Of a DNA stretch of 54,546 bases, positions 1 through 54,546 are shown piece after piece. The notes under the pieces were generated by a model. The model saw nothing but the letters and a program-made list of their open reading frames with translations. It was not told the DNA's origin and did no database searches. The position numbers and the translations under genes are program-made. The stretch's first letter is position 1, and the number at the start of each line of letters is the position of its first letter. The DNA lies in assembly GCA_012840135.1 (NCBI GenBank), contig DUMA01000026.1, positions 1 to 54,546 on the forward strand, read 5' to 3'. Source of the stretch: Thermoanaerobacterales bacterium (GTDB lineage Bacteria > Bacillota > Thermosediminibacteria > Thermosediminibacterales > Tepidanaerobacteraceae).

Positions 1-41
1 CTGCCGGGAATAAAAATATATATATTGTTTAAAAAATGTGT

Positions 42-116
42 TCCTCGATAGCTCAGCGGTAGAGCATCCGGCTGTTAACCGGAGGGTCGTAGGTTCGAAT
101 CCTACTCGGGGAGCCA
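42..116 (+). tRNA. tRNA-Asn (anticodon GTT)
   Basis: A full cloverleaf can be drawn. The 7-bp acceptor stem pairs TCCTCGA with TCGGGGA, with one G-T pair. The D-arm carries AGCTCAGCGGTAGAGC, the anticodon loop reads CTGTTAA with GTT at 74-76, and the T-arm carries GGTTCGAATCC. CCA is encoded at 114-116. The next gene starts 33 bases later. Confidence 0.97.
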
Positions 117-148
117 TTTTTATTTTATAGTATGAAAGGGAGAATGGT

Positions 149-1705
149 ATGAAACTTACATTTTACGGTGCTTGCAAAACAGTTACGGGTTCTTGTTACC
201 TTGTAGAGACTGAAGATACAAAATTGTTGATAGATTGCGGAATGTATCAGGGACCAAAAGAACTAAGAGAAAGAAACTATGGTGATTTTTTATTTAACCC
301 TGCCGAAATAGATTATGTTATTCTTACACATGCACACATAGATCACAGCGGTCTGCTACCAAAGCTTATGAAAAAAGGATTTAAAGGGCACATAATTACC
401 ACTAAGGCTACAATGGACCTATGTTCGATAATGTTACCGGATAGTGGTCATATACAAGAACTTGAAATTGAACGAAAAAATAGAAAGCTATTAAGAGCCG
501 GAAAACAATTATTAGAACCTATATATGACCACCTGGATGCGGGCAAGGTGATGTTACAGTTTAAAGGATTGGATTATGAGCTTATTACAGAACTGTCGCC
601 TACGGTATCGATAAGATTGCAGGATGCTGGACATATACTGGGATCTGCCATTGTTGAAATGTGGATAAAGCAGGATGAAGAGAGAATCAAGATTGTTTTT
701 TCAGGAGATCTGGGAAACTACAATCAACCGATCATAAAAGATCCAACAAATATTGAGGATGCGGATTATCTTATAATGGAATCAACTTACGGAAACAGAA
801 TACACGAAAATATAGGAGATAAAGAAGAAATATTGTTGAAAATTATTGAAGAAACTTTTGAGAGAGGTGGAAATCTCATCATTCCTGCCTTTGCTGTTGA
901 AAGGACACAGGATATTTTATATTATCTAGGTATTCTGGAACAAGAGGGAAGATTGCCGGATTGTGATATATATGTTGACAGCCCTCTGGCAATATCAGCC
1001 AGCGAAATATTTGAAAAAAGTGTGCAGTATTATGATGAAGAAACAAAAAAAACATACGAAACATCAGGGCAATCACCGATAATATTAAGAAAGCTCAAAA
1101 TGGCCAGAACGCAGGAAGAGTCGACGAGATTAAATGAAGTCAAAGGACGGACCATAATAATTTCGGCAAGCGGCATGTGTGAGGCAGGAAGGATAAAACA
1201 TCATTTAAAACACAACCTCTGGAGACCAGAGTGTTCTGTATTGTTCGTAGGATTTCAGGCGGAAGGCACCCTTGGTAGACAGATAATAGACGGTCAAAAA
1301 ATCGTGAGAATACACGGAGAGGAAATTGCTGTAAAAGCAAAAATATATAATGTTGAAGGATTTTCCGCTCATGCCGACCAATCGGCTTTATTAAAATGGG
1401 TTGGTTCCTTTAAAAAGCTTCCACGGAAAGTTTTCCTAGTTCATGGTGAGATTGAAGCTATAGAAAAACTAAAGGAACTGCTTGAAAAAAAATTCAGCAT
1501 TGATGTAATTGTTCCTGAGTGGCAGCAGAGTTTCGAACTGACAGCATATGAACAGATGCCCGTTCCTGGAAAGTTGACTGACAGAGATCTGGAGTTACTG
1601 TATAATGCAGTTTTAAATAAACTAAATCAGGTATACAAATCCGTGGAAAAGAATAATCTCGAATTGGTTTATAATAAACTTAAGAATATTGAAAAAGCAA
1701 TATAG
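149..1705 (+). CDS. Beta-CASP metallo-beta-lactamase-fold ribonuclease (Ysh1/RNase J-like superfamily)
   Basis: 518 residues. The metal-binding motif HAHIDH is at 61-66, and a second histidine lies in DAGHILGSA near residue 160. The beta-CASP part follows in the middle, and the RMMBL motif (EGFSAHADQ) lies near residue 405. This order is that of the MBL-fold/beta-CASP/RMMBL nucleases, which cut RNA with two zinc ions. About 60 residues beyond the usual length form a charged, helical C-terminal tail ending in repeated LxxVYNKLKN-like segments. The start ATG has a GGGAGAA SD. The gene is cytoplasmic and monocistronic between tRNA-Asn and a terminator. The family is clear, but the true substrate is not visible. 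Confidence 0.88.
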   Translation: MKLTFYGACKTVTGSCYLVETEDTKLLIDCGMYQGPKELRERNYGDFLFNPAEIDYVILTHAHIDHSGLLPKLMKKGFKGHIITTKATMDLCSIMLPDSGHIQELEIERKNRKLLRAGKQLLEPIYDHLDAGKVMLQFKGLDYELITELSPTVSIRLQDAGHILGSAIVEMWIKQDEERIKIVFSGDLGNYNQPIIKDPTNIEDADYLIMESTYGNRIHENIGDKEEILLKIIEETFERGGNLIIPAFAVERTQDILYYLGILEQEGRLPDCDIYVDSPLAISASEIFEKSVQYYDEETKKTYETSGQSPIILRKLKMARTQEESTRLNEVKGRTIIISASGMCEAGRIKHHLKHNLWRPECSVLFVGFQAEGTLGRQIIDGQKIVRIHGEEIAVKAKIYNVEGFSAHADQSALLKWVGSFKKLPRKVFLVHGEIEAIEKLKELLEKKFSIDVIVPEWQQSFELTAYEQMPVPGKLTDRDLELLYNAVLNKLNQVYKSVEKNNLELVYNKLKNIEKAI

Positions 1706-1713
1706 GTTTTATA

Positions 1714-1736
1714 GGGAGCCTTTGGCTCTTTTTTTA
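1714..1736 (+). terminator. Rho-independent terminator after the beta-CASP gene
   Basis: GAGCC (1716-1720) and GGCTC (1724-1728) form a short hairpin, followed directly by a run of eight T. Confidence 0.8.
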
Positions 1737-1856
1737 TTTCTTCTAGTTGTCCTATCCCATCAATTGTATAAGACTGATTGCCCTGTCAAATATATATAAT
1801 ATATATTGAATAAAGTACGTCAAATTAAACCCAGTATAAATTTTGAAGGTGATAGC

Positions 1857-3023
1857 TTGAAATATGATGCTGTTATCGCTGGTGCCGGCCCTTCCGGAGC
1901 CTTTTGTTCATTGAAACTTGCACAAAAAGGTTTTAAGGTTCTTGTTTTGGACAAATGCCGTTTCCCAAGAGAAAAAGCATGCGGTGGTTTACTTTCACAA
2001 AAGACCATGAATATACTAGAAAATTATGTTTTAACTGGTGGTATGGATTTTAATAGTATAAATAGCATATGCTTGCGGGGAGACAGCAACGAAGAAATAT
2101 TCATGGAAACTAGAATACCATTAGGGATTGTCGTACAGCGAAAGGACTTTGACCAGTTTTTAATTAACAAAGCGGTTGAAGCCGGTGCAACATTTATAGA
2201 TAATTGCAGATTTGAAAACTATACATCGGAATCTGGGGGTTATAAGATTCAAACAACGAGAGGTGATTTTTATGCTGATTATCTGATAGGGGCTGATGGG
2301 TATTACAGTAATGTTGCAAAAGTATCAAATATCAGAAATAAATGGAACAGATGGGAACGGGGTCTTGCCATATCCGCACAGGTGCCGGATGAATATGTAA
2401 TAAGAAAAAGAGATAACACGGTAGAATTTTATTTTCCCGGTATCCTGGCCGGTATCGGGTGGTATTTTCCAGGAAAGGGCTATTATAATATCGGTGTTGG
2501 AGGAATTGCTATAGATAGCAAGAGAATAATCGATGCTTTCAAGCATTTGTTGGAACGGGAAGTAAAAAATAAAACAATTCTATCAAAACTAAAGCTTAAT
2601 TCAGCATTTTTGCCTGCAGGTGGACGTTTTAGAAAAATATCCGATGGGCGCATTTTTCTGCTTGGAGATGCAGCGGGTTTTGTAGACGCTTTTTCCGGGG
2701 AAGGTATTTATTACGCCTTAAGGAGCGCAGAGATACTTGCAGATGTAATAAATCAGAATAAAGATTTCAGAGAATATGCGAGAATGTGCTATAGCACTTT
2801 TCTTGATGAATTTAGATTGTCGGCTTTTTTGAGTATATTTTTTGGAAATAAAAAGAATGTATTTAAAAAAGGGCTGCAGTATAGGTTTTTAAAAGCTTTA
2901 TACATGATTATGACGCAAACACCTGAAAGTATGTGCTATAAAAAAATATTATATTACCTTGCAACTAAAAGTTTCTCTTTTGACGTTCCTTTATTATGGT
3001 TAAGAAGGTTAATGCTAGGTTAA
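1857..3023 (+). CDS. FAD-dependent oxidoreductase, geranylgeranyl reductase family
   Basis: 388 residues from the TTG at 1857. That start follows an AAGGTGAT SD and puts the Rossmann motif GAGPSG about ten residues in, as is usual. The open frame runs up to a TTG at 1806, but no SD is seen there. Landmarks are the N-terminal FAD-binding GxGxxG, the CGG motif after PREKACGG, and the second FAD motif LLGDAAGFVDAFSGEGIYYAL. Family members reduce isoprenoid double bonds or oxidise related lipids. The actual substrate cannot be read from sequence, and no isoprenoid genes lie nearby. It probably acts at the membrane face. Confidence 0.82.
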   Translation: MKYDAVIAGAGPSGAFCSLKLAQKGFKVLVLDKCRFPREKACGGLLSQKTMNILENYVLTGGMDFNSINSICLRGDSNEEIFMETRIPLGIVVQRKDFDQFLINKAVEAGATFIDNCRFENYTSESGGYKIQTTRGDFYADYLIGADGYYSNVAKVSNIRNKWNRWERGLAISAQVPDEYVIRKRDNTVEFYFPGILAGIGWYFPGKGYYNIGVGGIAIDSKRIIDAFKHLLEREVKNKTILSKLKLNSAFLPAGGRFRKISDGRIFLLGDAAGFVDAFSGEGIYYALRSAEILADVINQNKDFREYARMCYSTFLDEFRLSAFLSIFFGNKKNVFKKGLQYRFLKALYMIMTQTPESMCYKKILYYLATKSFSFDVPLLWLRRLMLG

Positions 3024-3147
3024 AATGAAAAACAAACCATGATATTAAAATGACAAATAAGATAGTGTAAGAGTACGAACATGATAAATAGTAACATAAA
3101 AAAATTATTGTAAACAAAATATAAGAAGTTTTGATGAAATTAGCTTT

Positions 3148-3176
3148 TTGTTAATAAAAAAAGCCTGTGTTATAAT
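3148..3176 (+). promoter_or_regulatory. Sigma-A-type promoter for sleB
   Basis: TTGTTA (3148-3153), a 17-base spacer and TATAAT (3171-3176), about 45 bases before the SD. No convincing sigma-G motif was found here, although sleB homologues are often forespore genes. Confidence 0.6.
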
Positions 3177-3221
3177 CTTCGTAACTCTTCTTCGGTCTCT
3201 GAAACTAAAGGAGGGGAAACC

Positions 3222-3905
3222 ATGAGAAAAACTGTTGCAAAGGTTTTACTGATTGTTGTGTTGCTATCAACACTTACACCAGTTGCCATGGCTGCCAGCC
3301 TCGGAGATCGAACACTTATGATGGGCTCAGCGGGAGCGGATGTAGCCCAATTGCAGCAACAACTTAATACGTTGGGGTTTTGGGCAGGTTATATCGATGG
3401 GATTTTCGGACCTAAAACGGAAGCCGCCGTTAAAAAGTTTCAGAGTTCTAAAGGATTATGGGCTGATGGAATTGTAGGACCGCAGACTTTCAGAGCTTTG
3501 AATGTTAATTCTTCATATCGAGGAACCACAGGAAGGTTCTCTCAGAGAGACATTGACCTACTGGCAAGGCTGGTTTATGCCGAAGCCAGAGGCGAGCCGT
3601 ACACAGGTCAAGTAGCGGTGGCTGCTACGGTACTGAACAGACTGAAAGACCCAAGATTTCCAAAGACGATACCGGGAATAATTTTTCAAGTGGTGGATGG
3701 TTATTATCAATATAGTCCGGTAGAAAACGGTCAAATTTACCTGACACCCGATGAGACTGCAAGAAGAGCTGTTATGGATGCTATAGCTGGATTTGACCCT
3801 ACAGGAGGAGCCACAACGTTTTACAACCCCAGCAAAACAAATGATCAATGGGTAAGATCCAGGGCATATATAACTACAATTGGAAACCACGTTTTTTCAC
3901 AATAG
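3222..3905 (+). CDS. sleB: Spore cortex-lytic enzyme, SleB-like (PG-binding domain + cell wall hydrolase)
   Basis: 227 residues. A signal peptide (1-24, probable cut after VAMA) is followed by a peptidoglycan-binding domain (about 32-92, GYIDGIFGPKTEAAVKKFQ) and a hydrolase_2/SleB domain (about 112-226). The latter contains YAEARGEPYTGQ with candidate catalytic Glu121, and the family end motif near TTIGNHVF. Homologues are lytic transglycosylases that break spore cortex peptidoglycan during germination, after export into the spore integuments. No ypeB partner is adjacent. It has an AAAGGAGGGG SD, its own promoter and a terminator, so it is monocistronic. A vegetative wall hydrolase of the same fold is the alternative. 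Confidence 0.88.
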   Translation: MRKTVAKVLLIVVLLSTLTPVAMAASLGDRTLMMGSAGADVAQLQQQLNTLGFWAGYIDGIFGPKTEAAVKKFQSSKGLWADGIVGPQTFRALNVNSSYRGTTGRFSQRDIDLLARLVYAEARGEPYTGQVAVAATVLNRLKDPRFPKTIPGIIFQVVDGYYQYSPVENGQIYLTPDETARRAVMDAIAGFDPTGGATTFYNPSKTNDQWVRSRAYITTIGNHVFSQ

Positions 3906-3922
3906 AACTGGATAAGAATATG

Positions 3923-3972
3923 GTGGCATTAATTCCTTATATCATTTTGGGATTAATGCCACAACTTTTTAA
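3923..3972 (+). terminator. Terminator after sleB
   Basis: The arms GTGGCATTAAT (3923-3933) and ATTAATGCCAC (3952-3962) are perfect complements. A short T-rich stretch follows. Confidence 0.75.
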
Positions 3973-4020
3973 ACGGACTATATCCCATAAAAGCTGTGGG
4001 ATTTTACTTTCCGGCTGATC

Positions 4021-4049
4021 TTGACATATTTTATCAACATAATTAATAT
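4021..4049 (+). promoter_or_regulatory. Sigma-A-type promoter for the YigZ gene
   Basis: TTGACA (4021-4026), a 17-base spacer and TAATAT (4044-4049), then 48 bases to the start codon. Confidence 0.7.
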
Positions 4050-4097
4050 TTAAAGTATAAATCAATACTTTTTTATTTTTTTATAGAGGTTCATGTG

Positions 4098-4718
4098 ATG
4101 AACGATGAGTATTTTACAATAAAAGGACCGGCTCAGCATACCACTATAATTAAAAAATCAAAATTCATATCCAATGTGTTTCCTGTAGAAAGCCAAGATG
4201 AAGCTGAAAAATATATAGATTCTATACGCAAAAAATATTGGGATGCTACTCATAATGTTTATGCATTCAAAATTGGATTAAATGATGAAATACAAAGATT
4301 TAGCGATGATGGTGAACCTTCAGGAACGGCAGGTAAACCTGTTCTTGAGGTTATAAAATCAAAAGCATTGAAAAATGTTCTGGTAGTAGTTACACGTTAC
4401 TTTGGAGGAATTCTCCTGGGTGCTGGCGGCCTGATAAGGGCGTACAGTGAAAGTGCTGCCGGGGCTTTGAACGTGGCCGGAATAGTTAAAAAAATAAAAT
4501 ATGATATGTATGAAGTAAAAGTGGATTATAACCAACTGGGCAAGCTTCAATGGGAAATAAACCAGAAGGGTCTGATTATTAGCGACATCAGTTTTGGAGA
4601 AGATGTTTTAATGAGAGTATGCGTTCCGGTAAATTCCTCACTTAATTTTATGGAATTTATCTTGAACATAACTTCAGGTTCTGCGAATATTAAATGGTTA
4701 GATCAAAGCTATTTGTGA
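4098..4718 (+). CDS. YigZ/IMPACT family protein
   Basis: 206 residues from the ATG at 4098. A GTG one codon earlier is also open, but the AGAGG SD suits the ATG. The N-terminal UPF0029/IMPACT domain (about 10-125) carries the family strings RFSDDGEPSGTAGKP and TRYFGGILLGAGGLIRAYS. A smaller C-terminal domain (about 135-200) is of the DUF1949 type. The IMPACT/YigZ family is linked to translation control in eukaryotes and is of unclear role in bacteria. It is a cytoplasmic protein with its own promoter. Confidence 0.88.
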   Translation: MNDEYFTIKGPAQHTTIIKKSKFISNVFPVESQDEAEKYIDSIRKKYWDATHNVYAFKIGLNDEIQRFSDDGEPSGTAGKPVLEVIKSKALKNVLVVVTRYFGGILLGAGGLIRAYSESAAGALNVAGIVKKIKYDMYEVKVDYNQLGKLQWEINQKGLIISDISFGEDVLMRVCVPVNSSLNFMEFILNITSGSANIKWLDQSYL

Positions 4719-4803
4719 AGGTCCTTTTCAACAATCACATTTTATGCTAAAATAATTGAGGATTTTTTATGAATAGATAATGGGAAAAGGGGGGAGGAAA
4801 CGC

Positions 4804-5541
4804 ATGTCAGGACATTCTAAATGGGCAAATATTAAACATAAAAAGGCAAAAATGGATGCTCAAAAAGGGAAGATATATACTAAGTTCAGTAAAATGATTA
4901 TTGTAGCTACTCGGGAAGGCGGTCCGGATCCCAACGCCAATTCCAGGTTAAAAGACATCATTGAAAAAGCCAAGGAAGCCAATATGCCCAATGAGAACAT
5001 TATGAGAGCTATTAAACGTGGCAGCGGAGAGCTTGGTGGAGCCGATTACGAAGAAATTATGTACGAAGGTTACGGCCCCGGAGGTGCAGCGATTCTGCTG
5101 GATGTCATGACAGACAACAGAAACAGGACAGCCGGGGAATTGAGACATATATTTGATAAACACGGCGGCAACCTAGGAGAAGCAGGCTGCGTGGCGTGGA
5201 TGTTTGACAAAAAAGGTTTGCTTATTATAGAAAAAGATGAAAAGATTGATGTTGACAATATTATGATGCTGGCCATTGATTCCGGGGCGGATGATGTGGA
5301 GGAACAGGAAGATTCTATTGAAATAACAACGAGTCCTGAACAGTATGAAACAGTAAAAAAAGCGTTGGAAGAAAACAATATAAAAATTTCATCCGCTGAA
5401 GTGACATTTTTGCCAAAGACGGTATTAAGGTTATCTGCTAAGGAAAGCGAGAGCATCAACCGGCTACTGGAAGCTCTTGAAGATCACGATGATGTCCAAA
5501 ATGTTTATACCAATTATGAGCCGGCTGACAGCGAGGAATAA
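4804..5541 (+). CDS. YebC/PmpR family DNA-binding regulator / translation factor
   Basis: 245 residues. The start is the ATG giving [16 protein letters not shown], the invariant family N-terminus, preceded by a GGGGGGAGGAAA SD; the longer open frame is not used. The acidic middle segment (about 155-185) and the three-domain length match YebC. The family was described as transcriptional regulators, sometimes of ruvABC, and more recently as ribosome-associated factors that help with proline-rich stretches. Its position just before the bofC-like gene and ruvCAB is the common Firmicute arrangement. Confidence 0.93.
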
Positions 5542-5555
5542 AAAATAGATAATAT

Positions 5556-5586
5556 TGCATATTATTACAATAATTAGGGCATACTA
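5556..5586 (+). promoter_or_regulatory. Candidate sigma-G (forespore) promoter for the bofC-like gene
   Basis: TGCATA (5556-5561), an 18-base spacer and CATACTA (5580-5586). The -10 is identical to the sigma-G consensus known from Bacillus, and the -35 differs from TGAATA at one base. It sits 33 bases before the start codon of a BofC-like protein. Confidence 0.55.
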
Positions 5587-5619
5587 TTTTTCCGAAGAGT
5601 TAAATGAGGAGGAATAAGT

Positions 5620-6183
5620 ATGCCTAAAAAATTTTTTAGGTATTTAATATTCTTCATATTGTTCGTGACAGTAAGTTTCGGCTTCGGATATTTTAAAACA
5701 TTCCTCTCTTTGAGAGAACATCATATTGATATCAATAGGGCGGAGAATATCGACAACCATAATGTAAGTAATATACAGGAAATAAAATTAAATCCCGGAG
5801 CAAAAATGATTTATGTCACTCTTTATTCCGGATGCGGTCACGAGACCAGGCAGGAAAAAACTCTGGATAGCAGATTTGCAGGTTTTACAAAACAGCAGCT
5901 TGAAAAAGAAATGGGAGAATGGAACATAGAAAGTTTTACTCCGGATGAAGTAATATTAAAAAAACAGGTAAGTGGTATATGTGATGAGCATTACTATATT
6001 GGATTAAATGACGGTTATGTAACACTTTTTAGAGGTTTACCTGGAATACAATCAGAAGTAGTGGAAAGAACCGATATACTGGTAGAAACTTTGCGGGAAG
6101 AAGACCGTGCTATGCTTGAAAAGGGTATTATTATTAACAGCAGGGAAGAATTTTTGAATATACGGGAAGGTTTAACAAACTAA
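5620..6183 (+). CDS. BofC-like protein (BofC C-terminal domain)
   Basis: 187 residues. An N-terminal membrane anchor or signal (about 5-26) is followed by an extracytoplasmic region. That region contains SGCGHE and, later, SGICDEHYYIGLNDGYVTLFRG, which is the BofC C-terminal domain pattern. In Bacillus, BofC is a forespore-made protein that restrains SpoIVB, the signalling protease of the sigma-K checkpoint. The AGGAGGAAT SD is strong. Its place between yebC and ruvC and the sigma-G-like promoter upstream support the call. A pro-sigma-K gene near 48 kb shows that the checkpoint target exists in this genome. Confidence 0.72.
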   Translation: MPKKFFRYLIFFILFVTVSFGFGYFKTFLSLREHHIDINRAENIDNHNVSNIQEIKLNPGAKMIYVTLYSGCGHETRQEKTLDSRFAGFTKQQLEKEMGEWNIESFTPDEVILKKQVSGICDEHYYIGLNDGYVTLFRGLPGIQSEVVERTDILVETLREEDRAMLEKGIIINSREEFLNIREGLTN

Positions 6184-6215
6184 TAAACAAATCTGTATTT
6201 TAGACAAAAAAAAGG

Positions 6216-6255
6216 AAATCACCCTTTAATGTAGAATAACATTAAAGGGTGATTT
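6216..6255 (+). promoter_or_regulatory. Perfect 17-bp hairpin abutting the ruvC start codon
   Basis: The arms 6216-6232 and 6239-6255 are exact reverse complements around a 6-base loop (AGAATA). The ATG of ruvC follows one base later. The only SD-like string, AAAGGGTGA, lies in the 3' arm and would be hidden when the RNA folds. Only four T follow on the + strand, so it is weak as a terminator in that direction. Read on the - strand it is followed by CC and eight T. Confidence 0.65.
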
Positions 6256-6256
6256 T

Positions 6257-6763
6257 ATGTTGATTATGGGGATAGACCCGGGCATAGCTATAAGTGGCTA
6301 TGGACTGATCTATCATGAAAATAATAACAATAAGGTAATCGAATATGGAGTTTTGAGGACAAATCCCGACATTTCTGTACCAAAGAGATTGGAGTACATA
6401 TTCAATGGATATATGGAATTGATACGAAAATATAATCCCGAAGCCATAGCGGTCGAAGAGCTTTTTTTTAATAAAAATGCCAAAACGATCATAACTGTGG
6501 GACAGGCCCGCGGAGCTGCTCTTCTGGCAGCTTCCCTTGAGGACATTGAAGTTTTCGAGTATACACCTTTACAAGTGAAACAAGCGGTTGTTGGTTACGG
6601 TAGGGCTGATAAGCCTCAGATACAAGAGATGACAAAAATGTTATTGAATTTAAAAGAGCTGCCGAAGCCTGATGATGCTGCCGATGCGCTGGCAGTGGCT
6701 TTGTGCCATATTTATTCTTTCAAACTGAAGAGTATAATTGACAATGGCAGAGAGAGGGCATGA
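6257..6763 (+). CDS. ruvC: Crossover junction endodeoxyribonuclease RuvC
   Basis: 168 residues. RuvC resolves Holliday junctions with RuvAB. The acidic active site is complete: Asp7 (GIDPG), Glu67 (VEELFF) and Asp139/140 with Asp143 (PDDAADAL). VGQARGAALLAA is the usual central motif. A second ATG at codon 4 is a possible start. It begins the ruvC-ruvA-ruvB-spoIID run; ruvA starts 1 base after its stop. The start codon sits right behind a perfect hairpin that holds its SD. Confidence 0.95.
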   Translation: MLIMGIDPGIAISGYGLIYHENNNNKVIEYGVLRTNPDISVPKRLEYIFNGYMELIRKYNPEAIAVEELFFNKNAKTIITVGQARGAALLAASLEDIEVFEYTPLQVKQAVVGYGRADKPQIQEMTKMLLNLKELPKPDDAADALAVALCHIYSFKLKSIIDNGRERA

Positions 6764-6764
6764 G

Positions 6765-7358
6765 ATGCTGGATTATATAAAAGGCACATTGATGGCCATA
6801 GAGCCAAACCAGGCTGTAATTGATACTGGAGGTTTGGGATATAAGCTGACTATTTCTCTCCATACTTACAACAGCATAAAATCCCAGATAAACAATCAAG
6901 TTAAGCTGTATACCCATCTTGTTTTAAAAGAAGATGCTATAGACCTGGTAGGTTTTTATGATACAGTAGAAAGACAGGCTTTTATTCTTTTGACAAGAGT
7001 GCCGGGAATTGGTCTTAAGGTGGGTATATCCATTCTGTCTTTACTGGATGTTGCTGCCTTGAAATCGGCTGTTCTATCGGATGATATAAAGACCCTTGAA
7101 GCAGTGCCTGGTATTGGAAAAAAAACGGCTCAAAAAATCATCATCGACCTGCGAGATCGCATTAAAGATTTGCCTATAGATACGCAAAAAAATGCTGATT
7201 TTAAAGTGCTTTATGAGGTAAGGCAAGCTCTGGAAACGTTGGGTTTTAACCCCAAAGAAATCCAAATAGCTTTAGAAAAGTATTCTGCAAGTGTTCCAAT
7301 AGATGAAAAAAATATGGAAGAGATCATTAAAAATACTCTAAAAATACTTTCCAGGTAA
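6765..7358 (+). CDS. ruvA: Holliday junction branch migration protein RuvA
   Basis: 197 residues from the ATG giving MLDYIKGTL, the typical RuvA start, with AGAGAGGG as SD overlapping the end of ruvC. It has an N-terminal OB domain, then helix-hairpin-helix motifs (TRVPGIGLKVGISIL near 78-92 and AVPGIGKKTAQKIIIDL near 112-130). The C-terminal domain III contacts RuvB. The tetramer binds four-way junctions and loads RuvB. Confidence 0.96.
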   Translation: MLDYIKGTLMAIEPNQAVIDTGGLGYKLTISLHTYNSIKSQINNQVKLYTHLVLKEDAIDLVGFYDTVERQAFILLTRVPGIGLKVGISILSLLDVAALKSAVLSDDIKTLEAVPGIGKKTAQKIIIDLRDRIKDLPIDTQKNADFKVLYEVRQALETLGFNPKEIQIALEKYSASVPIDEKNMEEIIKNTLKILSR

Positions 7359-7372
7359 AGGAATGATAACAG

Positions 7373-8380
7373 GTGACTGACAGGGTTGTATCTCCGGCTT
7401 TAAAAAGTGCTGAAGAATTAGAGTATGAAAGGGATTTGCGACCTTTAAGTTTTAATGAATATATTGGCCAGAGGCAAGTGAAAGAGAACCTTCAGATTTT
7501 CGTTAGGGCTGCTTTGATGAGGCAGGAAGCCCTGGATCACGTGCTTTTATATGGCCCGCCTGGGCTTGGAAAGACGACCCTTGCTTATATTATAGCACGC
7601 GAATTGGGAGTAAATATCAGGATTACTTCGGGGCCGGCCATAGAGCGTCCGGGCGATCTGGCTGCTATTCTTACCAATCTGGGTGAAAGGGATTTACTTT
7701 TTATTGATGAAATACATCGCCTGCATCCGAGCATAGAAGAGATTCTATATCCCGCAATGGAAGATTTTGCCTTGGACATCATGATAGGAAAGGGCCCTAG
7801 CGCCAGGTCCATGAGAATCAAACTGAGTCCCTTTACACTGGTAGGAGCTACTACCAAGGCAGGACAGCTTACTTCTCCTTTGAGGGATAGGTTTGGGGTA
7901 AACCTCAGACTCGAATTTTATAACAAAGAAGACCTTGTAAATATTTTAATGAGGTCGGCAAAAATCCTGAACGTGAAAATTGAAACTCAGGCAGCGGAGC
8001 GAATAGCAGTGTGTTCTAGAGGAACACCCAGGATTGCGAACAGACTATTGAAGCGCATAAGGGATTACGCTCAGGTAAAGGCCGACGGAGTGATCACATC
8101 TGCTGTAGCGGAGGAAGGTTTGGATCTTCTTGACATAGATGTACACGGCCTTGATCAGAACGATAGGAGATTACTTTTAACCATTATTGATAAGTTTAAC
8201 GGCGGTCCAGCAGGAATTGATTCAATAGCTGCGGCACTCAACGAGGAGGTTTCTACTATAGAAGATATCTATGAACCTTACCTTATTCAGCAGGGTTATA
8301 TTCTTAGAACCTCCAGGGGTAGAATGGTTTCTGATATGGCTTATGAGCATCTTGGGAGGACAAGATGTCAGAAATCATAG
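7373..8380 (+). CDS. ruvB: Holliday junction branch migration DNA helicase RuvB
   Basis: 335 residues from GTG. Walker [10 protein letters not shown] is at 61-69 and Walker B DEIH at 112-115. Sensor 1 follows in GATTKAG, with an arginine finger region near SPLRDRFG and a C-terminal winged helix that binds DNA (about 255-330). It is a hexameric AAA+ motor that drives branch migration with RuvA. An AAAGGA SD lies 10 bases upstream, 14 bases after ruvA. Length and motifs are standard. Confidence 0.97.
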
Positions 8381-8398
8381 AGCATTTTCCGGGAGTTG

Positions 8399-9880
8399 AT
8401 GAATTTGAAAAAGTTTTTTTTCATTTTTGCTGTATTTTTATTAGTTGTTAATCTTAATACGACTTTTTCAAAAGCAGACCAGGCGTTTTGGGAGCCTATA
8501 AGGGTAGGTCTGTTTTACGATAAATCAGCACTGGAGTCTTACGAATTGGCTTCTCAAAATGGATTCATATTGGGGTTTAAGCAGGATGGGAAATTTAGTC
8601 CAATAATTGAAATTGACGAAAATAATATTGAGGTTTCAGGAATTGATCCTGGGAATTATATTCCTGTAAAAGAAAATATGAAAACCATACAGGAGGCCAG
8701 AGAAATTATCAGCCAGTTGGCGTCAACAAAAAAGGACTGTTATTTTTTTTACAATGGAAACTGGTCTGTATGGGCAAAAGGTCCGGGGAATAGCGGGCTA
8801 GATACGGGAAAATATATCTTGGTAACGTCAAGTTCATTAAAAATCATTCTGCCAGTCAGCATGGAAAGGCCAGCATACTTTTCGCCCACAGATGGGCAGA
8901 AAACTATTTCTCTGAATGGGCGAAGATACAGGGGGTTAATAGAAATACTTCCTTCTCAGGGAAGAAAAATCACTGCCGTCAATGAACTGGAGATGGAGGA
9001 CTATCTATACGGGGTTTTGCCGTTGGAAATGCCCGCAAATTGGCCCCTGGAGGCTTTAAAAGCCCAGGCTGTAGCTTCAAGAACGTACGCTTTGTATAAT
9101 CTTTCTAAATGGGAAAAGCTAGGATTTGACATTTGCGGAAACACTCAGGACCAGGCCTATGGAGGTTTTGACGTTGAAAATACCGCATCAAATGAGGCGG
9201 TAGATGAGACGAAGGGGCAGTACATTCTGTACAATGATAAGCCCATAATGGCTTTGTACCATGCCGACAGCGGAGGTATTACCGAAGACAGCAAAGATGC
9301 TTTGGGCAGTGATTTATCTTATCTCAAGCCGGTAGAAGATTCTTTTGACAAAGATTCACCCAATTCCGTTTGGAATGTATCGCTTTCACTGGAAGATATT
9401 AATGAAAAGATCGGCAAAATATATACCACTTTAGGAAAAATAGTTGGCATTTCCATAGTCGAAAGAACAACTTCGGGAAGGGTTAAAAGTATCATGATTG
9501 AGGGAACATCGGGGAATAAAATATTGTCGGGTTCTGAAATCAGAAACATATTACAGCTAAAGAGCACCCTTTTTGATATTCAAGATAAAGGTGCGAACCT
9601 ATATGTAGTATCCGGCAATAGTGAGCAAAAAGTTTCTGTTAAAGGCAGGGTTGTAATTTCCGCAAGAGGCTTATTTAACCTTGCCGGCCGGAATACTTTC
9701 CTGGCAGGATTCAATGATGTTAAAAATATTTCTTTGGATGGGAACGGCTTTGAGTTTTCCGGCCGCGGATGGGGACACGGCATTGGTATGAGCCAGTGGG
9801 GAGCGAAGGGCATGGCTGAGCAGGGGTATAATTATAAACAGATCTTGCAACACTATTACAAAAATGTTGAAATAAAGTAG
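8399..9880 (+). CDS. spoIID: Stage II sporulation protein D (SpoIID/LytB domain)
   Basis: 493 residues from the ATG at 8399; a TTG one codon earlier is also open and the SD (GGGAG) is close. An N-terminal signal or anchor covers about 4-24. A long N-terminal region is followed by the SpoIID domain from about residue 175, with LPLEMPANWPLEALKAQAVASRTYA holding the catalytic Glu. Later motifs are YHADSGG and the C-terminal GRGWGHGIGMSQWGA. SpoIID is a lytic transglycosylase that trims glycan strands denuded by SpoIIP during engulfment. It is longer than the Bacillus protein (about 340), the extra being N-terminal. It lies 18 bases from ruvB in the same operon. Confidence 0.9.
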   Translation: MNLKKFFFIFAVFLLVVNLNTTFSKADQAFWEPIRVGLFYDKSALESYELASQNGFILGFKQDGKFSPIIEIDENNIEVSGIDPGNYIPVKENMKTIQEAREIISQLASTKKDCYFFYNGNWSVWAKGPGNSGLDTGKYILVTSSSLKIILPVSMERPAYFSPTDGQKTISLNGRRYRGLIEILPSQGRKITAVNELEMEDYLYGVLPLEMPANWPLEALKAQAVASRTYALYNLSKWEKLGFDICGNTQDQAYGGFDVENTASNEAVDETKGQYILYNDKPIMALYHADSGGITEDSKDALGSDLSYLKPVEDSFDKDSPNSVWNVSLSLEDINEKIGKIYTTLGKIVGISIVERTTSGRVKSIMIEGTSGNKILSGSEIRNILQLKSTLFDIQDKGANLYVVSGNSEQKVSVKGRVVISARGLFNLAGRNTFLAGFNDVKNISLDGNGFEFSGRGWGHGIGMSQWGAKGMAEQGYNYKQILQHYYKNVEIK

Positions 9881-9898
9881 TAGAAAGAAGTGCAGCAT

Positions 9899-10924
9899 AT
9901 GGATCTAAAAGAATTTTATTATTATTTGCCAAAGGAGCTTATTGCTCAGGAACCTTTAAAAGATAGAGCCAAGTCAAGACTTCTGGTGCTGGATAGAGAA
10001 ACAGGAGACATAGAACATAGAATCTTTGAGGAAATAGCGGATTACCTGAATCCTGGCGATTGCCTTGTTTTAAATGATACGCGAGTTATTCCCGCAAGAT
10101 TGCTGGGAAGCAGGCAGGATACCGGAGGGAAGATTGAGTTTGTGTTATTAAAAAAAGTAGGGATAAATATCTGGGAAGTTCTCGTCAAACCCGGCAGAAG
10201 GGCCAAAATAGGCTCTGAATTTGTGTTTGGAGATGGACGGTTACGTGCGAAAGTTTTGGATTACACGGATGCGGGGGGGAGGGTTGTGGAGTTTTCTTAC
10301 GAGGGCCTTTTTGAAAATGTGCTGGAAGAACTGGGGCATATGCCAGTGCCTCCTTACATAAAAAGGAAATTGAAAGATAAAGAACGTTACCAGACAGTAT
10401 ATGCTAGAGAACCGGGTTCGGCTGCCGCTCCAACAGCGGGATTGCATTTTACAAAAGAATTGCTGGAAAAAATAAGACAGAAAAAGGTCCATATCGTATT
10501 TATAACCCTTCATGTAGGGTTGGGAACTTTCAGGCCGGTAAAAGTTCAAAGAATCGAAGAACATAAGATGCATGAGGAATACTATGAGGTAAGCCCGGAG
10601 GCTGCTGAAATTATCAATAATGCTAAAAAAAACGGGCACAGGATAATAGCCGTAGGAACCACGTCTACAAGAACTCTGGAAACAGTGGGCAACATGGATG
10701 GAAGTGTAAAACCGCAAAGTGGTTGGTCGGGCATTTTTATTTATCCAGGATATAAATTTAAAGTTATTGATGGACTCATCACAAATTTTCATTTGCCGGA
10801 ATCTACCCTTATCATGCTGGTAAGTGCTTTTGCCGGCAAAGACAAAGTTTTCAAAGCATATGAAGAAGCAATTAAAAAAAAGTACAGATTTTACAGTTTT
10901 GGGGATGCAATGTTTATAAAATAA
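9899..10924 (+). CDS. queA: S-adenosylmethionine:tRNA ribosyltransferase-isomerase QueA
   Basis: 341 residues from the ATG at 9899 ([17 protein letters not shown]), with GAAAGAAG as SD; a GTG three codons earlier is weaker. Family strings are [42 protein letters not shown] and [10 protein letters not shown]. It transfers the ribosyl part of SAM to preQ1-tRNA to make epoxyqueuosine, in the cytoplasm. Tgt, the preceding enzyme of the pathway, is encoded two genes downstream. Confidence 0.95.
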
Positions 10925-10935
10925 AGGGGGATTAT

Positions 10936-12686
<1,751 letters not shown>

Positions 12687-12759
12687 TGTATAAAAAAGGA
12701 TTTTTCACTTTTGTATAGAATTTAATACCTATAAAATTAAAGAGAAAGGGTGGAATAAT

Positions 12760-13044
12760 TTGAATCCGGCTATCTTCCTGCAGCAATTTGGCCCATTAAT
12801 ATTAATATTTGCGATCTTCTATTTTTTAATTATCAGACCTCAGCAAAAAAGAGAGAAAGATCGTAGAAATATGCTCGCCAGCTTAAAAGAAGGTGATGAT
12901 ATTATCACCATCGGTGGTATTTATGGAAGGATTCTTAACATCAAGGAAGATGTAATTACTCTGGAAGTTGGGGATAAACTTAAGATAAAGGTGACCCGTT
13001 CTGCTATAGGGAATGTTTTAAAGAAAACTGAAAAAAGTGAATAA
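12760..13044 (+). CDS. yajC: Preprotein translocase subunit YajC
   Basis: 94 residues from TTG, with AAAGGGTGG as SD. One N-terminal membrane helix (about 8-26) ends in the family motif FLIIRPQQKREK. A cytoplasmic beta-rich part with GDDIITIGGIYGRI follows. YajC is an accessory subunit of the Sec channel with SecDF. secD and secF lie 0.9 kb downstream, separated by two small genes. Confidence 0.93.
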   Translation: MNPAIFLQQFGPLILIFAIFYFLIIRPQQKREKDRRNMLASLKEGDDIITIGGIYGRILNIKEDVITLEVGDKLKIKVTRSAIGNVLKKTEKSE

Positions 13045-13056
13045 GTTTTGTCATAT

Positions 13057-13099
13057 TCGACCTCCTTCGATAAATAAAGTATTACTAAAAGGAGGTCGA
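13057..13099 (+). promoter_or_regulatory. SD-sequestering hairpin before the TIGR04086-type gene
   Basis: TCGACCTCCTT (13057-13067) is the exact reverse complement of AAGGAGGTCGA (13089-13099). The latter is the full SD of the gene starting at 13106. The 21-base loop is AT-rich. Folding would block initiation. Confidence 0.6.
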
Positions 13100-13105
13100 T
13101 TTATT

Positions 13106-13489
13106 ATGAAGTCTTCCAGGACAAAAAAAACTCTTGATTACATTAAAATTGTCAGAGGGGTTTTAAGTGCCTATCTGCTTACTATGGTTTTATTTCTGAT
13201 CCTGGGTGGAATACTGTATTTTACTAAGATGTCCGAAAATATCATACCTTCAGCAGTCATAGTTTTAAGCGCAGCAAGCATAATAATAAGCGGTATAAAT
13301 TCTACCAGAGATATCGATCAACTGGGCTGGCTCCACGGAGGATTGATTGGATTCTTATATGTAGCTATACTTTTGATCCTGGGATTTTTTGTCATGCCTT
13401 CTATGTCTTATAGGTTGAGCACAGTGATAGATCTAATTTTGGGCTTTGCTATAGGGGTGCTGGCAGGAATTTTGGGGGTGAATCTTTAG
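13106..13489 (+). CDS. Small membrane protein, TIGR04086 family
   Basis: 127 residues from the ATG at 13106, behind a perfect AAGGAGGT SD. The frame is open further up to 13037, but without a ribosome site. There are four hydrophobic helices (about 16-38, 45-65, 75-98 and 104-126) with short loops and a basic N-terminus. It matches a clostridial membrane family commonly encoded between yajC and the SCIFF peptide gene. No function is known. Its SD is caught in a hairpin with an upstream anti-SD. Confidence 0.72.
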   Translation: MKSSRTKKTLDYIKIVRGVLSAYLLTMVLFLILGGILYFTKMSENIIPSAVIVLSAASIIISGINSTRDIDQLGWLHGGLIGFLYVAILLILGFFVMPSMSYRLSTVIDLILGFAIGVLAGILGVNL

Positions 13490-13587
13490 CGGAATGATAA
13501 ATTAAGGTATAAAGAGAGTTTTTGTCTTTTCATTAGTATCATTTTATGTTATAATCTTTGAAGAAAAATTAAAAGGAGGGGCTCAGA

Positions 13588-13737
13588 TTGCGCCATATTG
13601 TAACAATACATAAAGGAGATTTAAACTGCAGTGCGAGTATTGAAAAAAGGGGATGCGGAGAATGCCAGTCATCATGCCAATCAGCATGTAAAACTTCCTG
13701 CACAGTAGCAAATCAGGTTTGTCAAAAAGATAAATAA
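13588..13737 (+). CDS. scfA: SCIFF ranthipeptide precursor (six-cysteine in forty-five)
   Basis: 49 residues from TTG, with AGGAGGGG as SD. The C-terminal half has the diagnostic cysteine ladder: C23, C26, C30, C34, C38 and C45, within CGECQSSCQSACKTSC. SCIFF peptides are precursors that a radical-SAM enzyme (ScfB) crosslinks through Cys thioethers. Two features are odd. There is a seventh cysteine at position 14 in the leader part. No radical-SAM maturase follows either: the gene ends in a terminator and secD comes next. A TATAAT at about 13551 may be its -10. The natural role of SCIFF products is unknown. Confidence 0.88.
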   Translation: MRHIVTIHKGDLNCSASIEKRGCGECQSSCQSACKTSCTVANQVCQKDK

Positions 13738-13740
13738 TAG

Positions 13741-13763
13741 GGGCCTGAAAGAGGCCTTTTTTA
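13741..13763 (+). terminator. Terminator after scfA
   Basis: GGCCT (13742-13746) pairs with AGGCC (13752-13756), followed by six T. Confidence 0.8.
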
Positions 13764-13836
13764 TATGTTGTTTTTATTTTTAAAAAAATAACCTATAACA
13801 TGGTATTTAGGGGAATGATTGCAAATTTCGAAATTA

Positions 13837-13866
13837 TTGACAAGCCAATAAAAGCAGGGATATAAT
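13837..13866 (+). promoter_or_regulatory. Sigma-A-type promoter for secD
   Basis: TTGACA (13837-13842), an 18-base spacer and TATAAT (13861-13866), 38 bases before the secD start. Confidence 0.75.
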
Positions 13867-13904
13867 TAAAGCTGCATTAAGCTTAGATTGGGGGAAGTGA
13901 CCGA

Positions 13905-15146
13905 ATGGATCAAAAAACTAAAAGCATACTTAAAATAGTAGCCATAGTTATTGCTGCGGCCTTTTTAGCTTATTCGCTTCTTGTAGGTTTTCAAATTGCC
14001 GGCTATAAAGTTGTTCCTATTAAAAAAGCTATTAAGCTGGGCCTTGATCTACAGGGAGGCGTTTCGGTACTGCTTGAGGCAAAACCCAAACCGGGGGAAA
14101 CCGTAACAAATGAAAAAATGAATGGAGCAGTGGAAGTCATAAGGGGAAGAGTTGACCAATTGGGTGTAGCCGAACCCCTTATAACACGACAGGGCGATAT
14201 AAGGATTAGAGTTGAACTGCCCGGTGTCAAAGATTCTCAGAAGGCATTGGATATCATAGGGAAAACGGCTTCCCTTGAATTTGTCGGACCCGACGGGAAG
14301 GTAATCCTTACCGGAGACGATGTGAGAGATGCAAAGGCAGTATATGGAAGTCAAAATGAACCCATGGTCAGCCTGAAACTTGACTCAGCGGGTGCAAAAA
14401 AATTCGCTGATGCTACTTCAAAATTTTTACATCAACAGATCGCCATAAAACTTGATAATCAGGTTATTTCCGCTCCTACCGTCCAAGATGTAATTACAGG
14501 GGGAGAAGCGGTGATAACAGGCCTTCCTAGCATCGATAAAGCTGGAGAGCTTGCAACGTTAATACGGGCCGGTGCTCTTCCGGTAGATCTGGAACAGAGG
14601 CAGGTTATGACCGTAGGTCCTACGCTGGGAGCTGATTCCCTGAGCAAGAGCATTAGAGCAGGAGAAATAGGCGTTATTCTGGTATTATTGTTCATGTTGT
14701 TTTATTACCGTATTCCAGGCCTTGTGGCGGACTTTGCACTCCTGGTATATGTGATGATTGTCTTAGTAATTTTTACAGCCATTGGAGCTACTTTGACATT
14801 ACCAGGAATCGCAGGATTTATTCTTTCAATCGGTATGGCAGTTGATGCTAATGTATTGATTTTTGAAAGATTGAAGGAAGAATTAAGAAACGGAAAAACT
14901 TTAAGGGCATCAATAGATGCGGGATTCCATAGGGCTTTGAACACCATAATCGATTCTAACGTAACTACAATTATAGCTGCAATTGTTCTTTTATACTTCG
15001 GATCCGGACCGATCAAAGGCTTTGCAGTTACTCTTATTATAGGTATCCTCACAAGCATGTTTACTGCTATTACTGTTACAAGGGTAATTCTTGTAAATCT
15101 AATAAACGCAAAGATCTTCACCAATAAAAAATTTTATGGAGTATAA
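13905..15146 (+). CDS. secD: Protein translocase subunit SecD
   Basis: 413 residues, ATG after GGGGGAAG. A first membrane helix (about 10-30) is followed by the P1 periplasmic-type domain opening with LGLDLQGGVSVLLEA. Next come the second exported domain with LVIRAGALPVDL-like sequence and five C-terminal helices with GMAVDANVLIFERLKEE. It uses the ion gradient to pull exported chains through SecYEG, together with SecF. The compact length is typical of Clostridia. secF follows 12 bases on. Confidence 0.95.
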   Translation: MDQKTKSILKIVAIVIAAAFLAYSLLVGFQIAGYKVVPIKKAIKLGLDLQGGVSVLLEAKPKPGETVTNEKMNGAVEVIRGRVDQLGVAEPLITRQGDIRIRVELPGVKDSQKALDIIGKTASLEFVGPDGKVILTGDDVRDAKAVYGSQNEPMVSLKLDSAGAKKFADATSKFLHQQIAIKLDNQVISAPTVQDVITGGEAVITGLPSIDKAGELATLIRAGALPVDLEQRQVMTVGPTLGADSLSKSIRAGEIGVILVLLFMLFYYRIPGLVADFALLVYVMIVLVIFTAIGATLTLPGIAGFILSIGMAVDANVLIFERLKEELRNGKTLRASIDAGFHRALNTIIDSNVTTIIAAIVLLYFGSGPIKGFAVTLIIGILTSMFTAITVTRVILVNLINAKIFTNKKFYGV

Positions 15147-15158
15147 GAGGTGAAAAAA

Positions 15159-16031
15159 GTGAAAACATATAAAATAATGGAGAAAAAATGGCTCTGGTTT
15201 GGAATATCTTTAGCTATAATCGCTGTGGGTTTAATAAATATTATTATGTACGGCCTTAACTGGGGCATAGATTTTACCGGAGGCAACATTCTTCAATACA
15301 ATATCCATGAGTCTTATAACCTGCAGGATGTAAGAGCCATTTTATCCAAGTTCAACTTGAAGGACTATGATGTTAAAAAAGCAGGTGATGCGGGACAGGA
15401 ATTAATCATCAGAACTGTACTGTTGACGAAAGAACAGCAGGCTGATATAACAGCAGCTTTAAAACAAAAATGGGCTAAACTTGAACTAATAAGGGCTGAA
15501 AAGGTGGATGCGGTAATCGGAAAGGAACTCCAAAGACAGGCTATTATTGCTCTGATTATAGCAAACATCGGCATGCTCATTTACATCACATTCAGGTTTG
15601 AATTCAAATCGGCTGTAGCTGGCATACTGGCGCTGGTACACGATGTATTGATAGTAATAAGCTTATATGCTATTTTGAGGATTCCTGTTGACAGCACTTT
15701 TATTGCGGTAATACTAACAATAGTAGGTTATTCAATAAATGATACTATTGTTATATTTGATAGAATAAGAGAAAACCTTCGGTTAATGAGAAAAACGCCA
15801 TTCAATGACGTGGCAAACCTGAGTATAGTCCAAACTCTTGCAAGGTCTATAAATACTTCATTGACTACCTTGGTGACCATTATTGCCCTTTTCCTTTTTG
15901 GTGGGGAAACCATCAAGGATTTTACACTGGCGCTTATCGTAGGTATAGCCAGCGGAACATACTCCTCGATATTTATAGCAAGTCCGTTGTGGGCTATGTG
16001 GAGACAAAAGCCAAAAGCCGCTAAAGCTTAA
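15159..16031 (+). CDS. secF: Protein translocase subunit SecF
   Basis: 290 residues from the GTG at 15159, chosen because AGAGGTG lies 7 bases before it; the GTG at 15150 lies inside that SD. It has an N-terminal helix, then the SecF motif LNWGIDFTGGNILQY, and a C-terminal five-helix bundle with VGYSINDTIVIFDRIRENLR. It is the partner of SecD. Confidence 0.95.
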   Translation: MKTYKIMEKKWLWFGISLAIIAVGLINIIMYGLNWGIDFTGGNILQYNIHESYNLQDVRAILSKFNLKDYDVKKAGDAGQELIIRTVLLTKEQQADITAALKQKWAKLELIRAEKVDAVIGKELQRQAIIALIIANIGMLIYITFRFEFKSAVAGILALVHDVLIVISLYAILRIPVDSTFIAVILTIVGYSINDTIVIFDRIRENLRLMRKTPFNDVANLSIVQTLARSINTSLTTLVTIIALFLFGGETIKDFTLALIVGIASGTYSSIFIASPLWAMWRQKPKAAKA

Positions 16032-16045
16032 AAGAGGTGAATTCA

Positions 16046-16354
16046 GTGCTTAAAGAATTGTTTTATGCGGGCATAGGTCTTGCCACCCTTACCAAAGAAA
16101 AAGCTGAAGAGATTATAACTGAGCTAGTAAAAAAAGGAGAACTATCTAAAGAAGACGGAAAAGATGTGCTGAATAGTTTGATGGCCAGAATGCAGGAAGA
16201 GAGAGATAAATTAAAGCAAAAAGTTCAGGAACAGGTGGAAAATGTTATTTCATCGATGAATTTGGTAAGAAAATCCGATTTGGACGAGATTAAACAAAGA
16301 ATTAAAACTCTAGAAGAAAAAATCAATAACATAAAGGAAGAAAAAGAGGTTTAA
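16046..16354 (+). CDS. Phasin-family-like coiled-coil protein
   Basis: 102 residues from GTG, with AAGAGGTGA as SD, 14 bases after secF. It opens with LKELFYAGIGLATLTKEKAEEIITELVKKGE, the pattern of phasin-like proteins of Firmicutes. A long, highly charged coiled coil follows (about 45-100). The terminator overlaps its stop codon. No polyhydroxyalkanoate genes are in the window, so granule binding is not supported. It may be a structural or adaptor protein, co-transcribed with secDF. Confidence 0.7.
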   Translation: MLKELFYAGIGLATLTKEKAEEIITELVKKGELSKEDGKDVLNSLMARMQEERDKLKQKVQEQVENVISSMNLVRKSDLDEIKQRIKTLEEKINNIKEEKEV

Positions 16355-16370
16355 AAGCCTCTTTTTTTAT
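16343..16370 (+). terminator. Terminator of the secDF-phasin unit
   Basis: AGAGG (16345-16349) pairs with CCTCT (16358-16362), followed by seven T. The 5' arm overlaps the end of the phasin-like gene. Confidence 0.75.
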
Positions 16371-16403
16371 ATTAAAAATACTCTTTTAGGAGAAAATATT
16401 GTT

Positions 16404-17777
16404 ATGGCGGCACGAATTTTTGTTGAGAGGGATGTGTTTATGAAGAAATATTCTCAACTTATACGGCATACAGGTAACAATTTTCTATTTGACTTAATTG
16501 ATATTTCTATTCTTGGGACACTGGCAAATACGCCAATACATTTTCACGCTGAAGGGCTTCGCGGAACAGGTAAAACAACTATTATTAGGGCAGCAAAAGA
16601 TATTTTACCAAAAATTAAAAGAATAAAAGGATGCATTTACAACTGCGATCCTTCAAATCCACACTGTCCCGAACACAGAGACCTTTCAAATAAGGATATA
16701 GAACAACTGGGCACTGAATTGATAGATATGCCCTTTCTGGAAATATCACCGTCAGCAAAAAAAGGTACGGTGGTTGGAAGTATCGACCTCAAAAAAATAT
16801 CGTCAAGGGAAGAGCCTGAAGCTGCACTGCTATTAGGAACCATTCCTAGGGCTCACAGAGGAATAATATTTGTGGATGAGATAAACCGCATTGCAGACAC
16901 TTCGCCGGAACTTGCGGATATATTGTTGGATGTCATGGGAACAAAACCCGGGAGAATTCAGATTGAGGAAGTTGGATTACCTACAGTTGTAATACCGGTT
17001 CAGGTAAGTATATGGGCGGCTTCAAACCCCGACGAAGAACCGGGCCCCCTTGAAGATATAAGAAGGCAGCTTTCTGACCGTTTTGATTTTACGGTGAATG
17101 TAGAAAGACCGGTGGATACTGCTGTTTTAAAGATGATATTGGATGGAAACAATGAAAAATATAATGATAGTTATCTGATAGAAGAAAAAAAAGAAAAACT
17201 ACTGCGGGCGCAAGCCATTATAGATGATTTTTCGCTTTCTGATGAAATAAAATCCATTCTGGCTTCGATGTATGTAGATTTTGGCCTGGAGAGTCTGAGA
17301 AGTATTGAAGCAATAATGCTGGGAGCAAAGATACGAGGTGCTCTTCTCGGAAAAAATCCGGATATCGGTGAGATAATATTTTTAGCAAGACTGGCTCTTC
17401 GCCACAGGATGGATGCCAAAAATTTGAATGAACTTATAAAGCATCTAGAACAAAGAAGACATCAGCCTGAAAAGAAATCTGAAGCTGCTATGAAATCCAA
17501 TGATTGCGATTTAAGAAAAGCTGTTTTGCAAAAAAATAACGACCAGAAAATAGGGACAAATTCCGGAAAATTAAAAAACAAATTCTTTAGCCCCCTTGAA
17601 AAAATGATGTCAATTTTAACAAATAAATTTTCATCTTCTGCAGGTGGAAAAAACAACAGGCCTATTTCTTCAGACCCTAAAGATATGGATATTAAAGCCC
17701 CTTCAAAAAAAGCTATATCTCTTAAACAATTGGAGTTAAAGGATTATGTAAAAAAAGAGGAGGAACTTCGCAGGTGA
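16404..17777 (+). CDS. Magnesium-chelatase ChlI-like AAA+ ATPase
   Basis: 457 residues from the ATG at 16404 (AGGAGA about 10 bases upstream); an ATG at 16440 with GAGAGGGA is equally possible. Walker A GLRGTGKTT is at 51-59 and Walker B IIFVDE ends at residue 159. Between them are GSIDLKK and LLLGTIPRAHRGIIFVDEIN, both ChlI/BchI-type signatures. A cysteine cluster (C77, C81, C88) after Walker A could hold a metal. The C-terminal 100 residues are basic, low complexity and variable. No tetrapyrrole or cobalt genes are near, so this is not a chlorophyll enzyme. It overlaps the VWA gene by 4 bases, giving a motor/adaptor pair of unknown target. Confidence 0.8.
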   Translation: MAARIFVERDVFMKKYSQLIRHTGNNFLFDLIDISILGTLANTPIHFHAEGLRGTGKTTIIRAAKDILPKIKRIKGCIYNCDPSNPHCPEHRDLSNKDIEQLGTELIDMPFLEISPSAKKGTVVGSIDLKKISSREEPEAALLLGTIPRAHRGIIFVDEINRIADTSPELADILLDVMGTKPGRIQIEEVGLPTVVIPVQVSIWAASNPDEEPGPLEDIRRQLSDRFDFTVNVERPVDTAVLKMILDGNNEKYNDSYLIEEKKEKLLRAQAIIDDFSLSDEIKSILASMYVDFGLESLRSIEAIMLGAKIRGALLGKNPDIGEIIFLARLALRHRMDAKNLNELIKHLEQRRHQPEKKSEAAMKSNDCDLRKAVLQKNNDQKIGTNSGKLKNKFFSPLEKMMSILTNKFSSSAGGKNNRPISSDPKDMDIKAPSKKAISLKQLELKDYVKKEEELRR

Positions 17778-19420
17778 TACATGTAGAAATACTCCGCTCT
17801 GAACTGGCAAAACACAAAGGTGTAAGAATAGGGGAAACTGCAGTGGTCAGCAGAAAAGTTCATACTATAGACCCGAATAAACCGGAAGAAGTGCATATAA
17901 TAATGAACTCCGATGCGGGGCGGATTTTTTATAAACGCTTCAATGAAAATGAAATAATGCATATAGATTTATTTCATGAACTTGCTGTTTTCGATGTAAA
18001 AAAAGCTGCCGATTACTTGAAGAAAAGTATGATCGAAAAAAATTTAAATGATTTTATTGATTATATAGATATTCAGACCGGAAGTGGTGGTGGTAGGCTC
18101 TCCGGCAGCTTGAACTATGGTATGAGCGAAAGCTTAAAAAAAGATCATCTGAATCACGTACATCTGGCCGGATTGATACCAGATGAAAAGCTTGATATGG
18201 TGTTTTTTCTGGTAGATAAAATGGAAGAAGCATTGCAACAGCAAAACATCGAATTAAGAAAAGTAGAAAAAATTTTCAATGAAATGGGCAATTGTCCCGT
18301 AGATATGTCGCCTTATGCTACGGATTCCGATACCCAACTCAGGCAAAACTGGTCAAAAACTTCCGACGATATGATACGCCAGGAAGTTGCTGCTTTAATC
18401 GAACATTTTGGTAGTATAAGCGAAATAGAAGATGTATTAGATACTTTAAGCAGGAACAAGGTTTCGTGTGATGACGTGTATGGTTTAAAGAAAAAATACG
18501 GTGACATAGATGACGTTATTAAACGTATGGAACAAAACAAATTTATTGAAAGATACTCGAACAGCTATTACCTCACCAGATATGGAATAAAACTGAAAGA
18601 ATACATTAAAATAAATCGAAAAGAACTGGAGTTGATGTTAAAAAAATCGATAAAAAATTTGCCGAAAGTAAAAAATAAGAGAGGGCTTTACCTGGCATAT
18701 AATTCAAATAGAGTGGAATTTGCCAGAAAAGGATATATTCAGACTGAAATATATAACCCCAATAATTGGATTGTGGAACTAGATATAAATGAGACGGTAA
18801 AAAATGCCTTTATCAGATGTTATTTTGAAAAAGAAAGATTCAATATACATGAGAAGGACCTTGTTTCTTTGGTGCACATTCCAAAAATGACACAGGATAT
18901 ATGTCTTATTATAGATGCGAGTGCTAGTATGGCAGGGAATCGGCTCAAAAATGCCAAATTTTTGGCAAAACATCTGGTGCTCAATGCTCATAGAAGGGTA
19001 AGTGTCCTTGCATTTCAAGAAAAAGACGTCAAAGTCTATGTGCCTTTTACAAGGAACTTCGGTATCCTTGATAAGGGGCTCAATGACATAATATCTACAG
19101 GTCTTACACCTCTAGCCCTAGCTCTTGACAAGGGTATTTCATACATGAATTCTGGGAGTGTAAAAAATCCTCTTATGATACTCATAACCGATGGTATCCC
19201 TACCGTCTCCCTCTGGACTGCAGATCCCATAAAAGATGCCATAAATGCTGCATCAAAAATCGCCAGGAAAAACATAGGTTTCTGTTGTATAGGCCTACAG
19301 CCCAACAAGGATTGTCTAATAAATATTACTAAGGCAGCAAAAGGGAAGCTTTTCATAGTTGATGAACTAAACAAGGATGTACTTTTAGATGTTACCAGGA
19401 AGAGCGGGCAACTACTGTAA
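17774..19420 (+). CDS. VWA-domain protein paired with the ChlI-like ATPase
   Basis: 548 residues from GTG, with GAGGAGGAAC as SD inside the upstream gene. The C-terminal von Willebrand A domain starts near 375 with a complete MIDAS motif, IIDASAS (D381, S383, S385), and later LITDGIPT. A winged-helix-like segment lies near 225-275 (NKVSCDDVYGLKKKYGDIDD). The first 200 residues are not recognised. By analogy with ChlD/ChlI, BchD/BchI and MoxR-VWA pairs, it would recruit a client or metal to the ATPase ring. Client unknown. Confidence 0.8.
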   Translation: MIHVEILRSELAKHKGVRIGETAVVSRKVHTIDPNKPEEVHIIMNSDAGRIFYKRFNENEIMHIDLFHELAVFDVKKAADYLKKSMIEKNLNDFIDYIDIQTGSGGGRLSGSLNYGMSESLKKDHLNHVHLAGLIPDEKLDMVFFLVDKMEEALQQQNIELRKVEKIFNEMGNCPVDMSPYATDSDTQLRQNWSKTSDDMIRQEVAALIEHFGSISEIEDVLDTLSRNKVSCDDVYGLKKKYGDIDDVIKRMEQNKFIERYSNSYYLTRYGIKLKEYIKINRKELELMLKKSIKNLPKVKNKRGLYLAYNSNRVEFARKGYIQTEIYNPNNWIVELDINETVKNAFIRCYFEKERFNIHEKDLVSLVHIPKMTQDICLIIDASASMAGNRLKNAKFLAKHLVLNAHRRVSVLAFQEKDVKVYVPFTRNFGILDKGLNDIISTGLTPLALALDKGISYMNSGSVKNPLMILITDGIPTVSLWTADPIKDAINAASKIARKNIGFCCIGLQPNKDCLINITKAAKGKLFIVDELNKDVLLDVTRKSGQLL

Positions 19421-19547
19421 CCGAGCTTACTTAAAAAATACCATTAAGGAAAATCAATGAGTTATAATATTAAATATAAAAATGCAGGAATTTGAAAAAT
19501 AATATAGAATAAACAATGTGAGTCCCAAATAGAAAAGGGGGTCTTTT

Positions 19548-19904
19548 ATGCAGATAATTCTTGTGTTAGCACTGGTATTTGCACTTATGGTAGCTGTTTT
19601 TGCCGTTTCCAATGCAAATGAAGTTATAATCCGGTTCCCCTGGGGAAATTATCCTATTTCCCAGGCGCTGGTTATTCTAGGTTCTGCCGCTATCGGCTCG
19701 GCTGTAGTGCTGATGTTAGGTATATTCTCACAAGTAAAAAGAACAATAAAAATGTGGGAGTATCAGGGAAAGATTAAAAAATTAGAAAAAGAGCTCAAAG
19801 AACTAAAGGAACAGTATGAAACCTTAAAAAAAGCGATGGAAGCAAAAAACGCTGGGGATACTCACGATAAAGTTCTGTTCAAAGAGAGCGATTCTATATT
19901 ATAA
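19548..19904 (+). CDS. LapA-domain (DUF1049) membrane protein
   Basis: 118 residues with a strong GGGGG SD. Two membrane helices (about 1-22 and 38-62) flank a short loop with FPWGNYPIS, followed by a cytoplasmic coiled coil (about 72-105). This is the lipopolysaccharide-assembly-protein-A-domain family. In Gram-positives without LPS the role is unknown. It is a single gene with its own terminator. Confidence 0.8.
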   Translation: MQIILVLALVFALMVAVFAVSNANEVIIRFPWGNYPISQALVILGSAAIGSAVVLMLGIFSQVKRTIKMWEYQGKIKKLEKELKELKEQYETLKKAMEAKNAGDTHDKVLFKESDSIL

Positions 19905-19916
19905 AGAATAAAGACA

Positions 19917-19955
19917 AAACACAACCGCTGGGCATTTCAACGGTTGTGTTTTTAT
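19917..19955 (+). terminator. Terminator after the lapA-like gene
   Basis: AACACAACCG and CGGTTGTGTT form a 10-bp stem (ending at 19927, restarting at 19941) with a T-rich tail. The recJ -35 begins at the very end of the tail. Confidence 0.85.
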
Positions 19956-19983
19956 TGATATAATAAGTTGTTTGGTTTATAAT
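19955..19983 (+). promoter_or_regulatory. Sigma-A-type promoter for the recJ operon
   Basis: TTGATA (19955-19960), a 17-base spacer and TATAAT (19978-19983), 55 bases before the recJ start. Confidence 0.65.
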
Positions 19984-20037
19984 TAATATTGTTTGGCAAT
20001 GCATTTTAAACCAAAAGTCAGGGGAAGAACGTTCATT

Positions 20038-22569
20038 ATGCTAAAAAATGTCGTGTGGAAAATAAGCCCCAGGGAAACTTTACATGAAGTAATAAACTTT
20101 CCGAACCTAAATCCTGTAATTTTGCAACTTTTAAAGAAAAGGGGGGTCGAATCCCGGGATCAAATTGAAGTTTTTTTGGATTCAAAAATAGAAGACCTGT
20201 ACAATCCAATGCTGATGAAAGATATGGAAAAAGCCGTTGAGAGGATAAATGTTGCCCTAAAGAAATCTGAGAGGATAACAGTTTATGGTGATTATGATGT
20301 AGATGGCATAACAAGCACCTGTATAATTCTGAAAACATTAAAAAAATTGGGGGGCAATGTTGACTATTATATTCCCTCAAGGCTTGACGAAGGCTATGGT
20401 TTGAATATGGATTCTATCGAAAAGATCCAGAGGCGGGGCACGACCCTCATAATAACGGTAGATAACGGTATTAGCAGTTTTGAAGAAGTAGAATATGCAA
20501 AAACTCTCGGCATAGATGTCATAATTACGGACCACCATGAACCTCAAAATCAGATTCCGCAGGCTGCTGCAGTAGTTAATCCAAAACAAAGAAATTGCAA
20601 TTATCCGTTCAAGAATCTTGCTGGGGTGGGAGTTGCTTTAAAGCTGGCCCATGCTCTGACCAACTTTGATCAGCAGACCCTGGAAGAAAATCTAGAGCTG
20701 GCAGCACTGGGCACCATAGCAGATATTGTGCCACTACTGGATGAAAACCGCATAATTGCAAAGCATGGACTTATACACATGGAAAAAACCCATAATAAGG
20801 GTTTGAAAGCTATGAAATCCCTGCTCAATATATCGGATATCCATTTGGATACTACAAAGGTGAGTTTTTTACTGGCACCCAGGTTAAATGCTGTAGGCAG
20901 GATTTACACTGCGGAAATAGCAGTGGAACTTCTTCTTACCGAAGACGAAACCAGAGCTTTTGAACTGGCCCAAACCCTTGAAGACATAAATCAGGAAAGG
21001 CAGGCCATCGAATCAAAAATACTCAACCAAGCCAGGGAAATGATCGAAAGAGATCTGGAACTGGATGAAGATAGGGTAATTGTGGTTTCAAGCCAGGAAT
21101 GGCATCCAGGAGTCATAGGTATAGTGGCATCCAGGCTGGTAGAAATATACAATCGACCATGCATATTAATAGCTCTGGATGGTGAAGAAGGCAGAGGATC
21201 AGGAAGGAGTGTTCCCGGTTTTAATATATTTGAAGCCTTGAGTCAGTTTTCCCATTTACTAAAAAGATACGGCGGCCACGAGCAGGCAGCAGGGTTTTCC
21301 ATAAGCGTCGATAATATAGAATTGTTTAAGGAAGAAATCAATATTTTAGCAAGAAGAATATTAAAAAGAAACTATACTCCTGAACTGGATATAGATATGG
21401 AATTAAAGGAAGAAGACATAACCCTTGACCTCGCAGCTCAAATCGAACTACTGGAACCCTTTGGATACGGTAACCCCAAACCTGTTTTTATGTGTAAAAA
21501 CTTTTGCGTTGATCACATCCGCACCGTGGGAAATGAAGACAGGCATTTAAAGCTCAACCTCAAGAAAAAGCAAAAACAGATAGCAGCTATAGGTTTTAAT
21601 CTTGGTTTATACAAAGAAGAATTGTATATGGCTCCAGTAATGGATATTGCTTTCCATCTTGAGGTGAACCGATGGCAGGGACTTATGGAACCGCAATTAA
21701 AAATAAAAGATATTAAGATACCTTATCTACAGGATGAACTGTTAATTAAAATTGAGGAGGGGTATTATAAGAGATTTTATTCAGCCTTTAAAAGCGAAAT
21801 GATTAAGCTCTCTTTGTCAGACCACTTACCGGACATGGATAGCACTGAAGTTATAAAAAACGAGGACAATTTGGAAAAAAATGAATATGTAAAGGAATTA
21901 TTTTTAAAAGAACGTAGAGTTCTGGTCATAATTAATACCCCTTATCAGGCATGGCGGCTTCTAGAATATTTAAAGGGCATGGAGGATATAAAAAATGATA
22001 CTGGAGTTTTTTTCTGTTTGAATCCGGATATCGACAGTGGGAAAAAAAATATAATATTGATAAATCCTGTAGATACATGTTGTAAAGAAAACGCCGATGA
22101 TATAGTTTTTTATGATGCACCATTTAGTGCTCAGATTTATGGAATGAGGTTAAAAAATATGTCTTGTGGTTCCACCATCCATGTTATTTTTAAAAAGACA
22201 GACTTTCGTTTTAATCATATGGTATGTCATAAAATGCTTCCGGAAATAGAGGATATACGAAAGATATATAGCTTGCTCGACAGAATGTCGGCGAACAAAT
22301 TGAGGTTTATAATGAATATAAATGATTTCAATACAAAATTACGCCGGTACATCGATTTTGATTTGCACTACATGGGTCTTGTTAATGTTTTTAAAGTTTT
22401 TAAAGAAATGGGAATCATTGATTTTAAGATAAAACACGGTTTTGTGCAGATTGACAAACAAAATGATCATCCTCAAAAGGCAAGTCTAGAGACATCAGAT
22501 ACATACCGCAGATTTGTTTTTATCAAAAAAAAGCTTAAAGAGTTTGAACAATTACAGGGGGGAATATGA
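20038..22569 (+). CDS. recJ: Single-stranded-DNA-specific exonuclease RecJ
   Basis: 843 residues from the ATG at 20038 (GGGGAAG SD); the frame is open to 19993. DHH-family motifs are VYGDYDVDG (82-90) and DHH (165-167). The DHHA1 motif GGHEQAAGF starts at 412. An OB-type domain (about 460-570) and a long C-terminal extension follow, as in other Firmicute RecJ proteins. It is a 5'-3' exonuclease on single-stranded DNA in recombination and repair. Its stop overlaps the apt start (ATGA). Confidence 0.95.
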
Positions 22570-23087
22570 TTCAAATGGATCTAAAGCAAAAAATCAGGGT
22601 TATCGAAGATTTTCCCAAAAAAGGCATCAGTTTTAAGGATATTACCACACTGTTAAAAGACGGTGAGGCTTATAAATATTCCATCAAGTCTCTTGCCGAT
22701 CTTATAAGACAAAAGGATTTTGATCTGATTGCAGGCCCGGAAGCTAGAGGATTTATTATTGGTGCCCCTCTTGCTTATGAGTTGGGGGTAGGATTTGTTC
22801 CTGCAAGAAAGAGGGGGAAATTGCCTGGAGAGACCATAAAGGCGGAGTATAAATTAGAATATGGCACCGATGTTTTAGAAATGCATGCGGATGCCATAAA
22901 AAAAGGTCAAAAAATTATAGTGGCGGATGACTTGCTGGCCACCGGAGGCACTATCTTTTCCACGATAGAGCTGGTGGAAAAATTGGGTGGCGTGATTTCC
23001 GCGGTAGTATTTTTGATTGAACTGACCGACCTGAAAGGCAGAGACAACCTGTCGAGATACGATGTGATTTCCCTTATAAAATATTAA
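22566..23087 (+). CDS. apt: Adenine phosphoribosyltransferase
   Basis: 173 residues; the ATG at 22566 overlaps the recJ stop behind a GGGGGGAAT SD (an ATG at 22575 is possible). It makes AMP from adenine and PRPP. Landmarks are [36 protein letters not shown] and the PRPP loop [11 protein letters not shown]. The recJ-apt-relA-dtd order is the common one in Firmicutes and fits purine/stringent-response coupling. Confidence 0.96.
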
Positions 23088-23098
23088 AAGGAGCAGGG

Positions 23099-25273
23099 GT
23101 GGAAGATTTGAGTTTTGCTTTACTTGAAAAAAAGATATTATCTTACAACCCTTCTGCTGACCTATCTTTGATCAGAAAAGCTTATGAATTTGCAAAAAAA
23201 GCCCACAGTGGTCAGCACCGGGTATCAGGAGAGCTTTTCATATTCCACCCCCTGGAAGTGGCCATCATTCTGGCAGACCTGGAGCTTGATATAGCTACCA
23301 TTGCAGCCGGCCTTTTACACGATGTGGTAGAGGATACGCAGTACACCGTGGAAGATATTGAAAAAAGCTTTGGTCCGGAAATTGCTCTGCTGGTGGATGG
23401 AGTAACAAAACTAGGAAAGCTGGAATACAGGACAAAAGAAGAGCAGCAAGCGGAAAACCTTAGAAAGATGTTCCTGGCAATGGCCAAAGACATCCGAATA
23501 ATCCTTATCAAGCTGGCTGACCGTCTCCACAATATGAGAACTTTAAAATATCTTCCCAAAGAAAAACAGAAAGAAAAAGCCGTGGAAACCGTGGAAATTT
23601 TTGCGCCACTGGCTCACCGTCTTGGTATTTCTAAAATAAAATGGGAATTGGAAGACCTTGCCTTTAGATACCTGGAGCCGGAACATTACTATGAACTGGT
23701 GGACAAGGTTGCAAAGAAAAGAAAAGAGCGGGAAGAACACATAAATAAGATGATAGCTATTTTAAGAGAGAAATTGTCAGCCGCTGGAATATCCGCCGAA
23801 ATTCAAGGCCGCCCAAAGCATTTTTACAGCATTTTTAAAAAAATGAAAGAACAGAATAAGTCCTTTGACCAGATTTATGACCTGACAGCGGTAAGGGTTA
23901 TAGTCGAAAGCATAAGGGATTGTTATGCAGCGCTGGGGGTAGTCCACACATTGTGGAAACCCATTCCTGGACGGTTCAAGGATTATATTGCCATGCCAAA
24001 GCCTAACATGTACCAGTCCCTGCATACAACAGTCATAGATTCTCTAGGAGATCCCCTGGAAATTCAGATAAGGACTTATGAAATGCATAAAACAGCAGAA
24101 TATGGTATTGCAGCTCACTGGCGATATAAAGAAGGGGATAAGGGGGATAGGGATTTTGATAAAAAGCTGTCATGGCTCAGAGAAATATTAGACTGGCAGA
24201 GGGAATTGAGGGATGCCAGGGAATTCATGGAGTCTTTAAAAATAGACCTTTTTTCCGATGAGGTTTATGTTTTTACTCCCAAGGGGGATGTGATTGACCT
24301 GCCTATGGGTTCTTGTCCCATAGATTTTGCATACAGGATTCATACCGATGTAGGCAACCGCTGCATCGGAGCGAAGGTAAACGGCAAAATGGTACCCCTC
24401 GATTACAAACTGGTCAACGGTGATATTATTGAAATAATAACATCGGCTCACAGCAATGGTCCCAGCAGGGATTGGTTGAACATTGTCAAATCAACCCAAG
24501 CAAAAAACAAGATAAGACAATGGTTTAAAAAAGAACGGCGGGAAGAAAATATAGCCCGGGGCAAGGAAATGCTTGAAAAAGAGGCTAAAAGGCAGGGCTA
24601 TGATATTTTTCAGCTTCTTAAATGCGATTTTGTACCTAATCTTCTTAAGAAGATGAGTTTTGTAAATCTGGAGGATCTGTATGCCGCTATAGGTTATGGG
24701 GGCATGACATCAAACCAGGCATTACAGAAAATACTTGACGAGTACAGAAAAAATGTCAGGGCGGAAAAAACTGAATTAAGTGTTGACAAAGCCGAAAACA
24801 AAGCCAGAGGTAAGAAAAAAGTCGACCAGGGTATAAAGGTAGATGGCATGGATAATCTCCTGATTAAGTTTTCAAGGTGCTGTAATCCCGTTCCAGGCGA
24901 TAAGATAATTGGATATATAACCAGGGGCCGTGGCGTGTCCATCCATAGAACAGACTGCCCCAATGTGAAAAATAATCTTTACGATAGGGAACGGTTGATT
25001 GAGGTTAAATGGGAGGGTTTTCAGGAGTCTTCTTACCCTGTGGAAATTGAGGCTTCCGCCTATGACAGGCCGGGGGTGCTTTCGGATATTATAAATATAA
25101 TTGGAGATATGAAGACCACCATAGATGCAGTGAATGCAAGAGCTTCAAAGAATGGCGTGGCGGTGATCGATCTGGTACTGGAAATAAACGACAAACAGCA
25201 CCTTGAGAATGTGATGCAAAAATTAAGGAAGGTTCATGGAATCTATGATGTTAGAAGGGTCATGAACCAGTAG
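23099..25273 (+). CDS. relA: Bifunctional (p)ppGpp synthetase/hydrolase RelA/SpoT
   Basis: 724 residues from GTG (AAAGGAGC SD). The HD hydrolase domain is intact: H50 in FHPLEV and HD at 74-75 in LLHDVVEDT. The synthetase domain lies at about 240-360 (YDLTAVRVIV, KDYIAMPKPNMYQSLHT). TGS (about 385-450, VFTPKGDVIDLP) and a C-terminal ACT domain (about 650-724) follow. It makes and degrades the alarmone from GTP/GDP and ATP at the ribosome. It is full length. Confidence 0.96.
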   Translation: MEDLSFALLEKKILSYNPSADLSLIRKAYEFAKKAHSGQHRVSGELFIFHPLEVAIILADLELDIATIAAGLLHDVVEDTQYTVEDIEKSFGPEIALLVDGVTKLGKLEYRTKEEQQAENLRKMFLAMAKDIRIILIKLADRLHNMRTLKYLPKEKQKEKAVETVEIFAPLAHRLGISKIKWELEDLAFRYLEPEHYYELVDKVAKKRKEREEHINKMIAILREKLSAAGISAEIQGRPKHFYSIFKKMKEQNKSFDQIYDLTAVRVIVESIRDCYAALGVVHTLWKPIPGRFKDYIAMPKPNMYQSLHTTVIDSLGDPLEIQIRTYEMHKTAEYGIAAHWRYKEGDKGDRDFDKKLSWLREILDWQRELRDAREFMESLKIDLFSDEVYVFTPKGDVIDLPMGSCPIDFAYRIHTDVGNRCIGAKVNGKMVPLDYKLVNGDIIEIITSAHSNGPSRDWLNIVKSTQAKNKIRQWFKKERREENIARGKEMLEKEAKRQGYDIFQLLKCDFVPNLLKKMSFVNLEDLYAAIGYGGMTSNQALQKILDEYRKNVRAEKTELSVDKAENKARGKKKVDQGIKVDGMDNLLIKFSRCCNPVPGDKIIGYITRGRGVSIHRTDCPNVKNNLYDRERLIEVKWEGFQESSYPVEIEASAYDRPGVLSDIINIIGDMKTTIDAVNARASKNGVAVIDLVLEINDKQHLENVMQKLRKVHGIYDVRRVMNQ

Positions 25274-25288
25274 CAGGAGGAATAAAAA

Positions 25289-25738
25289 ATGCGTGCAGTA
25301 GTCCAGAGGGTTAAAAAAGCCTCGGTTTCCGTAGGAGAAGATGTAATAGCCAGCATTGATAGGGGCCTGGTATTATTCCTGGGAGTCGGAACCGAGGATA
25401 GCATTGATGATGCCAATTATCTGGCGGATAAGGTCATTGCGCTGAGGATATTCGAAGATGATGAAGGGAGAATGAATAAATCCTTAGAAGATATCGGCGG
25501 AAGTTTGCTGATTGTTTCACAATTTACTATCATGGGAGATGCCAGAAAGGGGAGAAGACCGAGCTTTACTCAGGCAGCTCCGCCGGAAGTAGCAGAGAAG
25601 CTTTATAATGAATTTGTAAATATATGCCGGAGCAGGATAACAAAAGTGTCTACGGGTAAATTCCAGGCCGAAATGCTGGTTAACATATATAATGATGGTC
25701 CGGTCACAATTTTGCTTGACAGTAAAAAGCTTTTTTAG
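25289..25738 (+). CDS. dtd: D-aminoacyl-tRNA deacylase
   Basis: 149 residues with an AGGAGG SD. It shows the typical [15 protein letters not shown] start, [17 protein letters not shown] and the C-terminal GPVTILLDS active-site loop. It removes D-amino acids (and Gly from tRNA-Ala) from mischarged tRNAs. It lies 15 bases after relA and 10 before the next gene, in one operon. Confidence 0.96.
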
Positions 25739-25748
25739 GAGGATGAAT

Positions 25749-26369
25749 ATGTTTTTGAAATGCCTGCAAGTAGGCATGCTGGCATCTAACTGTTATATAT
25801 TTGGAGATGAAAAAAACAAAAAAGCAGTAATAATCGATCCCGGAGGAAATGCTGAAGATATATTGAACATCATAGAACAAGAAGGGTTTACAGTAGATTT
25901 GATACTACTTACCCACGGTCATGTGGATCACGTGGCCGCTCTGGATGAAGTAAGAGTTGCTACCGGGGCAAGGGTTGCAATCCATGAAAATGATGCATCG
26001 ATGCTTATTTCCCCGGAACAAAATCTTTCAGAGTACATGGGGACATTGATAAGCCTTTCTCCCGTTGAAATAAAACTGAAGGGCAACGAGAAGTTAGCAG
26101 CAGGGGATTTAACCATAGAGATAATTCATACGCCCGGCCATACTCCAGGGAGTATTTCTATAAAAGTGGGTAGTATAATATTTACTGGAGACACCCTTTT
26201 TGCAGGTTCTATAGGTAGAAGTGATTTTCCTGGAGGTTCCTTTGAACAACTAATAGATTCCATAAAAAACAAATTACTTGTTCAAGATGATGATGTTATT
26301 ATTTACCCCGGCCATGGAATAAAATCTACCATTATACAAGAGAAAGCCACAAACCCTTTCCTGCGTTAA
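25749..26369 (+). CDS. Metallo-beta-lactamase-fold hydrolase (glyoxalase II-like, YqgX/YcbL type)
   Basis: 206 residues from the ATG at 25749, seven bases behind AGGAGG; the frame extends further upstream but inside dtd. The zinc motif THGHVDH has H56, H58, D60 and H61. Later ligands are in HTPGHTPGS, FTGDTLF and YPGHG. It lacks the C-terminal substrate domain of true glyoxalase II, so its thioester or other substrate is open. It is the last of the recJ-operon enzymes. Confidence 0.9.
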   Translation: MFLKCLQVGMLASNCYIFGDEKNKKAVIIDPGGNAEDILNIIEQEGFTVDLILLTHGHVDHVAALDEVRVATGARVAIHENDASMLISPEQNLSEYMGTLISLSPVEIKLKGNEKLAAGDLTIEIIHTPGHTPGSISIKVGSIIFTGDTLFAGSIGRSDFPGGSFEQLIDSIKNKLLVQDDDVIIYPGHGIKSTIIQEKATNPFLR

Positions 26370-26427
26370 ATATTTTTTTGGTTTCAGGGGAAGCTAATAC
26401 TATAAAAGGAGCGGGAGGGACTTTATT

Positions 26428-26661
26428 GTGAGAAAAAACAGGAGGGTAAGAAGTATTAATCCTGACAGCAGCGACTATCAGGACTTTGTAGACCTTTTTG
26501 AAGAAGAGGATGTAATGGATGAGGATATCGCCAGGGATATGAATGTAGATATTGAAACTGTAAGAAGCATAAAACAAGAGTTGCAGGATGAAGAAAGGAT
26601 CGACGGCCCTTCGGCTTTTTTTAAAACAAAAGGACTCAAAAAAACCCGGCGGAAAACTTAA
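26428..26661 (+). CDS. Small helix-turn-helix-like protein, unknown
   Basis: 77 residues from GTG with GGGAGGGA as SD. The N-terminus is basic (RKNRRVRS). An acidic stretch (FEEEDVMDED) leads into IARDMNVDIETVRSIKQEL, which looks like a helix-turn-helix (about 33-52). The tail is basic (TKGLKKTRRKT). I do not recognise the family. It lies 58 bases after the hydrolase and converges on htrA. The SD and codon pattern suggest a real gene. Confidence 0.6.
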   Translation: MRKNRRVRSINPDSSDYQDFVDLFEEEDVMDEDIARDMNVDIETVRSIKQELQDEERIDGPSAFFKTKGLKKTRRKT

Positions 26662-26671
26662 TTCCGCCGGG
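26636..26671 (-). terminator. Terminator of htrA (shared palindrome)
   Basis: CCCGGCGGAA (26645-26654) and TTCCGCCGGG (26662-26671) are exact complements. On the - strand a run of seven T follows; on the + strand there is no T run. It also overlaps the end of the small + strand gene. Confidence 0.85.
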
Positions 26672-26680
26672 AAGTTATTA

Positions 26681-27859
26681 TCATTCAGGTTTCTTTTCAA
26701 CTACAACGGAAATATAACGGGTCTGGCCGTTTCTAAATACCACAATTATCAGCTTGTCATTGATTTTTGCTTTGCTTACTGTTTCAACTACATCATTGGA
26801 GTTTTTAATAATACTATCATTTATTTTTAAAATTACGTCCCCCTGTTGGAGACCGGCTTTTTCTGCGGGGCTATCCGGGTAAACATATGTTATGATAGCG
26901 CCGTTCTGGTCCTTTAACTTGAAATAATCCACCAGGTCTTTTGTCAGATCCTGAAGTCCAACACCTATATATGGCCTTGTCACCGAACCGTTTTTGATAA
27001 GGTCATTCAAAACTTCTTTTGCAGTATTGATGGGAATGGCAAAACCGATTCCTTGAGCTTGGGCATTTATGGCTGTGTTAATACCTATTACATCTCCATT
27101 GAGGGAAATCAGCGGTCCGCCGCTGTTGCCGGGATTTATGGCAGCATCGGTCTGTATTAAATTCTTATAAACCCTATCTTTTCCGGAACTTGTATCAGGG
27201 ATGGTGACAGGTCTACCCTTAGCGCTGATGACACCGACGGTTACAGTATGATCTAACCTATAGGGATTGCCTATGGCTATTACCCATTCGCCAACCCTCA
27301 TGCTGTCGGAATTGCCGAGATTCAGATATGGAAGTTTTTGTGAGGAATTGATCTTCAGCACAGCAAGATCCAGGTCAAAATCCTTTCCTACTACCGTAGC
27401 TTTAAAAGGATTATCAAATCCTTTTACCGTTACATTGACATCGCTGGCGCCATCGATTACATGTTCATTTGTCAAAATATATCCGTCGGCGTTGATGATA
27501 AAGCCCGAACCGACTCCTTTGCTTACCTTTGGCGATGGTTGCAATCTAAAATTGTTTCCAAAGAATTGCCTGAAGAACGGATCGTCGAAAAATGGATCTG
27601 AGCTCGATTTACTTTCAACGGTGGTTTCGATATAGACGACAGCATTGCTTACTTTGTCAACTATATCAGGTATGCTTGTGGGAAGAACCGTTTCAGGAAC
27701 TGATGTTTTTAAGGAAACAGCTCTCTGCATCCCGGCCTTAGCTGAATTAGATGGATATATCATATTATATGCTGATATACCACCTATCACCAGCGCAGCT
27801 CCCAGGGCAAGACCTACGAGAACGGCGATGAAATATTTGTGTTTATTAAAAATGGTCAT
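26681..27859 (-). CDS. HtrA/DegP-like serine protease with one PDZ domain
   Basis: 392 residues from the ATG at 27859, behind GGGAGG; the longer frame to 28009 has no SD. An N-terminal membrane anchor covers about 9-32. The trypsin-like domain has His133 (TNEHVIDGA), Asp164 (DLDLAVL) and Ser246 (NPGNSGGPL). One PDZ domain follows (about 290-385). It degrades or refolds damaged proteins outside the membrane. It is the only - strand gene within the recJ-to-aspS run, and splits dtd from hisS, which are often neighbours in Firmicutes. Confidence 0.93.
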   Translation of the reverse strand: MTIFNKHKYFIAVLVGLALGAALVIGGISAYNMIYPSNSAKAGMQRAVSLKTSVPETVLPTSIPDIVDKVSNAVVYIETTVESKSSSDPFFDDPFFRQFFGNNFRLQPSPKVSKGVGSGFIINADGYILTNEHVIDGASDVNVTVKGFDNPFKATVVGKDFDLDLAVLKINSSQKLPYLNLGNSDSMRVGEWVIAIGNPYRLDHTVTVGVISAKGRPVTIPDTSSGKDRVYKNLIQTDAAINPGNSGGPLISLNGDVIGINTAINAQAQGIGFAIPINTAKEVLNDLIKNGSVTRPYIGVGLQDLTKDLVDYFKLKDQNGAIITYVYPDSPAEKAGLQQGDVILKINDSIIKNSNDVVETVSKAKINDKLIIVVFRNGQTRYISVVVEKKPE

Positions 27860-28002
27860 TTTAAAACCTCCCAAAAATATTATATTATTTATAAGTTCTA
27901 TTATTATTTTATCCTGTGATTTTATTGAGTTTATGTTGAATTTGTTAGGAATTTGTGAATTATAATAAATCGAAGTGACATACGCAAAACAGCGGTAAAA
28001 TA

Positions 28003-28031
28003 TTGACATGTAGAAAAATATTTCATATAAT
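28003..28031 (+). promoter_or_regulatory. Promoter of the hisS T-box transcript
   Basis: TTGACA (28003-28008), a 17-base spacer and TATAAT (28026-28031). This is a near-perfect sigma-A promoter. Confidence 0.85.
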
Positions 28032-28037
28032 TAAAAA

Positions 28038-28285
28038 CAAATATATGGGAAAAGGCGAGGAAGGGGCAGGAGGTATGAAACTCAACAGGGAGGAAGCGCC
28101 GCGACTGAGAGCGCTTTTTGGGCAATTTATACCGAAGAACATCCCGGAGCCGATGCCTCGAATTAAGTAGGGGTTTACGCAAAACGCGTTAGAGTTATCA
28201 AAGTGGGTTTTTACCAAGCAGGGTGGCACCGCGGAAAAACTTCCGTCCCTGATAAGACTATCAGCGGCGGGAGTTTTTATTATGT
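28038..28285 (+). promoter_or_regulatory. T-box leader (His) upstream of hisS-aspS
   Basis: The T-box core AGGGTGGCACCGCGG is at 28220-28234. It is followed by a long terminator hairpin, whose 3' arm ends GGCGGGAG plus a T run at about 28275-28279. Stem I lies upstream. The codon CAT at 28140-28142, right after GAA in the stem I 3' side, is the likely specifier for tRNA-His. Uncharged tRNA-His would favour the antiterminator. The remaining part of the 447-base gap to htrA holds the two divergent promoter regions. Confidence 0.9.
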
Positions 28286-28305
28286 TTTAAGGAGGAGATG
28301 ATATA

Positions 28306-29589
28306 TTGCTTACACAGGCTCCCAGAGGGACAAGAGATATTTTGCCTGAAGAAGCCGGTAAGTGGGTATTTCTTGAGAATAAATTCCGGGAAATATGCCG
28401 CAGGTTTTCTTATAAAGAAATAAGGACGCCGGTTTTCGAGCATACCGAACTTTTTCAGAGGGGGGTGGGGGAAACCACCGATATAGTTGAAAAGGAGATG
28501 TACACCTTCCTGGATAAATCCGGAAGAAGCATAACGTTGAAACCTGAAGGTACCGCCCCCACTGCCAGAGCTTATATAGAACATAAATTATATACACAGA
28601 CCCTGCCGGTGAAACTTTTTTACATCATTCCAGGGTTCAGATATGAAAGGCCGCAGGCTGGCAGACTTCGAGAATTTCATCAGTTCGGCATAGAGGCTTT
28701 TGGCTCTGAAAGCCCCCATATTGATGTGGAAGTAATGTTACTTGCCGTGTCTTTTTTAAAAAACCTGGGCCTTGATGATATAAAGCTTCATATAAATTCC
28801 ATCGGCTGTGAAACATGCAGATCAGATTATGTAAAGGCTTTAAAGGATTTTCTTGGTGAAAGTAGACAAAACCTCTGCGACACATGTAGATCGAGATTGG
28901 ACAGAAATCCTCTAAGGGTTTTAGACTGTAAAAATCCCGATTGCCAGAGAACACTTAAAGAGGCCCCGGCAGTGCTGGATTTTCTTTGCGAAAAATGTAA
29001 GACCCACTTTGAAACAATAAAAAATGATCTTTCACTTTTAAAGATCGATTATAAAGTAGATCCCAGAATTGTCAGAGGTCTTGATTATTATACCAGGACG
29101 GTTTTTGAAATAATTTCAGATGACCTTGGAGCCCAGAGCACAGTATGTGGCGGGGGCAGGTATGACAACCTGGTCCAAGAATGCGGTGGTCCGACGACGC
29201 CTGCTGCAGGCTTTGGAATGGGGATAGAGCGGCTTATAACCATCCTGGAAAAAAAGAATTTATTGAAAATACCCGAAGAAAAAGTGGATGTATATATTGC
29301 ACCTCTGACAGAGGAATACGGGAATACGGCGCTTAGACTCCTTTACAGATTTAGAGAAAATGGGATTTCGGCGGAAACCGACTACCTGAAAAGAAGCTTA
29401 AAGGCGCAAATGAAATATGCCGATAAGATTATGGCTCAATTTGTTGTTTTAATAGGAGAAGAAGAAGAAAGCTCCGGCTTTTATACGGTTAAAGATCTTG
29501 CTACTGGACAACAGCAGAAGGTTGCCGGAGATAAAATATTTGAGTATATATCAAATAATATACGGAAAGGTTGTGGCGAAGTTGAATGA
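28306..29589 (+). CDS. hisS: Histidyl-tRNA synthetase
   Basis: 427 residues from TTG, with GGAGGAGA as SD. This is a class II synthetase: motif 1 region RTPVFEHTELFQRGVGETTD, motif 2 GFRYERPQAGRLREFHQFG, the HisRS-specific GLDYYTRTVFE, and an anticodon domain from about 330. The cysteines near 185-228 (CETC, CDTC, CEKC) are more numerous than in most HisRS. aspS overlaps its 3' end, so they share a transcript under His T-box control. Confidence 0.96.
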   Translation: MLTQAPRGTRDILPEEAGKWVFLENKFREICRRFSYKEIRTPVFEHTELFQRGVGETTDIVEKEMYTFLDKSGRSITLKPEGTAPTARAYIEHKLYTQTLPVKLFYIIPGFRYERPQAGRLREFHQFGIEAFGSESPHIDVEVMLLAVSFLKNLGLDDIKLHINSIGCETCRSDYVKALKDFLGESRQNLCDTCRSRLDRNPLRVLDCKNPDCQRTLKEAPAVLDFLCEKCKTHFETIKNDLSLLKIDYKVDPRIVRGLDYYTRTVFEIISDDLGAQSTVCGGGRYDNLVQECGGPTTPAAGFGMGIERLITILEKKNLLKIPEEKVDVYIAPLTEEYGNTALRLLYRFRENGISAETDYLKRSLKAQMKYADKIMAQFVVLIGEEEESSGFYTVKDLATGQQQKVAGDKIFEYISNNIRKGCGEVE

Positions 29590-31354
29590 AAAAATCAAGA
29601 GGACCCATTACTGTGGTCAATTGAGAGAAAGCGATGTGGGAAGTGAAGTAGGTCTCATGGGATGGATTCAAACCCGCAGAGATCTGGGAGGAATAATTTT
29701 TTTAGATTTAAGAGACCGAAGCGGCATATGCCAGGTAGTAATTAACCCTGAACACTCCGAAGCTTTTGAAATAGCAGAAGAAATACGAAGCGAATATGTC
29801 GTTGCGGTTAAAGGAAAAGTAGCCTTAAGACCCGAGGAAAACGTGAATCCAAAAATCCCCACCGGTTTTGTAGAAATAATATGCGAGCAACTTGTCATAT
29901 TAAATAAGTCAAAAACACCTCCATTTCCCATAGAGGATAATATAAATGTGGACGAGAGCGTAAGGCTTAAATACAGGTATCTGGATTTGAGAAGACCCCG
30001 GATGCTAAATAATATTCTCTTTCGCAACAGGGTAAATAAAGCTATAAGAGATTTTCTGGCTGAAAATGGGTTCATAGAAGTTGAGACACCGATGCTTACC
30101 AGAAGCACTCCTGAAGGTGCAAGAGACTATTTGGTACCGAGCAGGGTGAATCCGGGCTCCTTTTACGCATTGCCTCAGTCCCCTCAGCTTTTCAAACAGA
30201 TTTTAATGGTAGCAGGTATTGAGCGCTATTATCAAATAGCCAGGTGCTTCAGAGATGAAGATTTAAGAGCGGACAGGCAGCCTGAGTTTACGCAGCTTGA
30301 TATGGAAATGTCTTTTGTGGAAGTAGATGATGTCATCAGTTTAAATGAAAAATTGATAAAATATATAGTAGAGCAAGCCTCCGGCAGAAAAGTTGACATA
30401 CCTTTCAGGAGATTGACCTACAAGGAAGCTATGGAAAAGTACGGCACTGATAAACCTGATCTGAGATTTGGCATGGAGATGGTTAACGTTTCCGACATTG
30501 CATCTCAAAGCGATTTTAAGGTTTTTGCCGATGCTGTGAAAGATGGCGGCATAGTAAAAGGTATAAATATACAGAAAGGTGGGCAGATTTTCAGCCGCCG
30601 GCAGATAGATGAACTGGTAGAAAAAGCAAAAGAACTTGGTTCGAAGGGAATGGCGTGGATCAATTTAACGCCTGAAGGGGTCAAATCACCCATAGCGAAA
30701 TTCTTTACTGAGGATAAAATGAATGAATTATTGGTGAGGATGGATGCTAAAACCAATGACCTTCTTATTTTTATGGCGGATACCGATGCGAACAAGGTCC
30801 TTTCTACAATGGGGCAGATGAGGCTACACCTCGGTAAAACTCTAGGCTTAATGAAAAAGGATGCCTTGGAATTTCTGTGGGTAACGGAATTTCCGCTGCT
30901 GGAATACAGCGAGGAGGAAAAAAGATTCGTAGCCATGCATCATCCTTTCACTTCGCCTATGGATGAAGATATTCCGCTACTAGACCAGGATCCGTCAAGA
31001 GTGAGGGCAAAAGCGTATGATATTGTATTGAACGGAACGGAACTGGGAGGCGGCAGTATTAGAATCCATAGCTCATCACTGCAGCAAAAAATGTTTGAAG
31101 TGCTAGGCTTTACCGAAGAAAGGGCAAAAAGCAATTTTGGATTTTTGCTACAGGCTTTTGAATACGGTACACCTCCCCATGGCGGTATAGCCTATGGTCT
31201 TGATCGCATGGTAATGCTATTGCAGGGTCTTGATAGTATAAGGGATTGCATTGCTTTTCCTAAAACTCAGAATGCCATGTGCCTTATGACAGGAGCCCCT
31301 GCGGAAGTAGAACCCAGGCAGTTGAGAGATCTTCATTTAAAGGTAACAATTTGA
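29573..31354 (+). CDS. aspS: Aspartyl-tRNA synthetase
   Basis: 594 residues from the GTG at 29573 with GGAAAGG just upstream, overlapping hisS by 17 bases. The frame extends to 29498 inside hisS, but the usual AspRS length fits 29573. It has an N-terminal OB anticodon domain (WIQTRRDLGGIIFLDLRDRSG) and class II motifs (YRYLDLRRP, QSPQLFKQ, IARCFRDEDLRADRQPEFTQLD). The bacterial GAD insert lies near 300-400 and motif 3 near the end (GGIAYGLDRMVMLL). A Gln or Asn-type discriminating form cannot be told by eye. Confidence 0.95.
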   Translation: MAKLNEKIKRTHYCGQLRESDVGSEVGLMGWIQTRRDLGGIIFLDLRDRSGICQVVINPEHSEAFEIAEEIRSEYVVAVKGKVALRPEENVNPKIPTGFVEIICEQLVILNKSKTPPFPIEDNINVDESVRLKYRYLDLRRPRMLNNILFRNRVNKAIRDFLAENGFIEVETPMLTRSTPEGARDYLVPSRVNPGSFYALPQSPQLFKQILMVAGIERYYQIARCFRDEDLRADRQPEFTQLDMEMSFVEVDDVISLNEKLIKYIVEQASGRKVDIPFRRLTYKEAMEKYGTDKPDLRFGMEMVNVSDIASQSDFKVFADAVKDGGIVKGINIQKGGQIFSRRQIDELVEKAKELGSKGMAWINLTPEGVKSPIAKFFTEDKMNELLVRMDAKTNDLLIFMADTDANKVLSTMGQMRLHLGKTLGLMKKDALEFLWVTEFPLLEYSEEEKRFVAMHHPFTSPMDEDIPLLDQDPSRVRAKAYDIVLNGTELGGGSIRIHSSSLQQKMFEVLGFTEERAKSNFGFLLQAFEYGTPPHGGIAYGLDRMVMLLQGLDSIRDCIAFPKTQNAMCLMTGAPAEVEPRQLRDLHLKVTI

Positions 31355-31371
31355 GCTTAACCGGCTAAAAC

Positions 31372-31400
31372 TTGATTAAAAACGATATTTGTGGTATTAT
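31372..31400 (+). promoter_or_regulatory. Promoter of 6S RNA
   Basis: TTGATT (31372-31377), a 17-base spacer and TATTAT (31395-31400). Confidence 0.65.
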
Positions 31401-31406
31401 ATTTAC

Positions 31407-31609
31407 TAGAAAAAGCAAAAACATCCCTGCTGTGTGCGTGTAAACTGGCATAGTAAAGAGCCAACACTATGACATAGGGAGTTCGGTCTCTAAATGTGGC
31501 ATATAAGCCCTCGCAGAAGGGAAATATAAAGCATTTAGGAGAACACCCACTTGGGTTGAGCCGGGTCTCTATTTACTGCCAGTTGCACGGCATGGTGGGG
31601 TATTTTTTT
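31407..31609 (+). ncRNA. ssrS: 6S RNA (ssrS, bsrA-like)
   Basis: The transcript can fold into one long rod. CATCCCTGCTGTG near 31422 pairs with the GGCATGGTGGGG stretch near 31590-31600. CTGGCATAGTAAAGAG (31445-31460) pairs with CTCTATTTACTGCCAG (31567-31582). An open centre with GTTCGGTCTC lies between. A T run at 31603-31609 ends it. Its length of about 200 and location between aspS and tcdA match Bacillus bsrA. 6S RNA binds sigma-A RNA polymerase as a promoter mimic. Confidence 0.85.
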
Positions 31610-31621
31610 GAGGTGAAAAAT

Positions 31622-32374
31622 TTGCAGCACAGGTTTTCCAGGTCACAGCTTCTTATAGGCGATGAAGGCCTTAAAAAGTTAAAAAAATCAAAAGTAGCAG
31701 TGATAGGTATAGGCGGGGTTGGGTCCTTTGCGGTAGAAGCCTTAGCTAGAGCAGGCATTGGAGAACTTATTCTGGTAGATGATGATGTTATATGTATCAC
31801 AAACATAAACCGCCAAATTCATGCGTTGGAATCTACCGTAGGACTGCCTAAAGTGGAAGTAATGAAAAAAAGAATTCTTGATATAAACCCCAATGCTCAT
31901 GTCACATGTTTTAAAGATTTTTATTCGGAAGAAAATGCGGATAAAATTTTAGCGGGTGATATTGATTATGTGGTAGACGCAATAGATACCATCAAATCGA
32001 AAGTTGACCTTATTATAAAATGCAAAAAATTAAACATTCCCATAATTTCTTCCATGGGAGCTGGAAATAAGTTGGATCCGACCCTCTTCAGAGTAGCCGA
32101 TATTTCTCAAACTTCAGTGTGCCCTATGGCTCGAGTTCTTCGAAAAGAACTCAAAAAGCATGGCATACTAAAGGGCGTGAAAGTGGTGTTTTCTACTGAA
32201 AGGCCGGTCAAAACCGTGCAGGAAAATTTGTGCAAGACAAGATGTATCTGTCCCAGAGATTCCGTTAAACACTGCAACTTCAAAAGAAGTATTCCGGGGA
32301 GCATATCTTATGTACCGTCAGTCGCAGGTTTAATCATGGCGGGGGAAGTAATAAGAGATATTCTAAATATTTGA
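31622..32374 (+). CDS. tcdA: tRNA threonylcarbamoyladenosine dehydratase TcdA (E1-like)
   Basis: 250 residues from the TTG at 31622 behind GAGGTG. The open frame starts at 31496, but that part lies inside 6S RNA and is not coding. ThiF/E1 nucleotide motif GIGGVGSFAVEALARAGIGELILVDDD (about 30-56) and NINRQ follow. It makes the cyclic form of t6A37 in ANN-reading tRNAs. The C-terminal third has several cysteines (CKTRCICPRDSVKHC) that may bind metal. Confidence 0.9.
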   Translation: MQHRFSRSQLLIGDEGLKKLKKSKVAVIGIGGVGSFAVEALARAGIGELILVDDDVICITNINRQIHALESTVGLPKVEVMKKRILDINPNAHVTCFKDFYSEENADKILAGDIDYVVDAIDTIKSKVDLIIKCKKLNIPIISSMGAGNKLDPTLFRVADISQTSVCPMARVLRKELKKHGILKGVKVVFSTERPVKTVQENLCKTRCICPRDSVKHCNFKRSIPGSISYVPSVAGLIMAGEVIRDILNI

Positions 32375-32399
32375 CAATTGTAATGCAACGTTATATAAT
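32371..32399 (+). promoter_or_regulatory. Promoter of csoR
   Basis: TTGACA (32371-32376), a 17-base spacer and TATAAT (32394-32399). It starts inside the last codons of tcdA. Confidence 0.88.
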
Positions 32400-32403
32400 A
32401 ATT

Positions 32404-32420
32404 ATACCCCTAGATGGTAT
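32404..32420 (+). promoter_or_regulatory. Putative CsoR-type operator
   Basis: ATACC...GGTAT dyad (ATACCCCTAGATGGTAT) just downstream of the -10. It resembles known CsoR-family sites with ATACC(C) half-sites. The right half lacks two of the G's. Confidence 0.5.
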
Positions 32421-32433
32421 TGGAGGTAGTTAC

Positions 32434-32721
32434 ATGAAATGTGATAGCAATTGTTCATATTTAGAGAGTAAAGAAAATATTTTAAGACGTTTAAAAAAAA
32501 TTGAAGGCCAGGTAAAAGGAATACAAAAAATGGTAGAAGAAGAAAAATATTGTGTTGATATACTGATACAGATTGCAGCGGTTCGGGCAGCTTTAAATAA
32601 GGTAGGCTTAATAATTTTCGAAGACCATACCAGGGGCTGTGTTGCCCAGGCAATGAATACTGAAAAGCGGGATGAAAAGATATCCGAATTGGTGGATATC
32701 ATATTCAAATTTATTAAGTAG
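32434..32721 (+). CDS. CsoR/RcnR (DUF156) metal-sensing repressor
   Basis: 95 residues from the ATG behind GGAGG. The family's Cu(I) ligands Cys-His-Cys are present: C40 (EKYCVD), H65 and C69 (EDHTRGC), in an all-helical fold. Extra cysteines lie at 3 and 7. Apo-protein binds DNA and metal or persulfide releases it. A dyad at the transcription start suggests autorepression. The usual copper ATPase and chaperone are not next to it; the next gene is a RseC-like protein. Confidence 0.87.
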   Translation: MKCDSNCSYLESKENILRRLKKIEGQVKGIQKMVEEEKYCVDILIQIAAVRAALNKVGLIIFEDHTRGCVAQAMNTEKRDEKISELVDIIFKFIK

Positions 32722-32729
32722 CAAGGCGG

Positions 32730-33164
32730 GTGAAAGTGTTGAAAGAAAAAGCTTTGGTTGTGGAAAACAAGGGAAATGACGCCAAAGTGGAAATATTGAG
32801 GTCATCTGCGTGCGACCACTGCAGGGCATGCTCGGTAGGTACAGAAAAAAAGTCTTTTTTTGTTTGGGCTAAAAATCCTTTAAAAGCAAAGGTTGGCCAG
32901 CTGGTTGAAGTGGAAATGCAGGCATCCACTCTGCTTTCGGCCACTTTTATAGTATATGTAATACCTCTTGTGGCTTTTATAGTAGGAATAGGACTTGGTT
33001 ATAGTGTAGCGGGATTTTTCAACATAAAATCTTCGGAGTTGTTTTCACTGCTGATGGGTATAATTGTTATGGGGTTTAGTTTTTTGGGAATTTATTTTTA
33101 TAACAAAAAAGCTGAAAAAACCAAAAAATATTTTTCGAACATAGTAAATATTTTAGAACAATGA
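32730..33164 (+). CDS. RseC / SoxR-reducing-system family membrane protein
   Basis: 144 residues from GTG (32730); a GTG at 32736 or TTG at 32739 is equally possible given the AAGGCGGG SD. The N-terminal cytoplasmic part carries CDHCRAC (C28, C31, C34), the family's metal/redox motif. Two membrane helices follow (about 65-90 and 97-120) and a basic tail. Relatives help reduce SoxR or regulate sigma-E, and Rnf-linked versions exist. It sits 8 bases after csoR, probably in one transcript. Confidence 0.82.
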   Translation: MKVLKEKALVVENKGNDAKVEILRSSACDHCRACSVGTEKKSFFVWAKNPLKAKVGQLVEVEMQASTLLSATFIVYVIPLVAFIVGIGLGYSVAGFFNIKSSELFSLLMGIIVMGFSFLGIYFYNKKAEKTKKYFSNIVNILEQ

Positions 33165-33174
33165 ACTGCTTGTA

Positions 33175-33204
33175 TTGACAATGAGGGCAATTTTTTAATA
33201 TAAT
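33175..33204 (+). promoter_or_regulatory. Promoter of alaS
   Basis: TTGACA (33175-33180), an 18-base spacer and TATAAT (33199-33204). The leader to the start is only about 30 bases, so no T-box is present here. Confidence 0.8.
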
Positions 33205-33238
33205 TCATTCGAGTGCAAATTTATGGAGGTTTTGTCAG

Positions 33239-35875
33239 ATGATGACAAGCAACGAAATAAGAGAGAAGTTCCTTAGTTTTTTTGAAAGTAAAGGCCATAC
33301 CAGAGTAGCCAGCTCTTCACTGGTGCCTCATAATGACCCAACACTCCTTTTTGCCAATGCTGGAATGAACCAGTTTAAAGATGTTTTTTTAGGGTTGAAG
33401 CAATTGCCCTTTAAAAGAGCTACTACATCCCAAAAATGTGTACGAGCCGGCGGGAAGCACAATGATTTGGAAAGCGTTGGAAGGACTGCTAGGCATCATA
33501 CATTTTTTGAAATGCTTGGAAATTTTTCCTTCGGAGATTATTTTAAAAAGGAAGCTATTGCCTATGCTTGGGAATTTTTGACGGAAGTGTTGGGTCTCCC
33601 AAAAGACAAATTATGGGTGAGCATATACAAGGAAGATGATGAAGCCTTTGAATTGTGGCAAAAAGTGGCAAAAATCCCGGCAGACAGAATAGTACGCATG
33701 GGTGAAAAAGATAACTTCTGGAGCATGGGGGATACAGGACCGTGCGGTCCCTGCAGTGAAATATATATAGACAGAGGAGAAGAGCACCGATGCGATGCTG
33801 TGGAATGCAGAATTGGCAAATGTGATTGCGACCGCTGGAGGGAATTGTGGAATCTTGTATTCATGCAGTATAACAGGGATGAAAATGGAACGTTGACACC
33901 ACTGCCAAGGCCAAGCATAGATACTGGTATGGGCCTTGAGAGAATAGCTACGGTCATGCAAAATGTCTACAGTAATTATGATACCGACCTGCTGAGGCCT
34001 ATTATTGCATTTGTAGAAAATATGACGGGCAAAAAATACTATGGGGATGACAGAGGTTTCCCGTTCAGAGTTATAGCAGACCATTCCAGGGCCATAACAT
34101 TTTTGATATCCGATGGAGTTATTCCTGGCAATGAAGGAAGAAGCTATGTACTGAGGAGAATCCTGAGGCGCGCTGCTCGATATGGCAGAGAACTGGATCT
34201 GAACGGTCCCTTCCTTCACAAAATAATTCCCCAGGTAGTATCATTGATGGAAGGTGCCTATCCCGAATTGAGAAAGAATATGGATTATGTCCAGAAAGTG
34301 GTTAAATCTGAGGAAGAACGTTTCAACGAGACATTAAGCGATGGCTTGAAAATGCTTTCTGAAGGCCTGAACAAACTAGAGCAGGAGCATAAAAATGTTG
34401 TTCCTGGAGAAATGGCTTTTATGCTGTACGATACTTATGGATTTCCGTTAGATTTAACCCGTGATGTAGCCCAGGAAAAGGGCTTTTCCGTAGACATTAA
34501 ATCATTTGAAGAACTAATGGAAAAACAGAGGGAAAAAGCCAAGGCAGCAAGAAAAGAAAGTTATAGAATTGATGAGCTTTTTGAGATCCTGGCACCTCTT
34601 CCGCCGACAGAGTTTTTAGGATATGATAGTCTAGAATCGGAAGCTCAGGTGCAGCTTATTGTATCGAACATGGAAACTGTTGAAAGTTTTGACGACAACT
34701 CTAAAGAAGCAGTGATGGTGCTGGATAAAACCCCGTTTTACGGTGAGGCCGGCGGTCAGGTGGGAGATACGGGCGTTATAGAAAACGACAATTTTATCTT
34801 CAGGGTTTATGATACGCAAAAAACCCCGGATGGTAAGTACTACCATATAGGAAAGTTGGAAAAAGGTGAAGTCAGCATAAAAGACAGGGTAATTGCCAGG
34901 GTTGATGTTGATAGAAGAAAAGACATTGCTCGCAACCATAGTGCCACTCACCTCTTGCACAGATCTTTAAAACAGGTCCTGGGAGAACATGTTAGCCAGG
35001 CAGGGTCCCTTGTAAATGATGCCAGATTAAGATTTGATTTTTCGCACCACTCAGCTATGACATTGGAAGAATTGAGGCAAACTGAAAAAAGGGTCAATGA
35101 AGCTATACTGAGTAATTTGCCTGTAAATGTAGAGGTTACAACTGTGCAGGATGCTCAAAAGCGCGGAGCTATAGCTTTATTTGGAGAAAAGTACGGGGAA
35201 AAAGTGCGCATGGTAAGCATGGGTGATTACAGCATAGAACTTTGCGGTGGTACCCATGTAAAGTCCACTTCAGAAATAGGATTGTTTAAAATAGTTTCAG
35301 AATCAAGTATCGGTGCGGGCTTGAGGCGCATTGAAGCCGTTACCGGCAAAAATTTGTTGAACTACCTGAATATTACGCTGCAGAATTTGAATGATGTCGC
35401 TGATTTGCTTAAAACCTCACCCCAGGAAGTCTATCAAAAAATTAATGAATTGATGGAGAGGTTAAAGGAACAGGAAAGAGAGATCGAAGCTTTGAGCCAG
35501 CAGGCCATAAATGCTCAAATAGAAGACATTATCTTGAAGAAAATAGATATAGATGGAATTGATGTAATTTCTACAAGGGTAAAAGCGAGAGGAATGGAAG
35601 ACTTAAGGAAAATGAGCGATGCCTTAAGACAGAAATTAAAGAGTGGAATCATTGTCCTCGGAAGTGTTACGGGTGAAAAAGTAAACTTTGTGGCCTCCGT
35701 TTCCGAAGACCTCATTAAAAAGGGCTACAATGCAGGTAAAATTGTAAAGCATGTCGCAGCCATAACAGGTGGAGGCGGTGGCGGTAGAAGTGATTTTGCT
35801 CAGGCAGGTGGGAAAAATCCGGAGAAAATCGAAGAAGCTCTAAGTTCCATAGCCCGGATTTTAAGAACTATTTAA
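33239..35875 (+). CDS. alaS: Alanyl-tRNA synthetase
   Basis: 878 residues. Two ATGs in tandem (33239, 33242) follow GGAGG. The class II catalytic domain comes first (FFESKGHTRVASSSLVPHNDPTLLFANAGMNQF and GMGLERIA). The editing domain follows (about 550-700), with its zinc site HSATHLLH and CGGTH. A coiled coil and DHHA1-like C-Ala domain ends with HVAAITGGGGGGRSDFAQAGG. It is complete and of normal length. Confidence 0.97.
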   Translation: MMTSNEIREKFLSFFESKGHTRVASSSLVPHNDPTLLFANAGMNQFKDVFLGLKQLPFKRATTSQKCVRAGGKHNDLESVGRTARHHTFFEMLGNFSFGDYFKKEAIAYAWEFLTEVLGLPKDKLWVSIYKEDDEAFELWQKVAKIPADRIVRMGEKDNFWSMGDTGPCGPCSEIYIDRGEEHRCDAVECRIGKCDCDRWRELWNLVFMQYNRDENGTLTPLPRPSIDTGMGLERIATVMQNVYSNYDTDLLRPIIAFVENMTGKKYYGDDRGFPFRVIADHSRAITFLISDGVIPGNEGRSYVLRRILRRAARYGRELDLNGPFLHKIIPQVVSLMEGAYPELRKNMDYVQKVVKSEEERFNETLSDGLKMLSEGLNKLEQEHKNVVPGEMAFMLYDTYGFPLDLTRDVAQEKGFSVDIKSFEELMEKQREKAKAARKESYRIDELFEILAPLPPTEFLGYDSLESEAQVQLIVSNMETVESFDDNSKEAVMVLDKTPFYGEAGGQVGDTGVIENDNFIFRVYDTQKTPDGKYYHIGKLEKGEVSIKDRVIARVDVDRRKDIARNHSATHLLHRSLKQVLGEHVSQAGSLVNDARLRFDFSHHSAMTLEELRQTEKRVNEAILSNLPVNVEVTTVQDAQKRGAIALFGEKYGEKVRMVSMGDYSIELCGGTHVKSTSEIGLFKIVSESSIGAGLRRIEAVTGKNLLNYLNITLQNLNDVADLLKTSPQEVYQKINELMERLKEQEREIEALSQQAINAQIEDIILKKIDIDGIDVISTRVKARGMEDLRKMSDALRQKLKSGIIVLGSVTGEKVNFVASVSEDLIKKGYNAGKIVKHVAAITGGGGGGRSDFAQAGGKNPEKIEEALSSIARILRTI

Positions 35876-35924
35876 CATGAAGGGTTTGGAATAAAAAGTT
35901 ATTAGTTTGAAATAATATAAAGGA

Positions 35925-35952
35925 AAAGCGTGGAATTTTCCACGCTTTTGAA
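35925..35952 (+). terminator. Terminator after alaS
   Basis: AAAGCGTGGAA and TTCCACGCTTT form an 11-bp stem with a 2-base loop and a short T tail (35925-35949). Confidence 0.65.
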
Positions 35953-36014
35953 TTGAAAAGAGGATTTTTAGTTTACATATAGAATATATCTTAATAGAAA
36001 GAGAGGGAGACGCG

Positions 36015-36272
36015 ATGGGGCAGAATTTCCAGGAAACCATGAAATTTAAAGTTCAAAAAGAACAGGCAGCTGATACTAAGGAAATACTTCAGAAGGTTTA
36101 TGATGCTCTTAAACAAAAGGGGTACAACCCGATAAATCAGATTGTAGGTTATATTTTATCCGGAGATCCAGCATATATAACAAGTTTTAATAATGCCAGA
36201 AACCTCATCAGAAAATTAGAGCGTGATGAGCTTCTGGAGGAACTATTAAAAAATTACATCGAGGAATCTTGA
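36015..36272 (+). CDS. IreB family regulatory phosphoprotein
   Basis: 85 residues with GAGGGAGA as SD. It matches the DUF965/IreB family along its whole length ([41 protein letters not shown]). In Enterococcus IreB is phosphorylated by the PASTA kinase IreK and affects cephalosporin tolerance. The threonine near the N-terminus (ADTKEI or QETMKF) would be the phosphosite by analogy. It sits in the alaS-ireB-ruvX-DUF1292 cluster common in Firmicutes. Confidence 0.9.
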
Positions 36273-36307
36273 GCAACGGAGCTTAGTTTTTTAAGGAAGG
36301 TTTTTGA

Positions 36308-37255
36308 ATGGAGTATAAAATTTTAGGCAGAACGGGGATAAGGGTTTCACGCCTTTGTTTTGGTAGTTTGGGGATAAGTCCCCTTCAATCGCACCTGCCT
36401 ATAGAGGAAGGAACAGATGTAATTCTGGAAGCCATCCGGGCAGGTGTTAATTTTATTGATACGGCAGAGTTCTATAATAATTACTCTTACATAAAAAAAG
36501 CTTTAAAGTTTACAAAAGAGGATATAGTGATTGTGTCGAAATCTTACGCATATACTTATGAAGATATGCGATCCAGTGTAGAAAAAGCCAGAAAAGAGCT
36601 GGATAGGGATGTTATAGATATTTTCATGCTTCATGAGCAGGAATCCAGACTCACACTGAAAGGTCACAGGGAAGCCCTGAAATATTTAATCGAAGCCAAG
36701 GAAAAGGGTATAATAAGAGCCGTAGGAGTTTCTACTCACGCGATAGAAGTGGTAGAAGCTGCTGCAACTATGAGTGAAATTGACGTAATTCATCCCATAA
36801 TAAACATAAAAGGGCTCGGCATAAAAGATGGCAATATACATCAATTGGAAAAAGCTATCGAAAAAGCTTATAAAAATTGCAAGGGAATATATGGTATGAA
36901 ATGCCTGGGTGGTGGCAACCTTATAGGGATCAGGGAAAAGGCTTTTAAATATATTCTGGATTTCCCATACCTGCATTCAGTGGCAGTAGGCATGAAATCC
37001 AAAGATGAAGTCAAAGCAAATTGTTTAATATTTGAAGGCAAATCTGTGCCTGAAGAATTAACTGACAAACTTGACAGCCAGAAAAGAAGGCTTTTAATTG
37101 AAGATTGGTGTGAGGGCTGTGGTAGATGCGTACAGCATTGTAAGTTTAAAGCCCTTTCCATTGTTGATGGAAAATCAAAAGTGGACCCGGATCGCTGTAT
37201 ATTGTGCGGTTACTGTGCCGGTTACTGTCCAGAGTTCTGTATAAAAATTGTTTAA
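36308..37255 (+). CDS. Aldo/keto reductase with C-terminal 2[4Fe-4S] ferredoxin domain
   Basis: 315 residues. The aldo/keto reductase barrel (1-265) opens with the family start ILGRTGIRVSRLCFGSLGI. The catalytic-type set is Asp in FIDTAEFY, Tyr in the same string, Lys in VIVSKSY and His in FMLHEQE. A C-terminal bacterial ferredoxin has two CxxCxxCxxxC-type clusters: CEGCGRCVQHC and CILCGYCAGYC. The fusion suggests electron transfer from ferredoxin rather than only NADPH. Its substrate is unknown. It is inserted between ireB and ruvX, which are usually direct neighbours. Confidence 0.87.
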   Translation: MEYKILGRTGIRVSRLCFGSLGISPLQSHLPIEEGTDVILEAIRAGVNFIDTAEFYNNYSYIKKALKFTKEDIVIVSKSYAYTYEDMRSSVEKARKELDRDVIDIFMLHEQESRLTLKGHREALKYLIEAKEKGIIRAVGVSTHAIEVVEAAATMSEIDVIHPIINIKGLGIKDGNIHQLEKAIEKAYKNCKGIYGMKCLGGGNLIGIREKAFKYILDFPYLHSVAVGMKSKDEVKANCLIFEGKSVPEELTDKLDSQKRRLLIEDWCEGCGRCVQHCKFKALSIVDGKSKVDPDRCILCGYCAGYCPEFCIKIV

Positions 37256-37269
37256 GAGGGGTACTTTAA

Positions 37270-37695
37270 ATGCGTATTTTAGGATTGGATGTCGGGGACA
37301 AAAAAATAGGAGTCGCTGTTTCCGATGAGCTAGGTGTGACGGCACAGGGAATAGGAGTGATAATAAGGCAGGATTTAAATCAAGATTTGAAAAAGATTGA
37401 GGAATTGATAAAACAATACAATATTGGGAAGGTAATAGTAGGTCTTCCGAGGAATATGAATGGGACTTTGGGCCCTCAGGGCGATTCTGTTAAAAAGTTC
37501 GGTGAAGCATTGAAGAAAGATTCTGGGATCGAACTGGGATACTGGGATGAAAGGCTTACTACAGTAGAAGCTGAAAGATCTTTAATTGATGCTGATATTT
37601 CACGGCGAAAGCGCAAAAATGTAATTGATAAAGTGGCAGCGGTGCTGATTTTGCAAGGGTATCTTAATTATCGTTCTCATGTTGACACTGAATAA
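37270..37695 (+). CDS. ruvX: Holliday junction resolvase-like RuvX/YqgF nuclease
   Basis: 141 residues, RNase H-like fold. It starts [19 protein letters not shown] with the first catalytic Asp. [14 protein letters not shown] and [12 protein letters not shown] follow, and the last Asp lies in [16 protein letters not shown]. The family processes the pre-16S rRNA 5' end in E. coli. GAGGGG SD, 14 bases after the reductase. Confidence 0.93.
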
Positions 37696-37741
37696 AAATT
37701 ACTATACAATATTTTTAATCTAAAAGATTGGAGTTGAAAAA

Positions 37742-38071
37742 ATGGATGAAAAGGAACTTATAACCCTATATGACGAAGATGGCAAGGAGACAGAGTTTGA
37801 GGTACTGGGTATTGTGAATGTAGAAGACAATGATTACGCAATTTTGGTTCCTCTGGATGAAGAAAATGAGGAGGAAGAGGCTTATATCTTCCGCATTGAT
37901 ACCGATGAGAATGGCGAGGAAGTTTTGACCGAAGTTGAAGATGATGATGAATTTGAAGCGGTGAGGGAAGCATGGGAAGCCCTTTGTGAAGGTGATTATG
38001 ACATCGAAGATATTTCTGATGATGAAGAAGATATAGATGATGAATATGAAGAAGACGAAGAAGACGAATAA
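37742..38071 (+). CDS. DUF1292 acidic protein (YrzB-like)
   Basis: 109 residues, very acidic. The DUF1292 core (about 5-75) includes ITLYDEDGKETEFEVLGIV, YAILVPLD and YIFRID. It ends in a tail of almost only Asp/Glu/Tyr (about 85-109). The function of the family is unknown, and the ruvX-DUF1292 pairing is widely conserved in Firmicutes. The last gene before the serine T-box. Confidence 0.9.
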   Translation: MDEKELITLYDEDGKETEFEVLGIVNVEDNDYAILVPLDEENEEEEAYIFRIDTDENGEEVLTEVEDDDEFEAVREAWEALCEGDYDIEDISDDEEDIDDEYEEDEEDE

Positions 38072-38097
38072 AAGGAATAACAAAACGAATAAAAATC

Positions 38098-38136
38098 TTG
38101 ACACAGAATAGATTAGATTTTATAATAAAATCTAAT
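38098..38136 (+). promoter_or_regulatory. Promoter of the serine T-box operon with overlapping palindrome
   Basis: TTGACA (38098-38103), a 17-base spacer and TATAAT (38121-38126). A perfect inverted repeat with 10-base arms (ATTAGATTTT at 38112-38121 and AAAATCTAAT at 38127-38136) is centred on the -10. This could be a repressor site. An AT-rich hairpin ending the upstream transcript is the alternative. Confidence 0.7.
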
Positions 38137-38355
38137 TTAATAAGTTAACACGATGAAGAGGAAAATTAAAGTATGTTCCTGAAAGAGAGCCGGTGGGTGG
38201 TGCAAACCGGCAGGGTTACTTTATTTCCGCCTTGGAGTGGTTGACGATGAGTCAAACGGGTAAGGCCGTTATTTAAATGAGAGCTACTTTGGAAAAATCC
38301 AAATAGGGTGGCACCGCGGTAAAATCCGCCCCTTGCAGTGGGCGGATTTTTTTAT
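38137..38355 (+). promoter_or_regulatory. T-box leader, probably serine-specific
   Basis: The T-box core AGGGTGGCACCGCGG is at 38305-38319. The terminator AAATCCGCCC/GGGCGGATTT follows, with a T run at about 38346-38353. Stem I with GGTGCAAACC is near 38197-38206. A TCC at 38226-38228 is a candidate Ser specifier, but I could not settle the specifier loop by eye. The downstream serine-synthesis genes argue for tRNA-Ser. With its promoter it fills the 380-base gap. Confidence 0.87.
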
Positions 38356-38450
38356 AGCAAGTTTTTTTACTGCCGACAAAAATTTAAAACTTGAATACAA
38401 AAACCAAAAAACATATTTTATATTTTTATAAAAAAGGGAGAGTGGAAAAT

Positions 38451-39599
38451 ATGGAAAAACATCACCTGAGAATTCCCGGTCCAACAGAAGTACCTGAAAG
38501 CGTCATGAGGGCCATGCAACAACCTATGATAAACCACCGGGGCGAAGAATTCATTAACATTTTCAAACAGGTTTCAGAAGAAATTAAAGATGTTTTTCAA
38601 ACTCAAAATGATGTGCTCATATTCCCTTCAGCAGGAACAGGAGTCATGGAAGCTGCAATTGTAAACCTGTTTTCTCCTGGAGATGTCATTTTATCTTTCC
38701 CCAACGGAGTATTCAGTGAAAGGTTTGCACAAATTGCGGAGTCTTTTGGTGTCAATGTGGAAAGGATTCAGGTTGAATGGGGCAAACCCGTATCGCCCGA
38801 TGCTGTTATGGAGAGACTGGCCAGAGATATAAACCACGAAATAAAGGGAATACTTTTTACCCATAACGAGACTTCCACAGGGGTGTTAAATGATATAAAA
38901 GCTCTCAGAGAAGCGGTAGGGGATCACCCTGCTGCCATACTGGTGGATGCTATTAGCTCTCTTGGAGCGGTAGATTTAAAAACCGATGAGTGGAATCTGG
39001 ATGTGGTGGTTACAGGTTCTCAAAAGGCACTCATGCTTCCACCAGGCCTGGGGTTTGTATCCTTGAGCCGTAAGGCATGGACCATGGTGGAGCAATCGAA
39101 AATGCCAAAATACTACTGGGATTTCAAAGCCGCAAAAAAGAGCCTTGAAAAAGGACAAACTCCTTATACTCCGGCAGTGTCCTTAATTTTTGCCCTCAAG
39201 GAATCTCTAGAATTAATGAAAAAAGAAGGTTTATCAAATATTTTTAAGAGGCATTTGATGATTTCCGGTGCGCTGAGGGCCGGTGTTAAAGCTCTAGGGA
39301 TGAAACTATTCGTGGATGACCAGTGGGCTTCACCTACAGTAACCTCTATCGATATTTCAGAATATGAAACAAAAAATTTTTCAAAGCTGCTTAAAAACAG
39401 ATTCAATATAACAGTAGCTGGAGGCCAGGAAAAATTAAAAAACAAAATCATTAGAATAGGACATCTAGGTTATGTTGATAAAATGGATGTAATTAATGTG
39501 CTGGCAGGGCTTGAAATGGTGTTGGGAAACAGGGACCTGTATGGAAAAGGAGTTAGGGAAGCTGAATTATTTTTCGAGAGGGGAGAAATGGAAAAGTGA
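38451..39599 (+). CDS. Class V aminotransferase (alanine-glyoxylate / serine-pyruvate type), probable phosphoserine route
   Basis: 382 residues from the ATG behind GGGAGAG. The PLP lysine is K192 in VVTGSQKALMLPPGLGFVS, and the N-terminal RIPGPTEVP and PMINHRGEEF are family marks. It overlaps serA by 4 bases under a Ser-type T-box. It likely does the transamination step from 3-phosphohydroxypyruvate, in place of SerC. It could alternatively be a serine-glyoxylate/pyruvate enzyme. Confidence 0.86.
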   Translation: MEKHHLRIPGPTEVPESVMRAMQQPMINHRGEEFINIFKQVSEEIKDVFQTQNDVLIFPSAGTGVMEAAIVNLFSPGDVILSFPNGVFSERFAQIAESFGVNVERIQVEWGKPVSPDAVMERLARDINHEIKGILFTHNETSTGVLNDIKALREAVGDHPAAILVDAISSLGAVDLKTDEWNLDVVVTGSQKALMLPPGLGFVSLSRKAWTMVEQSKMPKYYWDFKAAKKSLEKGQTPYTPAVSLIFALKESLELMKKEGLSNIFKRHLMISGALRAGVKALGMKLFVDDQWASPTVTSIDISEYETKNFSKLLKNRFNITVAGGQEKLKNKIIRIGHLGYVDKMDVINVLAGLEMVLGNRDLYGKGVREAELFFERGEMEK

Positions 39600-41167
39600 G
39601 AATTCTAGTAAGTGATGATATTGCACAGGAAGGTATTGATATTTTAAGTCAGGAGTACCAGGTGGATGTAAGAACTAAGTTGAGTGAAGATGAGCTGGTG
39701 GAAATAATCGGTAACTATGATGCACTTGTTGTAAGAAGCGCCACAAAGGTAACTGCTAAAATTATCGAAAACAGTAATTTAAAAGTTATAGGGCGGGCCG
39801 GGGTTGGAGTTGATAATATAGACCTGGATGCCGCAACAAAAATGGGAATTCTGGTGGTTAATGCTCCTGAAGGCAACACCACGGCTGCCAGTGAACATAC
39901 CATCGCTCTGTTGATGGCCATGGCCAGAAATATTCCTGAGGCGGTAATGAGTTTAAAGAACAAAGTATGGGATAGAAAGAGATTTATGGGAATCGAGCTG
40001 AATGGAAAAACCCTGGGTATAATTGGCCTGGGCAGGATAGGCAAGGAAGTGGCCAAAAAAGCCATTGGACTTGGTATGAATATACTGGCTTATGATCCAT
40101 ATATAATCAAGCAGCAAGTAGAAAATATTAATATAACTGTAGTAGATCTAGACACTGTATTAAAAGAAGCGGATTTTATAACTTTTCATGTGCCGCTAAC
40201 CAAGAGCACATATCATATGATAAGTGAAAAACAATTCTCAATGATGAAAGATGGTATAATGCTTATAAACTGCGCCAGGGGAGGCATTATTGACGAAGAG
40301 GCTCTCTATAATGCCTTAAGATCGGGCAAGGTGGCCGGATGCGCTTTGGATGTCTTTGAGAAGGAACCGCCGCTGGAAAGTCCTTTGCTGGATATACCAA
40401 ACGTAATAGCTACACCCCATCTGGGAGCTTCCACTCAAGAAGCTCAGATAAGTGTGGCCATAGATGTTGCAAAGGATGTAATCAGGGCTTTAAAGGGAGA
40501 AATAGTAAAAAATCCTGTCAACATGGTACACATTAGGCCAGAAGAATATAATGAAATCAGGCCATTTGTTGATCTTGCTGAAAAAATGGGCTCTTTTTAT
40601 ACACAACTAAGAAACGGCAGAATATGTGAAGTAGAAATGATATATACCGGGAAAATCGAAAGAATGGATGTAAAGCTGGTTACGACAGCCGCAATTAAAG
40701 GACTATTATCTAATATACTGCAAACCCCTGCAAACCTGGTAAACGCTCCGCTTCTTGCCCGGGAACGGGGAATTAGAATAATCGAAAAAAAGATTAATCA
40801 GGAGCAGGATGCTCCGGGTTTGGTAACCATGAAAGTAACGACGGATAAAGGCGTAGGCTCTGTCACAGGTACGGTTCATGCTAATGCTGATGAGAGGATT
40901 GTTGCCGTTGATGAATATAAAATTGACCTTATTCCAAAAGGGAATATTCTTCTAACATTTCATAGGGATAGACCCGGCGTTGTGGGTAAAGTAGGGACAC
41001 TCCTGGGTAAAAACGATATAAATATTGCATACATGCAGCTTGGCAGAAAGTCATACCGCGGAGAAGCACTGATGGCTCTGGGAGTCGATGAAAATTTGCC
41101 CGACGATGTATTAAGTGAAATAAGAACCATTGAAGGTATGGAAAATGCCATTTTAATAAAATTATAA
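39596..41167 (+). CDS. serA: D-3-phosphoglycerate dehydrogenase (long form with ASB and ACT domains)
   Basis: 523 residues from the GTG overlapping the previous stop. The NAD site GLGRIGKEVAKKAIG is near 144-158. Catalytic Arg lies in NCARGGIID, and Glu/His in EKEPP and TPHLGAST. The intervening ASB domain spans about 315-445 and a C-terminal ACT domain about 450-523 (HRDRPGVVGKVGTLLG). The ACT domain commonly gives serine feedback. It makes 3-phosphohydroxypyruvate, and the aminotransferase next door would use it. No serB-like phosphatase is in the operon. Confidence 0.95.
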   Translation: MRILVSDDIAQEGIDILSQEYQVDVRTKLSEDELVEIIGNYDALVVRSATKVTAKIIENSNLKVIGRAGVGVDNIDLDAATKMGILVVNAPEGNTTAASEHTIALLMAMARNIPEAVMSLKNKVWDRKRFMGIELNGKTLGIIGLGRIGKEVAKKAIGLGMNILAYDPYIIKQQVENINITVVDLDTVLKEADFITFHVPLTKSTYHMISEKQFSMMKDGIMLINCARGGIIDEEALYNALRSGKVAGCALDVFEKEPPLESPLLDIPNVIATPHLGASTQEAQISVAIDVAKDVIRALKGEIVKNPVNMVHIRPEEYNEIRPFVDLAEKMGSFYTQLRNGRICEVEMIYTGKIERMDVKLVTTAAIKGLLSNILQTPANLVNAPLLARERGIRIIEKKINQEQDAPGLVTMKVTTDKGVGSVTGTVHANADERIVAVDEYKIDLIPKGNILLTFHRDRPGVVGKVGTLLGKNDINIAYMQLGRKSYRGEALMALGVDENLPDDVLSEIRTIEGMENAILIKL

Positions 41168-41171
41168 GTTC

Positions 41172-41200
41172 TTGACAATGATTTTTATTTGCACTATACT
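41172..41200 (+). promoter_or_regulatory. Promoter of the fur-family gene
   Basis: TTGACA (41172-41177), a 17-base spacer and TATACT (41195-41200). No clear Fur or Per box was seen across it. Confidence 0.82.
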
Positions 41201-41229
41201 GGTGGTAAGATGAGTCAGGAGGGACGAAA

Positions 41230-41703
41230 GTGGAACTAGCAGAAAAGCAAGATGAAAAAAATCGTCGCATGAAACTGATTGAGGAAAAATTGAAAGGGAA
41301 AGAATGCAAACTTACTCCTCAGAGGAGAGCTACATTGGATGTACTTTTAGAAAATCAGTCAAAGCACCTGAGCACTGAAGAAATCTACGAGCTTGTAAAA
41401 GAAAAGTTTCCGGATGTCGGTCTTGCCACTATTTACAGGACTCTTCAATTGTATGATGACTTCGACATAATAAAGAAACTCAATTTCGGGGATGGGTGTT
41501 ACAGGTATGAGTTAAGCGAGGACCAAAAACATCAGCATCATCACCTTGTGTGCATCAAATGCGGTAAGGTTTTAGAATTCGATGATGATTTTTTAGACGA
41601 ACTGGAACATAAAATCGAAATAGAGAACGATTTTAAAGTAGTTGATCATGTGGTAAAATTTCTCGGGTACTGCAGAGATTGTCAACAGTTTCATGGTGAA
41701 TAA
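41230..41703 (+). CDS. Fur family metalloregulator
   Basis: 157 residues from GTG behind GGAGGGA. The N-terminal winged helix (about 25-95) has LTPQRRATLDVLLE and VGLATIYRTLQLYDD. The C-terminal dimer domain has the HQHHHLVCIKCG site and structural zinc cysteines C108, C111, C148 and C151. Fur and PerR cannot be told apart with certainty by eye; KHQHHHLVC is common in Fur. It converges with the P-type ATPase. Confidence 0.87.
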   Translation: MELAEKQDEKNRRMKLIEEKLKGKECKLTPQRRATLDVLLENQSKHLSTEEIYELVKEKFPDVGLATIYRTLQLYDDFDIIKKLNFGDGCYRYELSEDQKHQHHHLVCIKCGKVLEFDDDFLDELEHKIEIENDFKVVDHVVKFLGYCRDCQQFHGE

Positions 41704-41735
41704 AAAGACCTGTCAATCACGACAGGTCTTTTTAA
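41704..41735. terminator. Bidirectional terminator between fur and the P-type ATPase
   Basis: AAAGACCTGTC (41704-41714) and GACAGGTCTTT (41721-41731) are exact complements with T runs on both strands. Confidence 0.88.
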
Positions 41736-41746
41736 TGGATTTTTCT

Positions 41747-44449
41747 TTACTTTCTTCTGAGAAAGATCTTGCTCACTTCGGCAGCCACAAAAGGTATTAA
41801 ACCAAAGGCTACAATTATATCCCAGTCATAGAATGACAGGAATGTGGTGTCGAATACTCCTCTTAAATACGGAACATATATGACGACCAGCAGCAGTATG
41901 AAAGATATTAAAGTGCCGCCGACCATAAATCTGTTTGCAAAAAAGCCTATGCTGAATACAGAGTAAGTCTCGGAGCGGGAGGTATATGCCCGCAAAAGCT
42001 CGCTGAAGATGAGTGTTACAAAGGCATAGGTGCGTGCGGCTTCAATGGTGCTTGTAAAGCTTAATGCATAAATGAACACGCCGAGGACCGCTACAGTCAT
42101 GAAAGTGCTCTGGATGGCTATTTGCCACTTCATTCGGGTATCCATTATGGGTTCATCGGGCTTGCGCGGCGGTCTGCTCATGATGTCGGGCTCTTTCTTT
42201 TCCATACCGAGCGCCAATGCCGGGAAGGCGTCTGTCAGTAGGTTAAGCCACAAAAGTTGTATGGGCTTTAAAGGCACCGGCAATCCCATAAGCATCGCCA
42301 CAAATATGATCAAAATCTCCGCTATATTGCATGACAGAAGGAAGAATATGAATTTGCGTATATTGGAGTAAATTACCCTTCCTTCCTCTACCGCTGCCAC
42401 AATGCTGGCAAAATTGTCATCGGTCAGAATCATATCAGCAGTTTCTTTTGCCACATCAGTGCCTGTAATACCCATGGCGACACCGATATCGGCTTTCTTT
42501 AAAGCAGGTGCATCGTTTACTCCATCACCGGTCATGGCAGCAATATGACCGTTTTTCTTGATGGCTTCCACGATTTTTAGCTTGTGAACAGGCGAAACCC
42601 TGGCATAAACCGAAACATCTTTTGCCGCATTGGCCAATTCCTCATCACTCAGTGTATCCAGTTCTGCCCCTGTCAAAACTGCAGACTCTTCTTCAAGCAT
42701 TCCCAACTCTTTTGCTATGGCAACGGCCGTATCTTTGTAATCTCCAGTTATCATTACAGGGCGAATGCCGGCATTTTTGCATATCTTTATGGCTTCTTTA
42801 GCTTCAGGCCTTGCCGGATCTATCATGCCTATTAATCCCACGAAGGTCATGTCTTTTTCGATATCGCCGGGATCCGGTTCCTGAGGAATAGCGCTGATGT
42901 CTTTATATGCAAGGGCAAGAACCCTGAGCGCCTGGGTAGCCATTTGATGGTTTGCTTCTAGAATATTTTTTCTGTCCTCATCAGTGATGGGTACCGTCTT
43001 GCCTGACTTATACATCATTGTGGATAAATTAAGCATTACATCCGGAGCGCCTTTTATATAGGCCACATATCCCTTACCATTTGGATGGAAAGTGGTCATG
43101 CGCTTTCTATCCGAATCAAAGGGTATCTCTTGAAGGCGAGGCATTGTTTTTTCCAGATCTGATGTATAAAGACCTGCCTTTGCAGCAGCCACCACCAGCG
43201 CACCTTCGGTAGGATCTCCTAGTATGCGCCAGGACTTCTCATTATCCTTTTCAACGCCGCTTTCTTCTAACTTTGCGTCATTACAGAGAGCCGCGATTGT
43301 AAGCAAAAGCTGAAGATTAGAATCAGACTTTGGATCTATCCTGGAATTTTCAAGAGTAAATTCACCGTAAGGACGATATCCTTCGCCAGATATCGAATAC
43401 ATTTTTCCGTCGGTATAGATTCTGGTGGCAGTCATCTCGTTTTGCGTAAGAGTTCCTGTCTTATCGGAACATATTACGGTGGTGCTCCCGAGAGTTTCTA
43501 CGGCATGAAGCTTTTTAATTATAGAATGGCGTTTGACCATGCGCTGCATGCCTATAGCCAGAACTATGGTCACGATAGCTGGCAGTCCTTCAGGTATGGC
43601 AGCTACTGCGAGACTTACGGCAGTCATGAACATCTCCAATACCGGAACCCCTCTAAAAAGTCCCATGACGAACACTACACCGCAAATGGCAAGACTGGCA
43701 ATACCAAGTATTTTACCAAGTTCGGCGAGCTTTTTCTGCAGGGGGGTATCCTCTTCCTCATAAGATTCAAGCATTTCGGCAATCATGCCTATTTCAGTAT
43801 TCATACCGGTGGATACTACTACGCCTTTACCCCTGCCATAGGTAACTACCGTTCCCATAAAAGCGGAATTTGTCCTATCTCCCAGAGGCACCTCTTCCTG
43901 GAAAACTATATCGGCATTTTTTTCCACGGGAACGGATTCACCTGTTAGGGAAGCCTCATCGATCTTCAAATTTATGCTCTCGACAAGGCGCAAGTCAGCA
44001 GGCACATAATTTCCTGCCTCCAGAAGGACAAGGTCGCCCGGTACTAATTCTCGTGCAGGGATCTCCTTAATATGGCCGTCACGGATTACTTTTGCTTCGG
44101 GAGCCGCCATTTTTTTTAACGCTTCAAGAGCTTTGCTGGCGCGCGATTCCTGAATAACACCCAGAACTGCATTCAATATTACTATAAGTATGATTACGGC
44201 AGAATCGGTCACCTCTCCTATTAGTATTGATACTAAACTTGCCGCAATTAAAATGAGCACCAGAAAGTCTTTAAATTGTTCCAGGAGCATTTCCCATATA
44301 GTCTGACCCCTTTTGCCAACAAGCTCATTGTAACCATGGGATTTCAACTTTTCCTGAGCTTGGTCGGAAGAAAGGCCATTTTCCAGATGAGTTTTAAGAA
44401 CTGTTGAAACATCTTTTTTCTCCAGTGTGTACCACTTTTTGTTTTCCAA
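41747..44449 (-). CDS. P2A-type cation ATPase (Ca2+/Mn2+)
   Basis: 900 residues, ATG with GGGAGGG. P-type landmarks are TGES (169-172), the phosphorylated D329 in SDKTGTLT, TGDGVNDAP later on, and PEGLP (286-290). NLLTDAFPALALG in the sixth helix supplies the Asn/Asp of the P2A ion site. This is the SERCA/PMR1-like group that moves Ca2+ and often Mn2+ out of the cytoplasm. An upstream yybP-ykoY (Mn2+) riboswitch points to Mn2+ efflux. It has ten membrane helices and is complete. Confidence 0.92.
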   Translation of the reverse strand: MENKKWYTLEKKDVSTVLKTHLENGLSSDQAQEKLKSHGYNELVGKRGQTIWEMLLEQFKDFLVLILIAASLVSILIGEVTDSAVIILIVILNAVLGVIQESRASKALEALKKMAAPEAKVIRDGHIKEIPARELVPGDLVLLEAGNYVPADLRLVESINLKIDEASLTGESVPVEKNADIVFQEEVPLGDRTNSAFMGTVVTYGRGKGVVVSTGMNTEIGMIAEMLESYEEEDTPLQKKLAELGKILGIASLAICGVVFVMGLFRGVPVLEMFMTAVSLAVAAIPEGLPAIVTIVLAIGMQRMVKRHSIIKKLHAVETLGSTTVICSDKTGTLTQNEMTATRIYTDGKMYSISGEGYRPYGEFTLENSRIDPKSDSNLQLLLTIAALCNDAKLEESGVEKDNEKSWRILGDPTEGALVVAAAKAGLYTSDLEKTMPRLQEIPFDSDRKRMTTFHPNGKGYVAYIKGAPDVMLNLSTMMYKSGKTVPITDEDRKNILEANHQMATQALRVLALAYKDISAIPQEPDPGDIEKDMTFVGLIGMIDPARPEAKEAIKICKNAGIRPVMITGDYKDTAVAIAKELGMLEEESAVLTGAELDTLSDEELANAAKDVSVYARVSPVHKLKIVEAIKKNGHIAAMTGDGVNDAPALKKADIGVAMGITGTDVAKETADMILTDDNFASIVAAVEEGRVIYSNIRKFIFFLLSCNIAEILIIFVAMLMGLPVPLKPIQLLWLNLLTDAFPALALGMEKKEPDIMSRPPRKPDEPIMDTRMKWQIAIQSTFMTVAVLGVFIYALSFTSTIEAARTYAFVTLIFSELLRAYTSRSETYSVFSIGFFANRFMVGGTLISFILLLVVIYVPYLRGVFDTTFLSFYDWDIIVAFGLIPFVAAEVSKIFLRRK

Positions 44450-44554
44450 AAGTTACCCTCCCTCTCAGTTTGAATTTATATTATTATTTGTCGAAAACCT
44501 GTTTTTATTAAAGATACTCACTCCTTTCATGTAATTTATCATAAAAAGCAAAAA

Positions 44555-44680
44555 AGACCTTTACATAACTCTTGCGAATTATGTTAAAGGTCTTGCCCTC
44601 CGACGATTTCAGAGGATAAAGCCAGGTAAAAATACCGTGCTGGTGGCTTTATCAACATGGCTACTCCCCTTTAACTGTAA
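44555..44680 (-). promoter_or_regulatory. yybP-ykoY (Mn2+) riboswitch with terminator
   Basis: Read on the - strand, TTAAAGGGGAGTAGC opens the aptamer and AAATCGTCGGAGGGC closes its core, as in the yybP-ykoY family. P1 pairs TTAAAGG (+ strand 44668-44674) with CCTTTAA (44584-44590). That same CCTTTAA is in a long terminator stem (arms 44555-44568 and about 44581-44594), followed by six T. The two folds exclude each other. Metal binding should keep P1 and turn the ATPase on. Confidence 0.9.
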
Positions 44681-44709
44681 TTTGTCTTTAACATTATTAT
44701 ACTTTATGA

Positions 44710-44738
44710 ATTATACAATAAAAAAAAGTCGTTGTAAA
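44710..44738 (-). promoter_or_regulatory. Promoter of the P-type ATPase transcript
   Basis: On the - strand, TTTACA (44738-44733), a 17-base spacer and TATAAT (44715-44710), about 30 bases before the aptamer. The rest of this 419-base gap holds the queT leader. No riboswitch was recognised there. Confidence 0.75.
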
Positions 44739-44867
44739 CAAGTATTTTTTCTTTCTAAAATTGTTGACTGTATAATAAACTGAAGATAAACTAAAGAAGG
44801 ATATGTTTATTAATATTATTAATAGTTTTTTCGTGTAAATGCAAAAAAATTGGGAAGGAGTATAATT

Positions 44868-45338
44868 ATGCACCGAATACGTTATATAGCAAGAGCTGCA
44901 GTTATAGCCTCTATTTACGCATTGGTTACTTACCTTTTAAAGCCAATAAGTTACGGTCCAATACAGGTTAGATTATCTGAAGCAATGACTATTTTACCCA
45001 TGCTGGAAAGTTCTGCAATCCCAGGACTTTTCGTGGGATGCCTTCTCGCAAATATTCTCGGAGGGTTGGGGCCGTGGGACATATACGGTGGAAGCCTGAT
45101 CACTTTGGTTGCTGCATATCTGACGGGTAAAATGAAAAACCCGTTGCTGGGAGCCGTACCTCCTGTAGTTTTAAACGCCATAGGAGTATCGTACTATCTT
45201 AGTTTTTTGTATGATATGCCCTATTGGTTAACCACGCTGTACATAGGTTTGGGCGAACTGATTGCGGTGGCAGGGCTTGGGATTCCATTGTACTTTTTTA
45301 TTAAAAGGACAGGCCTTGAGAATTTTTTTGAAAAATAA
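44868..45338 (+). CDS. queT: QueT-family queuosine precursor transporter
   Basis: 156 residues from the ATG behind GGAAGGAG; the frame is open to 44850. It is a membrane protein with five or six helices. PISYGPIQVRLSEAMTILPML and GCLLANILGGLGPWDIYGGSLITL are the QueT signature. It is the substrate-binding S-component of an ECF transporter for preQ1/preQ0 or queuine. With queA and tgt in the window, and no queC, D, E or F seen, it suits salvage. The ECF energising subunits are not here. Confidence 0.9.
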   Translation: MHRIRYIARAAVIASIYALVTYLLKPISYGPIQVRLSEAMTILPMLESSAIPGLFVGCLLANILGGLGPWDIYGGSLITLVAAYLTGKMKNPLLGAVPPVVLNAIGVSYYLSFLYDMPYWLTTLYIGLGELIAVAGLGIPLYFFIKRTGLENFFEK

Positions 45339-45357
45339 CAGTGGAGGCGGGAACTCT

Positions 45358-46428
45358 GTGAATTATAAAATCATATGGCAGAGATTTCTAGAGAGTACCG
45401 CTTATTTAATTTTAAAAAAGCATATAATAATTGTGATATCTCTTGTTTTCATGTTAGGCCTTTTATTTTTTACCGTATCCTGGTATTGTTTTATGCTATA
45501 CCCAAAAGATAAAACCAGCGATATCTTTGTGGAATTTGAAGTCGAAAGCGGCAGCACGGCGGAAGAAATGGCACAGAAGATGTACAAAATAGGCCTTATA
45601 AAAAATCCGCTGGCTTTTAATCTCTATGCGAGAATAAAAGGATATGATGTAAAGATTAAGTCAGGCACATATATGCTGGGTCCTTCCATGTCTGCGGATG
45701 AAATGCTTAAAAAAATGGTTTCAGGAGACACTTTGAAGAAGGAACAAAGGATAACGATCCCCGAGGGGGTTACTCTGGAAAAAATAGCTGAGATATTTCA
45801 AAAACATAATCTTTTATCGAAAGAGGAATTTTTAAAGGTGGCCAAAGCTGCATACTTTAAGGGTAAGTATAAATTTTTAGAGAGTCTTCCTTCGGATGCC
45901 ACTTTGGAAGGTTTTTTATTTCCCGATACATATTTTTTGTCCGAGGGAAAGTCTGCTTATTATTATATTGATATTTTATTAAAAAGGTTTAACGAAATCT
46001 ATTTCGGCAAAGGCTATGATTTACAGCAGCAAAAAAACGGTCTTACTATTTCCCAGGTCGTTACTCTTGCATCTATTATAGAAGCAGAAGCAAAAGTGGC
46101 ATCGGAAAAGCCCGTAATATCTTCGGTTTTCCACAACCGGATGAAAAAAGGTATGGCGCTACAGTCTTGCGCTACAGTAGAGTATGTACTGGAAGAGCAC
46201 AAAGAAGTTTTGACTTTAAAAGATCTTGAGATAGATTCACCGTATAATACTTATAAACATACAGGTCTACCACCGGGACCAATCGGAGCGCCGGGAATTT
46301 CGTCAATCGAAGCTGCATTAAACCCCGCCGATACCGATTTTTTATACTTTGTTTCCAATGGAGATGGTACTCATACATTTAGTAAAACCTATGCCGAACA
46401 TTTGAAAAATAAAAACGTGCAAAAGTGA
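45358..46428 (+). CDS. mltG: Endolytic transglycosylase MltG
   Basis: 356 residues from the GTG behind GGAGGCGGG; the frame extends up into queT. One membrane anchor covers about 17-42. A LysM-like part (about 60-125, VEVESGSTAEEMAQKMYKIGLI) precedes the YceG domain. The catalytic Glu is E242 in ASIIEAEAK. It cuts nascent glycan strands at the membrane and helps to set their length. A class B PBP gene follows. Confidence 0.92.
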   Translation: MNYKIIWQRFLESTAYLILKKHIIIVISLVFMLGLLFFTVSWYCFMLYPKDKTSDIFVEFEVESGSTAEEMAQKMYKIGLIKNPLAFNLYARIKGYDVKIKSGTYMLGPSMSADEMLKKMVSGDTLKKEQRITIPEGVTLEKIAEIFQKHNLLSKEEFLKVAKAAYFKGKYKFLESLPSDATLEGFLFPDTYFLSEGKSAYYYIDILLKRFNEIYFGKGYDLQQQKNGLTISQVVTLASIIEAEAKVASEKPVISSVFHNRMKKGMALQSCATVEYVLEEHKEVLTLKDLEIDSPYNTYKHTGLPPGPIGAPGISSIEAALNPADTDFLYFVSNGDGTHTFSKTYAEHLKNKNVQK

Positions 46429-46517
46429 ATAAAAAGCGACCCTGACCTTCCGGCACGAGAGAAATTTCATTGTAATAATATCCCATGAAATGGGAATTAT
46501 ACTTCTGGGTGAACGGG

Positions 46518-48098
46518 ATGCAAAAGGATAGTCGACTGGTTTTATCGTGTGCTTTCATTATAGTCTTAAGTTTTATGTTATTACTGCGCCTGTTTTATAT
46601 CCAGATTTTTAGGGGGCCTTTTTATTTAAAAAAGGCTAAATCCCAATGGTCTGTTTCTGTTTCAGATTATTCAAAAGGAGAAGTTTTTGATAGAAATGGG
46701 GAACCTCTGACAGGTTCATATTATGAAACATATGCTATTATATCGCCAAGATGGCTATCGAACTCTCAAAAAGAATTGCTTGTAGAAAAAGGAATATTAA
46801 ATCCATCCGATGACGAGAAACCCAAAAGTATAAAACTATCCAGGGGAAACAATGAAATAATCCACGAATTGGTCGGTAAAACACCCGGTGTGTTTGTTTA
46901 TAAGAAAAAGAGCGCTTACGGGCCTTCAGCACTGGCAACCCATGTAGTAGGATATAAAAATCAGACCGGAATAGAAAAAAGCTTTGAAAAATTGTTAAGC
47001 AATTTGAAGGTAAAAGACACAATTATCTGCGATGGCTTTGGTCAGCCTATACCCGGTGCTGCTCAACAATATAAAGAGGTCTCAGCAGGTATAAAACTAA
47101 CAATAGATAAAAAAATCCAAGCTGTGGTAGAACAAGTGATGGATGAAAGAGTGCCAATGGGAGCAGTGGTGGTTCTTGATGCTAGAACCGGTGAGATTCT
47201 TTCCATGGCCAGTCGCCCAAATTATAAGCAGTATAATGTGGGAGAATACCTGAACAGGGAAGATGCACCTCTTATAAACCGGGCCATTGAGGCTTTTCCG
47301 CCGGGTTCTATCTTTAAGATAGTTGTTCTTTCGGCAGCTCTTGAGGAAGGAATAACAAATCTTGATGAAAAATTCTACTGCCCTGGTTTTATAAAAGTGG
47401 GAGGAAATATATTCAAATGTGAGAGCTACGATAGGGGCGGGCACGGTGAAATTACGCTTAGAGAAGCAACTGCCAGGTCTTGTAATACTGTTTTTATTCA
47501 ACTGGGTTTGAGACTTGGTAAACAAAAAATAATTGAATACGCAAGAAGATTCGGTCTTGGAGAAAAGGTCCTTGTAGATTTGCCCGAAGAAAAACCCGGA
47601 TTTATACCTTCAATCAAAAATGTTTATTATCAGGATATAGGCAATATAGCCATCGGCCAGGGGCCCATATTGATTACGCCTATACAGGCTGCGCAGATGC
47701 TATTGGCGATAGTAAATGACGGCGTTTTGATAAAGCCCCATTTAACCCTGGAGCAGGTTGATACAGACGGTAGTACTTCGCTACTTCCTTTTCGTCAAGA
47801 AAGAAAGGCGGTTATATCGAAAAAAACTGCAGAAATGGTTAGAAAGGCGCTGCAAGATGTAACAAGATACGGAACGGGGGTAAATGCCATGCCCCCAGCA
47901 TCTTTGGGAGAAAGTGCCGGAAAAACCGGGACTGCAGAAATTGAAAAAAATACATACCATGCGTGGTTTGTTGGATATTATCCGGCAAGATCGCCCCGAT
48001 ATATAATTTCGGTCTTTTTAGAAAAGGGGGATTCTGGTCCTATAAAAGCGGCACCCGCATTCAGAGATATTATAGAAAAATTAAATTTACACAAATAA
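46518..48098 (+). CDS. Class B penicillin-binding protein (PBP2/SpoVD type)
   Basis: 526 residues from the ATG at 46518 (GGGTGA just ahead); an in-frame ATG at 46485 has no SD and lies in a small palindrome. An N-terminal anchor (about 8-27) is followed by a dimerisation domain. The transpeptidase domain has Ser264 and Lys267 in PGSIFKI, SCN, and KTG in SAGKTGTAE. It has no PASTA repeats and is shorter than FtsI-like PBPs. It crosslinks peptidoglycan outside the membrane. Its place before sigK hints at, but does not prove, a sporulation role. Confidence 0.88.
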   Translation: MQKDSRLVLSCAFIIVLSFMLLLRLFYIQIFRGPFYLKKAKSQWSVSVSDYSKGEVFDRNGEPLTGSYYETYAIISPRWLSNSQKELLVEKGILNPSDDEKPKSIKLSRGNNEIIHELVGKTPGVFVYKKKSAYGPSALATHVVGYKNQTGIEKSFEKLLSNLKVKDTIICDGFGQPIPGAAQQYKEVSAGIKLTIDKKIQAVVEQVMDERVPMGAVVVLDARTGEILSMASRPNYKQYNVGEYLNREDAPLINRAIEAFPPGSIFKIVVLSAALEEGITNLDEKFYCPGFIKVGGNIFKCESYDRGGHGEITLREATARSCNTVFIQLGLRLGKQKIIEYARRFGLGEKVLVDLPEEKPGFIPSIKNVYYQDIGNIAIGQGPILITPIQAAQMLLAIVNDGVLIKPHLTLEQVDTDGSTSLLPFRQERKAVISKKTAEMVRKALQDVTRYGTGVNAMPPASLGESAGKTGTAEIEKNTYHAWFVGYYPARSPRYIISVFLEKGDSGPIKAAPAFRDIIEKLNLHK

Positions 48099-48103
48099 TA
48101 CTT

Positions 48104-48133
48104 GCACATTTTTAAGCTCAAAGTCATATATTA
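48104..48133 (+). promoter_or_regulatory. Candidate sigma-E / sigma-K promoter of sigK
   Basis: The element CATATATTA (48125-48133) fits the sigma-K -10 CATAnnnTA and, read as CATATATT, the sigma-E -10. CACATT (48105-48110) lies 14 bases upstream as a sigma-E-type -35. The AC in it fits sigma-K spacing. Confidence 0.5.
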
Positions 48134-48161
48134 TAGGTACCGCACAGGGAGGTGCAGCATA

Positions 48162-48884
48162 ATGGAAAATGCCCTTGCAGTCCTGGTGACTTTGGGTTTT
48201 TTATTTTTTAAAGAACTACTGACATGGCTGGCTTTTATTACAAACAGCACTACTTTTCCGCAGCCGCTTAGCCCCGAGGAAGAAGACAAATATCTGACTC
48301 TTTACAAGAACGGAAGCGAAGAAGCCCGAAATATACTGATAGAAAGGAATCTGCGGCTGGTAGCTCATATTGTCAAGAAATTTGCAAGTACCGGAGAAGA
48401 TATGGATGATCTCATATCTATAGGCACCATAGGTCTTATAAAAGCCATAACTACATTCAACAAAAGAAAGGGCAATCGCCTTGCCACATATGCAGCCAGA
48501 TGCATAGAAAATGAGATATTGATGAACTTAAGAGCTACAAAAAAGATAAAAGCAGAAGTTTATTTACAGGACCCTATAGGTGTCGACAAAGAGGGAAACG
48601 AAATATCATTAATGGATGTTCTTGGGACCGATTCAGATGCCATAACGGACAGCATTGCAGAAAAATTTCAGCAGCAGAAGCTTCATGAAAAAATAAGAAC
48701 GGTATTGAAAGGGAGGGAACAGAAAGTTATTGAACTCAGATACGGTCTATATAACGGTGCAAGCAAAACACAGAGAGAAATAGCAAAACTCCTAGGCATA
48801 TCCCGTTCCTATGTGTCACGAATAGAAAAAAGAGCTATAAAAAAACTGTTCAGTGAATTAAATACCGATGGTAGTTGCAAATAA
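48162..48884 (+). CDS. sigK: Sporulation sigma factor SigK (pro-sigma-K)
   Basis: 240 residues from the ATG behind GGGAGGTG. The hydrophobic N-terminus (about 1-26, [22 protein letters not shown]) is a pro-sequence. [14 protein letters not shown] begins the mature part. Region 2 ([34 protein letters not shown]) and region 4 ([23 protein letters not shown]) are intact. It directs late mother-cell genes after the pro-sequence is cut by SpoIVFB. It is one uninterrupted gene, with no skin-type element. Confidence 0.94.
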
Positions 48885-48938
48885 TTCCTTTTTAATATAA
48901 CATATATAACAAGAAAAAGATGAGTGACGTGGTAAGAT

Positions 48939-49454
48939 ATGCTGAAAATGTTCTGTCCGGATATGTATTTAGATAACATATATGACATCGATATAGAATA
49001 TATAAAGAAAAAGAACATAAAAGGGCTTTTAATAGATCTGGACAATACTTTGCTGCCATGGAATTGTTGTATTATCGATCAAGATTTACGTGATTGGGTT
49101 AAAAAATGCAAAAAATATGGTTTATCCCTTTGTATTGTTTCAAACAACAGGGCCCGTCGCATCAACGAATGTGCAAAAGAGTTACAGATACCAGCGGTGA
49201 CCAGAGCTATCAAACCTCGCAAAAAAGCTTTTTTAAAGGGTTTGAGTATTCTCGGCATTGAGAAAAACCAGGTGGCGGTAATAGGTGATCAGATATTTAC
49301 CGACATATTTGGAGCAAAAAGAATGGGCATTTTTGCCATACTGGTAAAGCCCGTATGTAACAGAGAGTTCGTGTGGACCAGATTGATGCGAAAGTTTGAA
49401 GGCATTATATTGAAACTTATGATAAGAAAAGGATTAATATCGATGATTAAATAG
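48939..49454 (+). CDS. YqeG family HAD-IIIA-type phosphatase
   Basis: 171 residues. HAD motif I is DLDNT (D33, D35), motif II SNN in CIVSNNRARR, the Lys is in AIKPRKKAF, and motif III is IGDQIFTDI. The YqeG group resembles phosphatidylglycerophosphate phosphatases and is of uncertain substrate. The SD is weak (GTGGTAAG). It follows sigK by 54 bases. Confidence 0.88.
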   Translation: MLKMFCPDMYLDNIYDIDIEYIKKKNIKGLLIDLDNTLLPWNCCIIDQDLRDWVKKCKKYGLSLCIVSNNRARRINECAKELQIPAVTRAIKPRKKAFLKGLSILGIEKNQVAVIGDQIFTDIFGAKRMGIFAILVKPVCNREFVWTRLMRKFEGIILKLMIRKGLISMIK

Positions 49455-49480
49455 TCGAATTTCATGATGGGGGATATAAT

Positions 49481-49693
49481 GTGGAATTGTTAACAATAAA
49501 TAAAACATTACCCCGGCAAGTGCAGAAAAATCTTCAGGAACCGGTAGTTCTGGTGCATGAAATAAAAAAAATTGTCAGAGAATTAAAGGAGAAAAATCCC
49601 ATTCTCCGCAATTACAAACTGATGGATGTAGGCTTACCGGACAAAAATCAAAAGACTCCTCGCATGAATTTGTATTTTATTAAAAACCGGTAG
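49481..49693 (+). CDS. Small protein of unknown function
   Basis: 70 residues from GTG with GGGGGAT as SD. A basic, probably helical segment lies at about 20-42 (VLVHEIKKIVRELKEKN), with no membrane helix or cysteine. I do not recognise it. It lies 27 bases after yqeG and likely shares its transcript. A run of eight T just after its stop may help end transcription, but no good stem precedes it. Confidence 0.55.
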   Translation: MELLTINKTLPRQVQKNLQEPVVLVHEIKKIVRELKEKNPILRNYKLMDVGLPDKNQKTPRMNLYFIKNR

Positions 49694-49809
49694 GTTTGTT
49701 TTTTTTATGTTTTGGGTCGAAAACTGCAGGATTTTTAAAATTTCTGTTGAATTATATATTCAAACTAATGCACAGTCGAATTGGGTTTCTTTAAATTAAT
49801 ATATATTGA

Positions 49810-49916
49810 ATTTGGAAACTTTGTAGATCCAGATGATTTCCGGTTGAATCTGGGCACTTATACCGGATTGATGGAGTGGTGCAACCGGCTAGAAGATTTA
49901 GTCGGATTTTTATTTT
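49810..49916 (+). promoter_or_regulatory. Class II cyclic-di-GMP riboswitch with terminator, upstream of pilB
   Basis: Conserved parts come in the known order: GGAAAC (49814-49819), GGTTGAATCTGGGCACTT (49842-49859) and GGTGCAACCGG (49878-49888). GCACT (49854-49858) pairs with GGTGC (49878-49882). The pseudoknot pairs CCGGTT (49840-49845) with AACCGG (49883-49888). The terminator CCGGCTA (49885-49891)/TAGTCGG (49899-49905) with ATTTTTATTTT uses the same CCGG. Hence the bound, pseudoknotted form should block termination. The outer P1 stem is not clear by eye. Confidence 0.82.
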
Positions 49917-49933
49917 AAGGGGAAGGCTTGATT

Positions 49934-51622
49934 ATGCTTCTGAGGAACAGGAAAAAGTTAGGAGATATTCTGGTTGAATCGGGAAAGATAACAAAAGACC
50001 AGCTGGAATATGCGATAGAATTACAGAAAAAGAGAGGGGACAAGCTGGGCAAGATTCTGGTGGATGAAGGAATGGTATCTGAAGATGATATAATGGAAAT
50101 ACTTGAATACCAGCTCGGGGTTCCCCATGTAAAGCTAGACAAATATATTATTGATCCAGAAGTAGCCAGAACAGTGCCGGAAACCATTGCCAGGAAATAT
50201 AACATTATTCCAATAAAAAGAACTGACAAGCTGCTAACCGTGGCCATGAGCGATCCAATGAATATATTTGCCATTGATGAAATTAAACTCGCCTCAGGTC
50301 TGGAGGTTCAGCCAGCCATTGCATCTGAAGACGATATAAAAGCAGCCATAGAATTCTATTATGGAAAACAAACGGTAGAAAAAGCCATTGAAGATTTCAA
50401 AAAAGAATACAAGGTTGAGAATAATGCAACTCTGGAAAAAGAATTGATGGAGCAGGTAAACAATGCTCCGGTAGTGAGACTTGTCAATTCTATTATCGAG
50501 CAGGCTGTGGTCAGCAGAGCCAGCGATATACATATAGAGCCTGGTGAAAGAAAGCTCCGAATTAGATTCAGAATAGATGGGGAGCTTCATGAAATAATGA
50601 GCACTTCCATGCAGACTCACGGAGCCGTAGTGGCAAGAATCAAGATAATGAGCAACCTCAATATAGCGGAAAGAAGGCTTCCTCAAGATGGAAGAATAGA
50701 GATCGAGGTGGCAGGAAAAAGTCTGGATCTTAGAATTTCAGTCTTGCCTACGGTTTACGGGGAAAAGGTGGTCATCAGGATTTTAGACAGGAGCAGCTTC
50801 CTGATGTCCAAAAGACAACTGGGTTTTAACGAAGACAGCATTCAAAAATATGAACATCTTTTACACATGCCTTACGGGATCATTCTTGTTACGGGGCCTA
50901 CGGGCAGCGGAAAGACCACCACACTCTATGCTGCTTTGAGAGAACTGAACAGCCCTTCGGTGAATATCATCACCCTCGAAGATCCGGTAGAGTACAGGTT
51001 GGAAGGGATAAACCAAATACAAATAAACCCCAAGATCGGGCTGACCTTCGCCAGCGGTCTCAGGGCTATATTGAGACAGGATCCAAATATAATCATGGTT
51101 GGGGAAATAAGAGACGAAGAGACTGCAAACCTGGCAGTCAGAGCAGCCATAACAGGTCATCTTGTTTTGAGCACCCTTCATACGAACGATGCTGCAAGCT
51201 CCGTAGTTAGGCTTCTGGATATGGGCGTAGAACCTTATCTGGCATCTGCTGCCATGGCGGGTGTCATAGCCCAGCGGTTAGTCAGAAAAATATGTCCGGA
51301 ATGTAAAACGAAGTACCTGGCTTCCGAACAGGAACTTAAAATTCTCGGCTTTGAACCGGGAACTGAACTGGAGCTGTATAAAGGTAGAGGATGCAGCAGT
51401 TGCAATGGAACTGGATACTGGGGAAGAACCGCAGTGAATGAAATAATGTTAATAACCCGAAAACATCGTGAACTTATAACTCAGAGGCAATCATCGGACA
51501 AGCTTATAGAGGTTTCCAGGGAACAGGGGATGCAGACTTTAAAGGAAAACTGCATTGAACGGGTGATTGCCGGGATTACTACCCTGGAAGAAATGTTAAG
51601 GGTAGTTTATACTCAGGATTAA
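49934..51622 (+). CDS. pilB: Type IV pilus assembly ATPase PilB (GspE family)
   Basis: 562 residues from the ATG at 49934, eight bases behind AAGGGGAAGG; a TTG two codons earlier is too close. The N-terminal T2SSE_N domain (about 1-140) contains KLGDILVESGKI and GKILVDEG. The ATPase core has Walker A GPTGSGKTT (321-329), an Asp box and Walker B GEIRDEETA. A CPEC...CSSC zinc motif is present near 455-495. It drives pilus extension from the cytoplasm. First gene of the c-di-GMP-controlled operon. Confidence 0.95.
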   Translation: MLLRNRKKLGDILVESGKITKDQLEYAIELQKKRGDKLGKILVDEGMVSEDDIMEILEYQLGVPHVKLDKYIIDPEVARTVPETIARKYNIIPIKRTDKLLTVAMSDPMNIFAIDEIKLASGLEVQPAIASEDDIKAAIEFYYGKQTVEKAIEDFKKEYKVENNATLEKELMEQVNNAPVVRLVNSIIEQAVVSRASDIHIEPGERKLRIRFRIDGELHEIMSTSMQTHGAVVARIKIMSNLNIAERRLPQDGRIEIEVAGKSLDLRISVLPTVYGEKVVIRILDRSSFLMSKRQLGFNEDSIQKYEHLLHMPYGIILVTGPTGSGKTTTLYAALRELNSPSVNIITLEDPVEYRLEGINQIQINPKIGLTFASGLRAILRQDPNIIMVGEIRDEETANLAVRAAITGHLVLSTLHTNDAASSVVRLLDMGVEPYLASAAMAGVIAQRLVRKICPECKTKYLASEQELKILGFEPGTELELYKGRGCSSCNGTGYWGRTAVNEIMLITRKHRELITQRQSSDKLIEVSREQGMQTLKENCIERVIAGITTLEEMLRVVYTQD

Positions 51623-51634
51623 GGGGAGAATAGC

Positions 51635-52690
51635 TTGAATTTTAGAGAAATATTGGACTTAGCAACTAAAAAATCCGCATCGGACATACACATCACCGTG
51701 GGCGTACCTCCAACCCTCAGAATAAACGGGAGTTTGATAGCTATAAACCAGGAAAAATTAACTCCGGAAGACACCGCACAAATAGTGGAAGAAATTCTGG
51801 GGGAAGAACAGATGGAAAGACTTAAAAAACATGGTGAGGTTGACCTTTCTTATTCTATTAAGGGCCTGGGGAGGTTCCGCGTCAATGTGTACCGACAGAG
51901 GGGAAGTTATGGCCTTGCTATGAGATTGGTAGCCCTCAACATACCCACCATTGAGCAGCTCGGCCTTCCACCGGTGGTAAAGGAACTATCAAGAAAGAGC
52001 AGGGGTCTCGTGCTGGTCACGGGTCCCACGGGGAGCGGCAAGTCTACCACCCTGGCGGCTATGATAGATTTGATAAACAGTGAAAGAAACTGCCATATCA
52101 TCACATTGGAGGACCCCATCGAGTACCTCCACAGACACAAAAAAAGCATAGTCAATCAGCGGGAGATAGGCTATGACTCCGCAAGTTTTGCATCGGCATT
52201 GAGAGCGGCGCTCCGCCAGGACCCGGATGTAATACTGGTGGGGGAGATGAGGGACCTGGAAACCATATCCATTGCAATCACTGCTGCGGAGACGGGACAT
52301 CTAGTACTTTCAACCCTTCACACCATCGGGGCGGACAAAACTATAGACAGGATCATTGATGTGTTTCCTCCTTACCAGCAGCAGCAAATAAAGATGCAGC
52401 TTTCTACGGTGCTCCAGGGCGTTATTTCTCAGAACCTGATACCTAGAAAGGATGGGATGGGCAGGGTCGCTGCTGTTGAAGTCATGATCGCTACGCCGGC
52501 CATAAGAAATCTCATAAGGGAAGGGAAATCTCATCAAATAATAACTTCGATGCAAACCGGCGGGAAATACGGCATGCAGACCATGGATTATTCCCTGGCG
52601 CAACTTTACAGGCAGGGAGTTATATCTTACGAAAATGCCCTTTTATACTGCAGCAGCGAAGAAGCCCTGCTGAGATTTATTGGAAATTAA
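51635..52690 (+). CDS. pilT: Type IV pilus retraction ATPase PilT
   Basis: 351 residues from TTG behind GGGGAGAA. Family start (REILDLATKKSASDIHITVGVPPTLRINGSL), Walker A GPTGSGKST (130-138), Asp box, Walker B GEMRDLETI, and the C-terminal AIRNLIREGKSHQI that is diagnostic for PilT. It powers pilus retraction, and so twitching. It is 12 bases after pilB. Confidence 0.95.
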   Translation: MNFREILDLATKKSASDIHITVGVPPTLRINGSLIAINQEKLTPEDTAQIVEEILGEEQMERLKKHGEVDLSYSIKGLGRFRVNVYRQRGSYGLAMRLVALNIPTIEQLGLPPVVKELSRKSRGLVLVTGPTGSGKSTTLAAMIDLINSERNCHIITLEDPIEYLHRHKKSIVNQREIGYDSASFASALRAALRQDPDVILVGEMRDLETISIAITAAETGHLVLSTLHTIGADKTIDRIIDVFPPYQQQQIKMQLSTVLQGVISQNLIPRKDGMGRVAAVEVMIATPAIRNLIREGKSHQIITSMQTGGKYGMQTMDYSLAQLYRQGVISYENALLYCSSEEALLRFIGN

Positions 52691-52717
52691 AAAAGTATAC
52701 TGGCAAGAGGTGAAAAT

Positions 52718-53932
52718 ATGCCCACATATCAGTACATTGCCAGAAGCTGTTCCGGGGAAGAAATAAAAGGCTTATATGAGGCGCCGGACAGAGTGGCGGT
52801 TATTTACATGCTCAGGGAAAAAAACTGTTTTCCCGTTGATATAAAGGAAAATAAAAAGGTATCCGATAGTGTTTCTTTAAAGAGATTATTCTGCAGAGTT
52901 ACTTCCAAAGACCTGTCGGTATTTTGCCGTCAGTTTTCTACGTTAGTAAACGCTGGAGTCCCCATACTTGCAAGTCTAGATATTCTCAGAAAGCAGACCG
53001 AGAATACCAGGCTGAGAGAAACGTTAGATATCCTTTTTGAAGAAGTCCAGAAAGGCAAAAACCTGTCGCAGGTCATGGGATTATATAAAGGCATTTTCCC
53101 TGAGCTCCTGGTAAACATGGTGGAAGCCGGGGAAATAAGCGGAACTCTCGACAAAGTCATGGAAAGAATGGCCATACATTATGAAAAGGAATATAAACTG
53201 AGCCAGAAGGTAAAAAATGCATTAGTGTATCCCGCAATTGTTGCCGTGGTGGCAGTAGCTGTAGTAATATTTCTTGTAACAGTCGTTCTTCCAACTTTCG
53301 CATCCATGTTCCAGCAGATGGGAGCTGTATTGCCGCTTTCCACAAGGATTCTAATGGCTGCAAGCAGTATTATAAAACACAACTGGGTATTGCTGCTTGT
53401 TTTGTCTGCCTTTTCGGTGTTGCTGGTAAGAATTTATGCTTCTACCGAGAGAGGTAACCACTTTTTTGATGACATGAAATTGAAATTACCCGTAATAGGA
53501 ATAGTTAACAAAAAGGTCATCACAGCCCGGTTTGCCCGAACCCTTGGCGCCCTGCTGGCCAGCGGCATCCCTGTGCTTCAGGGCATAGAGATCACCAAAA
53601 AAGTTGTCGGAAATGCTGTTATACAAAAAAACCTTTCAGGGGTGGAAGAAGGTATAAAAAAAGGAAAGGGGCTTTCTGAACCTTTAAAAACCATAGATGC
53701 CTTTCCGCCGATGCTGATACATATGGCAAAAATAGGCGAAGATACCGGTACCCTCGATTATATGCTGACGAAGACCGCAGATTTTTATGATGACGAGGTG
53801 GAAAGCGCCGTTACCAGAATGACAACATTGCTGGAACCGGCTATAATTATATGTATGGCGGTGGTGGTGGGCCTTATAGTGGTATCCATTGTATTGCCCA
53901 TGTTTCAACTAATGACAAATATTCAGTTCTAA
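52718..53932 (+). CDS. pilC: Type IV pilus inner-membrane platform protein PilC (GspF family)
   Basis: 404 residues with AGAGGTG as SD. Two homologous T2SSF domains (about 68-190 and 270-392) each open with a FCRQFSTLVNAGVPILASL-like string (the second is FARTLGALLASGIPVLQGI). Three membrane helices lie near 170, 215 and 380. It couples the PilB/PilT motors to pilin assembly. Confidence 0.95.
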   Translation: MPTYQYIARSCSGEEIKGLYEAPDRVAVIYMLREKNCFPVDIKENKKVSDSVSLKRLFCRVTSKDLSVFCRQFSTLVNAGVPILASLDILRKQTENTRLRETLDILFEEVQKGKNLSQVMGLYKGIFPELLVNMVEAGEISGTLDKVMERMAIHYEKEYKLSQKVKNALVYPAIVAVVAVAVVIFLVTVVLPTFASMFQQMGAVLPLSTRILMAASSIIKHNWVLLLVLSAFSVLLVRIYASTERGNHFFDDMKLKLPVIGIVNKKVITARFARTLGALLASGIPVLQGIEITKKVVGNAVIQKNLSGVEEGIKKGKGLSEPLKTIDAFPPMLIHMAKIGEDTGTLDYMLTKTADFYDDEVESAVTRMTTLLEPAIIICMAVVVGLIVVSIVLPMFQLMTNIQF

Positions 53933-53994
53933 ACGTGCCGGCTCGAAGGAATACCTTCTGCCTATAAATATAAAAAAAGAAAAGGGGGTGAAAA

Positions 53995-54399
53995 ATGATG
54001 ATTAAAATGGTCATGGCATTTAAAAGAATAGGAAAAGACAAAAGGGGTTTTACTTTGGTGGAACTCATGGCGGTGCTTGCGGTGCTGGCCATCATTGCAG
54101 CCATTGCCGTGCCGAGGTTTACAGGTACCATAAATACAGCAAAAGCGAATGCTGACAAGGCTTCAGCACAGATAATCGCCAGAGCAGCGGAACAGAAATG
54201 GCTGGATGATCAGGAAAGTACACAAAAAACTTATTTAGCAAGTGATTTAGCCTCTGCTGGATATTTAAAAGAAACACCTAAAGTACAGGCAAAATCTCAA
54301 TATGATGATTATAGAGCAACAGTTGACGCGACTGGAAAATGCGAAAAGGTTGTTTATTCTGATGGTACAAATGATGATTCAGTTGATTTGCTGGATTAA
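53995..54399 (+). CDS. Type IV pilin (PilA-like major or minor prepilin)
   Basis: 134 residues, ATG behind GGGGGTG; a second ATG is the next codon. A basic leader ends at KRG (G18), then FTLVELMAVLAVLAIIAAIAVP is the mature N-terminal helix with conserved Glu at +5 (E23). The C-terminal part is short, polar and has one cysteine (C117). It needs a prepilin peptidase that is not in the window. A hairpin GAAGG/CCTTC (53945-53958) lies in the gap after pilC. Confidence 0.9.
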   Translation: MMIKMVMAFKRIGKDKRGFTLVELMAVLAVLAIIAAIAVPRFTGTINTAKANADKASAQIIARAAEQKWLDDQESTQKTYLASDLASAGYLKETPKVQAKSQYDDYRATVDATGKCEKVVYSDGTNDDSVDLLD

Positions 54400-54445
54400 T
54401 ATAAATTATGCTTATCAATTTTTAGTTAATAAGCGCTTGGTTTAA

Positions 54446-54546
54446 ACCCACGGGCTTTCAGCCCGTAAATCCTTTCAGGACTTGCAGATACTTCAGTATC
54501 ATCTATATAATCTGTACCAGGGGTGATACTGAATGGGAGATTTAAA
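54446..54546 (+). mobile_element. Possible left end and tnpA start of an IS200/IS605-like element (cut by the window)
   Basis: ACGGGC (54450-54455) and GCCCGT (54461-54466) form a hairpin without a T run, as in the subterminal hairpins of IS200/IS605 ends. CAGTATCA (54494-54501) pairs with TGATACTG (54524-54531). An ATG at 54533 with AGGGGTGAT ahead opens MGDL, as many IS200 TnpA proteins start. Only five codons are visible, so this is tentative. Confidence 0.4.

Follow-up and report, generated by a model that had tools for sequence, protein, structure and literature searches.

A type IV pilus operon of a Thermoanaerobacterales bacterium (GCA_012840135.1) is very probably controlled by a class II cyclic di-GMP (c-di-GMP) riboswitch that acts through antitermination, with transcription switched on by the ligand. 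The window analysed, meaning the whole stretch of 54,546 nucleotides of contig DUMA01000026.1, was searched against 4227 Rfam families, and the c-di-GMP-II model RF01786 matched at 49816–49899 on the forward strand (54.4 bits, E-value 2.6e-9), with all 84 model positions (1–84) covered. The gathering cut-off of the model is 53.5 bits, which the aptamer exceeds by just 0.9 bit. In a covariance search of the whole genome, three class II matches had E <1e-5, the same aptamer being the best of them (E = 3.6e-11), and the cut-off was not attained by any control genome. A first-pass annotation, made by reading the letters of this DNA, had proposed an element of this class in front of the pilus genes and suggested the covariance search as a check; the full-length match agrees with that assignment. 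The low score has several sources in the model alignment: P2 reads CCA/TGG instead of GGC/GCC, one U is inserted, the P3 loop is one base shorter and mismatches occur in P1 as well as at the P3 ends. The earlier suggestion of a divergent variant is unnecessary, as the pilB-leader aptamer is a low-scoring yet complete member of RF01786, predicted to bind the ligand. While a score so near the threshold could point to a chance resemblance to the family, the probability of this is practically nil: the E-value is low, the control genomes all fall under the cut-off and the position before pilB is repeated in other families, so that the covariance model and the conservation already refute it. On sequence grounds, the leader RNA of the pilus operon is a genuine class II c-di-GMP riboswitch.

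The helices and the pseudoknot were placed from the RF01786 alignment together with base-pairing checks. The P1 5′ strand (49816–49826) pairs with its partner (49889–49899) at 9 of 11 positions, at odds with the earlier impression of a weak P1, and is followed by the conserved segment GATCCAGATGA (49826–49836, forward strand). P2 is formed by CCA (49829–49831) and TGG (49872–49874), with all three positions paired, and P3 by 49839–49844 and 49862–49867, with 6 of the 8 positions of the helix paired. The conserved loop CTGGGCACTT (49850–49859, forward strand) includes the pseudoknot strand GCAC of the P3 loop (49854–49857), which forms four Watson–Crick pairs with GTGC (49879–49882), plus T49858–G49878. 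The conserved 3′ core of the family, GUGCAACCG, is present, and the corresponding stretch GTGCAACCGG (49879–49888) consists of the second pseudoknot strand and AACCGG. Two of the three motifs named at first pass thus stand, CTGGGCACTT as the loop and GTGCAACCGG as the 3′ core. The third, GGAAAC (49814–49819), was rejected as a family motif, as only part of it falls inside the aptamer, in the P1 5′ strand.

The pseudoknot had originally been placed at 49840–49845/49883–49888. These two stretches are complementary, but the model alignment assigns 49840–49844 to the 5′ arm of P3, and the complementarity stems from the palindrome CCGG, which is present in each arm of P3 as well as in the core. This pairing is kept only in the genus of the window, with 3–5 of the 6 pairs in eight other pilB leaders, and was rejected. 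The canonical pseudoknot was evaluated in 119 Bacillota class II aptamers that were inspected with their downstream DNA (110 from a phylum sample and 9 from the order); it is complementary in 110 of the 119, compared with a mean of 29.5 and a maximum of 41 for shuffled partners, and occurs as GCAC/GTGC, TCAC/GTGA, GCGC/GCGC, ACGC/GCGT, ACAC/GTGT, GCAT/ATGC and other sequence types. The non-consensus sequence in P2 and the adjoining internal loop could indicate a class II scaffold with altered specificity for another cyclic dinucleotide, which we consider exceedingly unlikely given that every conserved 3′ core position matches the consensus and that eight GGDEF domains are encoded in the genome. 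We know of no class II variant with an altered ligand.

The aptamer shares bases with a terminator hairpin, CCGGCTAGA-AGA-TTTAGTCGG (49885–49905, forward strand; approximately −9 to −10 kcal/mol alone), which heads the list of terminator-like sites in the leader region. Its stem (49885–49891/49899–49905, extendable to 49893/49897) and the U-rich tract that follows it, read from the sequence as ATTTTTATTTT (49906–49916, forward strand), are present as annotated at first pass. The 5′ arm contains the core CCGG (49885–49888) and then 49889–49893, the five leading bases of the P1 3′ strand, whose last three (49897–49899) fall in the 3′ arm. Because the terminator uses P1 3′-strand bases together with the core CCGG, P1 and the terminator are mutually exclusive. 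The exclusion of aptamer and terminator proposed earlier thus holds through the P1 3′ strand (49889–49899) and CCGG (49885–49888), and not through the pseudoknot to which it had been attributed. The minimum free energy fold of 49816–49916 contains the terminator, at −26.2 kcal/mol versus −9.1 kcal/mol for P1, P2 and P3 combined, in an energy model that leaves both the pseudoknot and the ligand outside. Since the lowest-energy ligand-free fold holds the terminator, termination is the predicted default and ligand is predicted to turn the operon ON. The terminator duplex alone is unexceptional when compared with shuffled sequences (p 0.065), and the hairpin is only moderately stable. No separate anti-terminator is present between aptamer and terminator.

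At low c-di-GMP, the nascent leader would fold into the hairpin at 49885–49905 and RNA polymerase would halt at the U tract (49906–49916), upstream of pilB. At high c-di-GMP, P1, P2, P3 and the pseudoknot (49854–49857/49879–49882) would be clamped by the ligand, the P1 3′ strand and the CCGG core would be withheld from the terminator and, without it, transcription would continue into pilB-pilT-pilC-pilA. The switch therefore most likely allows transcription of the pilus genes only at high signal, a reading we also favour because the class II switches tested in Clostridioides difficile agree with it (PMC6366702, PMC11477304). An OFF switch or translational control, for example by hiding the ribosome-binding site, would have a possible point of action in the Shine–Dalgarno-like AAGGGGAAGG (49917–49926, forward strand; assigned from its spacing to ATG 49934), which lies just ~12 nt past the terminator hairpin, where folding could affect initiation. 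We judge this very unlikely, as the sole stable downstream hairpin borrows aptamer bases, ends in a U tract and excludes the Shine–Dalgarno-like site, as an OFF switch requires an anti-terminator between aptamer and terminator where there is none, and as the class II switches reported from C. difficile, four in number, are ON switches (PMC6366702). For the preferred ON switch, the aptamer, the terminator, the overlap of both and the gene order can be read directly from the sequence, while the direction of switching, the identity of the ligand and the pilus phenotype are predictions from the RNA family and the architecture.

The riboswitch lies directly upstream of pilB-pilT-pilC-pilA, with a gap of ~30 nt between aptamer and pilB, and domain matches confirm the gene assignments of the first-pass annotation. 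On the forward strand, these genes encode the assembly ATPase PilB (49934–51622; PF00437, the T2SSE domain, and PF05157, with an N-terminal MshEN-type tandem motif), the retraction ATPase PilT (51635–52690; PF00437), the platform protein PilC (52718–53932; PF00482 in two stretches) and the type IV pilin PilA (53995–54399; PF07963 N-methylation motif). The mechanically called pilB open reading frame (ORF) begins at TTG 49928; the pilB of a congeneric genome begins at ATG, and the likely start here is ATG 49934, downstream of AAGGGGAAGG. Further upstream, an intrinsic-terminator-like hairpin (AAACC-GGTA-GGTTT plus a T run; 49684–49706, forward strand) at the end of a 70-codon ORF would set the pilus operon apart from the preceding sigma factor and HAD genes, and counterpart hairpins occupy the corresponding site of the congener (AGCC-GTTA-GGCT plus T7) and in a Tepidanaerobacteraceae metagenome-assembled genome (MAG; L015). 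As the hairpin ends the upstream gene, the operon is expected to have its own promoter within 49707–49815, where a consensus scan of the forward strand found none. Elsewhere in the window, the Rfam search also reported T-box leaders at two sites and one 6S RNA gene (28049–28253, 38144–38336 and 31421–31605).

The congener (G001, locus L162) carries the same riboswitch followed by pilB, pilT, pilC, pilA, pilD, several pilin-like genes, pilM, pilN and pilO, with the genes from pilD onward named by eye from translated ORFs, and read-through there would extend past pilA into pilD, the pilin-like genes and pilM-N-O. In the genome of the window, the contig (C24) terminates at 54546, past pilA, and pilD is found at the very start of another contig (C18). 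Sequence at both of these contig ends is missing from the 100-bp pilA–pilD gap of the congener; the extra sequence, at window positions 54400–54546 and at 1–129 of locus L163, is rich in hairpins. A repeat or insertion element probably lies between pilA and pilD in the strain of the window, so that the predicted read-through into pilD and beyond applies to the gene order of the congener.

PilB identity between the window and the congener is 93–94%. In the leader, 57 of 62 aptamer core positions are identical, as are 10 of 11 in the P1 3′ strand and 16 of 17 in the terminator 3′ arm and T tract, but only 6 of 11 in the P1 5′ strand. One position, a G–G mismatch in the aptamer of the window, is A–T in the congener, and the aptamer-overlapping terminator is present there too. 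These comparisons bear on the possibility that the aptamer has decayed into a relic incapable of binding c-di-GMP, leaving a constitutive attenuator, as might be read from the low score of 54.4, the two P1 mismatches and the lack of the element upstream of pilB in most genomes of the order with a PilB match (19 of 21). There is very little chance of this, since the core GTGCAACCGG, the pseudoknot, P2 and P3 are intact, the congener retains the core at those 57 positions and the diverged P1 5′ strand still pairs. A core that is kept while the P1 5′ strand diverges and yet still pairs is, in this comparison of two genomes, the pattern of purifying selection and not of decay.

PilB was matched (E ≤ 1e-100) in 21 of the 22 genomes of the order, and a class II aptamer precedes pilB in only two of them, both belonging to the genus of the window. 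The genomes without a class II match before pilB include the nearest relative outside the genus (G007) and the L015 MAG, whose PilB is 79% identical. Across the phylum sample, class II matches were found in 107 of 398 genomes, and 10 of the 119 inspected aptamers lie 29–125 nt upstream of a PilB match: those of the window, of the congener and of eight genomes from other families (L070, L073, L085, L089, L115, L132, L133 and L134), in which the RF01786 match is 32–125 nt upstream of pilB. In these pilB-first loci, pilT and pilC follow wherever the sequence extends far enough, and a pilin-like gene is found downstream of two more of the 119 aptamers. A clear terminator hairpin beginning in the ACCG core is present in 8 of the 10 pilB-first leaders (6 of 8 outside the genus), with L073 and L089 presenting a weak, short overlapping hairpin with an imperfect T tract. 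Under a rough assumption of 2 in 2500 genes, ~0.1 pilB-adjacent aptamers would be expected by chance among the 119, against 10 observed, and by this rough estimate the association of class II aptamers with pilB is far above chance.

A class II switch directly before pilB is, judging from these matches, a recurrent arrangement in Bacillota of which the window is one member. The other pilB-first loci resemble it in aptamer family, in position before pilB, in the pilT and pilC genes that follow and in the aptamer-overlapping hairpin, but their terminators are mostly longer and more stable, and the model-aligned P1 ends are poorly paired in L132 and L133, unlike in the window. The covariance model, the overlap of terminator and P1, the conservation in the congener and these eight genomes together support the first-pass annotation in its aptamer class, its type IV pilus target and its ligand-ON prediction. 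A literature search that most subscription papers lay beyond returned no pilB-first class II switch outside C. difficile, and priority is not claimed. These loci provide a comparative set for ON-switch design and for joint RNA- and protein-level control by c-di-GMP.

The closest known system is Cdi-2-4 of C. difficile, a class II ON switch preceding pilA1 and the pilus cluster CD3513-03 (PMC6366702, PMC6200980, PMC11477304), with read-through from the class II switch into the pilB operon (PMC6366702). All four class II switches of this organism are reported to be ON, one of them at the pilus locus (PMC6366702, PMC11477304). Cdi-2-4 and the switch described here have in common the aptamer class, a type IV pilus target and a terminator-based transcriptional ON logic, here predicted. 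They differ in gene order, with pilA1 first and the pilB operon reached by read-through in C. difficile, and pilB first and pilA fourth in the window. The contrast originally drawn, in which only the window had its whole motor operon behind the switch, was overstated, because in C. difficile, too, a complete pilus cluster lies behind the switch (CD3513-03, PMC11477304). The pilB-leader switch is therefore a further example of an already known type of control. With it, riboswitch control of type IV pili, demonstrated for the pilus locus of C. difficile, extends to a further lineage of anaerobes. In a sister family of the same order, a riboswitch of the unrelated class I c-di-GMP type is found within the pil operons (L032/L166, L034, L035, L031, L045 and L047), ~1.07 kb past pilB and not before it. 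It spans 4242–4326 in L032 and ~4240–4324 in L166, from the pilT stop to before pilC, and could separate the control of pilC-pilA from that of the motor genes.

The signal itself appears to be available, as the genome encodes, besides its GGDEF domains (8), one EAL domain, and its riboswitches include 10 of class I above the cut-off plus the 2 further class II matches; this content indicates that it makes and senses c-di-GMP. PilB may be an additional receptor. Binding of c-di-GMP by MshEN domains has been described for two 24-residue motifs with a 5-residue spacer (PMC5013675), and MshEN-type binding is known for PilB, MshE, PilF and PilB2 (PMC5013675, PMC11656802). A scan for two copies of RLGxxhhxxGhhxxxxLxxxLxxQ with a 5-residue spacer identified KLGDILVESGKITKDQLEYAIELQ-KKRGD-KLGKILVDEGMVSEDDIMEILEYQ in PilB, with the Pfam MshEN match (PF05157) covering residues 63–149. 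Each motif has K in place of R (position 1) and I for L at one key position, and the first motif also has K at a hydrophobic position. With these substitutions, PilB of the window resembles the MshEN system in its two motifs and spacer; control in that system is exerted on the protein and not on the RNA. A second layer of control through c-di-GMP binding by the PilB MshEN domain is plausible. More tentatively, and with somewhat less than even confidence, we suggest that two-tier control is recurrent, with the class II switch gating transcription of the entire pilus operon and PilB, its first protein product, itself acting as a c-di-GMP receptor, and that lineages of one order have attached unrelated riboswitch classes at different points of the operon, class II before pilB and class I between pilT and pilC. 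Pili under such two-tier control would require the signal both while the operon is being transcribed and later on.

Other c-di-GMP riboswitch loci were noted among the genomes compared. In the genome of the window, a locus on the reverse strand of contig C11 (24859–26257; L014 9860–11257) carries a tandem pair of c-di-GMP-I-GGC aptamers, followed by a transglutaminase-like ORF. Two class II copies come next, of which the first is degenerate at 35.6 bits, and behind them lie a signal-peptidase-like gene and genes resembling TasA/camelysin-type matrix proteins (protein names assigned by eye). This order of aptamers is repeated in G007 (L018/L021), a further locus being listed in the congener (L022), and such loci suggest that c-di-GMP may control matrix fibres as well. 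The congener also has a class II aptamer of 65.3 bits (C1, 3220578–3220661, reverse strand; L019) before a gene for a putative secreted protein of 296 amino acids, and none of the class II matches in the genome of the window is an evident counterpart of it. In G014, a class II-like match of 42.8 bits (C3, 50505–50588, reverse strand; L020) precedes a subtilisin-like protease gene and has a pseudoknot, GCTC/GAGC, that is unusual among the compared aptamers.
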